From: Paenibacillus donghaensis
GTDB lineage: Bacteria > Bacillota > Bacilli > Paenibacillales > Paenibacillaceae
Length of the DNA stretch: 64,000 nt
Assembly: GCF_002192415.1 (NCBI RefSeq)
Contig: NZ_CP021780.1
Span: 5,332,001-5,396,000, forward strand
Direction: 5' to 3'
The notes below the pieces were generated by a model that worked only from the letters and a program-made list of their open reading frames with translations, was not told the DNA's origin and made no database searches. How positions within the stretch are numbered: the stretch's first letter is position 1; each line of letters starts with the position of its first letter. Both the position numbers and the translations under genes were made by a program. Below are positions 1 to 64,000 of the stretch, piece after piece.

Positions 1-1294
1 GTCCTACCTCTCTGGCCAATACCTCCTCGTCCCACTGCGCATTGCCCTTGTCAGAGACAAGACCGGTGAAATGGTCAGCCAGTACCGTCTGCCCGGCGGC
101 AATATCAAGCTGAGCGGCAACGGCAAAGAATCCCGGTCCCTTGCGGTACAGCCGGCTGCTTAGCTTCAGCGCGCCTTGCGGCCGCTGCAGCGTTCCGTTG
201 CCGACAAATTCATTGTAGTTGACGCAGAATTCAGTAGCGAACCCGGTTTCACCAGCCTGATGCAGCAGCATGGTATGAAATCTGAGGTCTTTTCTGCCGT
301 TCTCCGGATAATAGTCGGGGCTGACGGCGGCCAAAGCGCCGTTTTTGTCCCGCAGTACCCCGCCTTGCAGAATAACGTTGCTGTAGAGCACATCCTCGAA
401 CAGGGCGCCGGGAGCAGCAGAACCGAACATGCCGGTATACACCAGGCGCAGGGATCTTGCTGCAGCTCCGGTATTGCGGATTGTTATCCGCTGCACCTCG
501 GTGGCCAGCGGCAGTCCCTCTTGCTGCGGCAGGATGAAGATCGTCCGGATAATTTCCAGACCGCAGGCAGTGACATAAGTGATCACGGTCTGGTTCTGCG
601 AATGGCGGCATTCGGCTGACACAATGGCAGCCTCCTCCGGCTCAGCCGAATAGAACAGCTGGCGGTTGTTCTCGAACAGGTAGAACTGGCGGTTGGCCGG
701 GAATCCATTCTCCTCCTGGCGCATATCCCAGCGTGAGGCCAACACTTGTGTGGCGGCGTGTGAGCGGAAGCTGCCTCCGCCGAAGCGGTCCACTACGCTT
801 TTGGGAGTAGTCTGCAGCGGATGCGCATAGCCGATCCGGTTGCCCAGCAGCAAGTTAACATAGAAATGGGGACCGGGTGATGGGGCAAGCAGATCGATCA
901 CATGCTCGCCCTGCTCATTCAGCCAACCTGCACTCACATTGCCTGCACCCAGAATGCCCCAAATTTCTCCGGCGTCACCCACAGGCAGGCTGGCCTTCTG
1001 CACCTGTTCACCGCACACGTACAGCACAGTCTCTCTGCCGGATAACCGGACCAGCACAGATTCTCCGCTTGCAGCCAGTCTCAGCAGAACGGAAGCCGTC
1101 TCCGGATGCTTCATCAGCTCCAGAACAGCTGGAGTCTTGCGGGACAAGCCTGATACGCCGATAACCGCGAGCTGCTTCGCATCGGCATAGATCGCATCCA
1201 CCTTGTCTTCAGGTGAGATCAGCTCCTGAAACAGCTCGCGGAGCCGGGCGTCGGGATTAGCATCGTGTTCTCTGGCGGTATAATAAGTTAACAT
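1..1294 (-). CDS. GH94-clan glycoside phosphorylase-like protein (N-terminal part, cut by window edge)
   Basis: An open frame starts at the ATG at 1292-1294, behind an AGGAGGG ribosome site, and stays open for about 431 codons to the left edge, so the C-terminal part is missing. There is no signal peptide, so it should act in the cytoplasm. The visible part looks like the N-terminal beta-sandwich of GH94-type phosphorylases: a Gly-rich RFGGGSFRSH stretch, then NGFPANRQFYLFENNRQLFYS-like strands (about residues 195-225), then QRITIRNTGAAARSLRLVY (about residue 280). The catalytic barrel is off the window. The gene lies 79 bp downstream of a secreted GH16 beta-glucanase on the same strand. That points to phosphorolysis of imported beta-1,3-glucan oligosaccharides. 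GH161 or laminaribiose-type GH94 are the best guesses. Family assignment is from pattern memory and moderate. Confidence 0.5.
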   Translation of the reverse strand, partial: MLTYYTAREHDANPDARLRELFQELISPEDKVDAIYADAKQLAVIGVSGLSRKTPAVLELMKHPETASVLLRLAASGESVLVRLSGRETVLYVCGEQVQKASLPVGDAGEIWGILGAGNVSAGWLNEQGEHVIDLLAPSPGPHFYVNLLLGNRIGYAHPLQTTPKSVVDRFGGGSFRSHAATQVLASRWDMRQEENGFPANRQFYLFENNRQLFYSAEPEEAAIVSAECRHSQNQTVITYVTACGLEIIRTIFILPQQEGLPLATEVQRITIRNTGAAARSLRLVYTGMFGSAAPGALFEDVLYSNVILQGGVLRDKNGALAAVSPDYYPENGRKDLRFHTMLLHQAGETGFATEFCVNYNEFVGNGTLQRPQGALKLSSRLYRKGPGFFAVAAQLDIAAGQTVLADHFTGLVSDKGNAQWDEEVLAREVG

Positions 1295-1326
1295 AAGAAC
1301 CCTCCTCTTAATGTTGGACACAGGTT

Positions 1327-1357
1327 CGGCTGGTCCCTATGCATTCGGGTCCAGCCG
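1327..1357. other. Intercistronic hairpin between GH16 and phosphorylase genes
   Basis: CGGCTGG (1327-1333) pairs with CCAGCCG (1351-1357) across a 17-base loop. Neither side carries a T-run, so it is not a convincing intrinsic terminator. It may be a processing or stabilising hairpin in a joint GH16-phosphorylase transcript. Confidence 0.4.
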
Positions 1358-1373
1358 TGCCTGCTGTTTATGC

Positions 1374-4300
1374 TTAGATTGCTCCATTGTCAATCAGGCT
1401 GATGTTGTCAATATGGACTGTTAGGCTGCCGGCAGCCTCGCCATCGATATTGCCCAGCTCAAAGGAGATGCGCCCGATGGAGGTCCCGACAGATTCCACG
1501 TTGAACCCGATGGTGTACAGCTGCTCGTCACCGCCAAGATCAACAACGTCGCTGGTATAGCTGTGCCAGGTGTAGTTATTGGCCGCGTCCAGCCATCCGA
1601 TGCTGATGTTCATCTTGCGTGCTGTGGATGACTTGGCCTTGAAGGTCAACGTGTAACGGTTGCCCTCGGTATATTCAATGCCTTCATAGTAGACCTGACG
1701 GTCCCAGGAATTGCTGCCTGCGGTGCCCAGATCAATCTTCAGCTTCTCTTCTGCCGCTGAGATCGCCAATTGTCCGTTGTCTGCCGTATAAGTAGTCCAG
1801 CCCTGAATACCGGCAGCGAAGTCGCCGTTAGGCAGCAACTCGCCTTCATACGGCTGGCCTGCCAGCACAGGGTTGATCTGGACGAGTGAGATGTTATCCA
1901 GATACACATCGTGGGCACCCAGCACCTCATCAATCCTGCCCAGGCTGAACTGCAGAACGGATGCCGGCTCATTGCCGTTTGCTGTGAATCTGTATTCATA
2001 GTAGGCATCCTCTTCACCCAGCACAGCCGGCTGCTCCAAATACGTGGTCCAGTTGTTGTCAGTGGCTCCATCATGCTGAACCAGGGCAAGGATGCTTCGA
2101 GCCATACTGGAATGGGCATTGAAGCTGAGCTGATAGGTTCTCCCCTTCTCCAGCGGGATACCGGACTGCTTGACCTGCGCATTCCATGGCTCATCGCCTG
2201 TGCCGCCAAGACTTACCTTCAGCTCCCCATATACTACAGAAGCTACAGTATCCTTGACCGGATCGGTATCGACCCAGTCCTTCTTGAACAGCGTCCAAGC
2301 CTCTGCACTGCCGCTCTCGAAACGTCCGTCTGCTGCCATCTCGCGCGTCAGGTCCAGCCAGGTCAGGTGGTAACCCTGCCCGGATATACGGATATAGTAG
2401 GTTCCTGCCGTCAGACTCAGCGGTTCGGAAGTTAAGGTACGGTAGACATTCAAACCTCCTGTGTTGCCGACGGGCTGCCCATACGTGACTGCTGTAACGA
2501 CCGGCTGCCGGGATTCGTCCAGCAGGGTGACAGCAAGCTCTGAATCCGGCAGAATGCTTGCGGCACGAAGCATAGGTACATAGCTTCCACCTTGAGTAAT
2601 CTTCACCTTGTAGTCGGCATAATCCCCTTCATCCAGCACAGCCAAATCTCTGACACCTTCGGCGCTTGGAACAAGCTCGGTACCTGCGGCTGCATCATAA
2701 TGGTCTGCCTGCAGATGGATGTATCCGCCCGAGCTTGCCGGGCTCTTGATCTGAACCAGGCGGACATTATCAATCTGAACCTCGCCGGCATGGCTGCCCA
2801 GCAGGAACGACAGCGTGGAATGCGCTGCGGCAGTGTCGCTCAGCTGGATACGCTTGCTGAAGCTTGCCGCTTCGGTTGTGAGATTCATCTCGGCTCCGTC
2901 GGGATAACCGCCTTGTTCTGCTGCCGTATCCATGGCGACCTGAAGCACAAGCTCCTTGCTCGCCTTGGCATCAAAGGTCAGCTGGTAGGTCCCGCCTGGG
3001 GTTAGCGGAAGTCCTTCCTGCAACAGCTTCACGGCATCTGGCTCCAACCCGTCTTGCGAGACCTCAGCACGGAACCAACGCTCCATCTGCGGGAATGCAA
3101 GTGTATTGGTCACACCAGCCTTGACACCCGCTTCAGGCACAGCTGAGATTTGCCAGAATTCCATCCGGTCCTTGCCCAGATCGAAGTTGCCGTTATAGAT
3201 CCAGTTGCCGTCGGCCAGCGCTGTCCGCTCCTCCACAATCGGATCAATCTCAACTACGCTTACGTTGGTGAAATAGGCGGCTCCGGCATTCTGGCCCAGA
3301 TTGAATTCAAAGCGGACATTGTTGTCCGAAGGGTCCTTCATTGTGAAGCAGTATTCATAGGTCTGCCATTGCTCGCTCAGCTGAAGATTCTGCTCACCGG
3401 AGTAAGCCTTCCAGGCTCCGCCAAACTGCGTGAGCTTGCTCATGAACGGCCGGGACACATCGCCTTTAGCCTCGAAGGTGGCCTTGTACGATTTGCCTTT
3501 CTCCAGGAGCAGCGGCATCTGGGTCAGCTGCAGTGAATAATTCACCGTCCCTTTGTCATCCACGGTAACCTTGGAGACACTGCCTTTCTCAGGGTCCTCC
3601 ATAACGCTTACGCTGCCCTGGCCTCCTTCATTCTCAATAAATTGCCAATTCTGTGGCAAGCCTGTGCTGTCCACCCCTTCTGCGAACGCTCCGTTATAGA
3701 TCTGATTCCCGTCCGGCAATGCTGGACGCTGAGGCTCTGAAGAGCCGCTGTTCTCCGGACGTTGTCCGGTTACATCCGGCCAGTTCTCCAGATCCGCATA
3801 CTCATAGACACGCACATAATCGACGAACATCTTGTCCGATACGAAATCGCTGAGCGGATCTCCCGGCCAGTCTCCACCGACAGCCAGATTCAGAATCATA
3901 TAGAACGGGCGGTCAAAAGGTGCCGGATAGGTATAAAAGTCCGGCTGTCCCAGGGCCTGGGTTCCCCAGTCGCTCGTTTCGAAATATTTCTCCCCGTCCA
4001 CATAATAACGAATCAGTCCCGGAAGCCATTCCAGCGTGTATTCGTGGTATTCGTCGGCAAAGGTCTGACCCTCGGGAAGCACATATTCCTCAGTCTGGAC
4101 CTCATGGGGCAGATTGTAATGCAAGGAGCCGTGAACAGTTCTTGGATATTTGTCTGCATTCTCCGGATCACTGGCTTTGGGACCCGTCAGCTCCATAATG
4201 TCCATCTCGCCGCTGCCTGGCCACGGTCCATATTGATGGAATTCATCGGTAGGCATCATCCAAATAGCCGGCCACATCCCCTGCTGGATCGGCAGCTTCG

Positions 4301-5876
4301 CCCGTACGCTGAATTTGCCGTACGTGAAGTCTCCCTTCAGCTTGGAGGTCAGCTTGGCTGAGGTGTAATCGCGGCCTTCATATGCTTCGCTTCTCGCTTC
4401 CAGCGCAAGCACGCTGTTGCCGCTCTCTTCTTCAATCGCGGCATTGTCCGGCCGGTAATATTCCAGCTCGTTATTGTACACCGTACCTGTGTCCTCGATG
4501 TTCCACTTCGTGGTATCAATAACATTGCTGTTGAATTCATCATTCCACACCAGCTTCCACGGATCGGCCTGCACCGGAGGTTCGGTAGCTACAGCCGTTG
4601 GAGCAGGCGTTGGTGCTGTTGTGCTCGCAGGTGTTGGCTCCGGTGTGCTCGCAGCTGTAGGAGCCGCTGTGCTTGGCGATTCTGAGCCGCCGGAGCCTGT
4701 GCCTCCGTTAACCACCGCCGGTACAGATGTAGGCGCTGTACTGACCGCCGGACTGGCTGGCAGCTGCAGACGTGTACCCTTGGCCAGCGGCTCACCATTG
4801 AGCAGCACACCCTCGGCATCCACTTCCAGTTCCGCAATCGTTCCTTTGTTGATGAGGGTAGTTCCCGCTGCACTTGCTTCAATGGTTAATTTCGCAACAG
4901 CGGAATCAGCCGTCAGTTCAATCACTGCGGGGTGCTTAACCTTAACGCCGGAAGCAGTTGTGCCTTCGCTAAGCAGAAGGCGGACAGGGCTGCTTTTTTT
5001 GTCCACCGTAATATCGGCCAGCTCGGAACCCTTGAGAATGACCGAATTGACGCCACCGCCCGTAATCCAGGTATTTCCGGTGATCGCAATATGCTCCGCT
5101 GTGAATTCACCATTCCCTACACCCTCGGTGACATAGAGTGCACCGGAGATCCGGGTATTCTGCAGCTCCACGCCGGAACGGTTCACCACCGCATTGCCCT
5201 TGACCTCACCGGGAGCGAACCTGCCTGAATCCGCACTTACCCACCCGATCATCCGGGATATCATCACAGCGGCTTCGGCACGGGTCAATGTGCCCTGAGG
5301 CTTCAGCTGGCTGTTGGCATCTCCGCTGATATAACCGTTAACGGCCATAGTGCCTGCTGCCGCTCTTGCGTAGCCGGATAACTGGTCCTGATCCGGAAAG
5401 GTGCTGAGAACTGCCTCCGGCATCTGCTCCAGCCGGAAGGCACGGCTCAGCATCAGGAAGCTGTCCTGTCGCTGGACAGAAGACCCCGGGTTGAAGCTGC
5501 CATCGGCATAGCCGGTCACGATTCTAGCTTGCGCTCCCTTCGCCAGTGCATCTGCATACCAAGCGGATGCGCTTACATCTGTGAAGACAGCAGTCCCTGT
5601 ATCCGCATATTGAAAGACACGGTTCAGCAATGCCACCAGCTCGGCCCGCGTAATGGCAGCGTCCGGATGGAATAAGCCGTCTTCATATCCGTACAGAAGC
5701 CCCTCTCCAGCCAGCTTCGCCGCCGCTTCCTTAGCCCAGTGATTCTGCACATCCTTGAATGCCGTCACCACAGCTGGCGAATCCACTGCTGCTGCGGCCT
5801 GAATGGCCGGGGGCACGGGGATCATGGTGGCCATGAGGCCTATAACCAGAACAATGGCTTGTAGTTTCCGGTACAT
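1374..5876 (-). CDS. S-layer-anchored multimodular GH16 endo-beta-glucanase (laminarinase type)
   Basis: A 1500-residue exported enzyme that should cut beta-1,3- (or mixed-linkage) glucan at the cell surface. The start follows an AAGGAGGAA site. Order of parts: signal peptide (1 to about 28); three SLH domains (about 40-88, 98-147, 160-212) for binding secondary wall polymer; a beta-rich region; a Pro/Thr linker (about 400-435); GH16 catalytic domain (about 440-695) with GEMDIMEL, where E557 is the likely nucleophile, D559 the helper and E562 the acid/base; two CBM4/9-like modules (about 718 and 885 onward, each opening IYNG.F); a CBM6-like module (about 1050-1180, IHLQADHY); and two more CBM4/9-like modules (about 1180 and 1345 onward, DGRFESG and NGDFAAG). 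Five accessory modules is a lot for a GH16 enzyme. The downstream phosphorylase-like gene would use its products. Confidence 0.93.
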   Translation of the reverse strand: MYRKLQAIVLVIGLMATMIPVPPAIQAAAAVDSPAVVTAFKDVQNHWAKEAAAKLAGEGLLYGYEDGLFHPDAAITRAELVALLNRVFQYADTGTAVFTDVSASAWYADALAKGAQARIVTGYADGSFNPGSSVQRQDSFLMLSRAFRLEQMPEAVLSTFPDQDQLSGYARAAAGTMAVNGYISGDANSQLKPQGTLTRAEAAVMISRMIGWVSADSGRFAPGEVKGNAVVNRSGVELQNTRISGALYVTEGVGNGEFTAEHIAITGNTWITGGGVNSVILKGSELADITVDKKSSPVRLLLSEGTTASGVKVKHPAVIELTADSAVAKLTIEASAAGTTLINKGTIAELEVDAEGVLLNGEPLAKGTRLQLPASPAVSTAPTSVPAVVNGGTGSGGSESPSTAAPTAASTPEPTPASTTAPTPAPTAVATEPPVQADPWKLVWNDEFNSNVIDTTKWNIEDTGTVYNNELEYYRPDNAAIEEESGNSVLALEARSEAYEGRDYTSAKLTSKLKGDFTYGKFSVRAKLPIQQGMWPAIWMMPTDEFHQYGPWPGSGEMDIMELTGPKASDPENADKYPRTVHGSLHYNLPHEVQTEEYVLPEGQTFADEYHEYTLEWLPGLIRYYVDGEKYFETSDWGTQALGQPDFYTYPAPFDRPFYMILNLAVGGDWPGDPLSDFVSDKMFVDYVRVYEYADLENWPDVTGQRPENSGSSEPQRPALPDGNQIYNGAFAEGVDSTGLPQNWQFIENEGGQGSVSVMEDPEKGSVSKVTVDDKGTVNYSLQLTQMPLLLEKGKSYKATFEAKGDVSRPFMSKLTQFGGAWKAYSGEQNLQLSEQWQTYEYCFTMKDPSDNNVRFEFNLGQNAGAAYFTNVSVVEIDPIVEERTALADGNWIYNGNFDLGKDRMEFWQISAVPEAGVKAGVTNTLAFPQMERWFRAEVSQDGLEPDAVKLLQEGLPLTPGGTYQLTFDAKASKELVLQVAMDTAAEQGGYPDGAEMNLTTEAASFSKRIQLSDTAAAHSTLSFLLGSHAGEVQIDNVRLVQIKSPASSGGYIHLQADHYDAAAGTELVPSAEGVRDLAVLDEGDYADYKVKITQGGSYVPMLRAASILPDSELAVTLLDESRQPVVTAVTYGQPVGNTGGLNVYRTLTSEPLSLTAGTYYIRISGQGYHLTWLDLTREMAADGRFESGSAEAWTLFKKDWVDTDPVKDTVASVVYGELKVSLGGTGDEPWNAQVKQSGIPLEKGRTYQLSFNAHSSMARSILALVQHDGATDNNWTTYLEQPAVLGEEDAYYEYRFTANGNEPASVLQFSLGRIDEVLGAHDVYLDNISLVQINPVLAGQPYEGELLPNGDFAAGIQGWTTYTADNGQLAISAAEEKLKIDLGTAGSNSWDRQVYYEGIEYTEGNRYTLTFKAKSSTARKMNISIGWLDAANNYTWHSYTSDVVDLGGDEQLYTIGFNVESVGTSIGRISFELGNIDGEAAGSLTVHIDNISLIDNGAI

Positions 5877-6129
5877 TGATATTCCTCCTTGAGAGAATTC
5901 CGTCCTTGCATTCTGGTCGGTCTGTTCTCAGTATAGAGTTGTCCCCTGTAAGGTTATATACCAATTCCTTAGCATTGATAACAAAGATGCAACGTCTTCT
6001 CCCAGCGATGGATATAGAATACTCCGAAACGCAAAAAGCACCCAGACTCCCCCGCCGCATCAAGCAGCAGTTAGTCAAGGCGCATCAAGCCGTTATGTAG
6101 TTCTGTTCCTAAAACAGCGGATTCCCGTT

Positions 6130-6348
6130 TCAGGAGGAGGCGTGGATATGAGGGTAATCCTGGGCAATTTCTTCACCGGAGAACAGATCGTCAAGCGAGC
6201 TGAGCGTTCCGTCTTCTTCCACCTGATAGACGGACATTTTCTCGCCGTTAACCGTCAGTTCAATGAAACAGCCCCAGCAATAGAACTGGTGAGAACCAAT
6301 CTTGCCGATATCCTTGGAGTTGCAGTTTGGACATTTCATATCATACAT
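6130..6348 (-). CDS. Small zinc-ribbon protein
   Basis: A 72-residue protein of unknown function. The N-terminus holds two CxxC pairs, CPNC near residue 5 and CWGC near residue 24, which is the usual layout of a single zinc ribbon. The C-terminal half is acidic. It starts only 5 bp after the stop of the PRC-barrel gene, so the two are probably translated from one message. No catalytic motif is visible. A nucleic-acid or protein contact role is possible but not shown. Confidence 0.75.
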   Translation of the reverse strand: MYDMKCPNCNSKDIGKIGSHQFYCWGCFIELTVNGEKMSVYQVEEDGTLSSLDDLFSGEEIAQDYPHIHASS

Positions 6349-6353
6349 TCCAC

Positions 6354-6875
6354 CTATCCGTTAACAATATTAATGGCTTTTTGAAGCCGTTCTTCGCTCA
6401 TTGCGGGAACCATGACGGCATTCTCCCCAATAGACATCTCGTCAGAACAAGGCAGCCATTTGCGGCCTTCGATCAAATCGGTGACAAGTCCATCACTAAT
6501 TTCCAGCGCTACTATTGTGTTTCCCATCTTTTGGTCAAAATAAACATCAGAGACTCTTCCAATTATCGTTCCGGTTGCAGTTAAGACCTGCAAATCCTTG
6601 ATTTTGTTTTTACCCAATATAAAAGTATGGGCAATCTGCTCGGATTCTGTCTTCTCTACGGACGATTCACTGCGGATCATCACAGCATCTTCGCCATAAG
6701 CGACAATTTCCTCCCATGCCACAACTTTCACATGATTGTTGAAGAAAGATTTGCTTTCCAGTTCAATACCCGTAATCTTCCAATTTGAATCCAGCAAAAT
6801 ATCGACAATCTTGCCGACCTCATTGCCTTCTTCGACATCACGTACAGCCAGTCCAATCATGTCCTGGAGTTTCAT
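6354..6875 (-). CDS. PRC-barrel domain protein
   Basis: A 173-residue protein with two PRC-barrel-like halves. The first (about 1-80) opens with the typical MKLQDMIGLAVRDVEEGNEV, followed by the IVDILLDSNWKITGIEL strand pair. The second (about 95-160) has IGRVSDVYFDQKMGNTIVAL. PRC barrels are small beta-barrels found in RNA-processing and photosynthetic proteins; their job in Firmicutes is largely unknown. It sits 95 bp downstream of the cysteine desulfurase and just upstream of the zinc-ribbon gene on the same strand. Desulfurase, PRC-barrel and zinc ribbon are therefore a likely operon. Confidence 0.85.
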   Translation of the reverse strand: MKLQDMIGLAVRDVEEGNEVGKIVDILLDSNWKITGIELESKSFFNNHVKVVAWEEIVAYGEDAVMIRSESSVEKTESEQIAHTFILGKNKIKDLQVLTATGTIIGRVSDVYFDQKMGNTIVALEISDGLVTDLIEGRKWLPCSDEMSIGENAVMVPAMSEERLQKAINIVNG

Positions 6876-6970
6876 GGCTGCCTATTCCCCTCACTTTGAG
6901 TGTAATTACGAGTTCCCAGGGTGGCCGGATGGCCCCCGAATCCTGAAGCTCGCGCGGGCGCAGGCAACAC

Positions 6971-8128
6971 TTAGTCACTCATACGCAGGCGTTTCACAAT
7001 GGTTTCAATTTTTCGGGAAACGTACTCCATTTCTTCAGTAGTATTACCCAAACCAGTGCTAAATCGAATCGCAGAATGCAAAAGATTTGCCGGAAGTTTC
7101 ATCGCTTGCAGAACATGGGAAATTTCCAGTGATCCCGACGTGCAGGCTGAGCCGCTGGCGGCGGCGATTTGCTCCATATCCAGGTTCATCAGCAGCACAT
7201 CCGTTCTCGCTCCGGGGAAGCTCAAATTCAGAATATTCGGCAGAAAATGCTGCATATTCCCGTTGACCTTGTAGCCCTCCGGACCCAGCAGCCTGTCCAG
7301 CTCCAGCAGCATACACTGCCGAAGCTCCATCGACTTGCTGCCCCGCCCTGCAATACCCTGCACCGCCAGCTCGACCGCCTTGGCGAACCCGGCTGCACCA
7401 GCCAGGTTCTCCGTTCCCGCGCGCCGGCTGCGCTCCTGCAGCCCGCCGTGCAGCCTTGGATGCAGCGGAGCCCCGCGCCGGATATACAATCCGCCTACTC
7501 CGCCCGGGCCGTTGATCTTATGGGCGCTGAAGCTCATATAATCCACCGGCAACTCGCGCAGAGTCAGCGGAATCAGCCCCAGCACCTGCACCGCATCGAC
7601 ATGGAACAGAATGCCCCGTTCCTTAGCCAGCTGTCCAATCTCTCTAATCGGCTGAACGGTTCCTACTTCATTATTGCCAAACATCACGCTGATCAGAACC
7701 GTATCCTGGCGAATGGCCGACTCTACGTCTTCTACGGAGACCCTCCCGGTAGAATCTACCGGCAGATAAGTCACCGTGAAGCCCAGCTTCTCCAGCTCGC
7801 GGCAGGTATGCAGCACGGCATGATGTTCAATGGCTGTGGTAATGATATGTTTCCCTTTGGAGGCCGCTGCGGCAGCGTTAGCTGCGCCGAACAGCGCCAG
7901 ATTGTCGCTTTCTGTGCCACCGCCGGTGAAGATCCACTCCTCCGGCGAACAGCCCAAAAAGCCCGCGATCAAATCGCGTGCTCCGTTTAGCACTTTTTTG
8001 GCCGAACGCCCAAACAGATGAACGCTGGACGCGTTGCCGTATGGCTCTGACATTATATTAAGCATGACCTGCGCCACTTCCGGATGAACCGGGGATGTAG
8101 CAGCGTGGTCCAGATAGATTGATTTCAT
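6971..8128 (-). CDS. yrvO: Cysteine desulfurase (IscS/NifS-like)
   Basis: A 385-residue PLP enzyme that takes sulfur from cysteine as a persulfide, normally for tRNA 2-thiolation and Fe-S clusters. The PLP lysine is K204 in SAHKINGPGG. The persulfide-forming cysteine is C329 in SGSACTSGSLE. The HHAVLHTCRELEKLGF segment is typical of class V aminotransferases. Length fits the family. In B. subtilis the orthologue YrvO lies between cymR and mnmA and hands sulfur to MnmA. Here cymR is about 29.5 kb away and mnmA about 30 kb away, so the physical link is lost although the partners remain in the window. The symbol rests on the wider synteny. Confidence 0.9.
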   Translation of the reverse strand: MKSIYLDHAATSPVHPEVAQVMLNIMSEPYGNASSVHLFGRSAKKVLNGARDLIAGFLGCSPEEWIFTGGGTESDNLALFGAANAAAAASKGKHIITTAIEHHAVLHTCRELEKLGFTVTYLPVDSTGRVSVEDVESAIRQDTVLISVMFGNNEVGTVQPIREIGQLAKERGILFHVDAVQVLGLIPLTLRELPVDYMSFSAHKINGPGGVGGLYIRRGAPLHPRLHGGLQERSRRAGTENLAGAAGFAKAVELAVQGIAGRGSKSMELRQCMLLELDRLLGPEGYKVNGNMQHFLPNILNLSFPGARTDVLLMNLDMEQIAAASGSACTSGSLEISHVLQAMKLPANLLHSAIRFSTGLGNTTEEMEYVSRKIETIVKRLRMSD

Positions 8129-8263
8129 AACTAGTTTCTCCGCTTCTATGGATATAGACCGTATACGTTCACGACTATTCGATTATAACGCTGCGCTTAT
8201 GACTTTTCCACAGCATAAAGAACACAATAATGTAACATTTACCCCGTTATTCCAGCCAAGCAG

Positions 8264-8327
8264 AAGCAGCTTCGCAGTCCGCTGCAAGAGGCGGCATCCT
8301 TTTCTGTGATAAATAGAAGGATGAGCA
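8264..8327 (+). repeat. Dispersed hairpin repeat, copy 1 (GGCGGCATCC type)
   Basis: About 60 bp matching 57105-57169 on the same strand. The shared core is AAGAGGCGGCATCC, then TTTCTG, then AAATAGAAGGAT. ATCC.TTTCT and AGAAGGAT can pair as an imperfect hairpin. Both copies lie beside one of the four-unit arrays. Confidence 0.6.
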
Positions 8328-8382
8328 GCAAATGAAACTGTTTAAGTCCATGATAGTCTCTCATGTCCAGTTCACCGAAATA

Positions 8383-8569
8383 GATGCGAAAACGCACTTA
8401 ATTTCAACGAAAACGGCTGTTAGAAGGTAAATAAGTGCGAATATGCAACTAATTACGAGTAAATTGCTTGTTCAGCGCTCAGAATCAGAAATTAAGTGTA
8501 TTATGGCACTTATTTGCTTCAAAACGGGAAAAATCCGTGAATTAGATGCAGATTCGCAACTAATTTCGT
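8383..8569. repeat. Four-unit repeat array A
   Basis: Four related units start near 8383, 8427, 8488 and 8539. Units 1-2 read forward and units 3-4 read inverted: unit 2 has AAATAAGTGC..AT...CA..TAATT, and the reverse complement of unit 3 shows the same pattern. The spacer after unit 1 contains GAAAACGGCTGTT. The spacing and layout match arrays B, C and D although the unit sequence is different. This array and the neighbouring motifs fill the 519-bp gap between the desulfurase and the DUF523 gene; no gene is visible there. Confidence 0.65.
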
Positions 8570-8618
8570 GATTGGACTGATGTGGCGATCAACATTTGAT
8601 GCTCCTTTTCTATGGGAG

Positions 8619-8659
8619 CCTAAATAGTAACCAGTTTCGCATCTAACCTAAATAGTACC
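8619..8659 (+). repeat. CTAARTAGTAAC-type dispersed motif, two copies
   Basis: CCTAAATAGTAACCAGTTTC (8619-8638), continuing GCATCT, is followed by a shorter second copy, CCTAAATAGTACC (8647-8659). The second copy supplies the stop codon of the DUF523 gene on the other strand. The long copy closely matches the motif at 45730 and 56999. Confidence 0.6.
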
Positions 8660-9130
8660 TTTACTTTGTTCTGTCTGGAACAAGCGCTCCAGTTCGGCCT
8701 CTGACACCACCTTGATGCCGTTCGCCCGCAGCAGCGCCGTCGTCACCCCATGCCCGGATTGTTTCGTGCCGCTGAACGTTCCGTTATAAATCAGCCTGCT
8801 GCCGCAGGAAGGGCTGTTCTCCTTGAGCACAACAGCTGTGGCGCCTGCGCTGCGGGCCATTTCCAGGGTCACATATGCCCCTTTCAGATACAGCTCGGTT
8901 ACATCCGCACCCGAACGGTCCATGACTCTGGCTGTGCCTGCCAGCACATCTCCGCCGTCCCCGCCCACGATTTCGGCAGGCTCCCTGGGCGTGGAGAATC
9001 CCCCCAGCAATTCAGGGCAGACGGCCATCGCCTTCTGTTCCTCCAGCAGTCTTGCTATCGTCTCGTCCAAGCAATCCGTACCATTATATCTTACCTTCAT
9101 CCCTGCCAGGCAAGAGCTTACCAGTATCAC
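8648..9130 (-). CDS. DUF523 family protein
   Basis: About 160 residues if translation begins at the GTG at 9130, which gives the family-typical opening VILVSSCLAG. A frame open back to an ATG at 9250 would add 40 residues that do not look like the family. Conserved features are SSCLAG with the first cysteine, YNG, CPELLGG, and KENSPSCGS with a second conserved cysteine. DUF523 proteins are small cytoplasmic proteins of unknown function; the conserved cysteines suggest metal or redox chemistry, but that is inference. The stop codon lies inside a dispersed repeat motif, so the C-terminus may have been reshaped by it. Confidence 0.8.
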   Translation of the reverse strand: MILVSSCLAGMKVRYNGTDCLDETIARLLEEQKAMAVCPELLGGFSTPREPAEIVGGDGGDVLAGTARVMDRSGADVTELYLKGAYVTLEMARSAGATAVVLKENSPSCGSRLIYNGTFSGTKQSGHGVTTALLRANGIKVVSEAELERLFQTEQSKGTI

Positions 9131-9299
9131 CGGGTAATCACCCTTCCGCTTGTGTTCTCCATGTATTAAGACTGCCCTGAGCATATCATGGGGGGATAAC
9201 ACTGTAAACAGCTGCCAGGCAGCAGCCGCATGCACGGTAAGAACTATCATGTTAAACTGTAAATAACCCTATATTCCGGAAATTTAAGGAGGACTACAG

Positions 9300-9971
9300 A
9301 TGTGCGGACGATACACAGTCACTGTAACTATGGAGGAGCTGATGTTCCGGTACCTGACCGGAGACAGTGCGATTATCCATTATGCGCCCACCTATAACGC
9401 TGCTCCTGTACAGTTCATTCCAGCTGTAGTCGGCAGCTCTTCCGGCAACAGGCTGGGATTGCTCCGCTGGGGCCTTGTGCCCTCCTGGGCGAAGGATGAC
9501 AAGGGCGGCAGCCGGATGATCAACGCCCGGGCAGAGTCGCTGCTGGAGAAGGCCTCCTTCAAACGTCTGCTGGGCAGCCGGCGCTGCCTGATTCCCGCTG
9601 ACGGCTTCTATGACTGGAAGCCCCAGGAGAACGGCAAGCAGCCGATGCGGATCGTTCTGCGTGACGGCGGTATTTTCTCCATGGCAGGCTTGTATGATAT
9701 CTGGATGGACCCGCAGGGCAATCGCTTGAGCACCTGTACCATCATCACCACCGATTCCAATGAGCTGATGGCAGACATTCATGACCGGATGCCGGTCATC
9801 CTCAGCCGCGAAGACGAGCAGGAGTGGCTGCGCCGGGACAACCAGGATCTCCCCGCTCTGCAGAAGCTGCTGAAGCCATATGCCTCCGAGCAGATGCGCG
9901 CTTATCCGGTTTCAGCAGCGGTGGGCAATGTGCGCAATAATTACCGCGAGCTTACGGAAGAACTTGGATAG
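9300..9971 (+). CDS. SOS response-associated peptidase (YedK/HMCES family)
   Basis: A 223-residue protein beginning MCGRYTVT behind a GGAGGAC site. In this family the initiator Met is removed and Cys2 forms a stable thiazolidine crosslink with abasic sites in single-stranded DNA, protecting them. Other family motifs are NAAPVQFIP (catalytic Asn near residue 41), LRWGLVPSWA, INARAESLLEK, and the CLIPADGFYDWK block with the conserved Glu/His region after it. DRMPVIL near residue 163 holds the usual catalytic His neighbourhood (IHDRMPVIL). It is transcribed away from the DUF523 gene, with a 169-bp gap. Confidence 0.92.
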   Translation: MCGRYTVTVTMEELMFRYLTGDSAIIHYAPTYNAAPVQFIPAVVGSSSGNRLGLLRWGLVPSWAKDDKGGSRMINARAESLLEKASFKRLLGSRRCLIPADGFYDWKPQENGKQPMRIVLRDGGIFSMAGLYDIWMDPQGNRLSTCTIITTDSNELMADIHDRMPVILSREDEQEWLRRDNQDLPALQKLLKPYASEQMRAYPVSAAVGNVRNNYRELTEELG

Positions 9972-10003
9972 AGACTTCAACTCACTACGAGGAGGTGCTT
10001 ATG

Positions 10004-10219
10004 ATGTCTGAACAAGTTAGGAAATGGATCATAACCCTATTGGTATTTTGGGGCTTGTTCCAAATCATGTACTACTTGCTGGTTAATATCGTCACTGAAT
10101 ATATTATTTTTCGGGAACCTTTCAATAATGTTTTTCAAATCGTGGGTCTGGGCCTGATTGTACTGCTCTCTTTATTACTCACATCTGTGCTGGTTCACCC
10201 CAAGGATAGCTCTTCTTAA
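10004..10219 (+). CDS. Small two-helix membrane protein
   Basis: About 71 residues from the ATG at 10004, which lies 8 bases after a strong AGGAGG; an in-frame GTG at 9995 overlaps that site and can be discarded. Two hydrophobic stretches, about residues 8-32 and 46-63, should cross the membrane, with a short charged tail ending in PKDSSS. I do not recognise the family. It follows the HMCES-type gene by 32 bp and ends at a strong terminator, so the two probably share a transcript. Confidence 0.6.
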   Translation: MSEQVRKWIITLLVFWGLFQIMYYLLVNIVTEYIIFREPFNNVFQIVGLGLIVLLSLLLTSVLVHPKDSSS

Positions 10220-10235
10220 CCTTCGTTAAGAAGCT

Positions 10236-10282
10236 AAATAACCCGGCAAATCTCCGCTTATGGAAGACCTGCCGGGTTATTT
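10236..10282. terminator. Bidirectional intrinsic terminator
   Basis: AAATAACCCGGCA (10236-10248) pairs with TGCCGGGTTATTT (10270-10282). It separates the plus-strand small membrane gene from the minus-strand lipoprotein gene and can serve both. Confidence 0.85.
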
Positions 10283-10284
10283 CA

Positions 10285-10860
10285 TTATTTAAGAGTTCTG
10301 GCCGCCAGGCCATCGATCAAGAAAAGCTCAATGGCGTTATTGTCTCCATCATACGCTGCTGAGAATATATGCCTGGCTCTGAGCGCTTCCTTCGAACCGG
10401 GGTTCTGCAGTAACGCAGCTTCATCCAGGAATTGCCCGGTTTCCGTATCATAATGGTACTCCTGGTAATTCCCTGTCCCGTTTATGGCGTGTTTCTCTCC
10501 ATATAACTCTGTAATACGCGTTGTGGACATGCCAATTTCCGCTCCCCGGGCTGTTCTGTATACCCCCTGGGATTCTCTTTTCAGCGTGATGGCTACGACC
10601 TTATCATCCCTATAGAGCACACCCACACCCGAATCATATGTATAGGTGTTAGTAGTCGCCTCATCCCCGGTGCCCAGCACCTTCTCCGCATCCTTGCGGC
10701 TCATGCCATAGCTGACCCGTCCCTTGGTGTTATCTACCTTGTAGATGGCCATATCCTGCTTGGAAAAAGTATCAGGTTCCAGCTGATCAGCCACATCATT
10801 GCCGCTGTTGCAAGCCGTTATTGTAAGCAGCATAGCAACCAGCATTATTACCTTCTTCAA
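10285..10860 (-). CDS. Predicted lipoprotein of unknown function
   Basis: About 191 residues from a TTG at 10860 that sits 11 bases behind AGGAGG; the ATG further upstream at 10896 has no ribosome site. The N-terminus is a lipoprotein signal: two lysines, a hydrophobic run, then LLTITAC, with the lipidated cysteine near residue 17. The mature part contains a repeated beta-pattern around SYGMSRKDAEKVLG and IGMSTTRITELYG, reminiscent of small SmpA/BamE-like or DUF4309-type outer-leaflet lipoproteins, but I cannot name a family with confidence. It ends 3 bp from the shared terminator. Confidence 0.65.
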   Translation of the reverse strand: MKKVIMLVAMLLTITACNSGNDVADQLEPDTFSKQDMAIYKVDNTKGRVSYGMSRKDAEKVLGTGDEATTNTYTYDSGVGVLYRDDKVVAITLKRESQGVYRTARGAEIGMSTTRITELYGEKHAINGTGNYQEYHYDTETGQFLDEAALLQNPGSKEALRARHIFSAAYDGDNNAIELFLIDGLAARTLK

Positions 10861-10955
10861 ATCATCCTGAACCTCCTGATCGTCGATGAACCACATTATT
10901 TAAAAGTGGTGGCAGCCTGGGCATCCAGCCAAGGAAGGAGCTGCTGCAATAAATA

Positions 10956-13900
10956 TTAACCCCGCATAAAGCGGAACCAGTCGAAGTCGAAGTTGCTCCC
11001 CGGCAGGAAGATGAATGTCACCTTTTGCAACCCTGCAACCTGCTCCAATTCAAACAACCGTTCTTCGTACCCATCCGATTTCTCAAACTCCACGAGTTGA
11101 TTGCTTTCGCCGTTCTCGCCGGCGAACCGGATATGGATCGTATTCTTGTCGATAATCGATCTCCCGTTGACCACCAGCTTCGTAGTTCCTTCGCTGGTAA
11201 ACTCCATATCTGTAAACTCAAGCGAGACGTTATTGCCGATGCCTTCCACACGATCATCCGTGAAGGTATACGTATCCCCATAAACTCGATCGCAGGAAAC
11301 CGCCGAATTCCGTTCAAAAGCCCGGTTCTGACGTTCAAAGGAAAATCCTTTGATGTGCACCTTCTGACGGAGCACAAAGCACATCGATGTAATTCCGCGG
11401 AGTCTCTTGGTCAGGCGATACGTTTCTTCTTGATATACATTCCACTGGGACGGCTTCTGATAAATCACGTCGGCAACTACTGAGCTGGCCTCTTCGCCAG
11501 GCATCCCTTCCCAAATCTGCATCGTATATTCTTCGTCGGATAAAGCGAAGATCGGAATCGTGATGGTATCGGAGCCATATGGACCGAAGTCGATATCGCG
11601 GAAGCCTACGTGTGTTTCGCCATCTCTGCTCGTCGCTACGCCTCTTTCGTTGCCGTTCGCGACATCGCCTTTGCCGTAATCGTAAAGTCCGGCCGAGATG
11701 AATCCATAAGGATCCTTGTAGGCTGTTCCTAGACCCGTTGCCTTAAACTCCAACTGGGAGATAAACTTCGTCTTGTCCGTGCCATTCTTAGTTGTACAAC
11801 GCAGACGGAAAGCACCATCGCCGATAGCGGAGATCTTCGCCTCAAGTCCGTTCGCTTCCACCTTGGCAATATTCGATTCGATGCCTTCGTCCGTTACGGC
11901 GCGCCATTCGACGTCTCGATATGTGGCATTTTCCGGCCATAATTTGGCTCGAACAGTAATCTCCTTGGTAATTTCATCTAATTCTTGCCCCGAGTCACTG
12001 ACGATTTCGATCTTGCGAAGCGGAATTTCATTGCAGTCCCCTGTTACACACTGCAACTCTTGATTTCTCACGTTCGCTGAAATCCCTTGCGGAATTCCGT
12101 CTTGGTCAGGATGAGCTTCGAATTCCGCCACCTCGGTTTGCATCCCCTCAGAGGATACTTCGATTCGGATCTTGCCTGACTCCAGCATCGCGCCGATCAT
12201 CACCATCAACTTACCGCTGAACAATCTTCTGCTCTTGCCTTTGTACGGATCATAATCTGTGCTGTCGCCGTTATCAAGCCCAAGCAATCGGCCTGCCCCC
12301 GTCACCTCAACATGCACTCGATTGTTCGCATTGCCTACCGGATTCCCCTCACTGTCCAACATACCGATTTCTACGAAAATCAAATCAGTACCGTTCGCCG
12401 TAAGTACCTCTTTATCCGCTTGGAGATGAATTCTGCTCGCATCCCCGAAGGATCTTCGAACATCGGTTGCTATGACTTTGCCTGTTTCGTCATAGGCGAT
12501 AGCCTTGAGTTCCCCTTCCTCATAAGGAACCTTCCACCAGCCAACAAGCTGCGTTCCATGCTTATGATCGATTTCGTGAGTTCCAATCGTAGTCCCATTG
12601 AACTGCAGCTCGATCTTGGGGGCGTTCGAGCAGGCACGAACATCAATAATTTGCCCGTCATTGAAATCCCAGTACGGGAAGAGGTGCACCATTGGATGCG
12701 TTCTATAATCGGTCCAGGCAGCTTGGTAGATATAATAGGAATCTTTCCTGAACGTAGCCGTATCGATCTGGCCGAAATAGGCATTCTTGGTATGGTACGG
12801 CGTCGGTTCCCCGATATAGTCGAATCCGGTCCATAGGAACTGGCCCAGAGAGAACGGCGTATCCCGCTCTGCCAAGATGCAGGCCTCCGCCGATTTGGCT
12901 CCCCAGCTTGTCGAACTGTTCCCGAGAGCGGAGCATTGCTCGTCATCGTCGGCAAGAATCGATTTCTCGAACGGGAAATGATAAATTCCTCTGCTCTGGA
13001 CGACTGAAGCGGTCTCGCTGCCGTAGATGATCCAATCCGGATGCTCTTCATGATGCCTGCGGTAATATTTCTCCGCGTAATTGTAGCCGGCAACCTTTAC
13101 GATATCGGCGCACTTCTGCGCATTCTCCCACGGCATATAATTCGACCCGATCGTAACCCGGGCATTCTGCTTCGGATCGAATTCCAAAACATATTCCATG
13201 AGCATTCTGGTAACTTCCTGACCTCGCTCATCTGCATGTGTGTCGTAAATCTCGTTCCCGATGCTCCACATCAGCAGGCTCGGATGATTCCGGTCCCGCA
13301 ATACCCAGCTTCTCACGTCAAGATACGCCCAATCCTGGAAGAATCTTGCGTAATCGTAAGGTGTCTTGGACCGTTCCCACATGTCGAACGCCTCCGTGAC
13401 AACGAACAGTCCCATCTCGTCCGCCAGATCCATGAGCTCCGGAGCCGGCATATTATGCGCCGTGCGGATTGCGTTGACGCCCATTTCTTTCAGGATCACA
13501 AATCTTCTTCGCAGCGCATGAATGTTAAAAGCCGCTCCCAGAGCACCTAAGTCATGATGCTCGCAGACGCCGTTCAATTTCAGCTTCTTCCCGTTCACCT
13601 GAAGACCCTGCTCCGGGTCGAGAACGATGCTCCGGAAGCCCAGAGGCAATGTAATCGCCTCCAATTCTTCGGAGCACTGTCCCTCAGGCGATCCGCTCGC
13701 TACTCGATTCATTCGCGTGACGATCTGGTACAGAGTCGGCTCTTCCGTGCTCCATAACAAGGGATTGTCTACAGTTATCGTTTGGCGGTTCTTCGTAATG
13801 GAGCCGCTGCTGGCGGTTATCCGCTGCGAAGCGGCAGCGACCGTCTGGCCCTGGTAGATAATATTATGCGAAATAAGTACGTCTTCCTCAATCTGTACGT

Positions 13901-14471
13901 CTGTGTCGATTTCTACCAACCAGTTGTTGCCTTGCTGCCTGGTCGAGACATATATACCGTCAGTGAGAATGTGATTTCTGTCCCGTTCCTTCAACCAGAC
14001 GTTCCGGTATATGCCTGCTCCCGAATACCATCGGCTGTTTGGACTCTGGTGCACGACCTTCACGACGATTTCATTCTCCCCTTCGATGACCGCGTCCGTA
14101 ATCTCATGTTCGAAGGAAGAGTATCCGTATTTCCATTCGCCTGCAAGCTGACCGTTTATGTATACGGAAGAATCCATGTACACGCCGTCGAAGCAGAGCA
14201 GGAGCTCCCGATCAGACTGTGTCCAGATCAATTTCTTGCGATACCAGCCGATACCGTTCTCATAAAGTGCCAATGTATTATAGATCAGCCAATCATGAGG
14301 GAGATCCACCGCTTCGAAGGTTAACCCGGCAGGCTCCGTAACGTCCAGACCACTTTTGGCAAATTCCCATCCGTCGTTAAAAAGTAATTTCGTATTCAGG
14401 GTGCAACAGCTCGCTTTCGTAGGTATTGGATTCTTCTGTTCCAGTATAAACCAACCAACCCATAAATTCAT
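10956..14471 (-). CDS. Glycoside hydrolase family 2 enzyme (beta-galactosidase-like), intracellular
   Basis: A 1171-residue GH2 enzyme without a signal peptide. Order: sugar-binding jelly roll (about 20-200, with DLPHDWLIYN and GWYRKK), immunoglobulin-like domain (about 205-300), TIM barrel (about 300-600), then DUF4982-like and further Ig-like domains and a C-terminal beta-sandwich ending FDFDWFRFMRG. The acid/base is E407 in WSIGNEIYD and the nucleophile is E486 in YGSETASV. The exact substrate (beta-galactoside, beta-glucuronide or other) cannot be told from sequence. It is the last gene downstream of a binding protein, two permeases and an AraC regulator, so it likely degrades the sugar they import. 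The start ATG follows GAGAGGGGAAAC. Confidence 0.9.
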   Translation of the reverse strand: MNLWVGWFILEQKNPIPTKASCCTLNTKLLFNDGWEFAKSGLDVTEPAGLTFEAVDLPHDWLIYNTLALYENGIGWYRKKLIWTQSDRELLLCFDGVYMDSSVYINGQLAGEWKYGYSSFEHEITDAVIEGENEIVVKVVHQSPNSRWYSGAGIYRNVWLKERDRNHILTDGIYVSTRQQGNNWLVEIDTDVQIEEDVLISHNIIYQGQTVAAASQRITASSGSITKNRQTITVDNPLLWSTEEPTLYQIVTRMNRVASGSPEGQCSEELEAITLPLGFRSIVLDPEQGLQVNGKKLKLNGVCEHHDLGALGAAFNIHALRRRFVILKEMGVNAIRTAHNMPAPELMDLADEMGLFVVTEAFDMWERSKTPYDYARFFQDWAYLDVRSWVLRDRNHPSLLMWSIGNEIYDTHADERGQEVTRMLMEYVLEFDPKQNARVTIGSNYMPWENAQKCADIVKVAGYNYAEKYYRRHHEEHPDWIIYGSETASVVQSRGIYHFPFEKSILADDDEQCSALGNSSTSWGAKSAEACILAERDTPFSLGQFLWTGFDYIGEPTPYHTKNAYFGQIDTATFRKDSYYIYQAAWTDYRTHPMVHLFPYWDFNDGQIIDVRACSNAPKIELQFNGTTIGTHEIDHKHGTQLVGWWKVPYEEGELKAIAYDETGKVIATDVRRSFGDASRIHLQADKEVLTANGTDLIFVEIGMLDSEGNPVGNANNRVHVEVTGAGRLLGLDNGDSTDYDPYKGKSRRLFSGKLMVMIGAMLESGKIRIEVSSEGMQTEVAEFEAHPDQDGIPQGISANVRNQELQCVTGDCNEIPLRKIEIVSDSGQELDEITKEITVRAKLWPENATYRDVEWRAVTDEGIESNIAKVEANGLEAKISAIGDGAFRLRCTTKNGTDKTKFISQLEFKATGLGTAYKDPYGFISAGLYDYGKGDVANGNERGVATSRDGETHVGFRDIDFGPYGSDTITIPIFALSDEEYTMQIWEGMPGEEASSVVADVIYQKPSQWNVYQEETYRLTKRLRGITSMCFVLRQKVHIKGFSFERQNRAFERNSAVSCDRVYGDTYTFTDDRVEGIGNNVSLEFTDMEFTSEGTTKLVVNGRSIIDKNTIHIRFAGENGESNQLVEFEKSDGYEERLFELEQVAGLQKVTFIFLPGSNFDFDWFRFMRG

Positions 14472-14554
14472 TCTGATAGTTTCCCCTCTCTATGAAAAAA
14501 GCAATCTCTTGTATATAGTTGTTAATAGGGATAAATTTCTAAAGGAGTGTTCTT

Positions 14555-14883
14555 ATGAAAGAGCAATATACAGCAAGACTCGAATTGTTCGCTGCCAACG
14601 CGCAGAAGACCAAAAAGACCTTTGTCTGGCAAAATGCGATGGTCAACCGCCTGGCCGCTTTACTGTATGCGGTGGAGGATAAACCTGCGGACTGCGATGC
14701 GATTAGCGAAAGTCATGAGCTGATCAAGAGAAATACGAAGCTGTTCTCTTCTTTCCGGGGGAATTCGGCAATCAGCATTGCAGCCCTGCTCTCCCTTACT
14801 GCGGACAAGGAGAAGCGGCTTGCTGATACGCCGCCATTGCCGTAACTGCGGCCACATCGGCTGCAGCATCTTCTTCGAATTAG
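14555..14883 (+). pseudogene. DUF4003-type gene with its middle deleted
   Basis: The first 90 or so codons match the start of DUF4003 proteins as I remember them (FVWQNAMVNRLAALLYA, ELIKRNTKLFSSFRGNSA, AALLSLTADKEKRL), a family of about 300 residues. The frame then runs into RLADTPPLP and stops. A different frame just after reads AIAVTAATSAAASSSN and stops at 14881-14883, which looks like the Ala/Ser-rich C-terminus of the same family. Both ends are therefore kept while some 200 codons between them are gone and the frame is shifted. The ribosome site AAAGGAGTG is intact. Confidence 0.6.
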
Positions 14884-14918
14884 AGGCCCCGTCAACTGCC
14901 TGCTTTATCCTTATAGAC

Positions 14919-14962
14919 AGAAAGAGTATCCCACGGTGTATCACCGCCGGGATACTCTTTCT
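14919..14962. terminator. Intrinsic terminator downstream of the sugar-binding protein gene
   Basis: AGAAAGAGTATCCC (14919-14932) pairs with GGGATACTCTTTCT (14949-14962). It can serve both the DUF4003 remnant and the minus-strand operon, and would partly insulate the GH2 gene from the transporter genes. Confidence 0.8.
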
Positions 14963-15002
14963 AGTGTGTGCTCCTTGCCTGCTGCTCGCTTGCTGTCAGA
15001 AA

Positions 15003-16664
15003 TTAATAACCTAACAAACTCTTAGTCTTCTGAAAAATATCATTTGACATGTCCGTAAACCGCTTGCTGCCATTCGCTTCAACCTGAGAGGTATAGTTAT
15101 CCCACTTCTCAAAGCTTTCTTGGCCGGTAATGAACTTTAATGTCATCGTCTTGACGTAATCCATAAGCGGTGTCGAGATCAATTTCATCTGTTCATTCTC
15201 CTCCGGCGAGGCCATGATCGGCGGTGCCAGCTTACGCGACTCTCTTGTCGACTGGACACGGGTCACGAAGTCCTTCTCACCGTCGGTCATCTTAGACATT
15301 CTCAGCTTCTCAGAGCCACCGTATGCGAACATCCCCCCGGCGAAGCCGAAATCTGCGTTGAGCTGCTTCGTAGCGCCTTCGTTCATTCCGTTGTAATAGA
15401 TTTCCGGGCTCAGCACAACGTTTCCGTCCGCATCAAGGGTATACGTTTCACCTTCTACCCCCCACAAGCTGAGCATTTGACCTTCATTGGAATACCAGAA
15501 CCAGTCTATGAAACGGAGCATCTTGATAAACTCTTCTTCACCTAAATCATCAAGTGCATTCTTGCTGATCATGATTCCGTTCTCCAGGCGGGAAGACTCG
15601 ACCTGAAGCTTTCCTTTCGGTCCGCCGGGTTGTGTTATCATATACAATTCGCTGTTCTTGTCTTGCATTTTGCTCTTGAAATCCGCCAGTACCTGATAGA
15701 TTCCGCTTATTACGTAGGTGTCACCTTTGAAGAACTTGGCTTGAGCTGCGTCGTCTTCTTGTGTGAAGGATTCAGGATCCATAATGCCTTCGGTAATCAA
15801 TTTATTGAAATAACCAAGATAGTTCTTGAAGTCATCTGACGCATTGGCAAATGTGAACTGCTGCTTATCATGGTCGTAGTTCAAACCGTTGGACAGCCCC
15901 CATCCCCCGGTGACGCCATACTGGACGGCGGCAATGTTCAGAGCCGATTCGCCCTTGAATTGATCGGAGATGACGTATGCCGCGCCGGTATGCTCTTTAA
16001 CCTTCTTCATGGCTGCATAGAAATCCTCGTACGTCCAGTTCCCTTGTTGGCCCTCAACGTCCACTCCCGCCGCTTCAAACACATCCTTGCGTATGATATA
16101 GGAATAACCGCCGCCAGCGATCTCCCACATGCCTGGCAGGACATAATATTTCCCGTCATCCTTCAGCTTGGCCTTCAGATCATCTTCCATTCCCCAATCT
16201 TTCACGGCTTTCATGTAGTTCGGCATATATTGCACCCAATCGCTGACAGGTACAATCTGGCCCGTTGCCACGAAAGCGGATTCATCATACGTCTTGGGAA
16301 TAATGTAAGGCGCATCGCCGCTGTTCACGAGCAAAGACTTTTGATTCTCATATTCCGTTCTGGCCGTGATGGACAAATCAAAGGTCACGTTCGTTCTTTC
16401 TTGAATCGCGCTCCAGAGTCTCCAGTCCTTTTTATATGGATAATTCTCATGGTCGCTGTACATCATGGAGTAGGACACCGGTTCATTGGATTTGAACGTC
16501 TGGTCTTCCCCAAAGGCGTAATCCGGCGCCTCGGCTGTTGCTCCGTCTTCCGATGGAGCTGGCGTATTGTTGCCCGAAGCGCCATTGTTATTGGACGTGC
16601 ATGCCGTCATGAATACGAGCATCAACGCCAGCAATACCATTATAAATGATTTACTGAATCTCAT
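15003..16664 (-). CDS. ABC transporter substrate-binding lipoprotein (carbohydrate, LipO-like)
   Basis: A 553-residue extracellular solute-binding protein. The signal ends in FMTACTSN with the lipidated Cys near residue 22, followed by an Asn/Gly/Ala/Pro-rich linker. The mature part has the large-ligand layout of family 1 binding proteins used with LplB/LplC permeases: SYMMYSDHENYPYKKDW, FDLSITAR, DAPYIIPK, and LRFIDWFWYSNEGQMLSLWGVEG. It is 76 bp downstream of the second permease. No ATPase gene is present nearby, which is usual for this class because a shared MsmX-type ATPase is used. It would capture oligosaccharides for the downstream GH2 enzyme. Confidence 0.92.
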   Translation of the reverse strand: MRFSKSFIMVLLALMLVFMTACTSNNNGASGNNTPAPSEDGATAEAPDYAFGEDQTFKSNEPVSYSMMYSDHENYPYKKDWRLWSAIQERTNVTFDLSITARTEYENQKSLLVNSGDAPYIIPKTYDESAFVATGQIVPVSDWVQYMPNYMKAVKDWGMEDDLKAKLKDDGKYYVLPGMWEIAGGGYSYIIRKDVFEAAGVDVEGQQGNWTYEDFYAAMKKVKEHTGAAYVISDQFKGESALNIAAVQYGVTGGWGLSNGLNYDHDKQQFTFANASDDFKNYLGYFNKLITEGIMDPESFTQEDDAAQAKFFKGDTYVISGIYQVLADFKSKMQDKNSELYMITQPGGPKGKLQVESSRLENGIMISKNALDDLGEEEFIKMLRFIDWFWYSNEGQMLSLWGVEGETYTLDADGNVVLSPEIYYNGMNEGATKQLNADFGFAGGMFAYGGSEKLRMSKMTDGEKDFVTRVQSTRESRKLAPPIMASPEENEQMKLISTPLMDYVKTMTLKFITGQESFEKWDNYTSQVEANGSKRFTDMSNDIFQKTKSLLGY

Positions 16665-16740
16665 AGTTCTGCCTCCCTTTATTGGTTCAAGCTTATATAT
16701 ATATAACGGAATCGGCTGCAGCCTCTTCCGAATATATCGA

Positions 16741-17613
16741 TCACCCCTTGACGGCCCCGATCATCATCCCTTGCACGAAATACTTCTGCACGAAAGGATA
16801 TATGCAGATAATGGGCAACGAGGTGAGTACCATAGCCGTCGATTTGATGCTTGCCGCGATTTGGCTGGTCTGATCGGACGTGGCTCCGATTTCGGTCGGA
16901 CTGACCGCGTTGTCGATAATTTGTTTCAGATATAACGCGACAGGCCATTTCTCCTTCGACTGCAAATAGAGTGAAGGTCCGAACCAGTTGTTCCATATGC
17001 CGACCATAACAAACAACATAATCGTTACCAGGATTGGCTTCGATAAAGGAAGAATAATTCTTGTGAAGATCCCGAATACGCCCAGACCGTCAACACGCCC
17101 CGCTTCTTCCAATTCGTATGGCAAGCCGGCAAAGAAAGTCTTCATCAAGATGACATTGAAGGCGCTGATTGCCCCAGGGATGACAATGGCCCAGATCGTA
17201 TCTCTCATCTCTAATGTCTTCGCAATCAGGATGTAGTTCGGTATCAGACCGCCGCCGAAATACATCGTAAACAGGACGAACGGGATAAAAAATTTATTGA
17301 GGCGCAGCTTATCTTTCGAAAGCGGGTAGGACATGACAGCTGTCGCGGCCACTGCGATAAACGTGCCGATCACGGAATAAACAACCGTATTCCAGTAGTA
17401 ACCGAAGAAGTCAGGTTTGCTTAATATGACTTCGTAGGTCTTGGTCGTGAATTCCACCGGAAAGATGGTCACCTTGCCGGCATAGATGGCTGCTTCAGAA
17501 CTGAAGGACTGCGCCACAAGGTAGACGAACGGATATAACGTGAATAAGACAATCAGAATCATAAATAGTGTGTTTACAATATTGAACGTGCTAAAGGTTG
17601 AATTTCGTTTCAC
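16741..17613 (-). CDS. Carbohydrate ABC transporter permease (LplC/YtcP-like)
   Basis: A 290-residue inner membrane permease with six predicted helices. The cytoplasmic loop that docks on the ATPase is visible as YELEEAGRVDGLGVFGIFTRIILPLSKP (EAA motif, about residues 183-210). The C-terminal VQKYFVQGMMIGAVKG is characteristic of this subfamily. It begins 15 bp after the partner permease and precedes the binding protein. With the partner it forms the channel for the imported oligosaccharide. Confidence 0.93.
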   Translation of the reverse strand: MKRNSTFSTFNIVNTLFMILIVLFTLYPFVYLVAQSFSSEAAIYAGKVTIFPVEFTTKTYEVILSKPDFFGYYWNTVVYSVIGTFIAVAATAVMSYPLSKDKLRLNKFFIPFVLFTMYFGGGLIPNYILIAKTLEMRDTIWAIVIPGAISAFNVILMKTFFAGLPYELEEAGRVDGLGVFGIFTRIILPLSKPILVTIMLFVMVGIWNNWFGPSLYLQSKEKWPVALYLKQIIDNAVSPTEIGATSDQTSQIAASIKSTAMVLTSLPIICIYPFVQKYFVQGMMIGAVKG

Positions 17614-17628
17614 CTGATCTGCCCCTTT

Positions 17629-18564
17629 CTACCACAAGCCGGATTTCGTAGTCCTCTTCGATACTGCGTTTGCAGTCGTCACCAGAATTAGTCCAATAAT
17701 GCCTTCAAACAATCCGACCGCCGTCGCATAACTAAAGTTGCCGCCGGTGATACCCATTCGGTAAACATATGTAGAGATGACGTCCGCCGTTTCATAAGTC
17801 AGAGGATTGTATAAGAGTAAGATTTTCTCGAAATTCGAACCTAGGATACTGCCAATATCCAAGATCAAGAGCACCATAACCGTCGGTAGAATGCCGGGAA
17901 TCGTGACGTGCATCGCTAACCGTAATCGGCTCGCGCCATCGATCTTTGCCGCTTCATAGAGTGACGTATTGATGCCGGTCATGGCCGCCAAATACAGAAT
18001 CGTTCCCCAGCCCAGACTTTGCCAGACCCCGGAGGTGACGTAAATCGCCGGAAACCATTCCGGCAATGAGATAAACGAGATTTTGTCCACGCCTAGCGAA
18101 GCCAAAACACTGTTGATCGGTCCGTTTAAGGAAACAATCTCCTTGACCATCCCCGCCACAATGACCATGGATATGAAATGGGGTAAATATGAAACCGTTT
18201 GCACGAATTTCTTCCACTTAATGTTCCGCAATTCGTTCAGGAGCAGCGCGAATATCAAGGTAACGGGAAATTTGACCACCAGATAACTCACGCTTAGGGT
18301 TAGATCATTGAAGAAGGCTCTCCAGAACGTCGGATCCTTCATAAACATCTCAAAGTACGTAAACCCGACCCATTCCGACCCAAAGATATTCGGTCCGCCT
18401 CTATACTTCCGGAAAGCGATAATGTTCCCGATCATCGGCGCGTACTTGAAGATGATGAAGTAGATTACGGGTATTACTAGGAACGAATACAGCTTCCATT
18501 CCTTTTTGACGTGTCTCCAAAGCGGCGTTGTATCTACAGCCTTGACTTGCGCTTGAGCTGTCAT
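17629..18564 (-). CDS. Carbohydrate ABC transporter permease (LplB/YteP-like)
   Basis: A 311-residue permease with six predicted helices and the EAA loop YEAAKIDGASRLRLAMHVTIPGI (about residues 203-225). LYSFLVIPVIYFIIFKYAPM and GSEWVGFTYFEMF near the N-terminus are typical of the LplB group. It is the first gene of the transport operon, with an AAGGAAGTGAT site before the ATG, and lies 217 bp downstream of the AraC regulator. It pairs with the second permease, which follows by 15 bp. Confidence 0.93.
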   Translation of the reverse strand: MTAQAQVKAVDTTPLWRHVKKEWKLYSFLVIPVIYFIIFKYAPMIGNIIAFRKYRGGPNIFGSEWVGFTYFEMFMKDPTFWRAFFNDLTLSVSYLVVKFPVTLIFALLLNELRNIKWKKFVQTVSYLPHFISMVIVAGMVKEIVSLNGPINSVLASLGVDKISFISLPEWFPAIYVTSGVWQSLGWGTILYLAAMTGINTSLYEAAKIDGASRLRLAMHVTIPGILPTVMVLLILDIGSILGSNFEKILLLYNPLTYETADVISTYVYRMGITGGNFSYATAVGLFEGIIGLILVTTANAVSKRTTKSGLW

Positions 18565-18781
18565 TCCGTTATCACTTCCTTCCGAAGAATTTACCCTAGC
18601 AGGACTCGAGCCTGATGCTCTGTCACTCCATCAATGTATAAGAGGCGTCTTCAGCCATCAATGTTCAATAACGAAAACGATGTACATAACTAGGAAATGA
18701 CGAGTGACAATTTGAAACGAATGGACCTTTTCCCGAAACACCTTAATGCCTCCTATCTTTGACATTCTGTTTCTTATCCAG

Positions 18782-21061
18782 TTACTTGATCGTCTTGTAT
18801 TTTCCGGGCGTGATGCCCTCGTATTTCTTGAATACACGAATAAACGCATGACTGCTTGCGAATCCGACCCGGGCTGCTGTCTCGTCAATGCTGGTCCCTT
18901 CTAGTAATAGCACCTTGGCGGCTTCTACGCGGGTCTGGTTAATATAGTCGTGGAGTCCCACCTTCCTCGTCTGTTCGCGGAACAACCGGGACACGTACTG
19001 CGGTGTCAGCCGAAATTGGTCTCCTATCAGTGACACGCTTAAGTCCTTGTCACTATAGTTCTCCTGCACGAACTCGATAACTTTCTCGCCGATTCCGGCG
19101 CTCGTCTGGACGTTCTGCTTGCTGCGAAGCACGCTGCATACCCGATCAAATATGTCGAGAATCTCTTGATGGAATTCCATCTTCGTGGAGCATGACAACA
19201 GTCGTTTAAGTGGACGCCATTCATCCCATGCGATGCTCGCTTGCTCTTGGTCGGGAATCGTCTTGATCAGCGTCGTTGCTACATCAACCAGGACACACTT
19301 CGCGATTTCATGTGACGCTTCCCTCTGGAACGCTTGTTGTATGACGTCGTCGATCATCCGCTTCGCTTTATCGAACTCGTCAGCCTTCAAGAAATTGATC
19401 AGAATCATCTGGTCGTTCACTGTGAAAAAGTAACTGCTTTCGCTCGGTTTTATATTCCCGTACCAGATCAACATCCCTTCCCCTAGCACGATACGGTATT
19501 CCTGGGCTTCCAAGGCTTGAAGAAATGCCTGATGTACGCCGTCCAAGCCGGTTTGCAGCTCACTCCCCACCGTCGTGAAGCGAAACTTATACCGGACCTT
19601 GATGAATTCGTGAGCTTGCGCCAAATCGTCCTCTATATCGTCCTTCCATTGCTCCGCATTATCCAGATCGACGTTCACGACCGCAGCGAGCATACCGTCC
19701 ACATCCGTGAAATGAATCGTTAAGCGGTCCTTGACCGAATCTGCGACTATATTGGACACAATAAACTGCGATAAGGCTATATCCTTTATTCCCCCCTCAT
19801 CGCTGTCGATATAGAACAACAGCACTGCAAAACGATCGGTCGTCCAAGACAAATTATGAGACTTCGCCAGCTCTGCTAACGGGACGTTCCGGTCCGCTTG
19901 ACCTTTCAATAACCTTCCCAGGTAGTAATCCTGCAGAACTCGAAGCTGCTGAACGTGTTTATTATTCATGTCGTCCCGCTCTCGAATGGTCTCGAGCACA
20001 CTTCTCCGAATGAACGAATACTCGTCCAAGTGCGCTCCGTTTCCCGGCAACGGGCTCCGGGAAAAGACGCTCATTAATTGTTTAACCGGATCGTAGTTTT
20101 TACGAGCGAAATAATAAATCACCGTGCCGCCGATTGCAAAGCAAAGCAAAAGCCCTAAGATGTTCATAGTCTGAATGTCCCTGGCGTGCTCCCAAAAGAC
20201 GTCGGTCGGAAACACGCTAATGTACCTCCACCCCGTCGTATTGGACGATTCGATCGTAATCATCGACTCGATTCCTTGGAAGGTGTAAGTAAAGGTCCCT
20301 GTCCCACGGTCGTTCCACTCCTGAATCGACGAAGGCTCAATCATCGCTACTTCTGCGTTCTGAAACAAGATTTGATCATTCGTATCCATAATGAACACTT
20401 GGCCTTGCTCCACCCAATCGATGTTTTCGAGCATGGTCATAATCTTCTCGGTATTGAGCGGCATGAGAAGCGTACCCGCCGGAACGTTACCCGATTGCAA
20501 TGGCAATGACCGAATGTAGGAGGGCGTATTTGCGATTTTCCCTTGGTTCTCAACCGGAAGCAACACATAACCTCCCGACTGAGGCCGGTTTATCAACTCA
20601 AGCCAGTCCTCGTAAGCGAACGTGTCGGTCTGATGCTTCATCTCGTAAAATACATGGTCGTTTATATAGGTTTCGCTTGAGAGTACCGACTGCAGAGGTT
20701 TCAAATAGAGATAAATCCCCTTAATAAAATCGTTCGTGGCTAGTAATTTGTTCAATTCTTGTTTCATCTTATATATATGGTAAGCGCTTTCTTTCTCGGG
20801 CGAAGTCAGCAATCTCCGAACGTCCGGATGAATGGACAGCTGCGCGGCTAGACTCTCCGTTTGAAGCAGCTCCGCGTCCACGATATATCTAACTTGTTGC
20901 AGCATGGCGCTGCTTGCCCGTTCGATCTCGTATTTCACGATTCCTCTTGTCTGGCTATATACGATTAAGCTAAGAATGACAGGTATGCATAGGATCACGG
21001 CGTACGATACGATCCATCGAAACGCCACACTTCGAGTGAAGTTTCCCTTTCTCCAATTCAA
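18782..21061 (-). CDS. AraC family regulator with membrane sensor domain (YesS/YtdP-like)
   Basis: About 759 residues from a TTG at 21061, chosen because GGGGG lies 7 bases upstream and the first upstream ATG (21097) has no ribosome site; the frame could start there. Order: transmembrane helix (about 10-35), extracellular Cache-like sensor (about 40-285), second helix (about 290-310), a long cytoplasmic linker, and two helix-turn-helix motifs at the C-terminus (about 655-755: SLIGDQFRLTPQYVSRLFRE and IDETAARVGFASSHAFIRVF). Such proteins sense an extracellular sugar and activate the adjacent transporter. It lies directly upstream of the permease operon. A cre-like site lies inside the gene. 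Confidence 0.9.
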   Translation of the reverse strand: MNWRKGNFTRSVAFRWIVSYAVILCIPVILSLIVYSQTRGIVKYEIERASSAMLQQVRYIVDAELLQTESLAAQLSIHPDVRRLLTSPEKESAYHIYKMKQELNKLLATNDFIKGIYLYLKPLQSVLSSETYINDHVFYEMKHQTDTFAYEDWLELINRPQSGGYVLLPVENQGKIANTPSYIRSLPLQSGNVPAGTLLMPLNTEKIMTMLENIDWVEQGQVFIMDTNDQILFQNAEVAMIEPSSIQEWNDRGTGTFTYTFQGIESMITIESSNTTGWRYISVFPTDVFWEHARDIQTMNILGLLLCFAIGGTVIYYFARKNYDPVKQLMSVFSRSPLPGNGAHLDEYSFIRRSVLETIRERDDMNNKHVQQLRVLQDYYLGRLLKGQADRNVPLAELAKSHNLSWTTDRFAVLLFYIDSDEGGIKDIALSQFIVSNIVADSVKDRLTIHFTDVDGMLAAVVNVDLDNAEQWKDDIEDDLAQAHEFIKVRYKFRFTTVGSELQTGLDGVHQAFLQALEAQEYRIVLGEGMLIWYGNIKPSESSYFFTVNDQMILINFLKADEFDKAKRMIDDVIQQAFQREASHEIAKCVLVDVATTLIKTIPDQEQASIAWDEWRPLKRLLSCSTKMEFHQEILDIFDRVCSVLRSKQNVQTSAGIGEKVIEFVQENYSDKDLSVSLIGDQFRLTPQYVSRLFREQTRKVGLHDYINQTRVEAAKVLLLEGTSIDETAARVGFASSHAFIRVFKKYEGITPGKYKTIK
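20778..20793 (-). promoter_or_regulatory. Candidate CcpA site (cre) inside the AraC regulator gene
   Basis: The minus strand reads AAGAAAGCGCTTACCA, close to the cre pattern WTGNAANCGNWNNCW with the palindromic AAGCGCTT centre. CcpA can block elongation from sites inside coding regions. Carbon catabolite control of a sugar locus makes sense, but the site is only a pattern match. Confidence 0.4.
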
Positions 21062-21132
21062 TTCTAATCCCCCTACATCGCTTTTCTTTTTGTACATTTT
21101 TTATCATAGCACGGACCCTATGGAGGCTACAT

Positions 21133-21163
21133 ATGTACAATTTGAACCTCAATGTACAGTTTG
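21133..21163. promoter_or_regulatory. Direct repeat upstream of the AraC regulator
   Basis: ATGTACAATTTG (21133-21144) and ATGTACAGTTTG (21152-21163) are direct repeats offset by 19 bp, nearly two helical turns, in the promoter region of the regulator. AraC proteins commonly bind such direct half-sites, so this could be an autoregulatory operator. Confidence 0.4.
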
Positions 21164-21267
21164 TGCACTCTTCGACGATTCTTAACTATTCTTATGAATA
21201 GGGGCTCTTCTAACTAAATACTCAGCCCACTGGACTACTCCTGATAAGAACATGGAGGTCATGTTTC

Positions 21268-21301
21268 GCAAACAAAAAAGCTTCAAGCTTAGAGCTTGAA
21301 A
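21268..21301 (-). terminator. Intrinsic terminator of the nucleotidyltransferase gene
   Basis: On the minus strand TTCAAGCT-CTA-AGCTTGAA is followed by GCTTTTTTGTTTG. It lies 51 bp after the stop codon of the minus-strand gene. Confidence 0.75.
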
Positions 21302-21351
21302 CCTTCCTGAATTATTGGATGATTAGATATCTTTAATAAGCTACGAAACAG

Positions 21352-22440
21352 CTACACCATCATATATCGATTATATAATTGCTCGAAAGTATCGTATTGT
21401 TCGACTTTCCTCCCTACCCTGTTGTATTCTTCCAGATATTCATCCATGGCCTGCAGAAACTGATCTTTAAATAAATGAAGATGATCTGAATCAAAATACT
21501 GCATTAAATCAAACTTTTTTGTTCCCCTTGATTCCGTCATTTCATCAAGAAAATTTTGTATGCCCATTGCTGCATGATAGGCATAAGATTTATCAGCTAA
21601 TTCTACACTTGCTAACATCTTATTGAGGTAGTTGGACCACAATTCCTCATAGGTGCCCCCCAAATTATCATAGTTCGGGACAGGTGGCACCACAAAATCC
21701 TTATACATTTTATTGTATAAATCATTGATGCTTTTCAGAAATGTATAGGATGCACTTCTGATTTCATCGATAGTCTTGGCATCTATCACAGCCATATATA
21801 TAATTTCAAAATGTTCAGGAATATAACGATATGTACCCATTTCTTCCAGATATCTCTTAAGTCCCCGTTTAAAATAGGTATTGTTCAAATTTGTTAGAGC
21901 AATGACCAGATTACTTAAAACTTCGCATGAAGCATACCTTACGCTTCCTATATCTTCAGAAAGTAATGCATTCGCATATTCCTGTTTTGCTTGGTCTATG
22001 CACTTTTTCGCTCTGCTGATACATTCTTTCCCTATAGGCTTTGCTAAAGTATCGAGCCCTCTCTGTTTATACATATTGAACTTTTCCATATATTCGGGTT
22101 TGGCACAATATAGTATTTGTAAATCTACCAGACACGAAATATTCTGACTCTCGAGATTCGCTGCATCTTCTATTCTTGTTTCCCATGGAGTGCAATAAAT
22201 ATCGTATCCAATATCCTCAAGTATAAAACACGAAGATATACCCCAGCCTTGGTTCTCGTTATTAATTATAATTAAATCAAGATCGCTTTTTTCATGAAAA
22301 TCTCCGGTACTAAAAGAACCTGTAAGCCCAATGATTGCAATATCCTCAGGAAAATCTCTCTTAGCACGTTCAATAACCATGCTGATAAGTTTTTCATTTT
22401 TAATTAAAATCTTTTGTCTATTAACATCATCCATATCCAT
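21352..22440 (-). CDS. Nucleotidyltransferase-fold protein of unknown substrate
   Basis: About 362 residues from the ATG at 22440, which follows GAGGGGAAAGGGAT; an upstream in-frame ATG at 22467 lacks a site. The N-terminal part has the polymerase-beta-type motif GLTGSFSTGDFHEKSDLDL (about residues 38-56) and a third acidic strand near GYDIYCTPWE, the layout seen in aminoglycoside nucleotidyltransferases. The C-terminal 200 residues are helical, as in kanamycin-type transferases. It is more AT-rich than the genes to its left. It does not match any resistance enzyme I can name, so substrate is open. It stands alone with its own terminator. Confidence 0.75.
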   Translation of the reverse strand: MDMDDVNRQKILIKNEKLISMVIERAKRDFPEDIAIIGLTGSFSTGDFHEKSDLDLIIINNENQGWGISSCFILEDIGYDIYCTPWETRIEDAANLESQNISCLVDLQILYCAKPEYMEKFNMYKQRGLDTLAKPIGKECISRAKKCIDQAKQEYANALLSEDIGSVRYASCEVLSNLVIALTNLNNTYFKRGLKRYLEEMGTYRYIPEHFEIIYMAVIDAKTIDEIRSASYTFLKSINDLYNKMYKDFVVPPVPNYDNLGGTYEELWSNYLNKMLASVELADKSYAYHAAMGIQNFLDEMTESRGTKKFDLMQYFDSDHLHLFKDQFLQAMDEYLEEYNRVGRKVEQYDTFEQLYNRYMMV

Positions 22441-22722
22441 ATCCCTTTCCCCTCTCCATTCCACCATAAGATGAGCATTTATTCCCCTTATTGATTTTAT
22501 TCTATAAGCAGATTGTTATAATAAGTATCCCGACTTTATCTATATTCAATCTATACCAACAAAACATCTCCGATTTAATTGCGGCGGTGCTGACCGAAGT
22601 TGCGTTAATGCTGAAAATTTCGCAGTGTCTTAATAAGAATCGTGATGAATAGATATAATCCATACGGAATTCTATAGGCTGACAAAACATATAAATTCTA
22701 TTTTCATAAAGGGGGATAAATT

Positions 22723-23382
22723 ATGCATACAGCCCAAGACTATGCCGCAACCGTCGATGCCCATACCTTCGCAACGTTCCTAGCGCTTGTTGAAGCGATC
22801 GTTCCACATACAGCTGTGCCTTGCGTGTTCGGGGCAGAGCCATCGGCAGGTGCCGTTGATTTATGCATTCACAAGTATATGATCTGGGAATTGGATCACA
22901 GCCTTTCACTTGCTCTAGGATTCCATCTGACTGTCGTTCCGCTATCCGCTTCTACCGCCATGATGCTCAATGCAGGCGCCGTTCAATTCGTTGCCTCGGG
23001 ACAGTCGCAGCATGCTCCTAACTACTCGAAGTGGGGGTGCAGTCCGTTCTCCTCACTTTCCCAGGCTGATCGGATTCGGGTACTCGCCATGCTGGAACAA
23101 TTGAATGTTGATCTGGGAACCTTGCCGCCCCCCTACCGAGACGATGGAGGTTTTCTCCGGTTTATGGTGGATTTTCTAAACAGGCAGACGATGTTCGGAA
23201 ATTACTCGGAGTGGTCTGCTTACGGGACGACCCGGCTTGCGACCCCCACGGAACGGAGGCTGGAATATTTTCCGATTAGCTGGAAACAGGTGGGATACCC
23301 TGGCGTTGTTCCCGGGTATCGCGCCCTACACGGTTATTTGTTGACTATTGAGCGAAAAGGAGGGGAATCCACTATTGTATAA
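22723..23382 (+). CDS. Small partner subunit of GMC oxidoreductase (gluconate 2-dehydrogenase subunit 3-like)
   Basis: A 219-residue protein behind AAAGGGGGATAAATT. TFATFLALVEAIVPHT near residue 16 and the later AVDLCIHKYMIWELD segment resemble the helical gluconate 2-dehydrogenase subunit 3 family, which chaperones or tethers a flavin subunit. Unlike classical members it has no Tat signal at the N-terminus. The following GMC oxidoreductase overlaps its 3' end, so the two are translationally coupled. The family call leans on this context and is moderate. Confidence 0.55.
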   Translation: MHTAQDYAATVDAHTFATFLALVEAIVPHTAVPCVFGAEPSAGAVDLCIHKYMIWELDHSLSLALGFHLTVVPLSASTAMMLNAGAVQFVASGQSQHAPNYSKWGCSPFSSLSQADRIRVLAMLEQLNVDLGTLPPPYRDDGGFLRFMVDFLNRQTMFGNYSEWSAYGTTRLATPTERRLEYFPISWKQVGYPGVVPGYRALHGYLLTIERKGGESTIV

Positions 23383-25099
23383 TGCAGATGAGATGTACGA
23401 TGCCGACGTAATCATCATCGGGTCTGGCGGCGGAGGCGCTGTCGCGGCCAAGGAGCTCGGGGAAGTTGGGTTGAAGGTGCTGGTACTTGAAGCCGGACCC
23501 TGGTACGGAAACAAACAATGGCAGAATCCAAATAGCGAACGCGGCAAGGAATGGAGCTCCGACTATAATGATTTGGATGTGGGGATATACAAGAAGATCT
23601 ACAACGCGTATGAAAACAACATGAACGATGTGGTATCCGGTGTATTTCGCTTTGGGCCTGCCGATCGCCGCCGCACGCCTTGGCACCGGGTCATGCGTCA
23701 GAAAGGTGACGTCTGGCAGCTATCGGGAGTAGGAGGAACGACCCAACATTATTGGGGTCAGTCGCCGCGCGCTTTTCCCGCTGCGGTTGATAATATTTGG
23801 CCGATCAGCTACCGTGAGCTGATTCCCTATTATGAGAAAGTCGAAGCCACACTGCCTGTCCAGTTCGCGCCTACAACGCCCAAAGAAGAGCTTTTTTACT
23901 ATGGCGCCAAAAAAGCAGGATGGCCGCTTAATCCAACTCTTAACGTTACGACTCCGGGATACCGCCCAAATCCGAATGCTATTCTGCCGACCAACGAACA
24001 TCTGATGGATCCCAATTACTCGTTGGAGCAACTATCCAACATGGAAGGATGCACTTTGAAGGGGAATTGCATGAACGGATGCTCAGTCGGTCCTTCGGTT
24101 GACCGAATCGCCAAACGAAGTACCCTTGTCAGCTACGTTCCGCTCGCTCTCAAAACCGGTAACGTCGCGATTCGGCCCAATTCCTTCGTAATCAGAATCT
24201 TAACGGCGCAAGATCCGAAAGAAGGACTTCGCGCGACAGGCGTGCAATTTCGGGATACATGGACAGGAGAAATCGGCGAGTTGACGGCCAGAACAGTTGT
24301 TATGGCTGCCGGATGCATCGAATCGCCGCGCCTTTGGCTGAATTCCGGGCTGCCTCACAACGCATGGGTAGGAAGAGGGTTAACCAATCATTGCTTCGAC
24401 TGGGTTGCAGGCGTTTTTGCTGAAAAAGATCTCATGAGTATTATGGGCATGCCGTCTGTGTATCCGTATGTGGGTCATACCTCGGGAGCCCGAGTCGATA
24501 TCCCAGGAATCGGAATCTTTCAAATTTCTTGCCTAAGCCCAGGATTGATGTCCTATTTGACATACGGATTCAGCGAAGCGGGATATGACGCCCTTAACCC
24601 GCCGGAGCCGGGAGCGCCGTGGGATATTCGCGGCCGGGTCGTTGGACCTCAGCTGAAAGAGCTGATGATGAACTATACCCGGACGATGAGTATGCTGCTC
24701 CTTACGGATGATGATACTCTCTATCGCAACAGGGTGGAGGTCGATCCGCTGTTGAAAGACGAGAACGGTCCGATTCCGGTCATTCATTATACCCCTAGCA
24801 CCAAGACGCTGAAAAGGCGTGATCAACTGGCCAGATATGCTTCCGAAACGCTGCGCCAAGCCGGGGCCCAAAAGATTATCCGTTCGGATTTACCCTTCAG
24901 CTTCATGCTCCATCTCGAATCCACGATGCGGATGGGATATGTCACCGATACGAACTGTGAGACTCTTCAAGTCAAGCGGTTGTTCATTGCCGATAACAGC
25001 GTGCATTTCAATGGAATCGGCGGTCCGAATCCGACGCTGACGACACAGGCACTTGCCACTCGAACAGCAGAAAAAATCGCCACCAAATATTTTGCTTAA
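23375..25099 (+). CDS. GMC family FAD-dependent oxidoreductase
   Basis: About 574 residues from a TTG at 23375, 9 bases after AAGGAGGGG; an ATG at 23393 is the alternative. The N-terminus holds the FAD-binding dinucleotide motif VIIIGSGGGGAVAAKELG. The PS-type second signature region follows, with SGVGGTTQHYWGQSPRAF. The C-terminal block NSVHFNGIGGPNPTLTTQAL carries the catalytic His and Asn expected of GMC alcohol/sugar dehydrogenases. Three CxxxC-like cysteines around EGCTLKGNCMNGC are a feature of membrane gluconate/sorbitol-type dehydrogenases. Substrate is unknown; a sugar or polyol is likely. It overlaps the small subunit by 8 bp. Confidence 0.85.
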   Translation: MYNADEMYDADVIIIGSGGGGAVAAKELGEVGLKVLVLEAGPWYGNKQWQNPNSERGKEWSSDYNDLDVGIYKKIYNAYENNMNDVVSGVFRFGPADRRRTPWHRVMRQKGDVWQLSGVGGTTQHYWGQSPRAFPAAVDNIWPISYRELIPYYEKVEATLPVQFAPTTPKEELFYYGAKKAGWPLNPTLNVTTPGYRPNPNAILPTNEHLMDPNYSLEQLSNMEGCTLKGNCMNGCSVGPSVDRIAKRSTLVSYVPLALKTGNVAIRPNSFVIRILTAQDPKEGLRATGVQFRDTWTGEIGELTARTVVMAAGCIESPRLWLNSGLPHNAWVGRGLTNHCFDWVAGVFAEKDLMSIMGMPSVYPYVGHTSGARVDIPGIGIFQISCLSPGLMSYLTYGFSEAGYDALNPPEPGAPWDIRGRVVGPQLKELMMNYTRTMSMLLLTDDDTLYRNRVEVDPLLKDENGPIPVIHYTPSTKTLKRRDQLARYASETLRQAGAQKIIRSDLPFSFMLHLESTMRMGYVTDTNCETLQVKRLFIADNSVHFNGIGGPNPTLTTQALATRTAEKIATKYFA

Positions 25100-25185
25100 C
25101 CGCCTGTCGAGACGGCATAATAAAGGACCACTCCTGATAAAGCGACAATAAATAAAAAGCCGACGGCCTTTCCAAAAAATCTCAT
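25096..25185 (-). CDS. 29-residue single-helix membrane protein
   Basis: A tiny open frame, MRFFGKAVGFLFIVALSGV and onward to VSTGG, starts behind AAAGGACGTGAGCAG. The central 18 residues are hydrophobic and should cross the membrane once. The stop codon overlaps the stop of the convergent GMC oxidoreductase gene by two bases. Membership of a known family is not established. The good ribosome site, compact helix and clean boundaries argue for a real gene. Confidence 0.5.
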   Translation of the reverse strand: MRFFGKAVGFLFIVALSGVVLYYAVSTGG

Positions 25186-25270
25186 CTGCTCACGTCCTTT
25201 CGCATTTATTCGTTAGTTATGCCAAAAGTATGCTCGACGATCAGGAAAGTATACCCTTCAACCCGCCAAG

Positions 25271-25322
25271 GGGCTATCTCAAAAGGTCTGAAAAAGACCT
25301 GAGAGTTAGCCCTATTTCTTGT
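25271..25322 (+). terminator. Terminator-like hairpin with insertion-sequence-end appearance
   Basis: GGGCTATCTCAAAAGGTCT, then a GAAAA loop, pairs with AGACCTGAGAGTTAGCCC and is followed by TATTTCTTGTTCTTT. It is a plausible terminator for the GMC operon. The GGGCTATCTCAAAAG sequence also resembles the ends of some Firmicute insertion sequences, so it may be a leftover end. Confidence 0.6.
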
Positions 25323-25391
25323 TCTTTAGTGTGCTTTATTTCGAATAATCCAATAGAGGATAGGGAAGGTTAATTTGGAAAGGGGTGGAAT

Positions 25392-26909
25392 ATGAAAGCG
25401 AAAAAAGGAGTATCTGATCCGTTCGAAAAAAAACTAAAGGAACTTGATTATGCAATCGAATCGAAGATATCCGATAAGTTGGACGACAACGAATCGGTCA
25501 TCAATCAATTGTTCGCCAATTGCTCCGATTTTGTGGTGCGCAGGCTACATATATTCGGCTCCATCCCTAGCATGGTCGTTTATTTTGATGTCTTGGTCGA
25601 CAATCAACTTTGGGACATCGGTTTCTTGGAGCCCTTGATGCTGCATGAATCCGTTTCTATTGACAGCCCTCTCCAGCTCTATGAACAACTGAAATTTAAA
25701 TTAGCTTCTATCGTCCAACCCCAAATCGCCTTGAACATGAATGAAATTGTTCAACGCATCGTCAAAGGAGAAGTCGTCTTATTCGTTGAATCCTTCACGC
25801 AGGCGTTCTCCTTTAGACTCAAAGACAAGCTGTATCGCCAGTTGGAGGAACCGACTTCAGAGGCCGTCATTCGCGGTCCGCAGTATGGATTTATCGAAAA
25901 GCTCGACATCAACCTCGCCCTCATTCGCCATCGAATCCGCACGCCCCTGCTGAAGACGGAGAAGCTCTGTGTAGGAGGACTTTCCCAGACCGACGTGGCG
26001 ATTGTCTACATTGAGCATATAGCACAGCAGAGCGTAGTCGAAGAGGTGAAGAAACGGATATCAAGCATCGACATGGACAGCATACTGGAATCCGGCTATA
26101 TTGAGGAATTGATCAGCGATCATCCCAATTCACCCTTTCCCGTCATTCAGTCGACCCAGCGGCCCGATTTAGTTTCGGGTTCCCTGGTCGAAGGCAAGGT
26201 AGTCCTTCTCATTGATGGTTCGCCGATGGTTCTCGTTCTGCCCATTTCGTTCTGGTTCGGGTTTCAGACGGCGGAGGACTATTATATGAACTTCATTTAC
26301 GCTACGATGCTGCGATGGCTGAGGTATCTATTCGCTTTTTTTGCGATCGCGCTCCCTTCCTTATATATTGCGGTTACGACCTTCCATCACGAAATGATCC
26401 CTACAAGCTTGGCCTTGAGCCTTGCAGCGGCACGGGAAGTCGTGCCTTTTCCGGCAATAGTGGAGGCTTTGATCATGGAAACGACGTTTGAGGCGCTCCG
26501 CGAGGCAGGGGTCCGTCTTCCCCGTCCCGTCGGCCAGACCATTAGTATCGTGGGTGCGCTTGTCATCGGGCAGGCTGCCGTTCAAGCAGGCATTATTTCC
26601 GCTCCCCAAATCATCATCGTATCCATTACAGGAATTTCCTCTTTCCTCATTCCCAATCCTGGCATGAGCCAGGCGATAAGCATTATGCGGTTTCCACTCA
26701 TGCTCTTCGCCGCAAGTTTTGGCTTATACGGTGTTGTAGTGTCCTTGATTGCCGTCTTGATCCATCTGGTGAACATGAATTCCTTTGGTGTCCCCTATAT
26801 GACGCCGATCGCACCGTTTAGCTTCTCCGGACTAGCAGATGCATTATTCAGAGCCCCGTGGCGGATGTTGTTAAGGCGGCATCATCATACAAAGCAACGA
26901 CTGGAGTGA
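25392..26909 (+). CDS. Spore germination receptor A subunit (GerXA)
   Basis: A 505-residue GerA-family protein behind AAAGGGGTGG. The large N-terminal cytosolic domain (about 1-270) carries SGLSQTDVAIVYIEHIAQ-like and RPDLVSGSLVEGKVVLLIDGSP blocks. The membrane part (about 280-490) contains PSLYIAVTTFHHEMIP and the conserved PFPAIVEALIMETTFEALREAG stretch. A subunits assemble in the inner spore membrane into nutrient-gated ion channels that start germination. It is the first gene of a gerXA-gerXC-gerXB operon; the next gene starts 9 bp after. Confidence 0.95.
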   Translation: MKAKKGVSDPFEKKLKELDYAIESKISDKLDDNESVINQLFANCSDFVVRRLHIFGSIPSMVVYFDVLVDNQLWDIGFLEPLMLHESVSIDSPLQLYEQLKFKLASIVQPQIALNMNEIVQRIVKGEVVLFVESFTQAFSFRLKDKLYRQLEEPTSEAVIRGPQYGFIEKLDINLALIRHRIRTPLLKTEKLCVGGLSQTDVAIVYIEHIAQQSVVEEVKKRISSIDMDSILESGYIEELISDHPNSPFPVIQSTQRPDLVSGSLVEGKVVLLIDGSPMVLVLPISFWFGFQTAEDYYMNFIYATMLRWLRYLFAFFAIALPSLYIAVTTFHHEMIPTSLALSLAAAREVVPFPAIVEALIMETTFEALREAGVRLPRPVGQTISIVGALVIGQAAVQAGIISAPQIIIVSITGISSFLIPNPGMSQAISIMRFPLMLFAASFGLYGVVVSLIAVLIHLVNMNSFGVPYMTPIAPFSFSGLADALFRAPWRMLLRRHHHTKQRLE

Positions 26910-26918
26910 GCAAAGAAA

Positions 26919-28097
26919 ATGACCAGAGCTTTAATGGCATGTAGATGCTTGATTATTCTCGTCTTCCTCGGATTGATGACCGGCTGCTGGGACCGCAAAG
27001 AGATGGACGATCTTGCATTGGTCATGGCCAGCGGACTCGATATCACCGATGATGGACAGCTCGAAATTACCCTGCAGATTGCCCTTCCCACGGGTATTCC
27101 CAGTGCCGTGCAGGCCGGGGGGAGCGGCAAGAAATCAGTCATCGTCATCTCCGCCAAAGGCAGCAACGCGTCGGAAGCTACGGGGCGATTGCAGCAGCAA
27201 TTGTCTCGTGTCATCTATTTCGGGCACAGAGGAGTCATCGTGATTGGGGAAGAATGTGCTCGGCATGGCCTAAATCAAGTACTCGATACGTATACCCGGT
27301 TACCCGAGAGCCGATACAACGGTTATGTGGTGACGGCTTATGGAAGCACAGCCAAAGAAATTTTGAACGAGCCCTATCAGCTAGAGCTCATTCCAGGTAT
27401 CGGCATCAACAAAATCCAATCCAGCAAAGTTAGCTTTGCCGTCAAAATGGACGAATTTCTTAATGCACTATCTTCGCAAGGGAGATCGCCGGTGACCGCC
27501 GCCATTAGGATTATTCATCAAGGCACCGATAGGGAAACCTTCTCAATCGACCGAGCTGCGGTTTACCAGGGAAATAAATTGTCCGGATTTCTGGCCCCCG
27601 CTGAATTGAAACTATTGCGTTGGTGGATGGGAGGAACCCAACAGATGAGGTTCACTCTGCAATTGGAACCGGAAGACGAACAATATAAGGGGACCATAGG
27701 CGTCGAATTGATGCAAAGCGGCAAGAAGATTCACACTTCCGTAAGGAATGAAATTCCAGAAGTATGGGTCAATTTTCATGCGGCGGTCCGAGTGATCGAT
27801 AATGATACGAGTCTGGACTTTAGCAGAAGCAATAATATGAGACTCTTGGAAACAGAATTGTCTAAACAAATCCAAACCGAGATACAGAGTATGTTAGCGC
27901 ATGTGCAAAAAAAATTAAAGTCAGATATCTTCGGGATTGGAGAGGAAATCCACATTGAGCATCCTTATGTTTGGAAAAAAATAAGAAATAAGTGGACTGA
28001 TATTTATCCCGTTGTTCCCGTGACCGCCGATGTTAACATCAAGATCAAACGAATGGGCAAAACGCAAGCACCCGCACATTTAAGAAAAACGGACTAA
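26919..28097 (+). CDS. Spore germination receptor C subunit (GerXC lipoprotein)
   Basis: A 392-residue Ger(x)C lipoprotein. The signal ends in LGLMTGCWDRKEMDD; the Cys near residue 22 is lipidated and CWDRKE is the family hallmark. The mature protein has the expected three-domain layout, with RVIYFGHRGVIVIGEE and YVVTAYGSTAKEILN in the N-terminal domain and a helical C-terminus ending before MGKTQAP. It anchors at the outer face of the inner spore membrane and works with the A and B subunits that flank it. Confidence 0.95.
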   Translation: MTRALMACRCLIILVFLGLMTGCWDRKEMDDLALVMASGLDITDDGQLEITLQIALPTGIPSAVQAGGSGKKSVIVISAKGSNASEATGRLQQQLSRVIYFGHRGVIVIGEECARHGLNQVLDTYTRLPESRYNGYVVTAYGSTAKEILNEPYQLELIPGIGINKIQSSKVSFAVKMDEFLNALSSQGRSPVTAAIRIIHQGTDRETFSIDRAAVYQGNKLSGFLAPAELKLLRWWMGGTQQMRFTLQLEPEDEQYKGTIGVELMQSGKKIHTSVRNEIPEVWVNFHAAVRVIDNDTSLDFSRSNNMRLLETELSKQIQTEIQSMLAHVQKKLKSDIFGIGEEIHIEHPYVWKKIRNKWTDIYPVVPVTADVNIKIKRMGKTQAPAHLRKTD

Positions 28098-28127
28098 CCA
28101 CCACCAAACGAAAAGAAGGGGTTCACC

Positions 28128-29228
28128 ATGAAGATGAAATTAACGGGTATCCAGGTTTTCTGGATGATCACGAGCATGGACTTGGGGATGACGTTGGTCA
28201 TGACACTTACCCCAAGCCTGCTGGCCGCGAAACAGGACGCGTGGATTTCCATTGTCGCGGCCGGATGCATCGCGTTGCTAGTCACATGGCTGGTAACACA
28301 AGCCGCGCATCTCTACCCCGGACAGACTTTAATCGAATACAGTCAAACCATTCTCGGTACTTGGCTTGGAAAAGCTGTGGTCGTAATCTATTTGGTCCAA
28401 TGGTATACAATCATTCCAATCGTTCTCCGCCAATTTTCCGATTTGGTCCAAATCATGCTGCTTCAAGGGACGCCCATAGAAGCGGTCATGCTCCTGATGG
28501 TCTTGTTGATCGTCTATGCGGCTTATGGCGGGATCGAAGGCATCGGCCGTTGCAGCGAGTTTCTAGGTCCGATCATTCTGCTAATGATCTGCCTTGTCCT
28601 GATCGCGAGCCTCAACAACATTCACTGGAAGAACATCCTTCCGGTCTATGCAGATAGCGAAATAAAGGGAATACTGAGCGGCGCGCTGGCACCCGCCTCA
28701 TACCTCGGTCATTCCGTCGAATATCTCATGTTCGCATCATTTATGAATAAGCCACGCAAAGGAGCGCCTTATGCGTTCGGAGCAGCCATGACCGCAACTT
28801 TCTTTGTATTGATAACCACGATGATGATCATCTTTGTCATCGGAGTCAATCTTTCCCCTTCGATGTGGTACCCTTTTTTCGAAATGACCAAAAAAATCTC
28901 ATTATTCGGTTTTATTGATAATTTCGACGCCATTCCAGTCGTGATATGGATCGCCAGCGTGTTCATCAAATTGTCCGTTTATCTCTTCATCGCGTGCTAT
29001 GGAACCGCCCAATTTTTGCGTGTCCGCAACTGGAGGGTCATGCTCTGGTTCATTGCTCCGGTCATTTTTGTGTTTGCGTTAATTCCCCAAAATGTTACGG
29101 AGGCAACTGGGCATTACTTGAACCGTTACTGGGTGCCGTTCGTGCTGCCCGTCAATATGATCGGTCTCCCCTTGCTCTTGCTTATCGTCGGGAAATGGAG
29201 ACAACAGAATAGATCAACTCCGGTATAG
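28128..29228 (+). CDS. Spore germination receptor B subunit (GerXB permease)
   Basis: A 366-residue integral membrane protein of the amino acid/polyamine/organocation fold with ten predicted helices. ITSMDLGMTLVMTL in helix 1 and YGGIEGIGRCSEFLGPI in the middle are typical of endospore germination permeases; the B subunit binds the nutrient. It is the last gene of the operon, 30 bp after gerXC, behind AAGGGGTTCACC. The A-C-B order differs from the classical gerA A-B-C order but occurs in other clusters. Confidence 0.95.
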   Translation: MKMKLTGIQVFWMITSMDLGMTLVMTLTPSLLAAKQDAWISIVAAGCIALLVTWLVTQAAHLYPGQTLIEYSQTILGTWLGKAVVVIYLVQWYTIIPIVLRQFSDLVQIMLLQGTPIEAVMLLMVLLIVYAAYGGIEGIGRCSEFLGPIILLMICLVLIASLNNIHWKNILPVYADSEIKGILSGALAPASYLGHSVEYLMFASFMNKPRKGAPYAFGAAMTATFFVLITTMMIIFVIGVNLSPSMWYPFFEMTKKISLFGFIDNFDAIPVVIWIASVFIKLSVYLFIACYGTAQFLRVRNWRVMLWFIAPVIFVFALIPQNVTEATGHYLNRYWVPFVLPVNMIGLPLLLLIVGKWRQQNRSTPV

Positions 29229-29472
29229 ATGCCAAAAACTTCTCTCTTTAAAGTCGATTGACGGAATAGAAAAAAGCAACTCAACCGAAAAAGACCGAAT
29301 ACCTACTCAAGTCTCTTCAATTAGCTGCTATTTTACCAACATCACTACAAGCTCATCCTCCTTTTGATGATTTTAGAACTGGTGTTCCAGAGGAAAAACC
29401 TCCCATCCTGTCGAATAGTTAAAGGTTAACGTAGGTTGCTTGGCTTGATTTTAGAAGAAAGGAGGTAACATT

Positions 29473-29652
29473 TTGAATAAAGAAGTGGTCATTAGACTCA
29501 TAGACGAAGTAACTGAAGAAGTATTTTCCCAGAATAAAAGCACATTGGAAGATGAAGGAGTTCTGACTGGTAATATAGAACTGGCTATTAAGTTGTCAGC
29601 TTTAACAACGGTCAAGATCCTTGAGAAGCTTGAACTCATTGATAAAGATTAA
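29473..29652 (+). CDS. 59-residue acidic protein of unknown function
   Basis: Starts with TTG at 29473, 6 bases after a near-perfect GAAAGGAGGT. The product opens MNKEVVIRLIDEVTEEVF and ends LEKLELIDKD. It is acidic and looks wholly helical, with leucine and valine spacing suited to a small helical hairpin. No Cys, signal or membrane segment is present. Family not recognised. It follows the ger operon by about 240 bp with no clear link. Its last 17 bases overlap the end of a decayed minus-strand frame. Confidence 0.55.
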   Translation: MNKEVVIRLIDEVTEEVFSQNKSTLEDEGVLTGNIELAIKLSALTTVKILEKLELIDKD

Positions 29653-29809
29653 ACATCAATCGGTGATTGCCAGCTTTGCGCTGTTGTCCATTAATCGCTT
29701 TTACGGCTGCTCTGCCGATCTCCTGCGAATTAACTGTAATGGTTACCGTATCAGATCTCTGAGCAGCTATTTCCTCTCACACAATCTCCCTGATCCGTTG
29801 TTCATCCAT
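29636..29809 (-). pseudogene. Small phage-like gene with in-frame TGA
   Basis: From the ATG at 29809, behind GGAGGGAATAGG, the frame reads MDEQRIREIV, then TGA, then EEIAAQRSDTVTITVNSQEI and on to a normal stop at 29636. A single CGA-to-TGA change would explain the break (REIV-R-EEI). Short proteins with this REIVREEI start and a TVTVNSQEIGRA-like strand occur in prophages as far as I recall. The gene appears dead. Confidence 0.4.
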
Positions 29810-29834
29810 CCTATTCCCTCCATCTCCTCAACAC

Positions 29835-29858
29835 CAAAAGCCCCGCCAGCTTTGGCGA
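29835..29858 (-). terminator. Intrinsic terminator
   Basis: On the minus strand CGCCA-AAGC-TGGCG is followed by GGGCTTTTGG. It lies just after the stop at 29879 of the frameshifted small gene upstream. Confidence 0.5.
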
Positions 29859-29878
29859 GACCCCGTGAGTTGGGTATA

Positions 29879-29985
29879 TTATTTTTGCAGAGCGTCAATT
29901 TGGGCCTGCACCTCTGCGATTTCATTGTTAGGCTACTCGTCAAACGCCCCAAATCGAGTACCGTATACTTGTATTCGTTCATCAA
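29879..29985 (-). pseudogene. Frameshifted small gene of about 36 codons
   Basis: Two frames join into one sensible product: MNEYKYTVLDLGRLTSSLT, then NNEIAEVQAQIDALQK and a stop at 29879. One missing base separates them. The C-terminus is coiled-coil-like. A terminator follows directly. A weak start region and the short length keep confidence low. Confidence 0.35.
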
Positions 29986-30118
29986 TGATCCGACCCAGTG
30001 CTCAGAGTCCCTTTGAGATAAATGACTACTACAAATGAGATTTGTTGTGTTTTCATCATTTATAATTGAGACTTTTCTAATTTCAACCGGAATTGAAAAA
30101 CGGTCTCCACAGAGAAAA

Positions 30119-30154
30119 GGATCACAGAGCGGAATAATAAGCCGCCTGTGATCC
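30119..30154 (-). terminator. Intrinsic terminator of the CBM21 gene
   Basis: GGATCACAG (30119-30127) pairs with CTGTGATCC (30146-30154), with GCGG/CCGC inner pairing. On the minus strand TTTTCTCT follows. Confidence 0.8.
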
Positions 30155-30180
30155 TGCTATTAACTGTATATTAAAATGAA

Positions 30181-30948
30181 TTAGAATACCTCGTAATTAT
30201 GGCCATAGTTATTATCCCAATACGTTTGCCCGCCAGTTATATACGAAATCGTATATTTAACATTTGTAGCACCCGGAACATTGAAACTGTAGTTCCAGTT
30301 TTCAACACTATTGAAATTATTCAAGGAGCCATTATAAGTGGCGTAGCCCTCATGAGTCGTTGCCCAATCGTCCGTTGTGTACAGTATTTTTACTGTTTTC
30401 GTCGGATTCAGGTTTTTCACATAGATATTTCCGCTAAATTCACCATTGCTCAGAGTACTATTGGCGTTAAGCACATGGGGTGATCCCAAAATCACGGATC
30501 TTAGGGGAACTGTACTATTCACTTCATTGTAATAATTCGTTGACCCGTTGTTATCCCAATAGGTCTGGTTATTCACTTCGTATTTGACTGAGAATTTTAT
30601 GAAGCTCAGATTCTTCAACTCGGAATGATCTGTTGTAGAACCATTTGTGGAAATGCTAAAACGCCACTTCTCATGGTTTACATCCGTCGGCCCTACATAA
30701 TACGCACTCGTATCATGCCAATTTGTGTTATCTGTCGTGTAATGGACAATCACATTCTTCACGGGTCCCAGATTAGCAACTTCAATATTGCCGCTGAATC
30801 CGACATATCCAGGTTTATAAATAACGCTGACATCCGAGTCAATAAGCTTGACCTCATCACCGCTGGCAAATGCCGATCCAACAAAGGATAAACCAAAAAT
30901 CAGAGTAAACATCATCAATCCAGCAAATAGTTTTTTCATTGCTTTCAC
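30181..30948 (-). CDS. Secreted protein made of two CBM21-type carbohydrate-binding domains
   Basis: About 255 residues from the GTG at 30948, 8 bases behind GAGGAG; an in-frame GTG at 30957 overlaps the site. The signal peptide ends near SAFASGDE. The rest is two CBM21-like (starch/glycogen-type) beta-sandwiches, about residues 30-140 and 145-255. Each has GFSGNIEV or FSGNIYVKNL near its start, a VKNVIVHYTTD/VKILYTTDDW strand, and the diagnostic end YWDNNGSTNYY or YWDNNYGHNYEVF. There is no catalytic domain, so it may tether, shield or sense polysaccharide rather than cut it. It has its own terminator. Confidence 0.8.
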   Translation of the reverse strand: MKAMKKLFAGLMMFTLIFGLSFVGSAFASGDEVKLIDSDVSVIYKPGYVGFSGNIEVANLGPVKNVIVHYTTDNTNWHDTSAYYVGPTDVNHEKWRFSISTNGSTTDHSELKNLSFIKFSVKYEVNNQTYWDNNGSTNYYNEVNSTVPLRSVILGSPHVLNANSTLSNGEFSGNIYVKNLNPTKTVKILYTTDDWATTHEGYATYNGSLNNFNSVENWNYSFNVPGATNVKYTISYITGGQTYWDNNYGHNYEVF

Positions 30949-31215
30949 AGTTCTCACTCCTCTAATTTTAAATTTTCACACCTGAGTCTGAGCCGACAAG
31001 GAAGACATACATTTGTACACTTTATTGTTCTTTCATCCCTCCTTTAACACTTTGAAACAAAATTGTAATTTTCGGAAAGTTAATATTTTCCTTTCCCATT
31101 AATACAATAACTTTAGCTGAACTATATGTAAATAGTAAATAAGTAACATATTTTATATATTAAGTAATGGTATATTTTGTCATAAAAAGTCCAAATAGAG
31201 GGAATTATCGCAAAA

Positions 31216-31257
31216 AAAATCCCTTAAAGGCAATCGACATTCGCCTCAAGGGATTTT
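31216..31257. terminator. Intrinsic terminator
   Basis: AAAATCCCTT (31216-31225) pairs with AAGGGATTTT (31248-31257), with GGC/GCC inside. T-runs flank both sides. It lies 2 bp after the stop of a decayed minus-strand frame and so marks the end of that former gene. Confidence 0.7.
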
Positions 31258-31258
31258 A

Positions 31259-31473
31259 TTAAAAAGCTATATCTTTAGGCGAGTCCATAATGAATTTCGC
31301 TGCAATTTGCTGAATAGCTTTGACCGTTATCTCCTTCTTGGTGTTCCAGCTTGGAGAATCAAAGAAATAAGGCAATTCTCAGACCATCCACTTCAATTAA
31401 TACATCGTGCGGTTGGAGCTCCCTCCGTTGCATGGTTGTTTTTTCGAATGCTTAAAACACGAGTTGTTGTCAT
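31259..31473 (-). pseudogene. Decayed small gene of about 70 codons, unknown family
   Basis: Three frames join end to end: MTTTRVLSIRKNNHATEGAP, then HDVLIEVDGLRIAL, then FFDSPSWNTKKEITVKAIQQ and on to KDIAF with a stop at 31259. An AAAAGGAAA site precedes the start and a terminator follows the stop. Two one-base changes would restore one frame. I cannot name the family. Confidence 0.35.
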
Positions 31474-31532
31474 CTTGTTATTATTTCCTTTTCATATAAT
31501 ATCGTATAAGCCTATGCAGCATACAGTCGGTC

Positions 31533-32555
31533 TTAGAATCCTGTAGTATACTGTGTAGGGATTGCAGTTTCTTTTCTCAATTTTGATGCGGCTTCCAGTG
31601 ACCAATAAGGATTTCTCAGCATCCCTCTGCCCACAGCAACCAGATCAGCTTCTTCATTTCCGATAACTGCATTCGCCAAAATTGGATCATCGAGTCTTCC
31701 AACGGCCATCACCGGAATATCCAGAGCTTTTCTGATATCTTTTGCCAGGGGGACTTGATACGCTGCGTGAGTTCCTGGTCTGCCCCATGCAGCTATGGGT
31801 CCCTCACCGCCGGATGAAATATCAAACATGTCTACCCCTGCTTTTTGATATTCCTTGGCAAAAGCAATGCTTTCCTGAATGCCATATCCGCCCTCAACGT
31901 ATTCCTTGGCCGAAATACGCATCAAGAGAGGCATGTCTTCAGGCATCTCGGCCTTGGCTACCTGAATGATCTCCCGACCAAATCGGGTAAGGTCTTTACC
32001 ATATTCATCTTCCCGTTTGTTTGTAAGCGGAGAATGGAATTGATGAATCAAATAACCGTGTGCTCCATGAAGTTCGATGGTATCAAATCCAGCCTTGACA
32101 GCGCGAGCTACAGCAGTGCGGAATTTCTCCACCATTCCTTTAACCTCTTCTGTCGTAAGTGCACGAGGTTGTTTTGAATTTTCATCAAATGCAATGGCAG
32201 ATGGCGCTACAGGAACTTCAGCATCTTCCGCCTTGCGTCCGGCATGCGCGATCTGGATCCCCACTTTGGCACCGTAACTGTGACAAGCTTCTACAATCCG
32301 TTTGAGAGCAGGAATCTGTTCATCTGACCACAAACCAAGATCAAAATCGGAGATACGGCCATCCGGCTCTACATCTGTCATTTCAATCATGATAAAACCG
32401 GCGCCGCCTACCGCACGGCTAACATAATGCAGGTAATGCCAATCTGTGGCAATACCATCTTTGTTGTCAACCGAGTACTGACACATTGGTGACATCACAA
32501 TACGATTTTTCAATTCCAAACCTTTAATTGTATAGGGACTAAATATATCTTTCAT
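31533..32555 (-). CDS. namA: NADPH-dependent flavin oxidoreductase of the old yellow enzyme family (YqjM/NamA)
   Basis: About 340 residues from the ATG at 32555, behind AGAGAGGAG; the frame stays open 60 codons further but that part belongs to other sequence. It reduces activated C=C bonds with FMN. KNRIVMSPMCQYSVDN carries the YqjM-class cysteine near residue 26. ELHGAHGYLIHQFHSP carries the substrate-binding His pair, followed by TNKREDEYG. The C-terminal VGRGMLRNPYW matches the FMN phosphate site. Length fits YqjM. A broken second copy of the same family lies just upstream, and a broken SDR gene further on, so this is a worn redox cluster with a MarR regulator nearby. Confidence 0.92.
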   Translation of the reverse strand: MKDIFSPYTIKGLELKNRIVMSPMCQYSVDNKDGIATDWHYLHYVSRAVGGAGFIMIEMTDVEPDGRISDFDLGLWSDEQIPALKRIVEACHSYGAKVGIQIAHAGRKAEDAEVPVAPSAIAFDENSKQPRALTTEEVKGMVEKFRTAVARAVKAGFDTIELHGAHGYLIHQFHSPLTNKREDEYGKDLTRFGREIIQVAKAEMPEDMPLLMRISAKEYVEGGYGIQESIAFAKEYQKAGVDMFDISSGGEGPIAAWGRPGTHAAYQVPLAKDIRKALDIPVMAVGRLDDPILANAVIGNEEADLVAVGRGMLRNPYWSLEAASKLRKETAIPTQYTTGF

Positions 32556-32634
32556 GAGAAAGACTCCTCTCTTTTTTTGAAGTAAAATAAGCAAACAAAA
32601 TGCATGCACACGCATATACAATAACATGTTTATT

Positions 32635-32880
<246 letters not shown>

Positions 32881-32914
32881 CTTTATATTTCGGATCCTTA
32901 CTGTAACCTCATTT

Positions 32915-33559
32915 TCAGACTTTTTTCAATGCATCGTCAATCAAATCGTCACCGGCAATCAAGTCAAACGCACGCTTATAGGTGTGCTTCTCATCCAAAG
33001 CAGCCAAAATGGCATGAGCTACATCTTCACGAGGGATACTTCCATAGGTGATATTCTCAGCAGCAGACACTTTTCCCGTACCGGATTCATTCAAAAGAAT
33101 CCCAGGTCTTATGATTGTGTAGTTCAAACTGCTGCTTTCCAGCACTCTATCCGCATAGTGCTTCGCTGCATAATACGGGAGGATATTATCATGCCAGTTC
33201 TCTCGGTTATTCGCCTGAATTGCACTGACCATGATAAATCTTTCAATGCCTGCTTTTTCGGCCGCATCAATTGTTTTTCCGGCACCATCCAGATCAATCA
33301 ATAGCGTTTTATCGTCTCCCGTTCTTCCACCCGAGCCAGCCGTAAACACAATGGCATCACAGCCCTTGGCGGCTTCTGCAATGGAGTCAAGCGTCCCTTC
33401 CAAGTCCGCAAGAACCGTTTCGACGCCCTGTTTTTCATATACATCGGCTTGTTCTTTTTTTCGAACCATCGCGCGGACTGTGTGCTTTTTGCTTTCTTTC
33501 AAAAGTTGGATGAGGCGTTGTCCAATTTGTCCATTTGATCCTACCACCAAAACCTTCAT
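32915..33559 (-). CDS. NAD(P)-binding SDR-like protein (YhfK/YwnB type)
   Basis: A 214-residue atypical short-chain dehydrogenase behind GAGGAGTGATT. The Rossmann motif VLVVGSNGQIGQRLIQLL is at the N-terminus. CDAIVFTAGSGG follows near residue 70, RFIMVSAI near residue 107, and the active-site tyrosine region is PYYAAKHYADRVL near residue 130, then YTIIRPGILL. The family includes flavin reductase-like and NmrA-like proteins; the substrate cannot be told. It shares strand with namA and the SDR remnant. Confidence 0.88.
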   Translation of the reverse strand: MKVLVVGSNGQIGQRLIQLLKESKKHTVRAMVRKKEQADVYEKQGVETVLADLEGTLDSIAEAAKGCDAIVFTAGSGGRTGDDKTLLIDLDGAGKTIDAAEKAGIERFIMVSAIQANNRENWHDNILPYYAAKHYADRVLESSSLNYTIIRPGILLNESGTGKVSAAENITYGSIPREDVAHAILAALDEKHTYKRAFDLIAGDDLIDDALKKV

Positions 33560-33607
33560 CTAATCACTCCTCATTAGTGAATTTTCCACTCCCCATTAAC
33601 TTGAATA

Positions 33608-33755
33608 TCACCATTCTTGGGCAGTAAGGGCAACAATAACGTCATTGATCATGACATTGGCTGGCTTGTTCACGACAAAACCAATAGTTTCAGCCGTAAC
33701 CGAATGCTTAAGCACGTCATAGGCTAAGAATAACAAAGGAAGGCCGTCGCCAGTA
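33608..33755 (-). pseudogene. C-terminal remnant of an SDR oxidoreductase
   Basis: A frame without a start reads GDGLPLLFLAYDVLKHSVTA, then ETIGFVVNKPANVMINDVIV and ALTAQEW before the stop at 33608. QPANVxINE with PTAQ at the very end is the usual C-terminus of YdfG-like dehydrogenases. Only this last 45-50 codons survive. Confidence 0.55.
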
Positions 33756-33780
33756 ACCTGCACTTAAATTTCAGATTATT

Positions 33781-33961
33781 GCGGACTCAGGAGCCTCTAT
33801 TTGCTGAAAAAAGGCTGTTTTGCAGGTCTAACGGACTCAGGAGCCTCTATTCAGGCAAAAAACCACTAGTTAGGGCCTGTTTTTCCGATATAGAGGCTAT
33901 GCGGTCCGTTAGATTCCAAACCAGCGCAGAAATGAGGAAATAGGAGCTATACGGTCCGCTA
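33781..33961. repeat. Four-unit repeat array B
   Basis: Units start near 33781, 33831, 33888 and 33936. Units 1 and 2 both hold CGGACTCAGGAGCCTCTATT. Units 3 and 4 are inverted, with AGAGGCTATGCGGTCCGTTAG-type and AGGAGCTATACGGTCCGCTAG-type sequence. Spacer 1 holds GAAAAAAGGCTGTTTTGCAGG. This array, with the motif at 34014-34064, fills most of the gap between the SDR remnant and marR; I see no gene in it. Confidence 0.75.
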
Positions 33962-34013
33962 GGACGTGGGTTACCAGAAGGGGGAGTGTTTTGGGTTAAG
34001 GTAGCGCGATCCC

Positions 34014-34064
34014 ATAACCTTCTCGAGTAACCTTCTATACCCTCGCAGGGTCCTAAGTAGTAAC
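34014..34064 (+). repeat. CTAAGTAGTAAC-type dispersed motif
   Basis: An AACCTTCTATACCCTCGCAG stretch, then GGTCCTAAGTAGTAAC. This lines up with 45682-45764 and 56960-57032, where CTATA, CTCGC.GG and CCTAAGTAGTAAC occur in the same order. Confidence 0.6.
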
Positions 34065-34134
34065 AATTCTCTGTGCTATTACGAAAAGCATCACACAGAA
34101 ATAATGAATGAAGTGAGCTAATAAAAAGGCACTC

Positions 34135-34158
34135 ATAGAATCTTCTGTGAGTACCTTT
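34135..34158 (-). terminator. Intrinsic terminator of the marR gene
   Basis: On the minus strand AAAGGTACTCACAG pairs with TATGAGTGCCTTT and ends in TTTTTATT. It begins about 22 bp after the marR stop codon. Confidence 0.7.
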
Positions 34159-34180
34159 CATATAGTGAAAAAATAACGTT

Positions 34181-34606
34181 TTAAAACAATTTTAGAGTAA
34201 TATTTTGAAATTCCGACTTCAAATCTTCTTTTTGAAGTTCTGATTCTAGAACCTGATTAAAGGTTTGTAGTGCACGCTGATATTTATTTTCGCCTAGTTC
34301 CGTAATTCGAGTATAAATACCTCGCCGATCATCCTCACATATATGTCTTTCCAGAGCGCCACAGTCTTTGGCTTCCATTCTTACTACGAGCCTTGAGGTG
34401 GCACTTTGACTTAAACCCACCCTCTCCTGAAGTTGCTGTAATCGTAATTCTTTATCCTCTGACTTAGATATGAAATTCAATACATAAAACTCCTTCAAAG
34501 ATAAATCATATTCTTGCAGCAGAGCTTGTTCCAATTTGTCAGTTACATTGGAATAGATTTGAGACAAAGACAACCATATATCTAAAAGGTCTTTTTTATT
34601 TTGCAA
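34181..34606 (-). CDS. MarR family transcriptional regulator
   Basis: About 141 residues from the TTG at 34606, 8 bases behind GGGGGG; an upstream in-frame start at 34642 would cover that site. The winged helix shows as LRLQQLQERVGLSQSATSRL (recognition helix) followed by the wing RHICEDDRRGIYTRITELG. N- and C-terminal helices for dimerisation flank it. MarR proteins usually sense a small phenolic or an oxidant and repress a neighbouring gene. The nearest candidates are the SDR and namA genes downstream on the same strand. Its own promoter was not defined. Confidence 0.88.
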   Translation of the reverse strand: MQNKKDLLDIWLSLSQIYSNVTDKLEQALLQEYDLSLKEFYVLNFISKSEDKELRLQQLQERVGLSQSATSRLVVRMEAKDCGALERHICEDDRRGIYTRITELGENKYQRALQTFNQVLESELQKEDLKSEFQNITLKLF

Positions 34607-34743
34607 TTTTAGACCCCCCAATCTATACAAGAGTATTAACACATAGTCTATCCTATTGTATCAAGCTTAAACGGGACGGTCAAAACACATATAACACTTG
34701 AAAGGATTATCGCTTTCCACGATGACTCCTGATTAACACTAAG

Positions 34744-34771
34744 AGCGGCTAATCTGGTTAGCCGCTTTTTA
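34744..34771 (+). terminator. Orphan intrinsic terminator
   Basis: AGCGGCTAA (34744-34752) pairs with TTAGCCGCT (34758-34766) and is followed by TTTTT. No plus-strand gene precedes it within 1 kb, so it probably belonged to a gene now lost. Confidence 0.65.
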
Positions 34772-34816
34772 GTCGAACAATTATTCAATATTTGGAATTT
34801 CCTTAGAATGTATAGC

Positions 34817-35107
34817 CTAATTTATATGCTTAATGGCATTATAATCTATTTTTTTGAAGTGTTCTTGTGTATCTCCAACCAGTGGAATCCATCGAATTTT
34901 TTTAAACCAATCAGACGAAATTCTAATTATATATAAAACATCTTATTTTGATATTCGCACCTATTCGGATATATTCAGCACTCAATATTCACAATTAATA
35001 TCGTTAAATTTAGAGCTTAAAAATCGCTTCCATTCGAAGTCATTCGCCGTAATTGTTATTTTCTTCGTTATTTTTTCCTCTACATTTTCGGCACCCTTCC
35101 CGTCAGC
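34817..35107 (-). pseudogene. Decayed AT-rich reading frame with three internal stops
   Basis: One frame reads ADGKGAENVEEKITKKITIT, then FEWKRFLSSKFNDINCEY, stop, two more stops, then ISSDWFKKIRWIPLVGDTQE and on to YNAIKHIN with a final stop at 34817. The amino-acid make-up looks coding throughout, while no start codon is visible. Family unknown. It overlaps the 3' end of the 58-residue gene in another frame. Confidence 0.3.
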
Positions 35108-35256
35108 CTAGATTGGTTATCGATCATGAGGCAATCCCAGCAGTATCGTGCGTTTTCCCGGAGACAATACTGCAACTCCTTTGCTTCCTCTATGGTAAGC
35201 GGTCCGGCCATATTAATGTAGAATATCTCCGCTAGGCGTAAGTGTACGGGCAACAT
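35080..35256 (-). CDS. 58-residue protein divergent from the XRE regulator
   Basis: An ATG at 35256 lies 9 bases behind AAGGAG. The product opens MLPVHLRLAEIFYIN, continues with a helical TIEEAKELQYCLRENARYCW segment, and ends LTGRVPKM. Three cysteines (CLREN, CWDC) are clustered, which could bind metal. Family not recognised; small proteins of this look are common in prophages and conjugative elements. It shares a divergent promoter region, with a perfect palindrome, with the XRE gene on the plus strand, so the XRE protein may control it. Confidence 0.55.
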   Translation of the reverse strand: MLPVHLRLAEIFYINMAGPLTIEEAKELQYCLRENARYCWDCLMIDNQSRLTGRVPKM

Positions 35257-35302
35257 AGATCATCGCTCCTTGTATTAGCATCCTAATACATCATAGGCAA
35301 GA

Positions 35303-35322
35303 CGTATCAGGAAGTTGATACG
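35303..35322. promoter_or_regulatory. Palindromic operator candidate
   Basis: CGTATCAGGAAGTTGATACG has perfect 7-base arms around a 6-base centre. A further half-site, TTGATAC, starts at 35335 and forms the -35 box of the XRE promoter. The layout fits autorepression by the XRE protein and control of the divergent small gene. Confidence 0.6.
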
Positions 35323-35334
35323 CGCATGAGCTAG

Positions 35335-35363
35335 TTGATACATTTATTTTGCTGCTGTATACT
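35335..35363 (+). promoter_or_regulatory. Promoter of the XRE regulator
   Basis: TTGATA (35335-35340), 17-base spacer, TATACT (35358-35363). The spacing and both boxes fit the housekeeping sigma factor. The GTG start follows 22 bases further on. Confidence 0.7.
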
Positions 35364-35384
35364 TTTGGAAAAGGAGACTTGTCC

Positions 35385-35606
35385 GTGATCATCAGCCATG
35401 TCAAAGAGATTATGGATCGGCAGCATAAGACTATCCGAGGATTTGCAGCGGAGACGGGCCTTGCGATCAATACGGTGTCTGGTCTATATCATGACACATC
35501 GAAGCGTTTGGATGTGGAGACGCTAAACAAGCTGTGTAAGCACCTCAAGGTTAGCACCGGAGAACTCATTGAGTACATAGAAGACGAAGATGCCCCGTCA
35601 GTTTAA
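35385..35606 (+). CDS. XRE family (Cro/C1-type) DNA-binding protein
   Basis: A 73-residue single-domain repressor-like protein. The GTG at 35385 lies 8 bases behind AAGGAG; the frame is open upstream to 35349 but that part holds the promoter. The helix-turn-helix is IRGFAAETGLAINTVSGLYH (about residues 18-37), followed by RLDVETLNKLCKHLKVSTGEL, the usual HTH_26 finish. It reads away from the 58-residue gene across a palindrome. An interrupted small gene and an integrase remnant lie downstream, so it looks like the surviving regulator of an old mobile element. Confidence 0.85.
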   Translation: MIISHVKEIMDRQHKTIRGFAAETGLAINTVSGLYHDTSKRLDVETLNKLCKHLKVSTGELIEYIEDEDAPSV

Positions 35607-35641
35607 AAGGCTGTTGGAGGCAAACTAAGGGAGGATTTATT

Positions 35642-35833
35642 ATGGCAAGTTGAAAAAAGGTCGAGGAAAACAGATATCGTCTGATTGCTGAAAAACGAAT
35701 GGATGGGGAACGCATTCAAAAAATGAAAGTGATACAACTTGAAGATCCGAAACCAATGACTCTTGATAAGTTGACCCCAGAATATGATGAAGCAACAATT
35801 TATTTTGTGAGTTCAGTAGAATTCATTACCTAA
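35642..35833 (+). pseudogene. Small gene stopped by TGA at codon 4
   Basis: Behind GGGAGGATTTATT the frame reads MAS, TGA, then KKVEENRYRLIAEKRMDGER and on through LDKLTPEYDEATIYFVSSVE to a normal stop at 35831. Everything but codon 4 looks intact over 64 codons. A single CGA or GGA to TGA change would explain it. It follows the XRE gene by 35 bp and was probably its operon partner. Confidence 0.5.
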
Positions 35834-36075
35834 CTCCATTAAATCACTTCCAAATAGGTGAGAATAAGGAGTTTTTACTCTTGGTTCCCAGGCTTCGGGC
35901 CGTGAGTATGAGGAACTGGGCTAAATCCGGCATGCTGCGGAGTCCAGTGTTTACGGAGTTTATCGTGTAAGCAAATACACACCGACCATATGCCTTTTTT
36001 CTTTCCTCCTGTCGCTTATTAGTTTGTTTCATCATAACGTATTGATGAGACATACCGAACTAGGGGGGATGCTGG

Positions 36076-36957
36076 GTGCCAAGGATAACTGTAATTATGC
36101 CGGTATACAATAACGCAATCTATTTACAAGAAGCAGTTAACACAATCTTGTTGCAAACGCTAAACGACCTAGAATTGATAATAATCGATGACGGATCAAC
36201 AGATGGATCAGCAGGATTTGTACATGAAATAAAAGACACTAGAGTAAAAAAGATATTTCATACTGAGAATATGGGTATTGTCACTTCGCTGAATCAAGGA
36301 CTCGATCTGGCCCAAGGTGAGTACATCGCCCGTATGGACAGCGATGACGTTGCAGCACTAAATCGCTTGGAAGTTCAGTCTTATTTTATGGACCAGAATC
36401 CCACCATAGATATTTGCGGAACAGGATATACAACGAACTATCTCGGGCCTGTCAAGTTAAATCCTATGCATCACGAAGAAATTAAGGTCTGGCTGTTATT
36501 TCAATGCTGCATTCTACACCCTTCCGTTATGATGCGCCGAAGTTCGATAGATCGTCTCGGGATTCGGTATGATTATAACTACCCTCATGCAGAGGATTAC
36601 GAACTGTGGAACAGGCTTTCCTCAAGCGCGAAATTCGCGAATCTCCCTCACAATTTAATGTACTATCGGCCTCATGAAGGACAAGTGTCCAATAAACACC
36701 GGATAATACAAGATGATTCTGCACGAAGAATCCGTCAGAGACAACTTTCTCAACTGGGCATTCAATTATCGGATGAGGAATACGCAATAATGATTAAATT
36801 AGCTGAGTATGGGGTTAATTCTGAAGATTTTGATAACTATCGAACAGCTGCAGGTTTTGCGAATTGGCTGCTTGATCAAAATCGACAATACCATGTGTTC
36901 GACCAGGATCTATTCACAATGGCTCTATCCAGATGTATATCAAGAGTTCCATTGTAA
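36076..36957 (+). CDS. Glycosyltransferase family 2 (GT-A fold)
   Basis: A 293-residue cytoplasmic transferase starting at a GTG behind AGGGGGGATG. ITVIMPVYNNAIYLQEAVNT and LELIIIDDGSTDGS form the nucleotide-sugar site, ARMDSDDVA is the DxD metal motif, and HAEDYELWNRL holds the ED catalytic base region (about residue 175). The acceptor is unknown; the single-domain form suits addition of one sugar to a surface glycan or protein. It stands alone between mobile-element remnants and has its own terminator, which suggests it arrived by transfer. It is more AT-rich than the backbone genes. Confidence 0.9.
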   Translation: MPRITVIMPVYNNAIYLQEAVNTILLQTLNDLELIIIDDGSTDGSAGFVHEIKDTRVKKIFHTENMGIVTSLNQGLDLAQGEYIARMDSDDVAALNRLEVQSYFMDQNPTIDICGTGYTTNYLGPVKLNPMHHEEIKVWLLFQCCILHPSVMMRRSSIDRLGIRYDYNYPHAEDYELWNRLSSSAKFANLPHNLMYYRPHEGQVSNKHRIIQDDSARRIRQRQLSQLGIQLSDEEYAIMIKLAEYGVNSEDFDNYRTAAGFANWLLDQNRQYHVFDQDLFTMALSRCISRVPL

Positions 36958-37020
36958 TATGTAGCCAACTTCGTCAAATAGTTGATGCATTCAAAAAAGA
37001 CGTGAAGGCAAAAAGAAAAT

Positions 37021-37050
37021 CCCGTCGGGCTACTGCCTGACGGGTCATTT
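37021..37050 (+). terminator. Intrinsic terminator of the glycosyltransferase gene
   Basis: CCCGTC (37021-37026) pairs with GACGGG (37039-37044), followed by TCATTTTAT, about 65 bp after the stop codon. Confidence 0.6.
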
Positions 37051-37066
37051 TATGTATGCTCTAAAC

Positions 37067-37198
37067 TCAAATCTCTCCCGAACAAAATGGGCACCAGCTA
37101 TCTTGATGGAGTCTGGAGATTTTTGCGTTCCTTTTAGTCTCATTTTCCTTAAGCATTTCCGACCAATTTTGAGATTTTGCGCCGCTGACCGCGCTCAT
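37067..37198 (-). CDS. Possible 43-residue protein with a CPFC motif
   Basis: An ATG at 37198 opens MSAVSGAKSQNWSEMLKENE, and the frame ends in HQDSWCPFCSGEI. The Lys/Glu-rich helix and terminal CxxC look coding, but the ribosome site is weak and the frame is short. It sits opposite the space just before the integrase remnant. It may be a remnant itself. Confidence 0.3.
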   Translation of the reverse strand: MSAVSGAKSQNWSEMLKENETKRNAKISRLHQDSWCPFCSGEI

Positions 37199-37200
37199 AG

Positions 37201-37574
37201 CATCAAGCAGAGAACCCAACCGTTGATGCTATTATACCGGTGAAAGTAACAACGGTTGAAGAAATTGAAAATAAGGATCAACTCATTGAGGAAAACTACT
37301 TAGATAGAGCTGAAATCACTGATATCTTAACTGCTTCGAAGTATACGAACTCACTACGCCGAAGACTACTAAATCAATAAGAATCGTCCCGATAGATGAT
37401 GCCAACCATTTTTTATTTAGCAGAGCCGATGGTTATCCGCTCAATCCGCAGCACATGCGCGGACGCATGGCACGTCTGATTAAAGTCACTCAGAAGATGC
37501 AGATGAACGCTGATCAAAAAATAAAAAACCACTTCTCTGATGTCCTAAATATGAGCACTTTGCAGGATACGTGA
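37201..37574 (+). pseudogene. Tyrosine recombinase (phage/ICE-type integrase) remnant
   Basis: The first piece reads PTVDAIIPVKVTTVEEIENK and then EENYLDRAEITDILTAS, the arm-to-catalytic-domain junction of phage-type integrases. A second frame continues YELTTPKTTKSIRIVPIDD, the hallmark beta-strand pair, then FLFSRADGYPLNPQHMRGRM and ARLIK, ending at 37574. The catalytic arginine segment between the two pieces and the HxxR and Tyr segments at the end are missing. The gene is dead. It marks the end of a former mobile element lying against cymR. Confidence 0.75.
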
Positions 37575-37602
37575 TTTTTTATGGGATTTCACCTAAAGCA
37601 AA

Positions 37603-37620
37603 AGCCTCCATAAGGAGGCT
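37603..37620 (-). terminator. Intrinsic terminator of cymR
   Basis: On the minus strand AGCCTCC-TTAT-GGAGGCT is followed by TTTGCTTT, about 50 bp after the cymR stop codon. Confidence 0.8.
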
Positions 37621-37668
37621 AAAACGTTGATGTAACAGCATATTTAGCAACAATAGAGCAAGTTACAA

Positions 37669-38088
37669 TTAGATATAGAACATATAATTATCCGCATGCG
37701 TTTCCTCTTTGAAGTTAATCAGATCGGAAAGCGTGGTGGAGTCCAGCACATCGGCAATGCCGTCGCGGATCCGCAGCCATAAGTCGCGTTTGGCGGGATC
37801 ATCCTCTTCCGTGAAATCCACCGGGGAGATCGGGCCTTCCAGCACGCGGATGATATCTCCGGCTGTAATGGTTGCGGACTCACGGGCCAGGATATAGCCG
37901 CCGTAGGCTCCACGGATGCTTTTGACAAGCCCGGCGTTGCGCAGCGGCGCAATCAGCTGCTCCAGATAATGCTCGGAGAGTCCGTTTTTTTCAGCGATGC
38001 TTTTTAGGGAGGTTGGGCCTTCGCCAAATTTCAGCGCCAGCTCCATCATAATGGTTAATCCGTAACGTCCTTTTGTCGATATTTTCAA
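37669..38088 (-). CDS. cymR: Rrf2 family repressor of cysteine metabolism
   Basis: A 139-residue winged-helix regulator. MKISTKGRYGLTIMMELA opens the protein, and LKSIAEKNGLSEHYLEQLI with GLVKSIRGAYGGYIL makes the winged helix. It lacks the three-cysteine cluster of IscR and NsrR, which fits CymR, whose activity depends on complex formation with cysteine synthase CysK. It lies in the expected backbone place downstream of rarA, though rarA, the cellulases and mnmA now sit differently. The desulfurase that normally follows is far away, so cymR now ends at its own terminator. Confidence 0.88.
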   Translation of the reverse strand: MKISTKGRYGLTIMMELALKFGEGPTSLKSIAEKNGLSEHYLEQLIAPLRNAGLVKSIRGAYGGYILARESATITAGDIIRVLEGPISPVDFTEEDDPAKRDLWLRIRDGIADVLDSTTLSDLINFKEETHADNYMFYI

Positions 38089-38295
38089 AGGGGCACCTCT
38101 TTCGGTTTAGTGGAACGATCATATCTAGGTATTCCGATGCTTGCTCTTAGTTTATGTTATCATATCTGCTGCCGGATTTGGAGAACAAAACGTAACTTTT
38201 TAGTGGATTGTTCACCCCGGATGGACATTTTGTCAGTAGGATCAGCGTTTTGCGGGAATTTGGCACTTTCAGGAGCGGTTTGCGGCGGACAGTTG

Positions 38296-38304
38296 TGTTA
38301 TAAT
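38296..38304 (+). promoter_or_regulatory. Extended -10 promoter element of mnmA
   Basis: TGTTATAAT fits the TGnTATAAT extended -10 form, and no good -35 box is seen at the usual distance. It lies about 60 bp before the mnmA start. cymR is divergent, so the 276-bp gap between them holds both promoters. Confidence 0.5.
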
Positions 38305-38313
38305 ACCTTTTGA

Positions 38314-39486
<1,173 letters not shown>

Positions 39487-39534
39487 GTGTGATCTAAGCT
39501 CACTAGCGATACAGTTCGGTTGTCATAGAAGAAA

Positions 39535-39590
39535 GGGGACGCCCCTCCAGCCTGTTTGTTAGGCTGAGGAGCGTCCCCATTTCATATTTT
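39535..39590 (+). terminator. Intrinsic terminator of mnmA
   Basis: GGGGACGCCCCTCCAGCCT pairs with AGGCTGAGGAGCGTCCCC and is followed by ATTTCATATTTT. A very strong stem, 40-50 bp after mnmA. It also faces the convergent GH48 gene. Confidence 0.9.
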
Positions 39591-39624
39591 CAGCAGATTA
39601 TCCTATCTCAGAGCACTGAAGGCC

Positions 39625-42612
39625 TTAAGGCTCAAGTCCCCAAGCAAGCGTCCCATTCAAGTACAGGGGTACACGGTTCCAGTCTGTAAACGAGGTTGTG
39701 GCCGGGTCGTAGGAATAATCGTCAGCCTCGCTGTAATTGCTCCAATCCGTCTTGTTGATCCGCAGCTGGATCTCTCCCGTATTGGCACCTGGGGCCAGTG
39801 TTCCTGCGCCTGAACTAAAGGAGACCTCCACGTAATAATCCGCTCCGGTCTTAGCCGGGGTCAGCTTGACGAATGAGCCCAGCACATTGCTGCTGCCCAC
39901 GGTGGCATAATCCACATTGAACTGCTGTGCTTTCTCACCGTCAATCGTATAATAGTAGCGCAGCTTCACATCACTAAGCGCAACCGCCGTGGTGCCGTTG
40001 TTCACAATCCGCAGCTGCGGGCGGAACTGGCCATCGCCGGGATTCGTGTCATTGGTGCGGTACTGCACCACCAGATCGCCTACAGTCGGCACCGGTACCG
40101 AAGTTGGTGTGGCGCTGACTTCAGGCGAATTCGCGCTCTCGCCAATGCTGTTGGAGGCACTGACCACATAATAATAGGTGGTTCCATTCACTACTGAAAT
40201 GTCGCTGTAAACAGCCTGCGTCACCGTTGCTACAGCAGTGTAAGGACCGCCGCTGGCTGCGGCACGTTTCACCGTATAGCTGTCTGCAGCGGATACATTG
40301 TTCCAACTCAAATCGACTTTACTGTCACCAGCGACGGCTGTCGGTTTAGTTGGAGCCTTCGGTGCTGTCGGCTCTACTGGTCCGCTGCTGTTGTTGATCA
40401 GACGGTCGTACTCTGCATAAGCGGTTGCCATATCCACCTGTGACCAGAAACGGTGATAGGTGAATTCCGGCGCACCGTCCTCCCATTGCTTCGTCACCTT
40501 GTTGTAGGACGTATTGTATTTATCCAGGAGGGACGCCCAGGCAGGATCGTTAGTGATATTGGGACGGATATCTGTATAGCTGGCGTAGACTCCATTTCCG
40601 CCTTTAGCCGGATCAGAGGCTACGGTTGACGATCCCGGGATGGTATTGCCTTGACCGAAAGTGCCGGTCCATCCGCTTGGGAAATACACTTCTTTGGTAA
40701 AATAACGGGAGTAATCACCACGTTGCTCGGTGGTTGCAATGCCGATGCCGTCATTGTAGCCCCAAGCGGTATCCAACAGAGATTTGGCCAGTTGCTGTGC
40801 TTCTCCGCCCAGCGTGTTGTAGCTGCCAAGCTCGGCTTCTGTACCTGCGGCATAGAACGTAAGCGCTTTAATATAACTTCCCAGCACGCCTGTATCCTGG
40901 CTTGGGCTCTTGGTAATCGACTTCAGGTTGGTATTGCTGGAAGAAGGACTGAAGCTGGTCCAGGTGTTCGGCTGACCCTGCCATTCCACATTGCCCGGAA
41001 TCCAGAATTCGCCCGGTGCGGAGACCGTTGCCACATCAGGATTGTTTCCTCCCAGGATGCGGTTGCCTTGGCTGTTCAGATAGTAGCCCTCCGCATCCGT
41101 CACTGGACGCTCACCTGCGAAGACATAATCGGTGGACCAGTCCACCCATTTCTGAATAACCTTCTTCGCCATTTGGAAGTTCTCGGAAGTGGTGTCGCCG
41201 CTGGCAGCGAGAATATAATACAGCTCTGCTACACGTTCAACACTCCAGGCCTGCATTCCAAACCAGTTATTGGATGGTGGATCATGGTATACAGGAGCAT
41301 CATCGTAGGCCATACCGTAGAAGGTGCTGGTTCCGGCTGGGTATGCGGCATAAGAACCGTTGTAGCTGTTAGTTGCCCCACCGGCAATGGCGCCTTCACT
41401 GGATTGTAGCCAGTTATAGAATTCCAGCTGGCGCTTTAGGGACTTGCCCCAATCTTCGCCTGCTGTTGCAGAAGTCGGAATCAGCCCCCCGTCCGGATTG
41501 GACAAGGCATAGGCCGCTACGACATTCTGATAGCCTTGATGGGCATGGCTTGCACCGATTCTCCAGGCCCAATTGCCCGTCGATCCCAGCCCGCCGCCCC
41601 ATGCGGTGTACCAAGCGAGCAGGTATTGGTTGGAATCTTGGCCGGTACCGGCCGCAGGAGTGCCGTCGGCTGCACTGCCGACTTGTTGGAAATACTTGTC
41701 GTACATGCCATAGCGCAGATAATCGCCCATCTTCTTGGCTTTATTCAGATATACGCTGTTATTGTAGCCTAGCTCCTTGGCCCAATACATGGCCTGAACG
41801 GCCCGGGCATCGGCATCGGTAGCGTTGGTGTAGCGCCACTGTGCGGAAGGTGTGCTAGTCTCCTTGGTGAACAGGCTCATGAAGCCTTCATTTGTCTTTC
41901 CGAAGGTTTTGTCGTCCTGGGATGGATGTGGTACCGCCTCCCAGACGGATTCTTGCTCACCACGCTGGAATGTATTTACGTAAGCGGCTGTATGTGTTGG
42001 GTTCAGCAGATTGCCGAAGCCGTACCAGTTGTCCACATCGACCAGCCAATGCATCAGGTAGGTCTGGTTGTTGCCATAGCTTGCTTTGAGCTCGGCATCC
42101 AGCGGGTCTTTGCCTGCCGCGTACTTGCCACTAAGCTGGCTTGGATACTGATCCGGCTGTGCATGCTCTGCTGCATAAGTAGCCGGACTATTCGGATTAT
42201 AATAACTCATGGTAGGCTGTTCCTGCTTCCCGTCGCCTTCATTGACCGGAATAATGTATTTCTCCATGTTGTCCCAAGCCGACTCGAGCTTGCTCCAGTC
42301 GCCCGTGTAATTCCCATACAACACCTCAAGCCACATCCAATAACTATAGGCCTCCGAGGTGGTCATATGCCCGTAATCGGGCGCTTCGCTCATCAGCGTC
42401 TCTACCGCATGATAAGGAATGCCTTCCGCCGAATAATAGCCGTTCGCCGGGTCTTTGAGCTGTGCATACAATTGCAGGAACCTTGTTTCCTCCGCTGAAG
42501 CGGCTTTGGCTGTGCCGGGCCTAACAGTAAATAGGCTAGTCGTGAGTGAGAGTAAAAGGACTAGGGCTAACATTGCAGAAATAGGCTTCTTCATTAAGCT
42601 CAATTTCATCAT
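39625..42612 (-). CDS. GH48 cellobiohydrolase (reducing-end cellulase) with FN3 and CBM3
   Basis: A 995-residue secreted processive cellulase that releases cellobiose from chain reducing ends. Order: signal peptide (1 to about 37, cut near AKAAS); GH48 alpha/alpha barrel (about 40-740); FN3 domain (about 755-840, PTAVAGDSKVDLSWN); family 3 cellulose-binding module (about 842-995, LVVQYRTNDTNPGDGQF). The likely acid is E87 in GHMTTSEAYSYWMW. The start follows a GAGAGGGAG site. It lies 27 bp downstream of the GH9 gene; GH9 and GH48 enzymes act together on crystalline cellulose, so this is a real two-gene cellulase operon. Confidence 0.96.
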   Translation of the reverse strand: MMKLSLMKKPISAMLALVLLLSLTTSLFTVRPGTAKAASAEETRFLQLYAQLKDPANGYYSAEGIPYHAVETLMSEAPDYGHMTTSEAYSYWMWLEVLYGNYTGDWSKLESAWDNMEKYIIPVNEGDGKQEQPTMSYYNPNSPATYAAEHAQPDQYPSQLSGKYAAGKDPLDAELKASYGNNQTYLMHWLVDVDNWYGFGNLLNPTHTAAYVNTFQRGEQESVWEAVPHPSQDDKTFGKTNEGFMSLFTKETSTPSAQWRYTNATDADARAVQAMYWAKELGYNNSVYLNKAKKMGDYLRYGMYDKYFQQVGSAADGTPAAGTGQDSNQYLLAWYTAWGGGLGSTGNWAWRIGASHAHQGYQNVVAAYALSNPDGGLIPTSATAGEDWGKSLKRQLEFYNWLQSSEGAIAGGATNSYNGSYAAYPAGTSTFYGMAYDDAPVYHDPPSNNWFGMQAWSVERVAELYYILAASGDTTSENFQMAKKVIQKWVDWSTDYVFAGERPVTDAEGYYLNSQGNRILGGNNPDVATVSAPGEFWIPGNVEWQGQPNTWTSFSPSSSNTNLKSITKSPSQDTGVLGSYIKALTFYAAGTEAELGSYNTLGGEAQQLAKSLLDTAWGYNDGIGIATTEQRGDYSRYFTKEVYFPSGWTGTFGQGNTIPGSSTVASDPAKGGNGVYASYTDIRPNITNDPAWASLLDKYNTSYNKVTKQWEDGAPEFTYHRFWSQVDMATAYAEYDRLINNSSGPVEPTAPKAPTKPTAVAGDSKVDLSWNNVSAADSYTVKRAAASGGPYTAVATVTQAVYSDISVVNGTTYYYVVSASNSIGESANSPEVSATPTSVPVPTVGDLVVQYRTNDTNPGDGQFRPQLRIVNNGTTAVALSDVKLRYYYTIDGEKAQQFNVDYATVGSSNVLGSFVKLTPAKTGADYYVEVSFSSGAGTLAPGANTGEIQLRINKTDWSNYSEADDYSYDPATTSFTDWNRVPLYLNGTLAWGLEP

Positions 42613-42639
42613 ATGGGTAAGCTCCCTCTCGTAGATAGA

Positions 42640-45378
42640 TTATGGTTCTATGCCCCACACAAGTGTTCCGTCTTGAATCAAAGTTACTTTATCCCAATCG
42701 GCAAAAGCTTGCTGGAGCCCGCTGTACGAATAGTCGTCACTCTCGTTGTACGAGGTCCAATCTGTCTTATTGGTGCGGATCTGAATCTCGCCGCTGTCCG
42801 CTCCCGGAGCGATACTGCCAGCACCCGCAGCAAAAGAAATTTCCAGCATATAATCCGCCCCTGTTACGGATGGATTCAGCTTCACGAAGCTGCCGCTGAC
42901 ATTGCCGCTGCCCAGGACTGCATAATCGCAGTGGAACTGCTGCGGTTTGTCTCCGTCCACCGTGAAGTAATAGCGGAGCTTCAACCCGCTTAGTGCTACG
43001 GCCTCTGTTCCCGTATTCACGATTGTGAACTGGGGCCGCAGCTGCGCATCCCCGGCATTCGTATCGTTCGTCCGGTATTGTACCTTCAAGGCACCTGTAG
43101 GTAAAGGAGGCGTCTCACTCGGCTTTGCACTAAGCTGCACCGAAGGCAGACTCTCTCCTACGTTGTTAGAAGCAGTGATGACGTAATAATAGCTTGTTCC
43201 GTTGACAAGCCCGCTGTCACTGTAGGTTGTTGAAGTCACATTGCCTACTTCAGTGTAAGGTCCGCCGCTGGTTGTTGCCCGCTTAACGGTATACCCGGAA
43301 GCTCCGTTTACGGCATTCCAAGTCAGCTGAACCGCAGTGTCACCGGCCACCGCCACTACGCCCGTCGGCCGTGCGGGGACTTGCGGTTCTCCTGGATTGC
43401 TTCCGCCGGACGGCAGCTCGCCGAATACTTGCACTCCATTGTCGAACACCGGGATATTCGCCGTCTTCACAGGGGATGCACCACCTGCTGCAATACCATG
43501 GAAGGAGAAGTCATTCGCATTATTCCAGAACGCCGTGTTCAGCGGAGCCGCAATACGGAACTGAACTTCCTTGCGGTAAGCAGATTGGCCGCCTGGATAG
43601 ATGGGGGTCCCGCTGAAATCCACCTTGGTATAGTAGATATGATTGGCTGCATCGTAAGGCAGAAGCTGGGATACAACGGCTCCCTGGTTGTAGCCTCCGG
43701 CTGTAACCGTAATGTCCTCAGGGCCATATCCCGCCGCAGCGGCTTCGCTGAGGTCCAGATAATAATTGAAGGCTAATTGATTGGTCACCCGCGCCGGCCA
43801 GGCGGAGCGGTTGTTCAGCAGCGCGCGGATTTCCACGAAGTTGCTGCCGCTGGCATTGATCCCGGCCTCTACGAACAGCTCATCGTCGCGTGTCTCCGCC
43901 GGAGGGAACGCCGTAAGTGGCTGCTGCCCTTGACCGTGGAGCAGCATCATTTTGGCGAGTGCCCCTGTAAATGCCGCGTTGTAATCCGTCGCCACTTCAT
44001 TGGAAACATAGTCGCCAATGGAATCCGTATAGCTGTCGGTCTTGGAGGGTCCGCCGACAAGCGCCCCATACAGAATGTGACGGTGATTCACCGGAACAGT
44101 CTGGCTGTCCGCCCATGAGCCATGCGAAGTCCGGTGGTGCGGGTGCTGAGGCGCATTATCGCCGTAGCCGATAACATAACTGCTGTTCCGCGGATTATCG
44201 CCCAGCATATACGTAATCTGTCTTTCGGCAAATGAACGCGCCGTAGCCTGCTTCGCCGGATCGCTGACCCAATCCGAATACACGAAGGCCAGGAACGCGT
44301 GGTTGGCCGCATAGCGCAGTGCGCCCCATTGATCAAGATGCGCAAGCCCGCCGGGTGTATAGGTGATCCGGTCACCGCTGCTGCCTCCTACACCTGTCGT
44401 CCAATACTGCATATTGCGTTCCGTGGATTGGATGAATTTAGGATCGCCGGTAATGCGGGACAACAATAGCTGAGCGCCATAATGCTTGTCATCCCAGGAT
44501 TGGGTCCACTGATACCCCCAGTTCCCCGATTGGTCGGTTCCCCACAGATCACTGGCGGCAATCGCTTTGTCCAGATAGGCCTCATCCTCTGTAGCGAGAT
44601 ACAGCCAAATGCCGCCCCAGCTCAGCTCATCCGCATACCCGCTCCATGATTTGTAATACTGCTGGGCATCGGTGATGCTATCCGAGTAGTTGCCACGGTA
44701 CTGGTCGGCAAAATTATACAGCTGCTTGGCATGCAGCAGCAGCTTGTCCGCATACGCTGCGTCGGAATCCCTGAAAATAATGGACGCCGAAGCCAGGGCT
44801 GCGGCGGTCTCCGCCGCCAGGTCCGATCCGGGGTGTGCTGCATCGATTTTGTAAGCAGGCCTTGCCATCTGCATCACTTCGGCCGGCCCCCACCAGTTGT
44901 GGTCAGCCGTACCGTTGCCCACCTGTCCCCACAGTTCGTTCGGGGCGGTGTGCGCCTTGACAAAATAATCGGTCGCCCAACGGATATTGTCCAAGATCTC
45001 TTCCAGCTGTCCGGACTGCTGATAACCATCCTTATATTCATAGACCGACCACGCCAACATGGTAGAGGTATAAGCCATCGGCAGACCAAATTTGACATGG
45101 TCACCGGCATCATACCAGCCTCCGGTCAGGTCGTGGCCGACATCGGCCCCGTCACTGAGTCCCGAATCCCCTCTCCATTCCACACGGTTGTTCTCCGGCA
45201 GTGCGCCAGATCTTTGTGTTTCATAGAAATAAACGGATTTCTGCAGCGCTTCGGCATAATTGTAATCTGCAGCCGCTGCTTGGGTCACCCCGGGATGAAT
45301 CAGAACGTCCGCCCCTAATGTAAGCGTTAACAACATACTGAAAGATAAAATTCCGCTTTTCATTACCCATTTGCTCAT
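42640..45378 (-). CDS. GH9 endoglucanase with CBM3c, FN3 and CBM3b
   Basis: About 912 residues from the ATG at 45378, behind GAGAGGAGAAAGGG; the frame is open 36 codons further up without a site. Order: signal peptide (to about residue 34); GH9 barrel (about 37-485); CBM3c-like module (about 490-650) that makes such enzymes processive; FN3 (about 665-755); cellulose-binding CBM3 (about 759-912, LKVQYRTNDTNAGDAQL). DAGD in GGWYDAGDHVKFG and the Glu in SNEVATDYNAAF are the catalytic acids; PHHRTSHG binds substrate. FN3 and CBM3 closely resemble those of the GH48 partner, so the modules were probably duplicated. Confidence 0.96.
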   Translation of the reverse strand: MSKWVMKSGILSFSMLLTLTLGADVLIHPGVTQAAAADYNYAEALQKSVYFYETQRSGALPENNRVEWRGDSGLSDGADVGHDLTGGWYDAGDHVKFGLPMAYTSTMLAWSVYEYKDGYQQSGQLEEILDNIRWATDYFVKAHTAPNELWGQVGNGTADHNWWGPAEVMQMARPAYKIDAAHPGSDLAAETAAALASASIIFRDSDAAYADKLLLHAKQLYNFADQYRGNYSDSITDAQQYYKSWSGYADELSWGGIWLYLATEDEAYLDKAIAASDLWGTDQSGNWGYQWTQSWDDKHYGAQLLLSRITGDPKFIQSTERNMQYWTTGVGGSSGDRITYTPGGLAHLDQWGALRYAANHAFLAFVYSDWVSDPAKQATARSFAERQITYMLGDNPRNSSYVIGYGDNAPQHPHHRTSHGSWADSQTVPVNHRHILYGALVGGPSKTDSYTDSIGDYVSNEVATDYNAAFTGALAKMMLLHGQGQQPLTAFPPAETRDDELFVEAGINASGSNFVEIRALLNNRSAWPARVTNQLAFNYYLDLSEAAAAGYGPEDITVTAGGYNQGAVVSQLLPYDAANHIYYTKVDFSGTPIYPGGQSAYRKEVQFRIAAPLNTAFWNNANDFSFHGIAAGGASPVKTANIPVFDNGVQVFGELPSGGSNPGEPQVPARPTGVVAVAGDTAVQLTWNAVNGASGYTVKRATTSGGPYTEVGNVTSTTYSDSGLVNGTSYYYVITASNNVGESLPSVQLSAKPSETPPLPTGALKVQYRTNDTNAGDAQLRPQFTIVNTGTEAVALSGLKLRYYFTVDGDKPQQFHCDYAVLGSGNVSGSFVKLNPSVTGADYMLEISFAAGAGSIAPGADSGEIQIRTNKTDWTSYNESDDYSYSGLQQAFADWDKVTLIQDGTLVWGIEP

Positions 45379-45681
45379 TTCCCTTTCTCCTCTCTTCAGC
45401 CAATCTGCAAGAAAAAAGAACTTGATTCGCTTCGCCCACCTCCCCAGGGTTTGGACTCGGCGAATTTCATAAAACAGACGCTTCACCTCACTTTCGGGAT
45501 CATTTGCAGGGTATGTGTCACCCTATGTCAAAATATACCATACTCAAATTAAAAATACTATAATTTTACAGTAAATAATCTATTAAATTTAGAAAGTTTT
45601 GTTAATTTCGAAAAAGACCGGCTCCTGCCTGTCTGCTCCTATACTTTCTGATTCCGTTGCTACTTAGGCCTCTACTTCCGT

Positions 45682-45844
45682 CCAATTAGCGGTATAAGTT
45701 CCCTATAGATTCTCGCTGGACCTAAAGTGGACTAAGTAGTAACAAGTTTCGTATCTATTTACTCAGAAATAGTTGCAGAATCGAGCACCCCGATAAGAGT
45801 TCCGGAGTACTATCCTCAACCCTCACGGGGACCTAAGTGGTAAC
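45682..45844 (+). repeat. CTAAGTAGTAAC-type dispersed motif, two tandem copies
   Basis: Copy 1 (45682-45764) runs CCAATTAGCGGTATAAG, CCCTATA, TCGCTGGACC, CTAAGTAGTAACAAG, TTTCGTATCTATTTACTC. Copy 2 (about 45781-45844) is looser: CCTCACGGGGACCTAAGTGG and then TAACC. Copy 1 lines up along about 75 bp with 56960-57032. A short extra TAAATAGTAACTC is at 46191. Confidence 0.6.
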
Positions 45845-45946
45845 CGAATCAATAAGGAAGGAACTCCACTGCAGCACCGCAGGCCTGCCAGCTTCCATCT
45901 CAACAGGACGTATATAGTCACCTCCTGCCCAAAATACCTGCAATTC

Positions 45947-46123
45947 TACAGTTTTTGTCGTGCAAAAACAGCCTTAGTGAACCCAAGCCTGCAAAAGTGC
46001 AGGAATTCACGCCCTCAGCACTGGTTAGCAGACCCAACTGCCGGAAAACCTGCACTATTACAGGAATTCAACGAATAAAGAAAAAAGGAGAGAAAGTCCC
46101 TGCACTATTGCAGGAATTTCTCT
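45947..46123. repeat. Four-unit repeat array C
   Basis: Units start near 45947, 45988, 46049 and 46099: CCTGCAATTCTACAG, CCTGCAAAAGTGCAGGAATTC, CCTGCACTATTACAGG and CCTGCACTATTGCAGG. Each is close to a palindrome around CCTGCA/TGCAGG. Units 3-4 fit units 1-2 best when inverted. Spacer 1 has GCAAAAACAGCCTTAG. Together with the motifs at 45682-45844 this fills the 847-bp gap between the cellulase promoter and rarA; no gene is visible. Confidence 0.65.
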
Positions 46124-46225
46124 CCGGGTGAGCCTTTTGAACCTTCTTTCACAAGCTTTGGCCTTCACTCCCCCATTATTAAGTTCATCTTAAATAGTAA
46201 CTCATTACGTTCAACTTCTTCCGCG

Positions 46226-47530
46226 CTACTGCTCGCGCCGCAAAGCCTGATTGTGGCGGATCTTGGACTCGTTGCCCTGCTCGGTTGCCTGGTAGAATAC
46301 TCTCCGGGCGATGGCCTTGGGCAGATAATCCTGCTTCACGAAGTGGCCGGGGAAGTCATGCGGGTATTGATACCCGGCGTGGCCCAGCGCCGCTGCGCCT
46401 TTGTAATGCGTGTCCCGCAGATGATGCGGCACCTCCGCCGATTTGATCTCCTCGATGCTCGCCATCGCCTTGGAGATCGCCGTGTACACCGCGTTGGACT
46501 TCGGGCTCTCCACCGCGAACAGGATCGCCTGGGCGATGTTCAGCTTCGCTTCAGGCCAGCCGTTGTTGCGGTAGGCCTCCAGCGCGCTGACCGCCTGCAC
46601 CATGGCCTGCGGGTTCGCCAAGCCAATGTCCTCGCTGCTGGCCGCGATCAGGCGGCGCAGAAAGGTCATCGGGTCCATGCCGAGCTTCTCTACGGCGTAG
46701 AGGAACCAGAACAGGGCGGCGTCGCTGGAGCCGCGGATGCTTTTGTGAAAAGCGGACACCACGTCATACTGTGTCGACTCGTCCGCCTTCACCAGCGGCC
46801 GCCGGATCGACTCCTCGGCGACCTCCAGGGTCACATGCACGCTGCCGTCCGCCTCGGGCGCGGTGGTCAGCGCTGCCAGCTCCAGCGCGTTCAGCGCGCG
46901 CCGGATATCGCCGTTCGCCATCGTGGCGATATGCTGCAGCGCCTCCTCGTCCGCCTGCAGCGCCATGAACCCCAGCCCCCGCTCCTTGTCGGCCAGTGCC
47001 CGCCGCATCGCGATCAGGCTGTGCTCGCTGTTCAGCGGCTCCAGCTGGAACAGCGTGGAGCGGCTCATCAAAGCGCCGTTGACATAGTGGAAGGGATTCT
47101 CGGTGGTGGCACCGATAAACGTAATCGTCCCTTTCTCCACCGCAGGCAACAACGCATCCTGGCGCGAGCTGTTGAAGCGGTGAACCTCATCCAGGAACAG
47201 AATCGTCTTCGAGCCATACAGCGATTTATTGCTCTGGGCGCGTTCGATCACTTCACGCACCTCCTTCACCGAAGCCTCCACGGCGTTCAGGCGCACGAAT
47301 TCCGCTTGGGTATGGTGGGATATAATGTGGGCCAGTGTCGTTTTGCCGCAGCCCGGAGGGCCATACAGCAGAATCGAAGTCACCTGATCGGCTTCGATGG
47401 CTCTGCGCAGCAGCTTGCCGCGCCCGATAATATGCTCTTGTCCAATATATTCATCCAGATTCTCCGGCCGCATCCGGTCTGCCAGCAGACGTCCGCTCCC
47501 GGTGTCCTCCCCGAAAGAAAATAAATCCAT
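46226..47530 (-). CDS. rarA: Replication-associated recombination protein A (MgsA/RarA AAA+ ATPase)
   Basis: About 434 residues from the ATG at 47530 behind AAGGATA, giving the typical opening MDLFSFGEDTGSGRLLADRM. It acts at stalled replication forks. Walker A is GPPGCGKTT, Walker B LFLDEVHRF, sensor 1 IGATTENPF, sensor 2 region MANGDIRRALNALE. The C-terminal tetramerisation part includes KSIRGSSDAALFW and the conserved HDFPGHFVKQDYLP. It is in the expected backbone position upstream of cymR, though tcdA now lies four genes away. Confidence 0.95.
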   Translation of the reverse strand: MDLFSFGEDTGSGRLLADRMRPENLDEYIGQEHIIGRGKLLRRAIEADQVTSILLYGPPGCGKTTLAHIISHHTQAEFVRLNAVEASVKEVREVIERAQSNKSLYGSKTILFLDEVHRFNSSRQDALLPAVEKGTITFIGATTENPFHYVNGALMSRSTLFQLEPLNSEHSLIAMRRALADKERGLGFMALQADEEALQHIATMANGDIRRALNALELAALTTAPEADGSVHVTLEVAEESIRRPLVKADESTQYDVVSAFHKSIRGSSDAALFWFLYAVEKLGMDPMTFLRRLIAASSEDIGLANPQAMVQAVSALEAYRNNGWPEAKLNIAQAILFAVESPKSNAVYTAISKAMASIEEIKSAEVPHHLRDTHYKGAAALGHAGYQYPHDFPGHFVKQDYLPKAIARRVFYQATEQGNESKIRHNQALRREQ

Positions 47531-47693
47531 TATCCTTCCACTTCCTTGCTTGTGTTCTTGTAGGCTTGCAGAATTCACTCTTTCTATCATACCATATTGC
47601 GGGGCCATGAAGCCTGTTTGGCATCCTACCCTGCTGCCTTGCTGCCTTGCTGCCCTGCCGCCGCACAATCTCCAAGTAAGGCCGCCCATCAAC

Positions 47694-47737
47694 AAAGAGC
47701 ATGATCTCGTCTTCCGGGGACGGGAGCCATGCTCTTT
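47694..47737 (-). terminator. Intrinsic terminator of the CD3324-like gene
   Basis: AAAGAGCATG (47694-47703) pairs with CATGCTCTTT (47728-47737), with an inner GTC/GAC. It follows the stop codon of the minus-strand gene at 47753 and separates it from rarA. Confidence 0.7.
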
Positions 47738-47752
47738 ATTCAAAGGCGGATT

Positions 47753-48034
47753 CTAGCGGCTCAGCGCCAGCCGCATTTTGGATATGATTTTGCGGATGCT
47801 CTCTTCCGACAAATAATATTTCTCCTGAAGCTCTGCTACACTGCAGCCGCTGCGGTGCGAGCTGAAAATCTCCTCGTTGCGGCTGGCAATCTCCTGCCGG
47901 GTACCGCTGTTCTCTCCCCATCTTACCCGCTGCTCCGTCTTCTTGGGGATATATAGCAATTCACCCTGAATGTATCCCTGAAGCTCTTCGAGCAAGCCCG
48001 GGGGGAGCACATCCTTCCCATTTACATAACTCAC
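47753..48034 (-). CDS. Small HTH protein of the CD3324/Mor-like type
   Basis: 93 residues from a GTG at 48034, 9 bases behind AAGGAGG. MSYVNGKDVLPPGLLEELQGYI is the family opening, with GELLYIPKK and a C-terminal helix-turn-helix, SVAELQEKYYLSEESIRKII. Related proteins (CD3324, Mor domain) are small DNA-binding proteins of unknown target in Firmicutes. It stands alone between HelD and rarA with its own terminator. Confidence 0.8.
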   Translation of the reverse strand: MSYVNGKDVLPPGLLEELQGYIQGELLYIPKKTEQRVRWGENSGTRQEIASRNEEIFSSHRSGCSVAELQEKYYLSEESIRKIISKMRLALSR

Positions 48035-48221
48035 TTGCCATTTCCTCCTTCAACAGGTGTGTTCCACTAGCTGCGTCCAATGCTGTAGTAATAGTAATCA
48101 CTTCACCTGCCTCCTTTCCTCTGCTCATATTTTGGTAATAACCATAAATTCATTATATAAAATCTTGCGGATAGCGTCTATGTTCTTAGTTTAATTTTTC
48201 CTTATGTGCTAGTCATTTGTA

Positions 48222-48247
48222 AAAAAGGAGGCCTCTCGGCCTCCTCC
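48222..48247 (-). terminator. Intrinsic terminator downstream of helD
   Basis: On the minus strand AGGAGGCC-GAGA-GGCCTCCT is followed by TTTTTT. It lies about 200 bp after the helD stop. A second hairpin, TTCCGTC-GTTA-GACGGAA, is at 48260-48279. Confidence 0.7.
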
Positions 48248-48450
48248 TAAGCAAGCGGGCTTCCGTCGTTAGACGGAAACCACCTCGTATACTGAAATCA
48301 TTTCAATCAGCCTCCTTCCAGAAGTGTTCTTGCCCGGCCGGACACTTATTATTAAGCCATAACCAGGGGGCACATACAAGTTCAAGAACAGTTATAACTG
48401 TTCTCCACCAGAAGGTTCGGGGCACTGAAGTGCCCGCTCTGCGCTGCCTG

Positions 48451-50640
48451 CTAGGCTTCCGGCCAGCCATTAATGGTGACGTCCTCCGTAGCCTGAACAT
48501 AAGCCGGCAGCTTGCCGTTATGCAGCAGCCACAGCTCATGCAGGGCGCGTGTGCAGCCAACGTACATCAGCTTGGCATCCCAGGGGGCCGGTCCATAGTG
48601 GTCTTGATCGGCATCCGCCAGGATAGCGGCGTCGAATTCCAGCCCCTTGGACAGATACACCGGCAGCACCGACAGGCCGCCCTGGTAAGACGTCATGCTG
48701 CCGTCAATCAGATGGATGTCGGCATGCTCCTGCACAAGCACAGCGTGCAGCTCCTGCGCCTCGCGGAGGCTGCGGGTCAGCACAGCCACTGTGCGGTACT
48801 CGCGGCCGGAGAGCGCCGCCAGCGCGGCGGCAACCGCACGGGAACGCGGGTCTTCACCGGCAGCGGCCGTCAGATGATCGGCATAAGAGATCAGCCGCAC
48901 CGGGTTGCCGCTGCGGAAGACCGGCACCGCCAGCAGCGGGCTGTTCACACCAGCAGAAAGAATGATGTTGGCGAATTCGATGATCTCCATGGTGGAGCGA
49001 TAGCTTCGCGTCAGCGCATGGTAAGCCGTATGCTCGGGAGCGAACAGCGACTGCATCTCCTCCCAGGCATGTACACCTTTGTAGGCATGAATGCCCTGGG
49101 AGAGATCGCCCAGAATGGTGAAGGAATGGCCCTTCACATACAGGTCGAGCACCGCAATCTGGAACGGCGAGAAGTCCTGCGCCTCATCGATTACTATATG
49201 ATCGAAGCGGTCCTTGCCTTCATTGCCGTTCAGCAGATAGTGAATGTACAGCAGCGGAGGCAGATCCTCCTCGCGCAGAATCCCCTTCTTCAGCTCGCGT
49301 GCCGTTTCTTTCAGCACAGCCGCCGGGATCAGCACCGGCGGACCTTCCGGCCAATCCGCAGGGACTTTCACCGCACGGAAGATTTGTTTGTATATATTCA
49401 GCGGATCGTATTTCGGCCATTTGGCGCTGTAGGCCTTCTCGCGCTGGGCGCCTTTTTTCTTGCGCTCCTTCAGCGCTGCAGCGGACGGGCTTTTCTTCAG
49501 CTCCATCTCAATCCAGCGGTGAATCCGCGCCATCACCCGTTCCTTGCGCTTGCCAGGCGGATAAGGTGCATACTCTTCATTATGCCAATGCAGAATCACC
49601 GACCGTTTGAGCACAGCGCCTTCCCAGGGAATGAAATCATCCTCTGGTACGGCTCCGCCCTCAAGCAGCTTAATGCTGGACTCGATAATCTCCATCAGCA
49701 CGGTGGACCCTTTGAAGCGCCCCGGCGTCTCCTCAGTAATGACCGGCATGCTGCCGGAGGTTTCGAACCAGCGGTTCATCGTCTCTGCCGCATCCTGCTC
49801 GGGAAGCGTAATCTCCAGCACCTGGGCCGCCCAATCCGGGAAGGTGCTCTGCATGATATTGCCTACACCAAGCTCAGGAAGCACATCGGAAATATAGTCC
49901 AGGAACATCCGGTTAGGGGCGAAGATAATCATCCGCTCCGCCGACACCTGATCCTTGTACTGATAGAGCAGAAAAGCGAGCCGGTGCAGCGCAACCGTAG
50001 TTTTGCCGCTGCCTGCCACGCCCTGAATAACAAGCGCTGTGTTCTTCGCGGCCCGGATAATCTTGTCCTGCTCCTCCTGGATCGTCGAGACGATATCCCG
50101 CAGCCGGTTGTCCTTGTTCTCACCCAGCCGGTAGACGAGGAACTCATCCGACACCGCCGGTCCGTCGCTGTCCCGGTTGTAGGTATCTGCAACCCGCTCC
50201 AGAATCTGCTTGCGGATCACCACATTGCGTTTGAGGTACACCAGCCCCTCAATCAACCCCTCCGGCGCTTCATAGGAGGCCAGCTCCGTCCCCCCGGTAA
50301 ACGAATAGAACAGGCTCGCCACCGGAGCACGCCAGTCAATCACCAGCGGCCGGTCGCTTACCTGTTCACGGTCTGCACCGATTTTGCCGATATACAGCGC
50401 CTTTCGTTCTTCTTCATCCTTGCCCTGAAAATCAAGCCGTCCGAAATAAGGCTCCTGCCTAAGCTTGGCAAGATCTTTGCGCTTCTGCTCCCTGGAGTCC
50501 TCCAGTACCTGCTCGGTATAATCGTGACCCGTATATACCGGGGTACTGCGAAGTTTCTCCAGGGTAGCGTCAATCTCTACCAGCGCGTGGTTCAGCCTGT
50601 CTTCTTCCTCTTGATAGGCACTTTGAAAGTTGTCCTCCAA
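48451..50640 (-). CDS. helD: RNA polymerase recycling helicase-like ATPase HelD
   Basis: A 729-residue superfamily 1 ATPase. HelD binds core RNA polymerase, prises it open and frees it from nucleic acid. The N-terminal coiled-coil arm (about 1-90) is typical of HelD, as is the DRPLVIDWRAPVASLFYS block that follows. Walker A is GVAGSGKTT, Walker B HIVIDEAQDFS (about 480), and the C-terminal motor motifs are LSKGLEFDAAIL and KLMYVGCTRA. The length is near that of B. subtilis HelD. It is an added gene in the tcdA-rarA interval. Confidence 0.88.
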   Translation of the reverse strand: MEDNFQSAYQEEEDRLNHALVEIDATLEKLRSTPVYTGHDYTEQVLEDSREQKRKDLAKLRQEPYFGRLDFQGKDEEERKALYIGKIGADREQVSDRPLVIDWRAPVASLFYSFTGGTELASYEAPEGLIEGLVYLKRNVVIRKQILERVADTYNRDSDGPAVSDEFLVYRLGENKDNRLRDIVSTIQEEQDKIIRAAKNTALVIQGVAGSGKTTVALHRLAFLLYQYKDQVSAERMIIFAPNRMFLDYISDVLPELGVGNIMQSTFPDWAAQVLEITLPEQDAAETMNRWFETSGSMPVITEETPGRFKGSTVLMEIIESSIKLLEGGAVPEDDFIPWEGAVLKRSVILHWHNEEYAPYPPGKRKERVMARIHRWIEMELKKSPSAAALKERKKKGAQREKAYSAKWPKYDPLNIYKQIFRAVKVPADWPEGPPVLIPAAVLKETARELKKGILREEDLPPLLYIHYLLNGNEGKDRFDHIVIDEAQDFSPFQIAVLDLYVKGHSFTILGDLSQGIHAYKGVHAWEEMQSLFAPEHTAYHALTRSYRSTMEIIEFANIILSAGVNSPLLAVPVFRSGNPVRLISYADHLTAAAGEDPRSRAVAAALAALSGREYRTVAVLTRSLREAQELHAVLVQEHADIHLIDGSMTSYQGGLSVLPVYLSKGLEFDAAILADADQDHYGPAPWDAKLMYVGCTRALHELWLLHNGKLPAYVQATEDVTINGWPEA

Positions 50641-50845
50641 TTTCAGTTACCTCCTAAAAGTTTTGCGGAGCATAGCTCCCAGAATTGCCTCGCGGCAAAA
50701 CTCGCTTCGAAAGCATAGACCTAGTTGTATGAGCTGTAGTGCTTAGGCCAATACCTCTTCCTTATTTTCACTTTCTATATTTCAAGAAAAGGATATTCAT
50801 TGTAGCACAATGGTGGTTTGAATACCATATTTATCAAAAATTGTC

Positions 50846-52144
50846 CTATAGCAGCGCATGCAGGATAAAATTGGCCACGAACAGACCCGCGATGCCATAC
50901 AACGCCGGTGGAACCTCCTTGCCTCGGCCCATCGCCAGCTTGGCCACCGGATAAGTGATGAATCCGAATGCCATCCCGTCCACAATACTGTAGGTGAAGG
51001 GAATCATCACCATGACCAGGAAGGCAGGGAACAGCTCGGTCATGTCACTGAGGTCCATCTCGCGCACATTCTGCACCATCAGACCGCCGATGACAATCAG
51101 AAGCGGTGCGATCGCGCTGTCGGGGATATAGGCCACCAGCGGAATGAACAGGAAGGTTGCACCGAACAGCATAGAAGTAACCAGCGGCGTCAGGCCGGAG
51201 CGTCCGCCTGCAGCGATGCCTGCCGTCGACTCTGCGGCCGCCACCACCGGGCTGCTGCCAAATAGCCCGGCTGCGATGTTGGCGACGGAGAGCGCACGCA
51301 GGCTGCTTTTGAAGCGTTCCGGGCGGCCTGCCATCAGTGTCTGGGAGGCAATCAGTCCGATATTCTCGAATACGACAATCAGCAGCAGCAGGAATACGGC
51401 AATCCAGAACACCAGCGTGGCTGCTCCGCCCCAGTCCATGCCTGTGAACACCTCGCTGTAGCCTGTGAACACATGCCCGGATTCCTGCGTCTTCGGCGCC
51501 TCGGCCACGCCCAGTAGATAAGCCAGTCCCGTGCCTGCCAACATGCTGATCAGCAGTCCGCCGCGCGTGCCGCGGATGAACAGCACCAGGGCCAGCAGCA
51601 GCGTCACACAGGAGGTAATCACAGCGGGATCGCTGAAATGGCCGATCGCCACAAAGGTCGTGCGGTGCGCGATCACAATCCCGCTTTTTTGCAGCCCGAT
51701 AAAGGTCAGAAATAGCCCGATGCCCACAGTTATGGCATGCTGCAGATTATGGGGAATGGCGTCGCTGAGAATCCGGTAGAGTGAAGTGAACGCCACAATC
51801 GCGAACAACACCCCGGTAACGGCCACCACAGCAAGTGCCTCGCGCCAGTCGAGCTTCATGGAATGCACCAGCGTATAGGTGAAAAAAGCGTTGATGCCCA
51901 TCCCCGGCACTACGATAATTGGCGTTTTGCCGCCAAAGGCCATCAGCAGACAGCCGGTAATAGCGGTCAGCAGCGTAGCGACCATCCCTGCCCGCAGCGG
52001 CATGCCTGCATCATGCAGAATGGCTGCGTTGACCATCACAATATATACAGAGGCGAAATAGGAGAGGATGCCTGCGGCCCATTCCCGTTTCCAATCCTGC
52101 CCGGGCTCCAGCCCCACACTATTGCGCCAAACATTCGATTTCAT
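50846..52144 (-). CDS. NCS2/AzgA-type purine permease
   Basis: About 432 residues from the ATG at 52144, 9 bases behind GTGGAGG. It is a multi-spanning transporter with twelve to fourteen helices. VPGMGINAFFTYTLV and AAGGRSGLTPLVTSMLF are characteristic of the AzgA/PbuG group of adenine, guanine and hypoxanthine transporters. The first helix region YIVMVNAAILHDAGMP is also typical. No purine riboswitch is visible in the 141 bp upstream. It is inserted between tcdA and helD relative to B. subtilis. Confidence 0.9.
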   Translation of the reverse strand: MKSNVWRNSVGLEPGQDWKREWAAGILSYFASVYIVMVNAAILHDAGMPLRAGMVATLLTAITGCLLMAFGGKTPIIVVPGMGINAFFTYTLVHSMKLDWREALAVVAVTGVLFAIVAFTSLYRILSDAIPHNLQHAITVGIGLFLTFIGLQKSGIVIAHRTTFVAIGHFSDPAVITSCVTLLLALVLFIRGTRGGLLISMLAGTGLAYLLGVAEAPKTQESGHVFTGYSEVFTGMDWGGAATLVFWIAVFLLLLIVVFENIGLIASQTLMAGRPERFKSSLRALSVANIAAGLFGSSPVVAAAESTAGIAAGGRSGLTPLVTSMLFGATFLFIPLVAYIPDSAIAPLLIVIGGLMVQNVREMDLSDMTELFPAFLVMVMIPFTYSIVDGMAFGFITYPVAKLAMGRGKEVPPALYGIAGLFVANFILHALL

Positions 52145-52285
52145 AACACATAAACCTCCACTGGTCTTCATTCTTCTTCCTTAATCATAGCAAAAGGACG
52201 TACGCAGCCGGAATTCGGCGGCACGCCCTTCTCTATAGCTTCTAGCCTACTCTTGTTATTCTTGCAGCCAGGCTGCGCTTGTCTT

Positions 52286-53041
52286 CTACAGCTTGACTCC
52301 ACCAGTCTCCAGCAGCTCGCGGACAGCCACACTGACCATAATCAGGCCTACCACCGGCGGCACAAAGGAGATGCTGGCCGGGGGCTGCTTCGCCTTGCGT
52401 CGATCCGGTGCATTCGCCGGGACGATCTGCTCGGTAACATCCTGGCGCGGCTTCATCGGAGGTTCGGTGGAGAAGACCACCTTCACTCCCTTTTTGATAC
52501 CTTCCCGGCGCAGATGCTGTCGAATGATGCGGGCAATCGGGTCCATCGTCGTCTTGGAGATGTCCGCTACCTGGAAGCGGGTCGGGTCGATCTTGTTCGC
52601 CGCTCCCATGCTGGAGATCATCTGGATTCCCCGGGACAGACATTCCTTGATCAGATGGATTTTGTAGACAATAGTATCGGAAGCGTCCAGTACATAATCC
52701 AGCTTATGCTGGAACAGCTCCTCATAGGTTTCTTCCGTATAGAACATGTTCAGTAGCACCACGTCACATTCCGGGTTAATCAGCTTGATCCGCTCCGCCA
52801 TCAATTCGGTCTTCTGCTGTCCAACCGTTGAAGTCAGGGCATGAATCTGGCGGTTCACGTTGGTGATGTCGACCGTGTCCTTGTCAATCAGAACCAGGCG
52901 GCCTACACCAGCACGGGCCAGCGCTTCAACCGCCATGGCCCCCACGCCGCCAATGCCAAGCACGGCCACCGTGCTGTTCTTCAGAATCTCCAGACCTTCC
53001 GGTCCAATGACAAGCTCTGTGCGTGAGAACTGATTCAACAT
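52286..53041 (-). CDS. tcdA: tRNA threonylcarbamoyladenosine dehydratase
   Basis: A 251-residue E1-like enzyme that cyclises t6A37 of tRNAs to ct6A using ATP. MLNQFSRTELVIGPEGLEIL is the family opening, AVLGIGGVGAMAVEALARAG binds ATP, and LIDKDTVDITNVNRQ holds the catalytic Asp and Arg region. YVLDASDTIVYKIHLI follows. The C-terminal tail SFVPPVVGLIMVSVAVREL is conserved. It lies 64 bp downstream of aspS, as yrvM does in B. subtilis, and probably shares its transcript. Confidence 0.95.
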   Translation of the reverse strand: MLNQFSRTELVIGPEGLEILKNSTVAVLGIGGVGAMAVEALARAGVGRLVLIDKDTVDITNVNRQIHALTSTVGQQKTELMAERIKLINPECDVVLLNMFYTEETYEELFQHKLDYVLDASDTIVYKIHLIKECLSRGIQMISSMGAANKIDPTRFQVADISKTTMDPIARIIRQHLRREGIKKGVKVVFSTEPPMKPRQDVTEQIVPANAPDRRKAKQPPASISFVPPVVGLIMVSVAVRELLETGGVKL

Positions 53042-53105
53042 AGAGCGCGCCTCCTTTCAAAAGCCAAGCGGAGTACGCTTCCGCTCCGCCGGGCCCGTTT
53101 ATTAG

Positions 53106-54884
53106 TTATTTCTTCTCTTTTTCCGGCTTCGGGACAAGCTTGATATGCAGCAGCTCCAGCTGTTCCGGCTCAACAGGTGCAGGAGCGTCCATCAGCAGGT
53201 CAGTTGCGCTCGCCGTCTTAGGGAAGGCAATCGTTTCACGCAGGTTGGTGCGGCCGGACAGCAGCATCACCAGACGGTCAAGGCCGAAGGCAATCCCGCC
53301 GTGCGGAGGTGTGCCATATTCAAAGGCATCCAGCAGGTAGCCGAATTTCTCGTAAGCCATCTCAGGCGTGAAGCCGAGCGCGTCGAACATTTTCTCCTGT
53401 ACTTCACGCTTGTAGATACGCTGTGAGCCGCCGCCCACTTCATAGCCGTTCAGGACAATATCGTAAGCCTGGGCACGGATCGCTCCCGGATCAGTTTCGA
53501 ACAGGTGCAGATCGTCTTCCCGTGGGCGAGTGAACGGATGATGCTCAGCCGTATAACGTTTCTGGTCCTCATCGTAGCTCAGCAGCGGGAAATCAGTGAC
53601 CCAGGCGAACTTGAACACATTCTCGTCGATCAGGCCCAGTTGTCCGCCGATCTTGACGCGCAACGCGCCCAGAACATCGGCAACCACTTTACGGGTATCT
53701 GCCGAGAACAGCAACAGGTCGCCTTCTTCAGCACCTGTCCGCTCCTTCACGGCTGCGATTTCTTCTTCGGAGAAGAATTTCACAATCGGCCCTTTGAACT
53801 CGCCGTCTTTGACCTGAATCCAGGCCAGTCCTTTAGCCCCGTAACGTGCTGCGAACGGTCCAAGATCATCGATTTCTTTGCGGGACCAAGTTCCGCAGCC
53901 CTTGGCGTTCAGACATTTGACTTCTCCGCCCTTCTCAATGACGGAAGCGAATACCTTCACACCACTTGAAGCGACGATATCGTTCATCTCCACGAGTTCC
54001 AGCCCAAAGCGCAGGTCCGGCTTATCAGAGCCGTATTTGCTCATCGCCTCGGCATGGGTCAGACGCTGGAACGGAAGCTCCAGATCAACGCCGACCGTTT
54101 CCTTGAACAGACGCTGCATCAGCCTCTCCATCATGCCGAGCAGCTCATCCGGGGAGAGGAAAGAGGTCTCGATGTCGACCTGGGTGAACTCCGGCTGGCG
54201 GTCAGCGCGCAGGTCCTCATCGCGGAAACAGCGGGCAATCTGGTAATAGCGTTCCACGCCGCCAACCATCAGCAGCTGCTTGTAGATCTGCGGCGACTGC
54301 GGCAGAGCGAAGAATTCGCCGTCATGCACCCGGCTTGGCACCAGATAATCACGCGCGCCTTCCGGCGAGCTTTTGGTCAGAATTGGTGTTTCGACTTCAA
54401 TAAAAGCCTCGTTGTCGAGGAAGTCACGGAAGATCTTGGAGGCCTGCGAGCGCAGACGAAGCGTTTTTAGCATCTCCGGACGGCGCAGATCCAGATAACG
54501 GTATTTCATCCGCAGCGATTCATCGACCTCAACACCGTCTTCAATGAAGAACGGAGGAGTCTTCGCCGAGTTAAATACTTCAATGTCGGTAATGCGGACT
54601 TCGATCTCCCCGGTAGGCAGATTGCGGTTAACGGTCTCTTCGTCGCGCTTCACAACGGTTCCCTTGACAGCAAGCACATATTCACTACGCACCTTGTCGG
54701 CAATCTGCAGCGCTTCACCGGAATAATCCGGGTTGAACACGGTCTGGACAATGCCGCTGCGGTCGCGCAGATCAATAAACAGCACGCCCCCCAGGTCGCG
54801 GCGGGTCTGGACCCAGCCGTTCAGAATGACTGTCTGGCCGATTTGCTCCGGCGTTAATTGTCCGCAATGATGACTTCTTTGCAT
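53106..54884 (-). CDS. aspS: Aspartyl-tRNA synthetase
   Basis: About 592 residues from the ATG at 54884, 8 bases behind AAGGGGT; an earlier in-frame ATG at 54893 abuts the site. The N-terminal OB fold has [20 protein letters not shown]. The class II core has [24 protein letters not shown] (motif 2, split here for length only) and [13 protein letters not shown] (motif 3). The bacterial GAD insertion is present between them. It lies 104 bp downstream of hisS and is controlled by the same T-box leader. Confidence 0.97.
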
Positions 54885-54988
54885 TATTATCATACCCCTT
54901 CATGGTTAGAAATACAGGTCTCTACTTCTCTGATCTATTGCTCTGAATTACTGTGGGACGCTTCGATATCCCTGCGGCGGCCTTACAC

Positions 54989-56242
54989 TTATACCAGCGC
55001 CTGGCCCAGCTCTTCCAGCTTCACAGTGCGCTGCTCGCCCGTAGCCATCGATTTCACGGCAATTACGCCGCTGCTCAGCTCATCCTCACCCAGAATTGCT
55101 GTGTATCGCGCCGACATACGGTCGGCCGACTTCATCTGTGCCTTCATCTTGCGGCCAAGGTAATCCCGCTCTGCCGCGAACCCCTGGCTGCGCAGAATGA
55201 ACAGCTGCCTCGAAATCTCCAGATCGGCTGCTTCGCCAAGACCCACCAGATAGACATCCAGCGGCTTCGCTGCAGGTAGCTCCACCTGCTGGTTCTCCAG
55301 AATCAGCAGAATCCGCTCCAGGCCAATCCCGAAGCCGATACCCGGCTGATCCGGTCCGCCGATCTCCTCAACCAGACCATTGTACCGGCCGCCGCCGCCT
55401 ACGGTATCAATCGACCCGATTCCGGCTGCTTTATACTCAAACGCTGTATGCGTGTAATAATCGAGTCCACGCACCAGACGTGTGTTGATGGAATAATCCA
55501 CGCCCATCCCATCCAGATACGCTCTGACTTTGGCAAAATGTGTGGTGCATTCCTCATCCAGACTATCAAGGATGGAGGGAGCATCTGTGAATTTCGCCTG
55601 ATCCACCTTGCAGTCCAGGACACGCAGTGGATTGCGTTCCATCCGCCGCTGGCAGTCGCCGCAGAGATCGTCCTTCATCGGTCTGAGGAAGCCCAGCAGC
55701 TTCTCGCGGTAAGCCGCGCGGCTTGGCGCATTCCCTACGGAGTTGATCTCCACCTTCACACCGCTCAGCCCCAGTTCCTGATAGAACTGGTACCCTAGCG
55801 AGATCACCTCGGCATCAATCGCCGGGTCTACCGCGCCAAACGCCTCAATCCCGAACTGGTGGAACTGGCGGTACCGGCCGGCTTGTGGACGTTCATAACG
55901 AAACATTGGCCCAATATAATACAGCTTGCTGACATCAGGTTCGCCGTAGAGCTTGTTCTGCACATAAGCACGCACAACGCCTGCCGTGCCTTCAGGACGG
56001 AGCGCCAGATCACGGTCGCCTTTATCCTTGAAGGTGTACATTTCGCCTTCCACAATATCCGTAGTTTCTCCTACCCCACGCTCGAACAATCCAGTGTGCT
56101 CGAACAGCGGCGTGCGGATCTCCCGGTAATTAAACCGGCGGCATAATTCTCTGGCCTTGCCTTCGATATACTGCCATTTCTCTACCGCACCCGGAAGCAC
56201 ATCCTGTGTACCGGTTGGTTTCTCGAATCTTTCTTTAGCCAC
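54989..56242 (-). CDS. hisS: Histidyl-tRNA synthetase
   Basis: A 417-residue class II synthetase. GTQDVLPGAVEKWQYIE opens the protein, RPEGTAGVVRAYV and MFRYERPQAGRYRQFHQFG form motif 2, ARGLDYYT-type sequence appears as VRGLDYYTHTAFE, and GIGFGIGLERILL is motif 3. The C-terminal anticodon-binding domain ends TVKLEELGQALV. It is the first gene of hisS-aspS-tcdA and follows a T-box leader that senses uncharged tRNA. Confidence 0.97.
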   Translation of the reverse strand: MAKERFEKPTGTQDVLPGAVEKWQYIEGKARELCRRFNYREIRTPLFEHTGLFERGVGETTDIVEGEMYTFKDKGDRDLALRPEGTAGVVRAYVQNKLYGEPDVSKLYYIGPMFRYERPQAGRYRQFHQFGIEAFGAVDPAIDAEVISLGYQFYQELGLSGVKVEINSVGNAPSRAAYREKLLGFLRPMKDDLCGDCQRRMERNPLRVLDCKVDQAKFTDAPSILDSLDEECTTHFAKVRAYLDGMGVDYSINTRLVRGLDYYTHTAFEYKAAGIGSIDTVGGGGRYNGLVEEIGGPDQPGIGFGIGLERILLILENQQVELPAAKPLDVYLVGLGEAADLEISRQLFILRSQGFAAERDYLGRKMKAQMKSADRMSARYTAILGEDELSSGVIAVKSMATGEQRTVKLEELGQALV

Positions 56243-56280
56243 AGCCTATCCCTCCTGAACGTGAACCCCATCATTTTCTG

Positions 56281-56625
56281 TAAAAAAAGCAAAAAATCCC
56301 CCGCCCTGTTTGTAACAAACAGGGACGAGGGATTATCATAACCAATAATACACCCGTGGTACCACCCACATTCCGGATCAGGGCACGCCCTATATCCGCT
56401 CTAAGCGGTTAACGCCCGCCTACGCGCAAACGGCTACTAATGGGGCAACAATTCCTGCCTGCTTTCGCCGTGCGTTCTCGGGGAGGTCATTCGTCCGTTC
56501 ATCAACAGAATCCTTGCAGCCTGGGCGGACATGGACGGTTGAATCCTTGTGGTAAGGATAACAGCCAATCTGCCTGGGATTCCTCTCTGTGGTTGTGGGC
56601 TTCGGAGTACTTGTTCCCGTCATCA
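56281..56625 (-). promoter_or_regulatory. T-box leader of hisS-aspS
   Basis: On the minus strand the antiterminator bulge sequence GGGTGGTACCACGG is at 56354-56367. It is followed by a terminator, ATCCCTCGTCCCTGTTTG paired with CAAACAGGGCGGGGGAT, then TTTTTTGCTTTTTTT. Stem I begins near 56622. A CAC triplet at 56549-56551, in CTTACCACAAGG on the 3' side of stem I, is the likely specifier codon for His. Uncharged tRNA-His would favour read-through into hisS and aspS. Confidence 0.9.
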
Positions 56626-56654
56626 AAACACTATAACATTCCGTATATTGTTAG

Positions 56655-56683
56655 ATTCTACTGAACCACTGCGCTAAAGTCAA
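56655..56683 (-). promoter_or_regulatory. Promoter of the T-box/hisS transcript
   Basis: On the minus strand TTGACT (56683-56678), a 17-base spacer, then TAGAAT (56660-56655). It lies about 30 bp before the start of the T-box stem I and fits the housekeeping sigma factor. Confidence 0.75.
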
Positions 56684-56797
56684 GGAACTAAATGAAATGG
56701 AGTTAAAAAATGATTATTACGCCTGTCAAGATATAGTGAGAACTCTCGAAGACTCCGCTCTGTGGTGCTTCCAAAGTTCGAAGTCCAAACGTAGTTG

Positions 56798-56985
56798 GCT
56801 ATAGGGAAGATCTACCGTTAATTCCTAGCTAGTGTTCGGTTTTCATGACATATAGGGAAAAGTTACCACTATTTTGTCCTTCGAGGGCATTACTTAAGTG
56901 ATGGCACCTAATTAGCGGTAGAAAACTCCCCATAACCCCATCGAATCACCATTCTGAGACCAACTAGTGGTAGAATTCCCCTATA
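56798..56985. repeat. Four-unit repeat array D
   Basis: Units start near 56798, 56850, 56907 and 56961. Units 1-2 read CTATAGGGAAGATCTACCG and ATATAGGGAAAAGTTACCAC. Units 3-4 are inverted: TTAGCGGTAGAAAACTCCCC with ATA, and TAGTGGTAGAATTCCCCTATA-like. Unit 4 merges into the dispersed motif at 56960-57032. The gap from the hisS promoter to 57576 holds this array, the two dispersed motifs and two hairpins, and no clear gene. Confidence 0.7.
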
Positions 56986-57032
56986 CTTCTTCGCTGCACC
57001 CAAGTAGTAACCACTTTCGCATCTATTTGCTC
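56960..57032 (+). repeat. CTAAGTAGTAAC-type dispersed motif
   Basis: CCAACTAGTGGTAGAATTCC, CCTATACTTCTTCGCTGCACC, CAAGTAGTAACCACTTTCGC, ATCTATTTGCTC in order. It lines up along its full length with 45682-45764 and in part with 8619-8644 and 34014-34064. Confidence 0.65.
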
Positions 57033-57104
57033 CGAACGTTCCAGAGCATCATTCTAATTCATCATTGGAACCTAAAGAGTCGCAAAAAATAGGCAAACAA
57101 GTAG

Positions 57105-57169
57105 AAACGGCTTCGCCGACCTTTGTAAGAGGCGGCATCCGTTTCTGCGAGAAATAGAAGGATAATTCA
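57105..57169 (+). repeat. Dispersed hairpin repeat, copy 2 (GGCGGCATCC type)
   Basis: Matches 8264-8327 on the same strand: GGCTTCGC, then TAAGAGGCGGCATCC, then TTTCTGCGAGAAATAGAAGG. An imperfect ATCC..TTTCT/AGAAGGAT hairpin is kept. It lies 70 bp beyond the motif at 56960-57032. Confidence 0.6.
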
Positions 57170-57208
57170 TGGCGTGAAACATATAAATTCTTATATTTAA
57201 AAAAAAGT

Positions 57209-57233
57209 GACCTGCAGCCGATTGCTGCAGGTC
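57209..57233 (-). terminator. Orphan intrinsic terminator
   Basis: GACCTGCAGC pairs with GCTGCAGGTC; on the minus strand it is followed by ACTTTTTTTTTA. No gene lies directly upstream on that strand, since the next one (57576) has its own terminator. Confidence 0.6.
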
Positions 57234-57500
57234 CATCATCATATATTATAAAAAAGGGGGTCATGTCTTTATTATAAACCCGCTATATTAAGGAATCATG
57301 ATAGTAATATTACAATTGTATTACAGATGAGAAAGCGCTTCAATTATCATGTCCCATTCTCTGTCTGTGTTACTCCGCCGATAACTTAGTCTATAATATC
57401 AGCCAAATGTAGAATACTCAATACTAAATAGTAAATACTCAATCCAAGCTTGGCATCTACATGTCATGAGCGGCGCGGAACGCAGCACAGTGCAGCGCAA

Positions 57501-57536
57501 AAATCCCCGGCTCTACATAAGCTGAGCCGGGGATTT
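57501..57536. terminator. Intrinsic terminator
   Basis: AAATCCCCGGCTC (57501-57513) pairs with GAGCCGGGGATTT (57524-57536). On the minus strand TTTTTGCGC follows, 40 bp after the stop of the gene at 57576. Confidence 0.8.
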
Positions 57537-57575
57537 ATAACCATAAGAGCAGCTACCCTGTTCCGTCAGAGTGTC

Positions 57576-58040
57576 TTATGATTCGAACACTTCGACAAAA
57601 GCGTGTTTGCCGCGCAAGGTGCGCACAACCTCATCAAATTGAGCCTCAGGGACTTTGAGATCCATCACATAATGCAGATCATCCAAATCGCCATCGGTTA
57701 CCTCTTCACTGTTCAGCACCTTCACGTCGTCGTCTACCGGGCCTTTGTCCTCGGCAAGATCTCTGTGCCCTGCCGCATCGGGAATAACCAGCCCAGGGGC
57801 GAACGCCGCATTCGCTACCGTACCGGAGGCACCTGACGCTCCCATAATACCGCCTCCCGTCGAAGCGTTGTTATAAGGCACCAGCGGCAGCAGAATGTTG
57901 CGGCCCTGCGACCTGCTCGTATTGAGCGGATCGGTTAGCCGGGATACCTCCGAATTCTCCAGATTGTACGCGATCAGCGAGGTCTGCGCGCCTACCGCTT
58001 CATCTTCGGTTCTGAAATACGCCTGAATTCTTTTAGTCAT
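57576..58040 (-). CDS. Hypothetical protein with Gly/Ala-rich middle
   Basis: A 154-residue protein behind ACGGGAGGGAATAACA. The first 45 residues look like a small alpha/beta domain (KRIQAYFRTEDEAVGAQTSL), the middle is Gly/Ala/Ser-rich (TGGGIMGASGASGTVANAA), and the C-terminus is acidic, with LHYVMDLKVPEAQFDEVVRT. The layout resembles YflT/GsiB-region general stress proteins, where a ferredoxin-like domain flanks a glycine-zipper-like segment, but this is a loose likeness. It is an added gene in the dtd-hisS interval. Confidence 0.6.
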   Translation of the reverse strand: MTKRIQAYFRTEDEAVGAQTSLIAYNLENSEVSRLTDPLNTSRSQGRNILLPLVPYNNASTGGGIMGASGASGTVANAAFAPGLVIPDAAGHRDLAEDKGPVDDDVKVLNSEEVTDGDLDDLHYVMDLKVPEAQFDEVVRTLRGKHAFVEVFES

Positions 58041-58088
58041 TGTTATTCCCTCCCGTGTAAGTTTTGTAGTGGAACCCGCAAAACTATA

Positions 58089-58423
58089 TTAGAGCACCTT
58101 GAGCAGCTCACGCACAAATGCGGGCTCGTCTTTTGGTGTGCGTGAAGTAATGAAATTGCCTTCGACAATCACTTCTTCATCCTTGAAGGTCGCACCTGCG
58201 TTCTCGATATCGTCCTTTAAGGCCGGATAAGCCGTAATCGTACGACCCTCCAGCAGCTCCGCACTGATCAGAATCTGCGGACCGTGGCAGATGGAGGCGA
58301 TCAGCTTACTCGCCGAGTTTACCGCTTTCACGAACTCAAGGACTTCCTCGCTTAAACGCAGGTTGGTACCTTCATTTCAGAATCTTCAAAGCCGTTCGCT
58401 AACAAGAAAGCAACTTTACTCAT
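58089..58423 (-). pseudogene. DJ-1/PfpI family gene with its middle deleted
   Basis: From the ATG at 58423 (after GGGAG) the frame reads MSKVAFLLANGFEDSEMKVP, the family N-terminus, and stops a few codons later. A shifted frame resumes with LRLSEEVLEFVKAVNSASKL, then IASICHGPQILISA with the catalytic cysteine, and runs to the normal end FVRELLKVL at 58089. About 65 codons, including the PGG segment, are missing. The enzyme (type 1 glutamine amidotransferase-like deglycase) cannot be made. Confidence 0.8.
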
Positions 58424-58427
58424 GAGA

Positions 58428-58705
58428 TTAACTGCTCCCTTCCGTTTTGTTCTGTTCTCGTAGTTCTATTACCCCCCAAAGGGCTGCTTCTAACCACCGT
58501 CTGCAAAGTTGTACCCCGCTCACACACGAAAAACCGCGTTCTTCCAGCCTCAGCTGCGCGGCAGAAAAATACGCTTGCGCCCTCTGAGTACCGGCTGGTC
58601 CTGCGGATCTTCATTGCTTCTGGCTGATGCACTGGCCTCAGCCGGACTTCCGGCGGCAAACGGCGGAAGACTCCGCCACACCCATGCTTTCTGTGAGAAT
58701 CTCAT
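58428..58705 (-). pseudogene. Possible frameshifted gene upstream of the PfpI remnant
   Basis: An ATG at 58705, 9 bases behind AAGGGG, opens MRFSQKAWVWRSLPPFAAGS and continues into NEDPQDQPVLRGRKRIF. A second frame overlaps and continues AYFSAAQLRLEERGFSCVSG, then CRRWLEAALWGVIELREQ, to a stop at 58428. One base change would join them into about 92 residues. The stop lies 5 bp before the PfpI start, as in a coupled operon. All frames are fairly open in this GC-rich stretch, so the call is weak. Confidence 0.3.
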
Positions 58706-58787
58706 TAGGCAGAACCCCTTGTTCCTGTAATATTCATCCCCACTAGTCTAACCAGCCACCAGAAGCACTATCCGGCACAGACAAAAA

Positions 58788-58830
58788 GATGCCTTAAGCA
58801 AGGGGTAGTCATAACCCCGCTTAAGGCATC
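58788..58830 (-). terminator. Intrinsic terminator of relA-dtd
   Basis: GATGCCTTAAGC (58788-58799) pairs with GCTTAAGGCATC (58819-58830); on the minus strand TTTTTGTC follows. It lies 44 bp after the dtd stop codon. Confidence 0.85.
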
Positions 58831-58873
58831 CTCCAGCAGACAATAGTAACTTTAGGTTGTTCTGTATTCCGGC

Positions 58874-59317
58874 TTATCCTTGGCTGTCCAGAATAAGAGT
58901 GACCGGCCCCCAATTGGTGAATTCGACATCCATCATCGCTCCGAAGATGCCGGTCTCCACCCGCAGGCCTCCCGCTCGAAGCTGGCCGTTGAAGTAATCA
59001 TACAGCAGCTCCGCTTCGGCAGGCGCGGCCGCAGCCATAAAGTTCGGGCGTCTTCCCTTGCGCGTATCCGCGTATAAGGTAAATTGCGAGACGGACAGAA
59101 TGGCCCCTCCAGTATCGGTCACGCTGTGATTCATTTTGCCGGCATCATCCTCGAAAATACGCAGCCCGGCAATTTTGTCCGCCAAATATTTAGCATCCTT
59201 CTCGGTGTCTCCATGAGTGACGCCAACCAGCAGCATCAGGCCTTGCCCGACCGCACCTGTCACGGTGCCGTCCACAGTAACCTTGGCCGCTTTGCAGCGC
59301 TGCACAACCACTCTCAT
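58874..59317 (-). CDS. dtd: D-aminoacyl-tRNA deacylase
   Basis: A 147-residue homodimeric editing enzyme that removes D-amino acids (and glycine from tRNA-Ala). [17 protein letters not shown] opens the protein. The two catalytic-site signatures are present: [17 protein letters not shown] and the C-terminal [13 protein letters not shown]. It lies 21 bp downstream of relA, the same arrangement as in B. subtilis, and precedes the operon terminator. Confidence 0.96.
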
Positions 59318-59338
59318 TGTACTCTCCAGCTCCTTGCT

Positions 59339-61522
59339 CTATTGCATAATACGGTGGACGGTATAGACATCCTTCACCCGGTTGACCCGGTCCACTACCG
59401 ACTGCAGATGATCCGTGTTGCGGATCAGAATGGTCATATGGATCATCGCCATCTTGTTCTTGTCGGACCGTCCGGTCACCGCGGAGATATTGGTCTTGCT
59501 CTCGGACACCGCCTGCAGCACCTCGTTGAGCAGACCATTGCGGTCATGGCCCGTGATCTCAATGTCCACACTGTAGTTGGCCTCCATGCTGCCTTCCCAC
59601 TCCACTTCGATTACCCGTGCTGCTTCTTCGCCATCGCCGTCGCCTGGAATATTCGGACAGTCGTCCCGGTGCACAGATACGCCGCGCCCACGAGTTACAT
59701 AACCGACGATGTCATCGCCGGGCACAGGATTGCAACATCGTGCGAAACGAACCAGCAGGTTATCAATCCCTTTGACACGTACGCCGTTGGTCGGCTGGTT
59801 GCGCTTCTCCCCGGATGACTTGATCTCCTTCATCTCGGAAGTCAGCTCCAGATGATTGGCAGCGTCCTCCTGCTCCTTGCGCAGCTTCTCCGTCAGCTTG
59901 GAGGCGATCTGGGCGGCAGTAATCCCGCCGAAGCCCACCGCCGAGAGCATATCCTCGATATCGTTAAAAGAAAACTTCTTCGCCACTTCCATCAGCTTGT
60001 CGTCCGAGCTCCACTCGGAGATATCGACATTCAGGCGCTTCAGCTCGCGTTCAATCGCTTCGCGGCCTTTCTCGACATTCTCCTCGCGTTTCTCCTTCTT
60101 GAACCATTGTTTGATCTTGCTGCGGGCATGCGAGGACTGGGCGATCTTCAGCCAGTCGCGGCTGGGCCCATAGGAATGCTTCGAGGTCAGAATCTCCACG
60201 ATATCCCCGGTCTTCAGCTTGTGGTCCAGCGGAACGATCCGTCCGTTCACCTTGGAACCGATGGTCCGGTTGCCCACCTCCGTATGAATCCGGAAGGCGA
60301 AATCAAGCGGCACCGAGCCTACCGGCAGCTCAATAACCTCGCCCTTTGGAGTGAAGACAAACACCAGATCGGAGAAGAAGTCCATCTTCAGCGATTCGAC
60401 AAATTCCTCCGCATCCTTGGCTTCATGCTGCAGCTCCAGAATCTCGCGGAAGAACGGCATCCGGTTCTCCGGGTTGGCATTGTTGTTGTTGCTGCCTTCT
60501 TTATAGGCCCAGTGCGCAGCAATCCCGTATTCCGCCGTGCGGTGCATCTCCCAGGTACGGATCTGCACCTCGGTAGGCTCGCCTCCGGGACCCACAACTG
60601 TCGTGTGCAGCGATTGGTACATGTTCGCTTTGGGCATGGCAATATAATCCTTGAAACGGCCCGGCATCGGCTTCCAAAGGGTATGAATAATGCCAAGTGT
60701 GGCATAACAGTCCTTGATGTTCTCCACGATGATGCGGATCGCCAGCAGATCGTAAATTTCGTTGAACTGTTTGTTTTTGGTGCTCATTTTGTTATAGACG
60801 CTGTAAATATGCTTCGGTCTGCCCGAAAGGTCGCCTTCAATGCCCATTTCGTCCAGCTTGGAGCGGATGCGGCCAATGACACTCTCGATAAACTGTTCCC
60901 GTTCCGCCCGCTTCTTGTGCACCAGATTGGCAATGCGGTAGTATTGCTGCGGGTTGAGGTAACGCAGAGCGATATCCTCCATCTCCCACTTGATCGCAGA
61001 GATCCCCAGACGGTCGGCGATCGGACAGAAAATCTCCAGTGTCTCATAGGAAATCCGGCGCTGGCTCTCTTCCGACTGATATTTCAGGGTACGCATGTTA
61101 TGCAGACGGTCTGCCAGCTTGATCACAATGACCCGGATATCCTGAGCCATGGCGATGAACATCTTGCGGTAGTTCTCATTCTGCTGCTCTTCCTTGGAGC
61201 GGAAGCGGATGCGTTCCAGCTTGGTTAAACCATCAACGAGCATGGCACTGGTATCGCCAAATTCCGCCCGGATCTGCTCTAGAGAAACCGTTGTATCTTC
61301 TACTACATCATGTAAAAGCGCTGCAATGATGGAGATAACATCCATCTGCATATTGACGACAATATCTGCGACCGCAAGCGGATGCAGAATATACGGCTCC
61401 CCCGACTTGCGGACCTGCCCGTGATGAGCCTGATCGGCAAATTCATAAGCTTCCCGGATGCGGAGAAGATCTTTAGCTTTTATATAGGCGCCAGCCTTAT
61501 CCATTAATCGCTCTATGCCCAT
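59339..61522 (-). CDS. relA: Bifunctional (p)ppGpp synthetase/hydrolase (Rel)
   Basis: About 727 residues from the ATG at 61522, which gives the family opening MGIERLMDKAGAYIKAKDLL; the frame is open 24 codons further up. The HD hydrolase domain (about 30-200) keeps HDVVEDT, ADRLHNMRTLKYQ and the metal ligands, so it can degrade (p)ppGpp. The synthetase domain (about 230-350) has RFKDYIAMPKANMYQSLHTT. TGS (about 390-450), zinc-finger/helical and C-terminal ACT domains follow. It controls the stringent response on the ribosome. dtd follows closely; apt is separated by an inverted uraA. Confidence 0.97.
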   Translation of the reverse strand: MGIERLMDKAGAYIKAKDLLRIREAYEFADQAHHGQVRKSGEPYILHPLAVADIVVNMQMDVISIIAALLHDVVEDTTVSLEQIRAEFGDTSAMLVDGLTKLERIRFRSKEEQQNENYRKMFIAMAQDIRVIVIKLADRLHNMRTLKYQSEESQRRISYETLEIFCPIADRLGISAIKWEMEDIALRYLNPQQYYRIANLVHKKRAEREQFIESVIGRIRSKLDEMGIEGDLSGRPKHIYSVYNKMSTKNKQFNEIYDLLAIRIIVENIKDCYATLGIIHTLWKPMPGRFKDYIAMPKANMYQSLHTTVVGPGGEPTEVQIRTWEMHRTAEYGIAAHWAYKEGSNNNNANPENRMPFFREILELQHEAKDAEEFVESLKMDFFSDLVFVFTPKGEVIELPVGSVPLDFAFRIHTEVGNRTIGSKVNGRIVPLDHKLKTGDIVEILTSKHSYGPSRDWLKIAQSSHARSKIKQWFKKEKREENVEKGREAIERELKRLNVDISEWSSDDKLMEVAKKFSFNDIEDMLSAVGFGGITAAQIASKLTEKLRKEQEDAANHLELTSEMKEIKSSGEKRNQPTNGVRVKGIDNLLVRFARCCNPVPGDDIVGYVTRGRGVSVHRDDCPNIPGDGDGEEAARVIEVEWEGSMEANYSVDIEITGHDRNGLLNEVLQAVSESKTNISAVTGRSDKNKMAMIHMTILIRNTDHLQSVVDRVNRVKDVYTVHRIMQ

Positions 61523-61817
61523 TCTCGTCGTATCCGTTTCCTTTCTATAATAAAATGAACCCGCACGGGTTGCACATTCTGCAGGTTCCATCATTTCCTC
61601 GAGCCTTCGCGCTCAGATTAAAGTTGTCTATAATTATGACGCTTACGATGGATTACGTCAACACTTGCCACCGCATGGCATTCTGTCGCCGTAAAGACCA
61701 CAAGATGGGACAAATTCGTGTCACAAGTGAAATTGTTGTTGTAAAAAGGCCGCGTTCTATTTAATCTAGTAAAGGCGGTTCGAAGCCTGCCCACCCTAAA
61801 TCAGACATGAAAGAGAA

Positions 61818-63131
61818 GTGAATCGATTGCAACGCGAAATTCAAGTTAATGAAAAACTGCCTATGGGTCCGGGTTTCCTCCTAAGCCTGCAGCATTTGTT
61901 CGCCATGTTCGGCAGTACAGTGCTGGTTCCCAACTTGTTCGGGGTAGACCCCGGCATGATTCTGTTGATGAACGGCCTCGGAACCCTGCTGTATATATTT
62001 ATCTGCCGCGGTAAGATTCCCGCCTATCTCGGCTCCAGCTTTGCTTTTATCTCCCCGGTGCTAGCCGTGCTGGCAGATCATAAGGATGATCATATGCATG
62101 GCTATTCGCTCGCTTTGGGCGCATTTATCGTCACAGGGATTATTTTTGTACTCGTTGCCGTTGTGGTCCGTTATGCCGGTACCTCCTGGATTGATGTCGT
62201 GTTCCCTCCAGCAGTTATGGGTGCGATCGTAGCCACTATCGGTCTTGAACTGGTGCCTGTTGCTGCAGGTATGGCCGGTCTGATCTCAACAGATGGAGCT
62301 GCAGATTGGACGCCAGACGGCAATGCCATTCTCTTGTCCATGGTGACTATGGGTGTGACTGTGCTCGGTGCCCTTGTATTCCGCGGCTTCCCCAAAATCA
62401 TTCACATTCTGATTGGTATTGTTACCGGTTACGGTCTCGCCTATGTGATGGGACTGGTCAATACTGAATCTATCAGTAAAGCAAGCTTCTTCGCCCATCC
62501 AACGCTTATTACTCCCTCCTTTGACTGGAATGTGATTCTGACGATTGTTCCTGTGTCGCTGGTCGTGATCGTCGAGCATATCGGCCATTTGCTGGTGACA
62601 AGCAATATTGTCGGCAAAGACTTGGCCAAAGATCCCGGCCTGGACCGTTCCCTGATGGGTAACGGAATCTCCACCATTATCTCCGGTTTCGTCGGCTCCA
62701 CACCCAATACCACTTATGGCGAGAATATCGGCGTCATGGCGCTGACCAAAGTTTATTCGGTATATGTCATTGGCGGTGCTGCGATTATCGCTATTCTGCT
62801 GTCATTCTCAGGTACCTTCTCTTCCGTCATTGCCAACATTCCCCTGCCGGTCATGGGCGGTGTCTCCCTGCTGCTGTTTGGAGTTATTGCCGCTTCAGGG
62901 CTGCGTATATTCGTAGAACAGAAGGTTGATTTCTCCAAAGCGACCAACATGATTATGGCTTCACTTGTGCTTGTAACAGGAATCAGCGGTGCTACACTTA
63001 AAATGGGTGGCGTACAGCTCTCCGGGATGGCACTGGCTACCATTGTCGGCATCGTGCTGGCCTTGTTCATCAAGCTGATTGAAGTGCTGGGCTGGTCCAA
63101 CGAAGAAAAGAATGAGAAATCCGCGCATTAG
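61818..63131 (+). CDS. uraA: Uracil permease, NCS2 family (UraA type)
   Basis: A 437-residue transporter with 14 helices, close to E. coli UraA along its length. LLSLQHLFAMFGSTVLVPNL, GKIPAYLGSSFAFISPVLAV, VVIVEHIGHLLVTSNIVGKD (first uracil-binding Glu) and STPNTTYGENIGVMA (second Glu) are all conserved. It couples uracil uptake to protons. The GTG at 61818 is taken as start; a TTG at 61827 is the alternative and fits the ribosome-site spacing about as well. It is inverted between apt and relA and has a strong terminator. Confidence 0.93.
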   Translation: MNRLQREIQVNEKLPMGPGFLLSLQHLFAMFGSTVLVPNLFGVDPGMILLMNGLGTLLYIFICRGKIPAYLGSSFAFISPVLAVLADHKDDHMHGYSLALGAFIVTGIIFVLVAVVVRYAGTSWIDVVFPPAVMGAIVATIGLELVPVAAGMAGLISTDGAADWTPDGNAILLSMVTMGVTVLGALVFRGFPKIIHILIGIVTGYGLAYVMGLVNTESISKASFFAHPTLITPSFDWNVILTIVPVSLVVIVEHIGHLLVTSNIVGKDLAKDPGLDRSLMGNGISTIISGFVGSTPNTTYGENIGVMALTKVYSVYVIGGAAIIAILLSFSGTFSSVIANIPLPVMGGVSLLLFGVIAASGLRIFVEQKVDFSKATNMIMASLVLVTGISGATLKMGGVQLSGMALATIVGIVLALFIKLIEVLGWSNEEKNEKSAH

Positions 63132-63159
63132 AATGTGAATAATAAGATTAATATTACAT

Positions 63160-63203
63160 AAAAAGGCTGCTCTTATCCGGCAACGGATGGGAGCAGCCTT
63201 TTT
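63160..63203. terminator. Bidirectional intrinsic terminator between uraA and apt
   Basis: AAAAAGGCTGCTC (63160-63172) pairs with GAGCAGCCTTTTT (63191-63203), with ATCCG/CGGAT inside. It serves the convergent genes. Confidence 0.9.
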
Positions 63204-63263
63204 GGTATGATGCAAAAGGATGTTTATCGGATTATTTCCCGGGAAAAGACAAGTTCCGGCAAA

Positions 63264-63791
63264 TTAATCCTCATAATTCAGCAAAGACAACACTTCAATG
63301 CCGGATAACTTGTTGCGGCCATGCAGCTGCACCAGCTCAATCAGGAATGCTGCGCCAACCACTACTCCACCCAGTTGCTCTACAAGACGCACTGAAGTTG
63401 CAATGGTTCCGCCTGTAGCCAGCAGGTCGTCGGCAATCAGCACCTTCTGTCCGGGCTGAATCGCATCGGTGTGGACAGCCAGCGTGTCCTTGCCGTATTC
63501 CAGGTCATAGCCTACTTCAATCGTCTCATAAGGGAGCTTGCCGCTCTTGCGGATCGGCACAAAACCTACGCCAAGCGCATAAGCCAGAGGTGCCCCTACC
63601 ACGAAGCCGCGGGCTTCCGGTCCGGCAATTACATCAATCTTGAGATGGGCCACAAGTGCCTTCAGCTCATTGATCGCCTGACGGTAGCCTTCGCCGTCCT
63701 TGAGCAGGGTGGTAATATCCTTGAAGCTGATTCCCGCTTGCGGAAAATCAGGAATCACGCGAATCATGTCTTTGAAATCCAAACTCATCAT
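63264..63791 (-). CDS. apt: Adenine phosphoribosyltransferase
   Basis: A 175-residue type I phosphoribosyltransferase that makes AMP from adenine and [24 protein letters not shown] opens the protein, [20 protein letters not shown] follows, and [15 protein letters not shown] is the PRPP-binding loop. The start overlaps TAGGAGATGATG, so the first or second ATG may be used. It sits 54 bp after recJ, the order known from B. subtilis (recJ-apt-relA). Confidence 0.96.
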
Positions 63792-63845
63792 CTCCTAATG
63801 GTGGTGTTGCTTGCTATAAAGCGTTTCTTTCTCTTCTGAATAGGG

Positions 63846-64000
63846 TCAGGATGCGCCAAGCCGGAGGTTCTGAAGCCAGTCCTGCAGTTCTGCGAGACTG
63901 CCCTCCAGGAAATAGCGCTCCATTTCTGCCGCTTGTCCCAACCGGGCATATTGGCGCGATGCGGTCAGGCTTCTGGCAGCAGGCTGATTTCTAAGTGCCA
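63846..64000 (-). CDS. recJ: 3' end of single-strand exonuclease RecJ (cut by window edge)
   Basis: The last 50 codons of a frame that enters from the right. It ends in SRQYARLGQAAEMERYFLEG, then ELQDWLQNLRLGAS and a stop at 63846. This tail is a helix without a diagnostic motif, so the call rests mostly on synteny: recJ precedes apt in B. subtilis and relatives, and the spacing of 54 bp fits one transcript. Confidence 0.6.
   Translation of the reverse strand, partial: ALRNQPAARSLTASRQYARLGQAAEMERYFLEGSLAELQDWLQNLRLGAS

Follow-up and report, generated by a model that had tools for sequence, protein, structure and literature searches.

The genomes of the bacterium studied here and of its relatives contain hundreds of short non-coding elements in which four palindrome-like sites keep a fixed spacing while their sequences differ from one kind of element to another. 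Insertion junctions in this genome show that one kind of site, the A-type unit, receives an IS66-family transposon in its 6-bp loop.

Four arrays with one geometry

The window, that is the whole stretch of 64,000 nucleotides that was analysed, covers positions 5,332,001-5,396,000 of one 8.54-Mb contig. All four arrays that the original prediction had placed in it are present, with unit coordinates rechecked and scores far above those of shuffled sequence:

Array A, 8381..8562, no strand: A-type units TAGATGC-N6-GCAACTA, score 104; U1 8381-8400, U2 8432-8451, U3 8493-8512, U4 8543-8562
Array B, 33779..33961, no strand: B-type units TAACGGAC-N6-GCCTCTATT, score 104; U1 33779-33801, U2 33829-33851, U3 33889-33911 (inverted), U4 33939-33961 (inverted)
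Array C, 45937..46114, no strand: C-type units CCTGC-N6-GCAGG, score 103; U1 45937-45952, U2 45988-46003, U3 46049-46064, U4 46099-46114
Array D, 56800..56985, no strand: D-type units TATAGGG-N6-TACCGCTA, score 95; U1 56800-56820, U2 56851-56871, U3 56913-56935 (inverted), U4 56965-56985 (inverted)

The score ignores the sequence of the unit, being the pairwise identity of U1, U2 and the reverse-complemented U3 and U4. Shuffled regions (60 dinucleotide-preserving shuffles each) reach at most 69, against 95-104 for the real arrays. Among 250 array-free intergenic windows, a set from which matches of at least 84 had been removed beforehand, the maximum was 74. Counted between the centres of the 6-bp loops, the steps are 51-61-50 in A, 50-61-50 in B, 51-61-50 in C and about 51-63-52 in D. 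A common spacing had thus been recognised correctly, but the figures first given for it (44-61-51, 50-57-48, 41-61-50 and 52-57-54) were off because the unit borders had been drawn unevenly. Arrays A, B and D follow the plan of two forward units and two inverted ones, and the units of array C are near-palindromic, as had also been stated. An A-run by GGCTGTT is indeed present in spacer 1, but without conservation in the A-type stack. According to a Pfam search the genes adjoining the window arrays are mutually unrelated: a class-V aminotransferase, a 2-thiouracil desulfurase, an NAD-binding protein, a MarR regulator, a glycosyl hydrolase 9, an MgsA-type ATPase, a histidyl-tRNA synthetase-like protein and one protein that has no Pfam match.

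The same plan throughout the genome

The idea of one architecture with many sequences proved correct and general, with at least six unrelated unit sequences sharing the plan in this genome. A sequence-agnostic scan of 864 contiguous kb gave 71 matches scoring at least 84 (A 24, C 16, B 9, D 8, E 5, other 9), and these counts are non-independent, several C and other matches being tandem copies at one place. The nine others take in AGAGGC-N6-GCCTCT and some plain tandem repeats. Controls with shifted geometry gave 1 peak (+7) and 13 peaks (-7); a third, with a middle step of 42-48, gave 56 peaks and was set aside because palindromic units are comparable out of phase. By simple gene calling 69 of the 71 matches are intergenic. 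Tandem genes flank 40 of these, while 27 lie in convergent and 2 in divergent gaps, despite similar numbers of convergent (64) and divergent (65) gaps.

The A-type unit has the consensus TARNTGC-N6-GCANYTA. When loop lengths of 0-14 were tried in 464 kb, 48 matches had a loop of 6, one a loop of 7 and one a loop of 2, and the reversed sequence gave a single match (loop 13). Over 1.264 Mb, successive A units stood 50, 51 or 61 bp apart in 121 of 137 distances below 200, and unit-specific scans for five unit types gave steps mainly of 50/51 and 59-62. For B they are mainly 50 and 59 by pattern midpoints (the window array gives 61 instead of 59 between loop centres), for C 50 and 61, for D 50-51 and 60-62, and for E exclusively 51 and 62. 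Many single B matches are chance (187 against 86 in the reversed control). Quads outnumber pairs for A (31 vs 10), B (25 vs 1), D (10 vs 4) and E (6 vs 0), E arrays numbering 7, or 13 if both strands are counted. The strict C pattern yielded 11 pairs, 4 triples and no quad, and single units are numerous in the cluster count. A general palindrome autocorrelation (6-of-8 arm matches) gave a signal too weak to use.

Some places in the sampled stretches deserve separate mention. At L037:8733-8950 tandem units around TAAGGGATATATCCCATA, about 51-52 bp apart, represent a further unit type with the six-base loop ATATAT. C-type arrays at L019:12697-13850 lie within a tandem of repeats of about 324 bp, of which four copies scored. 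A plain minisatellite (CTAGGGCACA repeats) near an E-type array, at L009:15053, scores in the scan and is not an array.

The same plan in relatives

Searches for A-, B- and C-type pairs and for the terminal-repeat pair described below covered 200 genomes each, this one included. A-type pairs at 50-52 occurred in 6 of the 200 genomes, with 344 in this genome. B-type pairs were found in 30 of 200, nearly all at 49-52 among the matches listed; the control gave no matches, and the pairs of G026 and G049 resemble chance. C-type pairs, searched with a free gap of 20-50, occurred in 14 of 200 genomes, three genomes giving a single control match on each strand and the case in G036 looking like a coding repeat; all 75 plus-strand pairs among the matches listed have steps of 49-52 or 59-62. 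Quads scoring at least 78 were present in 37 of 46 loci and 35 of 43 genomes (G036 counted), against a shuffled maximum of 68, the 43 genomes having been chosen for a B or C pair and represented by one or two loci each. In these quads the outer steps are 49-52; for the middle step, values of 55-63 were obtained, varying with the phase of the window.

Among 84,980 species, 52 stretches contained a strict A-type pair at 51 bp, all of them from Paenibacillus or Cohnella, in a search that possibly leaves out this genome's own records. In the fetched stretches, same-orientation tandem A-type arrays reach up to 17 units, with a period of 51 in 253 of 291 steps; loop and spacer are alike inside one array and differ between arrays. 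A switch of orientation between units is accompanied by about 10 bp of extra step. One stretch from P. cellulosilyticus (L132:143-1000) holds 17 A-type tandem units at exactly 51 bp, with near-identical loops and slightly variable spacers. At L159, L162 and L166 (genomes G197, G078 and G028) the best quad near a B-type pair has another unit type; hence arrays of differing types can sit close together.

Within the A, B and E sets the pairwise identity is 0.72-0.85 for units, 0.41-0.67 for spacers and 0.25-0.30 for flanks, and in three further B arrays 0.67, 0.40 and 0.25; part of the difference between units and spacers is ascertainment because the arrays were located by their units.

Terminal repeats and short mobile elements

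Three of the window arrays adjoin a terminal repeat:

8619..8631, plus strand: right terminal repeat CCTAAATAGTAAC, adjoining array A; left end unrecognised
34052..34064, plus strand: right terminal repeat CCTAAGTAGTAAC, adjoining array B; 420-bp class by its flanks; left end unrecognised
56999..57011, plus strand: right terminal repeat CCCAAGTAGTAAC, adjoining array D
57012..57026, plus strand: CACTTTCGCATCTAT, resembling the right half of an A unit, immediately outside the end of the array-D element

With this apparent half unit directly outside its end, the array-D element has probably also inserted into an A-unit loop; its left side is unrecognised. Upstream of array C (45655-45844) there are three degenerate terminal-repeat-like sequences, at 45655 on the minus and at 45732 and 45833 on the plus strand, which are perhaps the remains of older elements.

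The sequence CTAARTAGTAACC occurs 258 times in the genome (one control match) and makes up 32 inverted pairs with a span of 281-302 bp. The contiguous 864 kb had not been chosen for terminal repeats; there an end like GTTACTACTTAGG (at most 2 mismatches, within 130 bp of the array) lies near 11 of 24 A, 6 of 9 B and 6 of 8 D arrays, compared with 17 of 1500 dummies. For C, E and the other arrays the counts are 1 of 16, 1 of 5 and 0 of 9. The original prediction had offered a mobile mini-element as one explanation; this is supported for about half of the A and most of the B and D arrays of this contiguous part, and for the arrays bearing an end it is borne out by 8-bp duplications and a full-length IS66-family relative. 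Twenty further sampled stretches were chosen for holding a terminal repeat, and shares computed there are biased. Altogether 41 candidate short elements of 240-460 bp were collected, some having an end in common, and 20 show an 8-bp duplication matching in at least 7 of 8 positions. With the terminal repeats of the full-length IS66 element, no transposase gene and target duplications, these short elements are MITEs. The distance from element end to nearest unit (70-74, 81-84, 91-93 and others) indicates only a loose register. A search of 199 relatives for the terminal-repeat pair at 255-285 gave no match.

Insertion sites were compared in 24 short elements, with 23 different right ends among them, whose duplication matches at 6 or more of 8 positions. 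Once the element is removed, 18 of the 24 sites match an A unit with no more than 1 mismatch over its 10 fixed bases (random positions 0.0125%), and 21 of 24 do so with no more than 3 (random positions 0.36%). These 21 elements carry B (11), D (6) or A arrays (4). The strict fit was seen in 15 of 17 elements from stretches chosen for ends vs 3 of 7 in the contiguous 864 kb. None of the 24 insertions was seen in a C or E unit (3 outside A units, checked by eye).

Two genes within such elements were considered as mobiliser and rejected, being other insertion sequences inside short elements. One, a transposase gene that we take to be IS256-like, follows the first unit within a D-type short element (L039:9946-11672), the whole sitting in an A unit with the duplication CGAAAGTG. 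The other, presumably IS110-like, lies between two terminal repeats with B-type units beside it (L033:320-2512).

The full-length transposon and its homologues

The first full-length copy came from a stretch showing terminal repeats about 1.7 kb apart. It measures 1603 bp, has an 8/8 duplication and contains one gene of 501 codons, whose product matches PF03050 (DDE_Tnp_IS66, E 1.9e-49) and PF13005 (zf-IS66), both over cut-off. An IS66-type DDE transposase, terminal inverted repeats and 8-bp duplications, the last typical of the family, place the element in IS66. This genome (G000) has three full-length copies of 1602-1627 bp, two with identical proteins and one at 86%, and one further remote match (26%). 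Each of the three copies is flanked by an 8/8 duplication and interrupts an A unit at the loop, and no units of type A, B or D were seen in their interior.

Transposase homologues reaching an E value of 1e-60 or better are present in 9 genomes out of 200, counting this one, and 14 of the 16 foreign matches were looked at (L258 and L261 were left out). Genome G195, from another family, has seven copies of a homologue at 47% identity, which have the same left end. Five of the seven show 8/8 duplications, and each of these five sites differs from TAAGAGTC-N6-GACTCTTA by at most 2 mismatches. The sixth copy is bordered on either side by a unit half, with unequal flanks; in the seventh the right end was not recognised. 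With the element taken out, 3 of 6 copies reveal four units at 52-62-52 (at most 3 mismatches in 16), the outermost being the one hit. A search of G195 for H-type pairs with perfect arms found none. The G195 homologue also targets a palindrome loop within four-unit arrays, although the palindrome is another one. The copies in G070 (two), G067 and G165 have 8/8 duplications and no palindromic unit at the site by eye, and they count against the generality of palindrome targeting. In three other foreign copies no ends were resolved.

Discussion

We lean towards the explanation that the arrays are phased docking platforms for putative DNA-binding proteins and are also exploited by an IS66-family transposon. 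Each array would form a platform of about 185 bp on double-stranded DNA, in which four sequences of two half-sites (arm-N6-arm), two per orientation, lie about 5, 6 and 5 helical turns apart, and the bound dimers would sit on one face of the DNA, able to touch. The steps fall mainly at 49-52 and 59-63 and thus at whole helical turns, counted with an assumed value for the helical repeat; steps of 51 and 61, with the extra 10 at the switch of orientation, might fit whole turns together with polar protein contacts. A putative sequence-specific protein, different for each unit type, would read the arrays. They lie scattered as short elements through the intergenic DNA of this bacterial order, and in this genome the short elements with IS66 transposon ends carry A, B or D arrays. 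Possibly arrays were caught between two IS66-type ends and then spread as short elements. Such an end accompanies about half of the A arrays in the contiguous sample, so short copies carrying A arrays would, judging from their anatomy, bring new landing sites.

It might be that the arrays are purely selfish mini-elements, the four units being sites for the mobilising enzyme (two per end, inverted) with no host role. Two inverted sites per end do resemble transposon ends, copies with common spacers are dispersed in G193, G189 and G038, and the excess of quads over pairs would fit. We nevertheless regard this as rather unlikely: no duplication was seen by eye beside bare arrays, half arrays are few, Y1 transposases gave no match in 6 of 9 array-rich genomes, and the full-length IS66 copies were not seen to contain A, B or D units.

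A DNA cruciform had been among the original suggestions; in that case the units would act as DNA hairpins read by shape, and the transposon would target extruded loops. Most unit types are palindromes whose loop measures around 6 nt, and in two families whose unit sequences are unrelated it is the loop that receives the insertion. Furthermore, both arms of the A unit differ together between species, positions 3-4 being mostly GG in kobensis, cellulosilyticus and terricola, AC in terrigena and GA/GT/AG in this genome. Such joint change fits a dimeric protein or a hairpin alike. Within this genome the arms match in 6 of 68 A units vs 16.7 expected, which is below chance and speaks against a hairpin. 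Elsewhere the matches are about as expected in terrigena (43 vs 42.7), cellulosilyticus (17 vs 17.0) and terricola (20 vs 20.0) and lean above expectation in kobensis (13 vs 10.2), JJ-181 (3 vs 1.6) and sacheonensis (3 vs 1.8), in a test that has little power where one arm type dominates, as it does in the first three. Hairpins would also leave the helical-turn spacing without an evident role if they were independent of each other, the arms of B units match poorly, and the C and E units, which received none of the 24 insertions, are better palindromes than the A units that are hit. Altogether we judge cruciforms improbable.

The proposal of selection on a structured RNA, with a conserved fold and changing sequence, is hardly credible. 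Folded singly, the sequences do exceed mononucleotide shuffles in stability (z -2.2 to -6.2), a property of inverted repeats, and two-sided changes occur in a few alignment pairs (3 of 33 in A and, on one strand, 4 of 21 in E; both strands of the same arrays are included in the E and B stacks). Even so, the RNAalifold covariation terms on the A, B and E stacks are near zero (-0.2 to 0.4) and yield no compensatory changes in support of one fold, the predicted folds differ from type to type, and Rfam has no match in the window at gathering scores. On balance, sequence recognition on duplex DNA by protein is favoured over structured RNA because the steps are fixed near 5 and 6 helical turns and RNA covariation is close to zero.

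Returning to the docking platforms, we tentatively raise the possibility that they form a hitherto undescribed class of bacterial chromosomal platform. Its phased geometry would be invariant and its sequences interchangeable, each read by a putative member of a DNA-binding family whose specificity diverges between species, and a transposon would exploit it while short derivatives seed further landing arrays. A geometry that is kept across an order while the recognition sequence is repeatedly replaced implies that a partner molecule has gone unseen, and with several unit types in a single genome this partner should be findable by pull-down. The transposon family would be one whose preferred targets are largely carried by its own short copies, and as such it might serve as a natural experiment on how mobile DNA avoids gene damage.

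Comparison with known systems

Our literature searches returned no description of arrays with a fixed four-site geometry and interchangeable sequences. In behaviour, as targets of insertion sequences, the arrays are nearest to REP/BIME, yet they fail the test for a REP/RAYT origin, which we reject: no array units lie within 1.5 kb of the 5 Y1 matches in this genome, and most array-rich genomes lack Y1 matches, as noted above. IS1397 reportedly inserts in the loops of palindromic units. The accessible portions of PMC1525189 and PMC2817692 describe REP/BIME as intergenic, high-copy palindromic units in clusters, and REP-targeting insertion sequences as landing on the symmetry axis of the palindrome. 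The arrays described here are likewise intergenic, high-copy, palindromic, clustered and targeted by insertion sequences. Unlike REP/BIME as portrayed there, they have a fixed four-unit plan and wholly different unit sequences, and unlike the REP-targeting insertion sequences, the targeting element belongs to the IS66 family, a name absent from the accessible main text of PMC1525189.

MITEs such as ERIC and RUP are presented in the accessible part of a review (PMC10969869) as short, intergenic and equipped with terminal repeats and target duplications, and our short elements share all of these properties. They differ from ERIC and RUP, as far as that part describes them, in that they have as cargo a four-site array, which also occurs where these ends are absent, and that one set of ends carries A, B or D arrays. 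An IS66 MITE did not turn up in literature searches, and the term IS66 is absent from the accessible main text of the same review. The full-length element resembles the IS66 family in its DDE_Tnp_IS66 and zf-IS66 domains, its single transposase gene, its terminal inverted repeats and its 8-bp duplications. It differs in that it inserts into the loops of one array type and in that its ends are common to many short elements that carry arrays.
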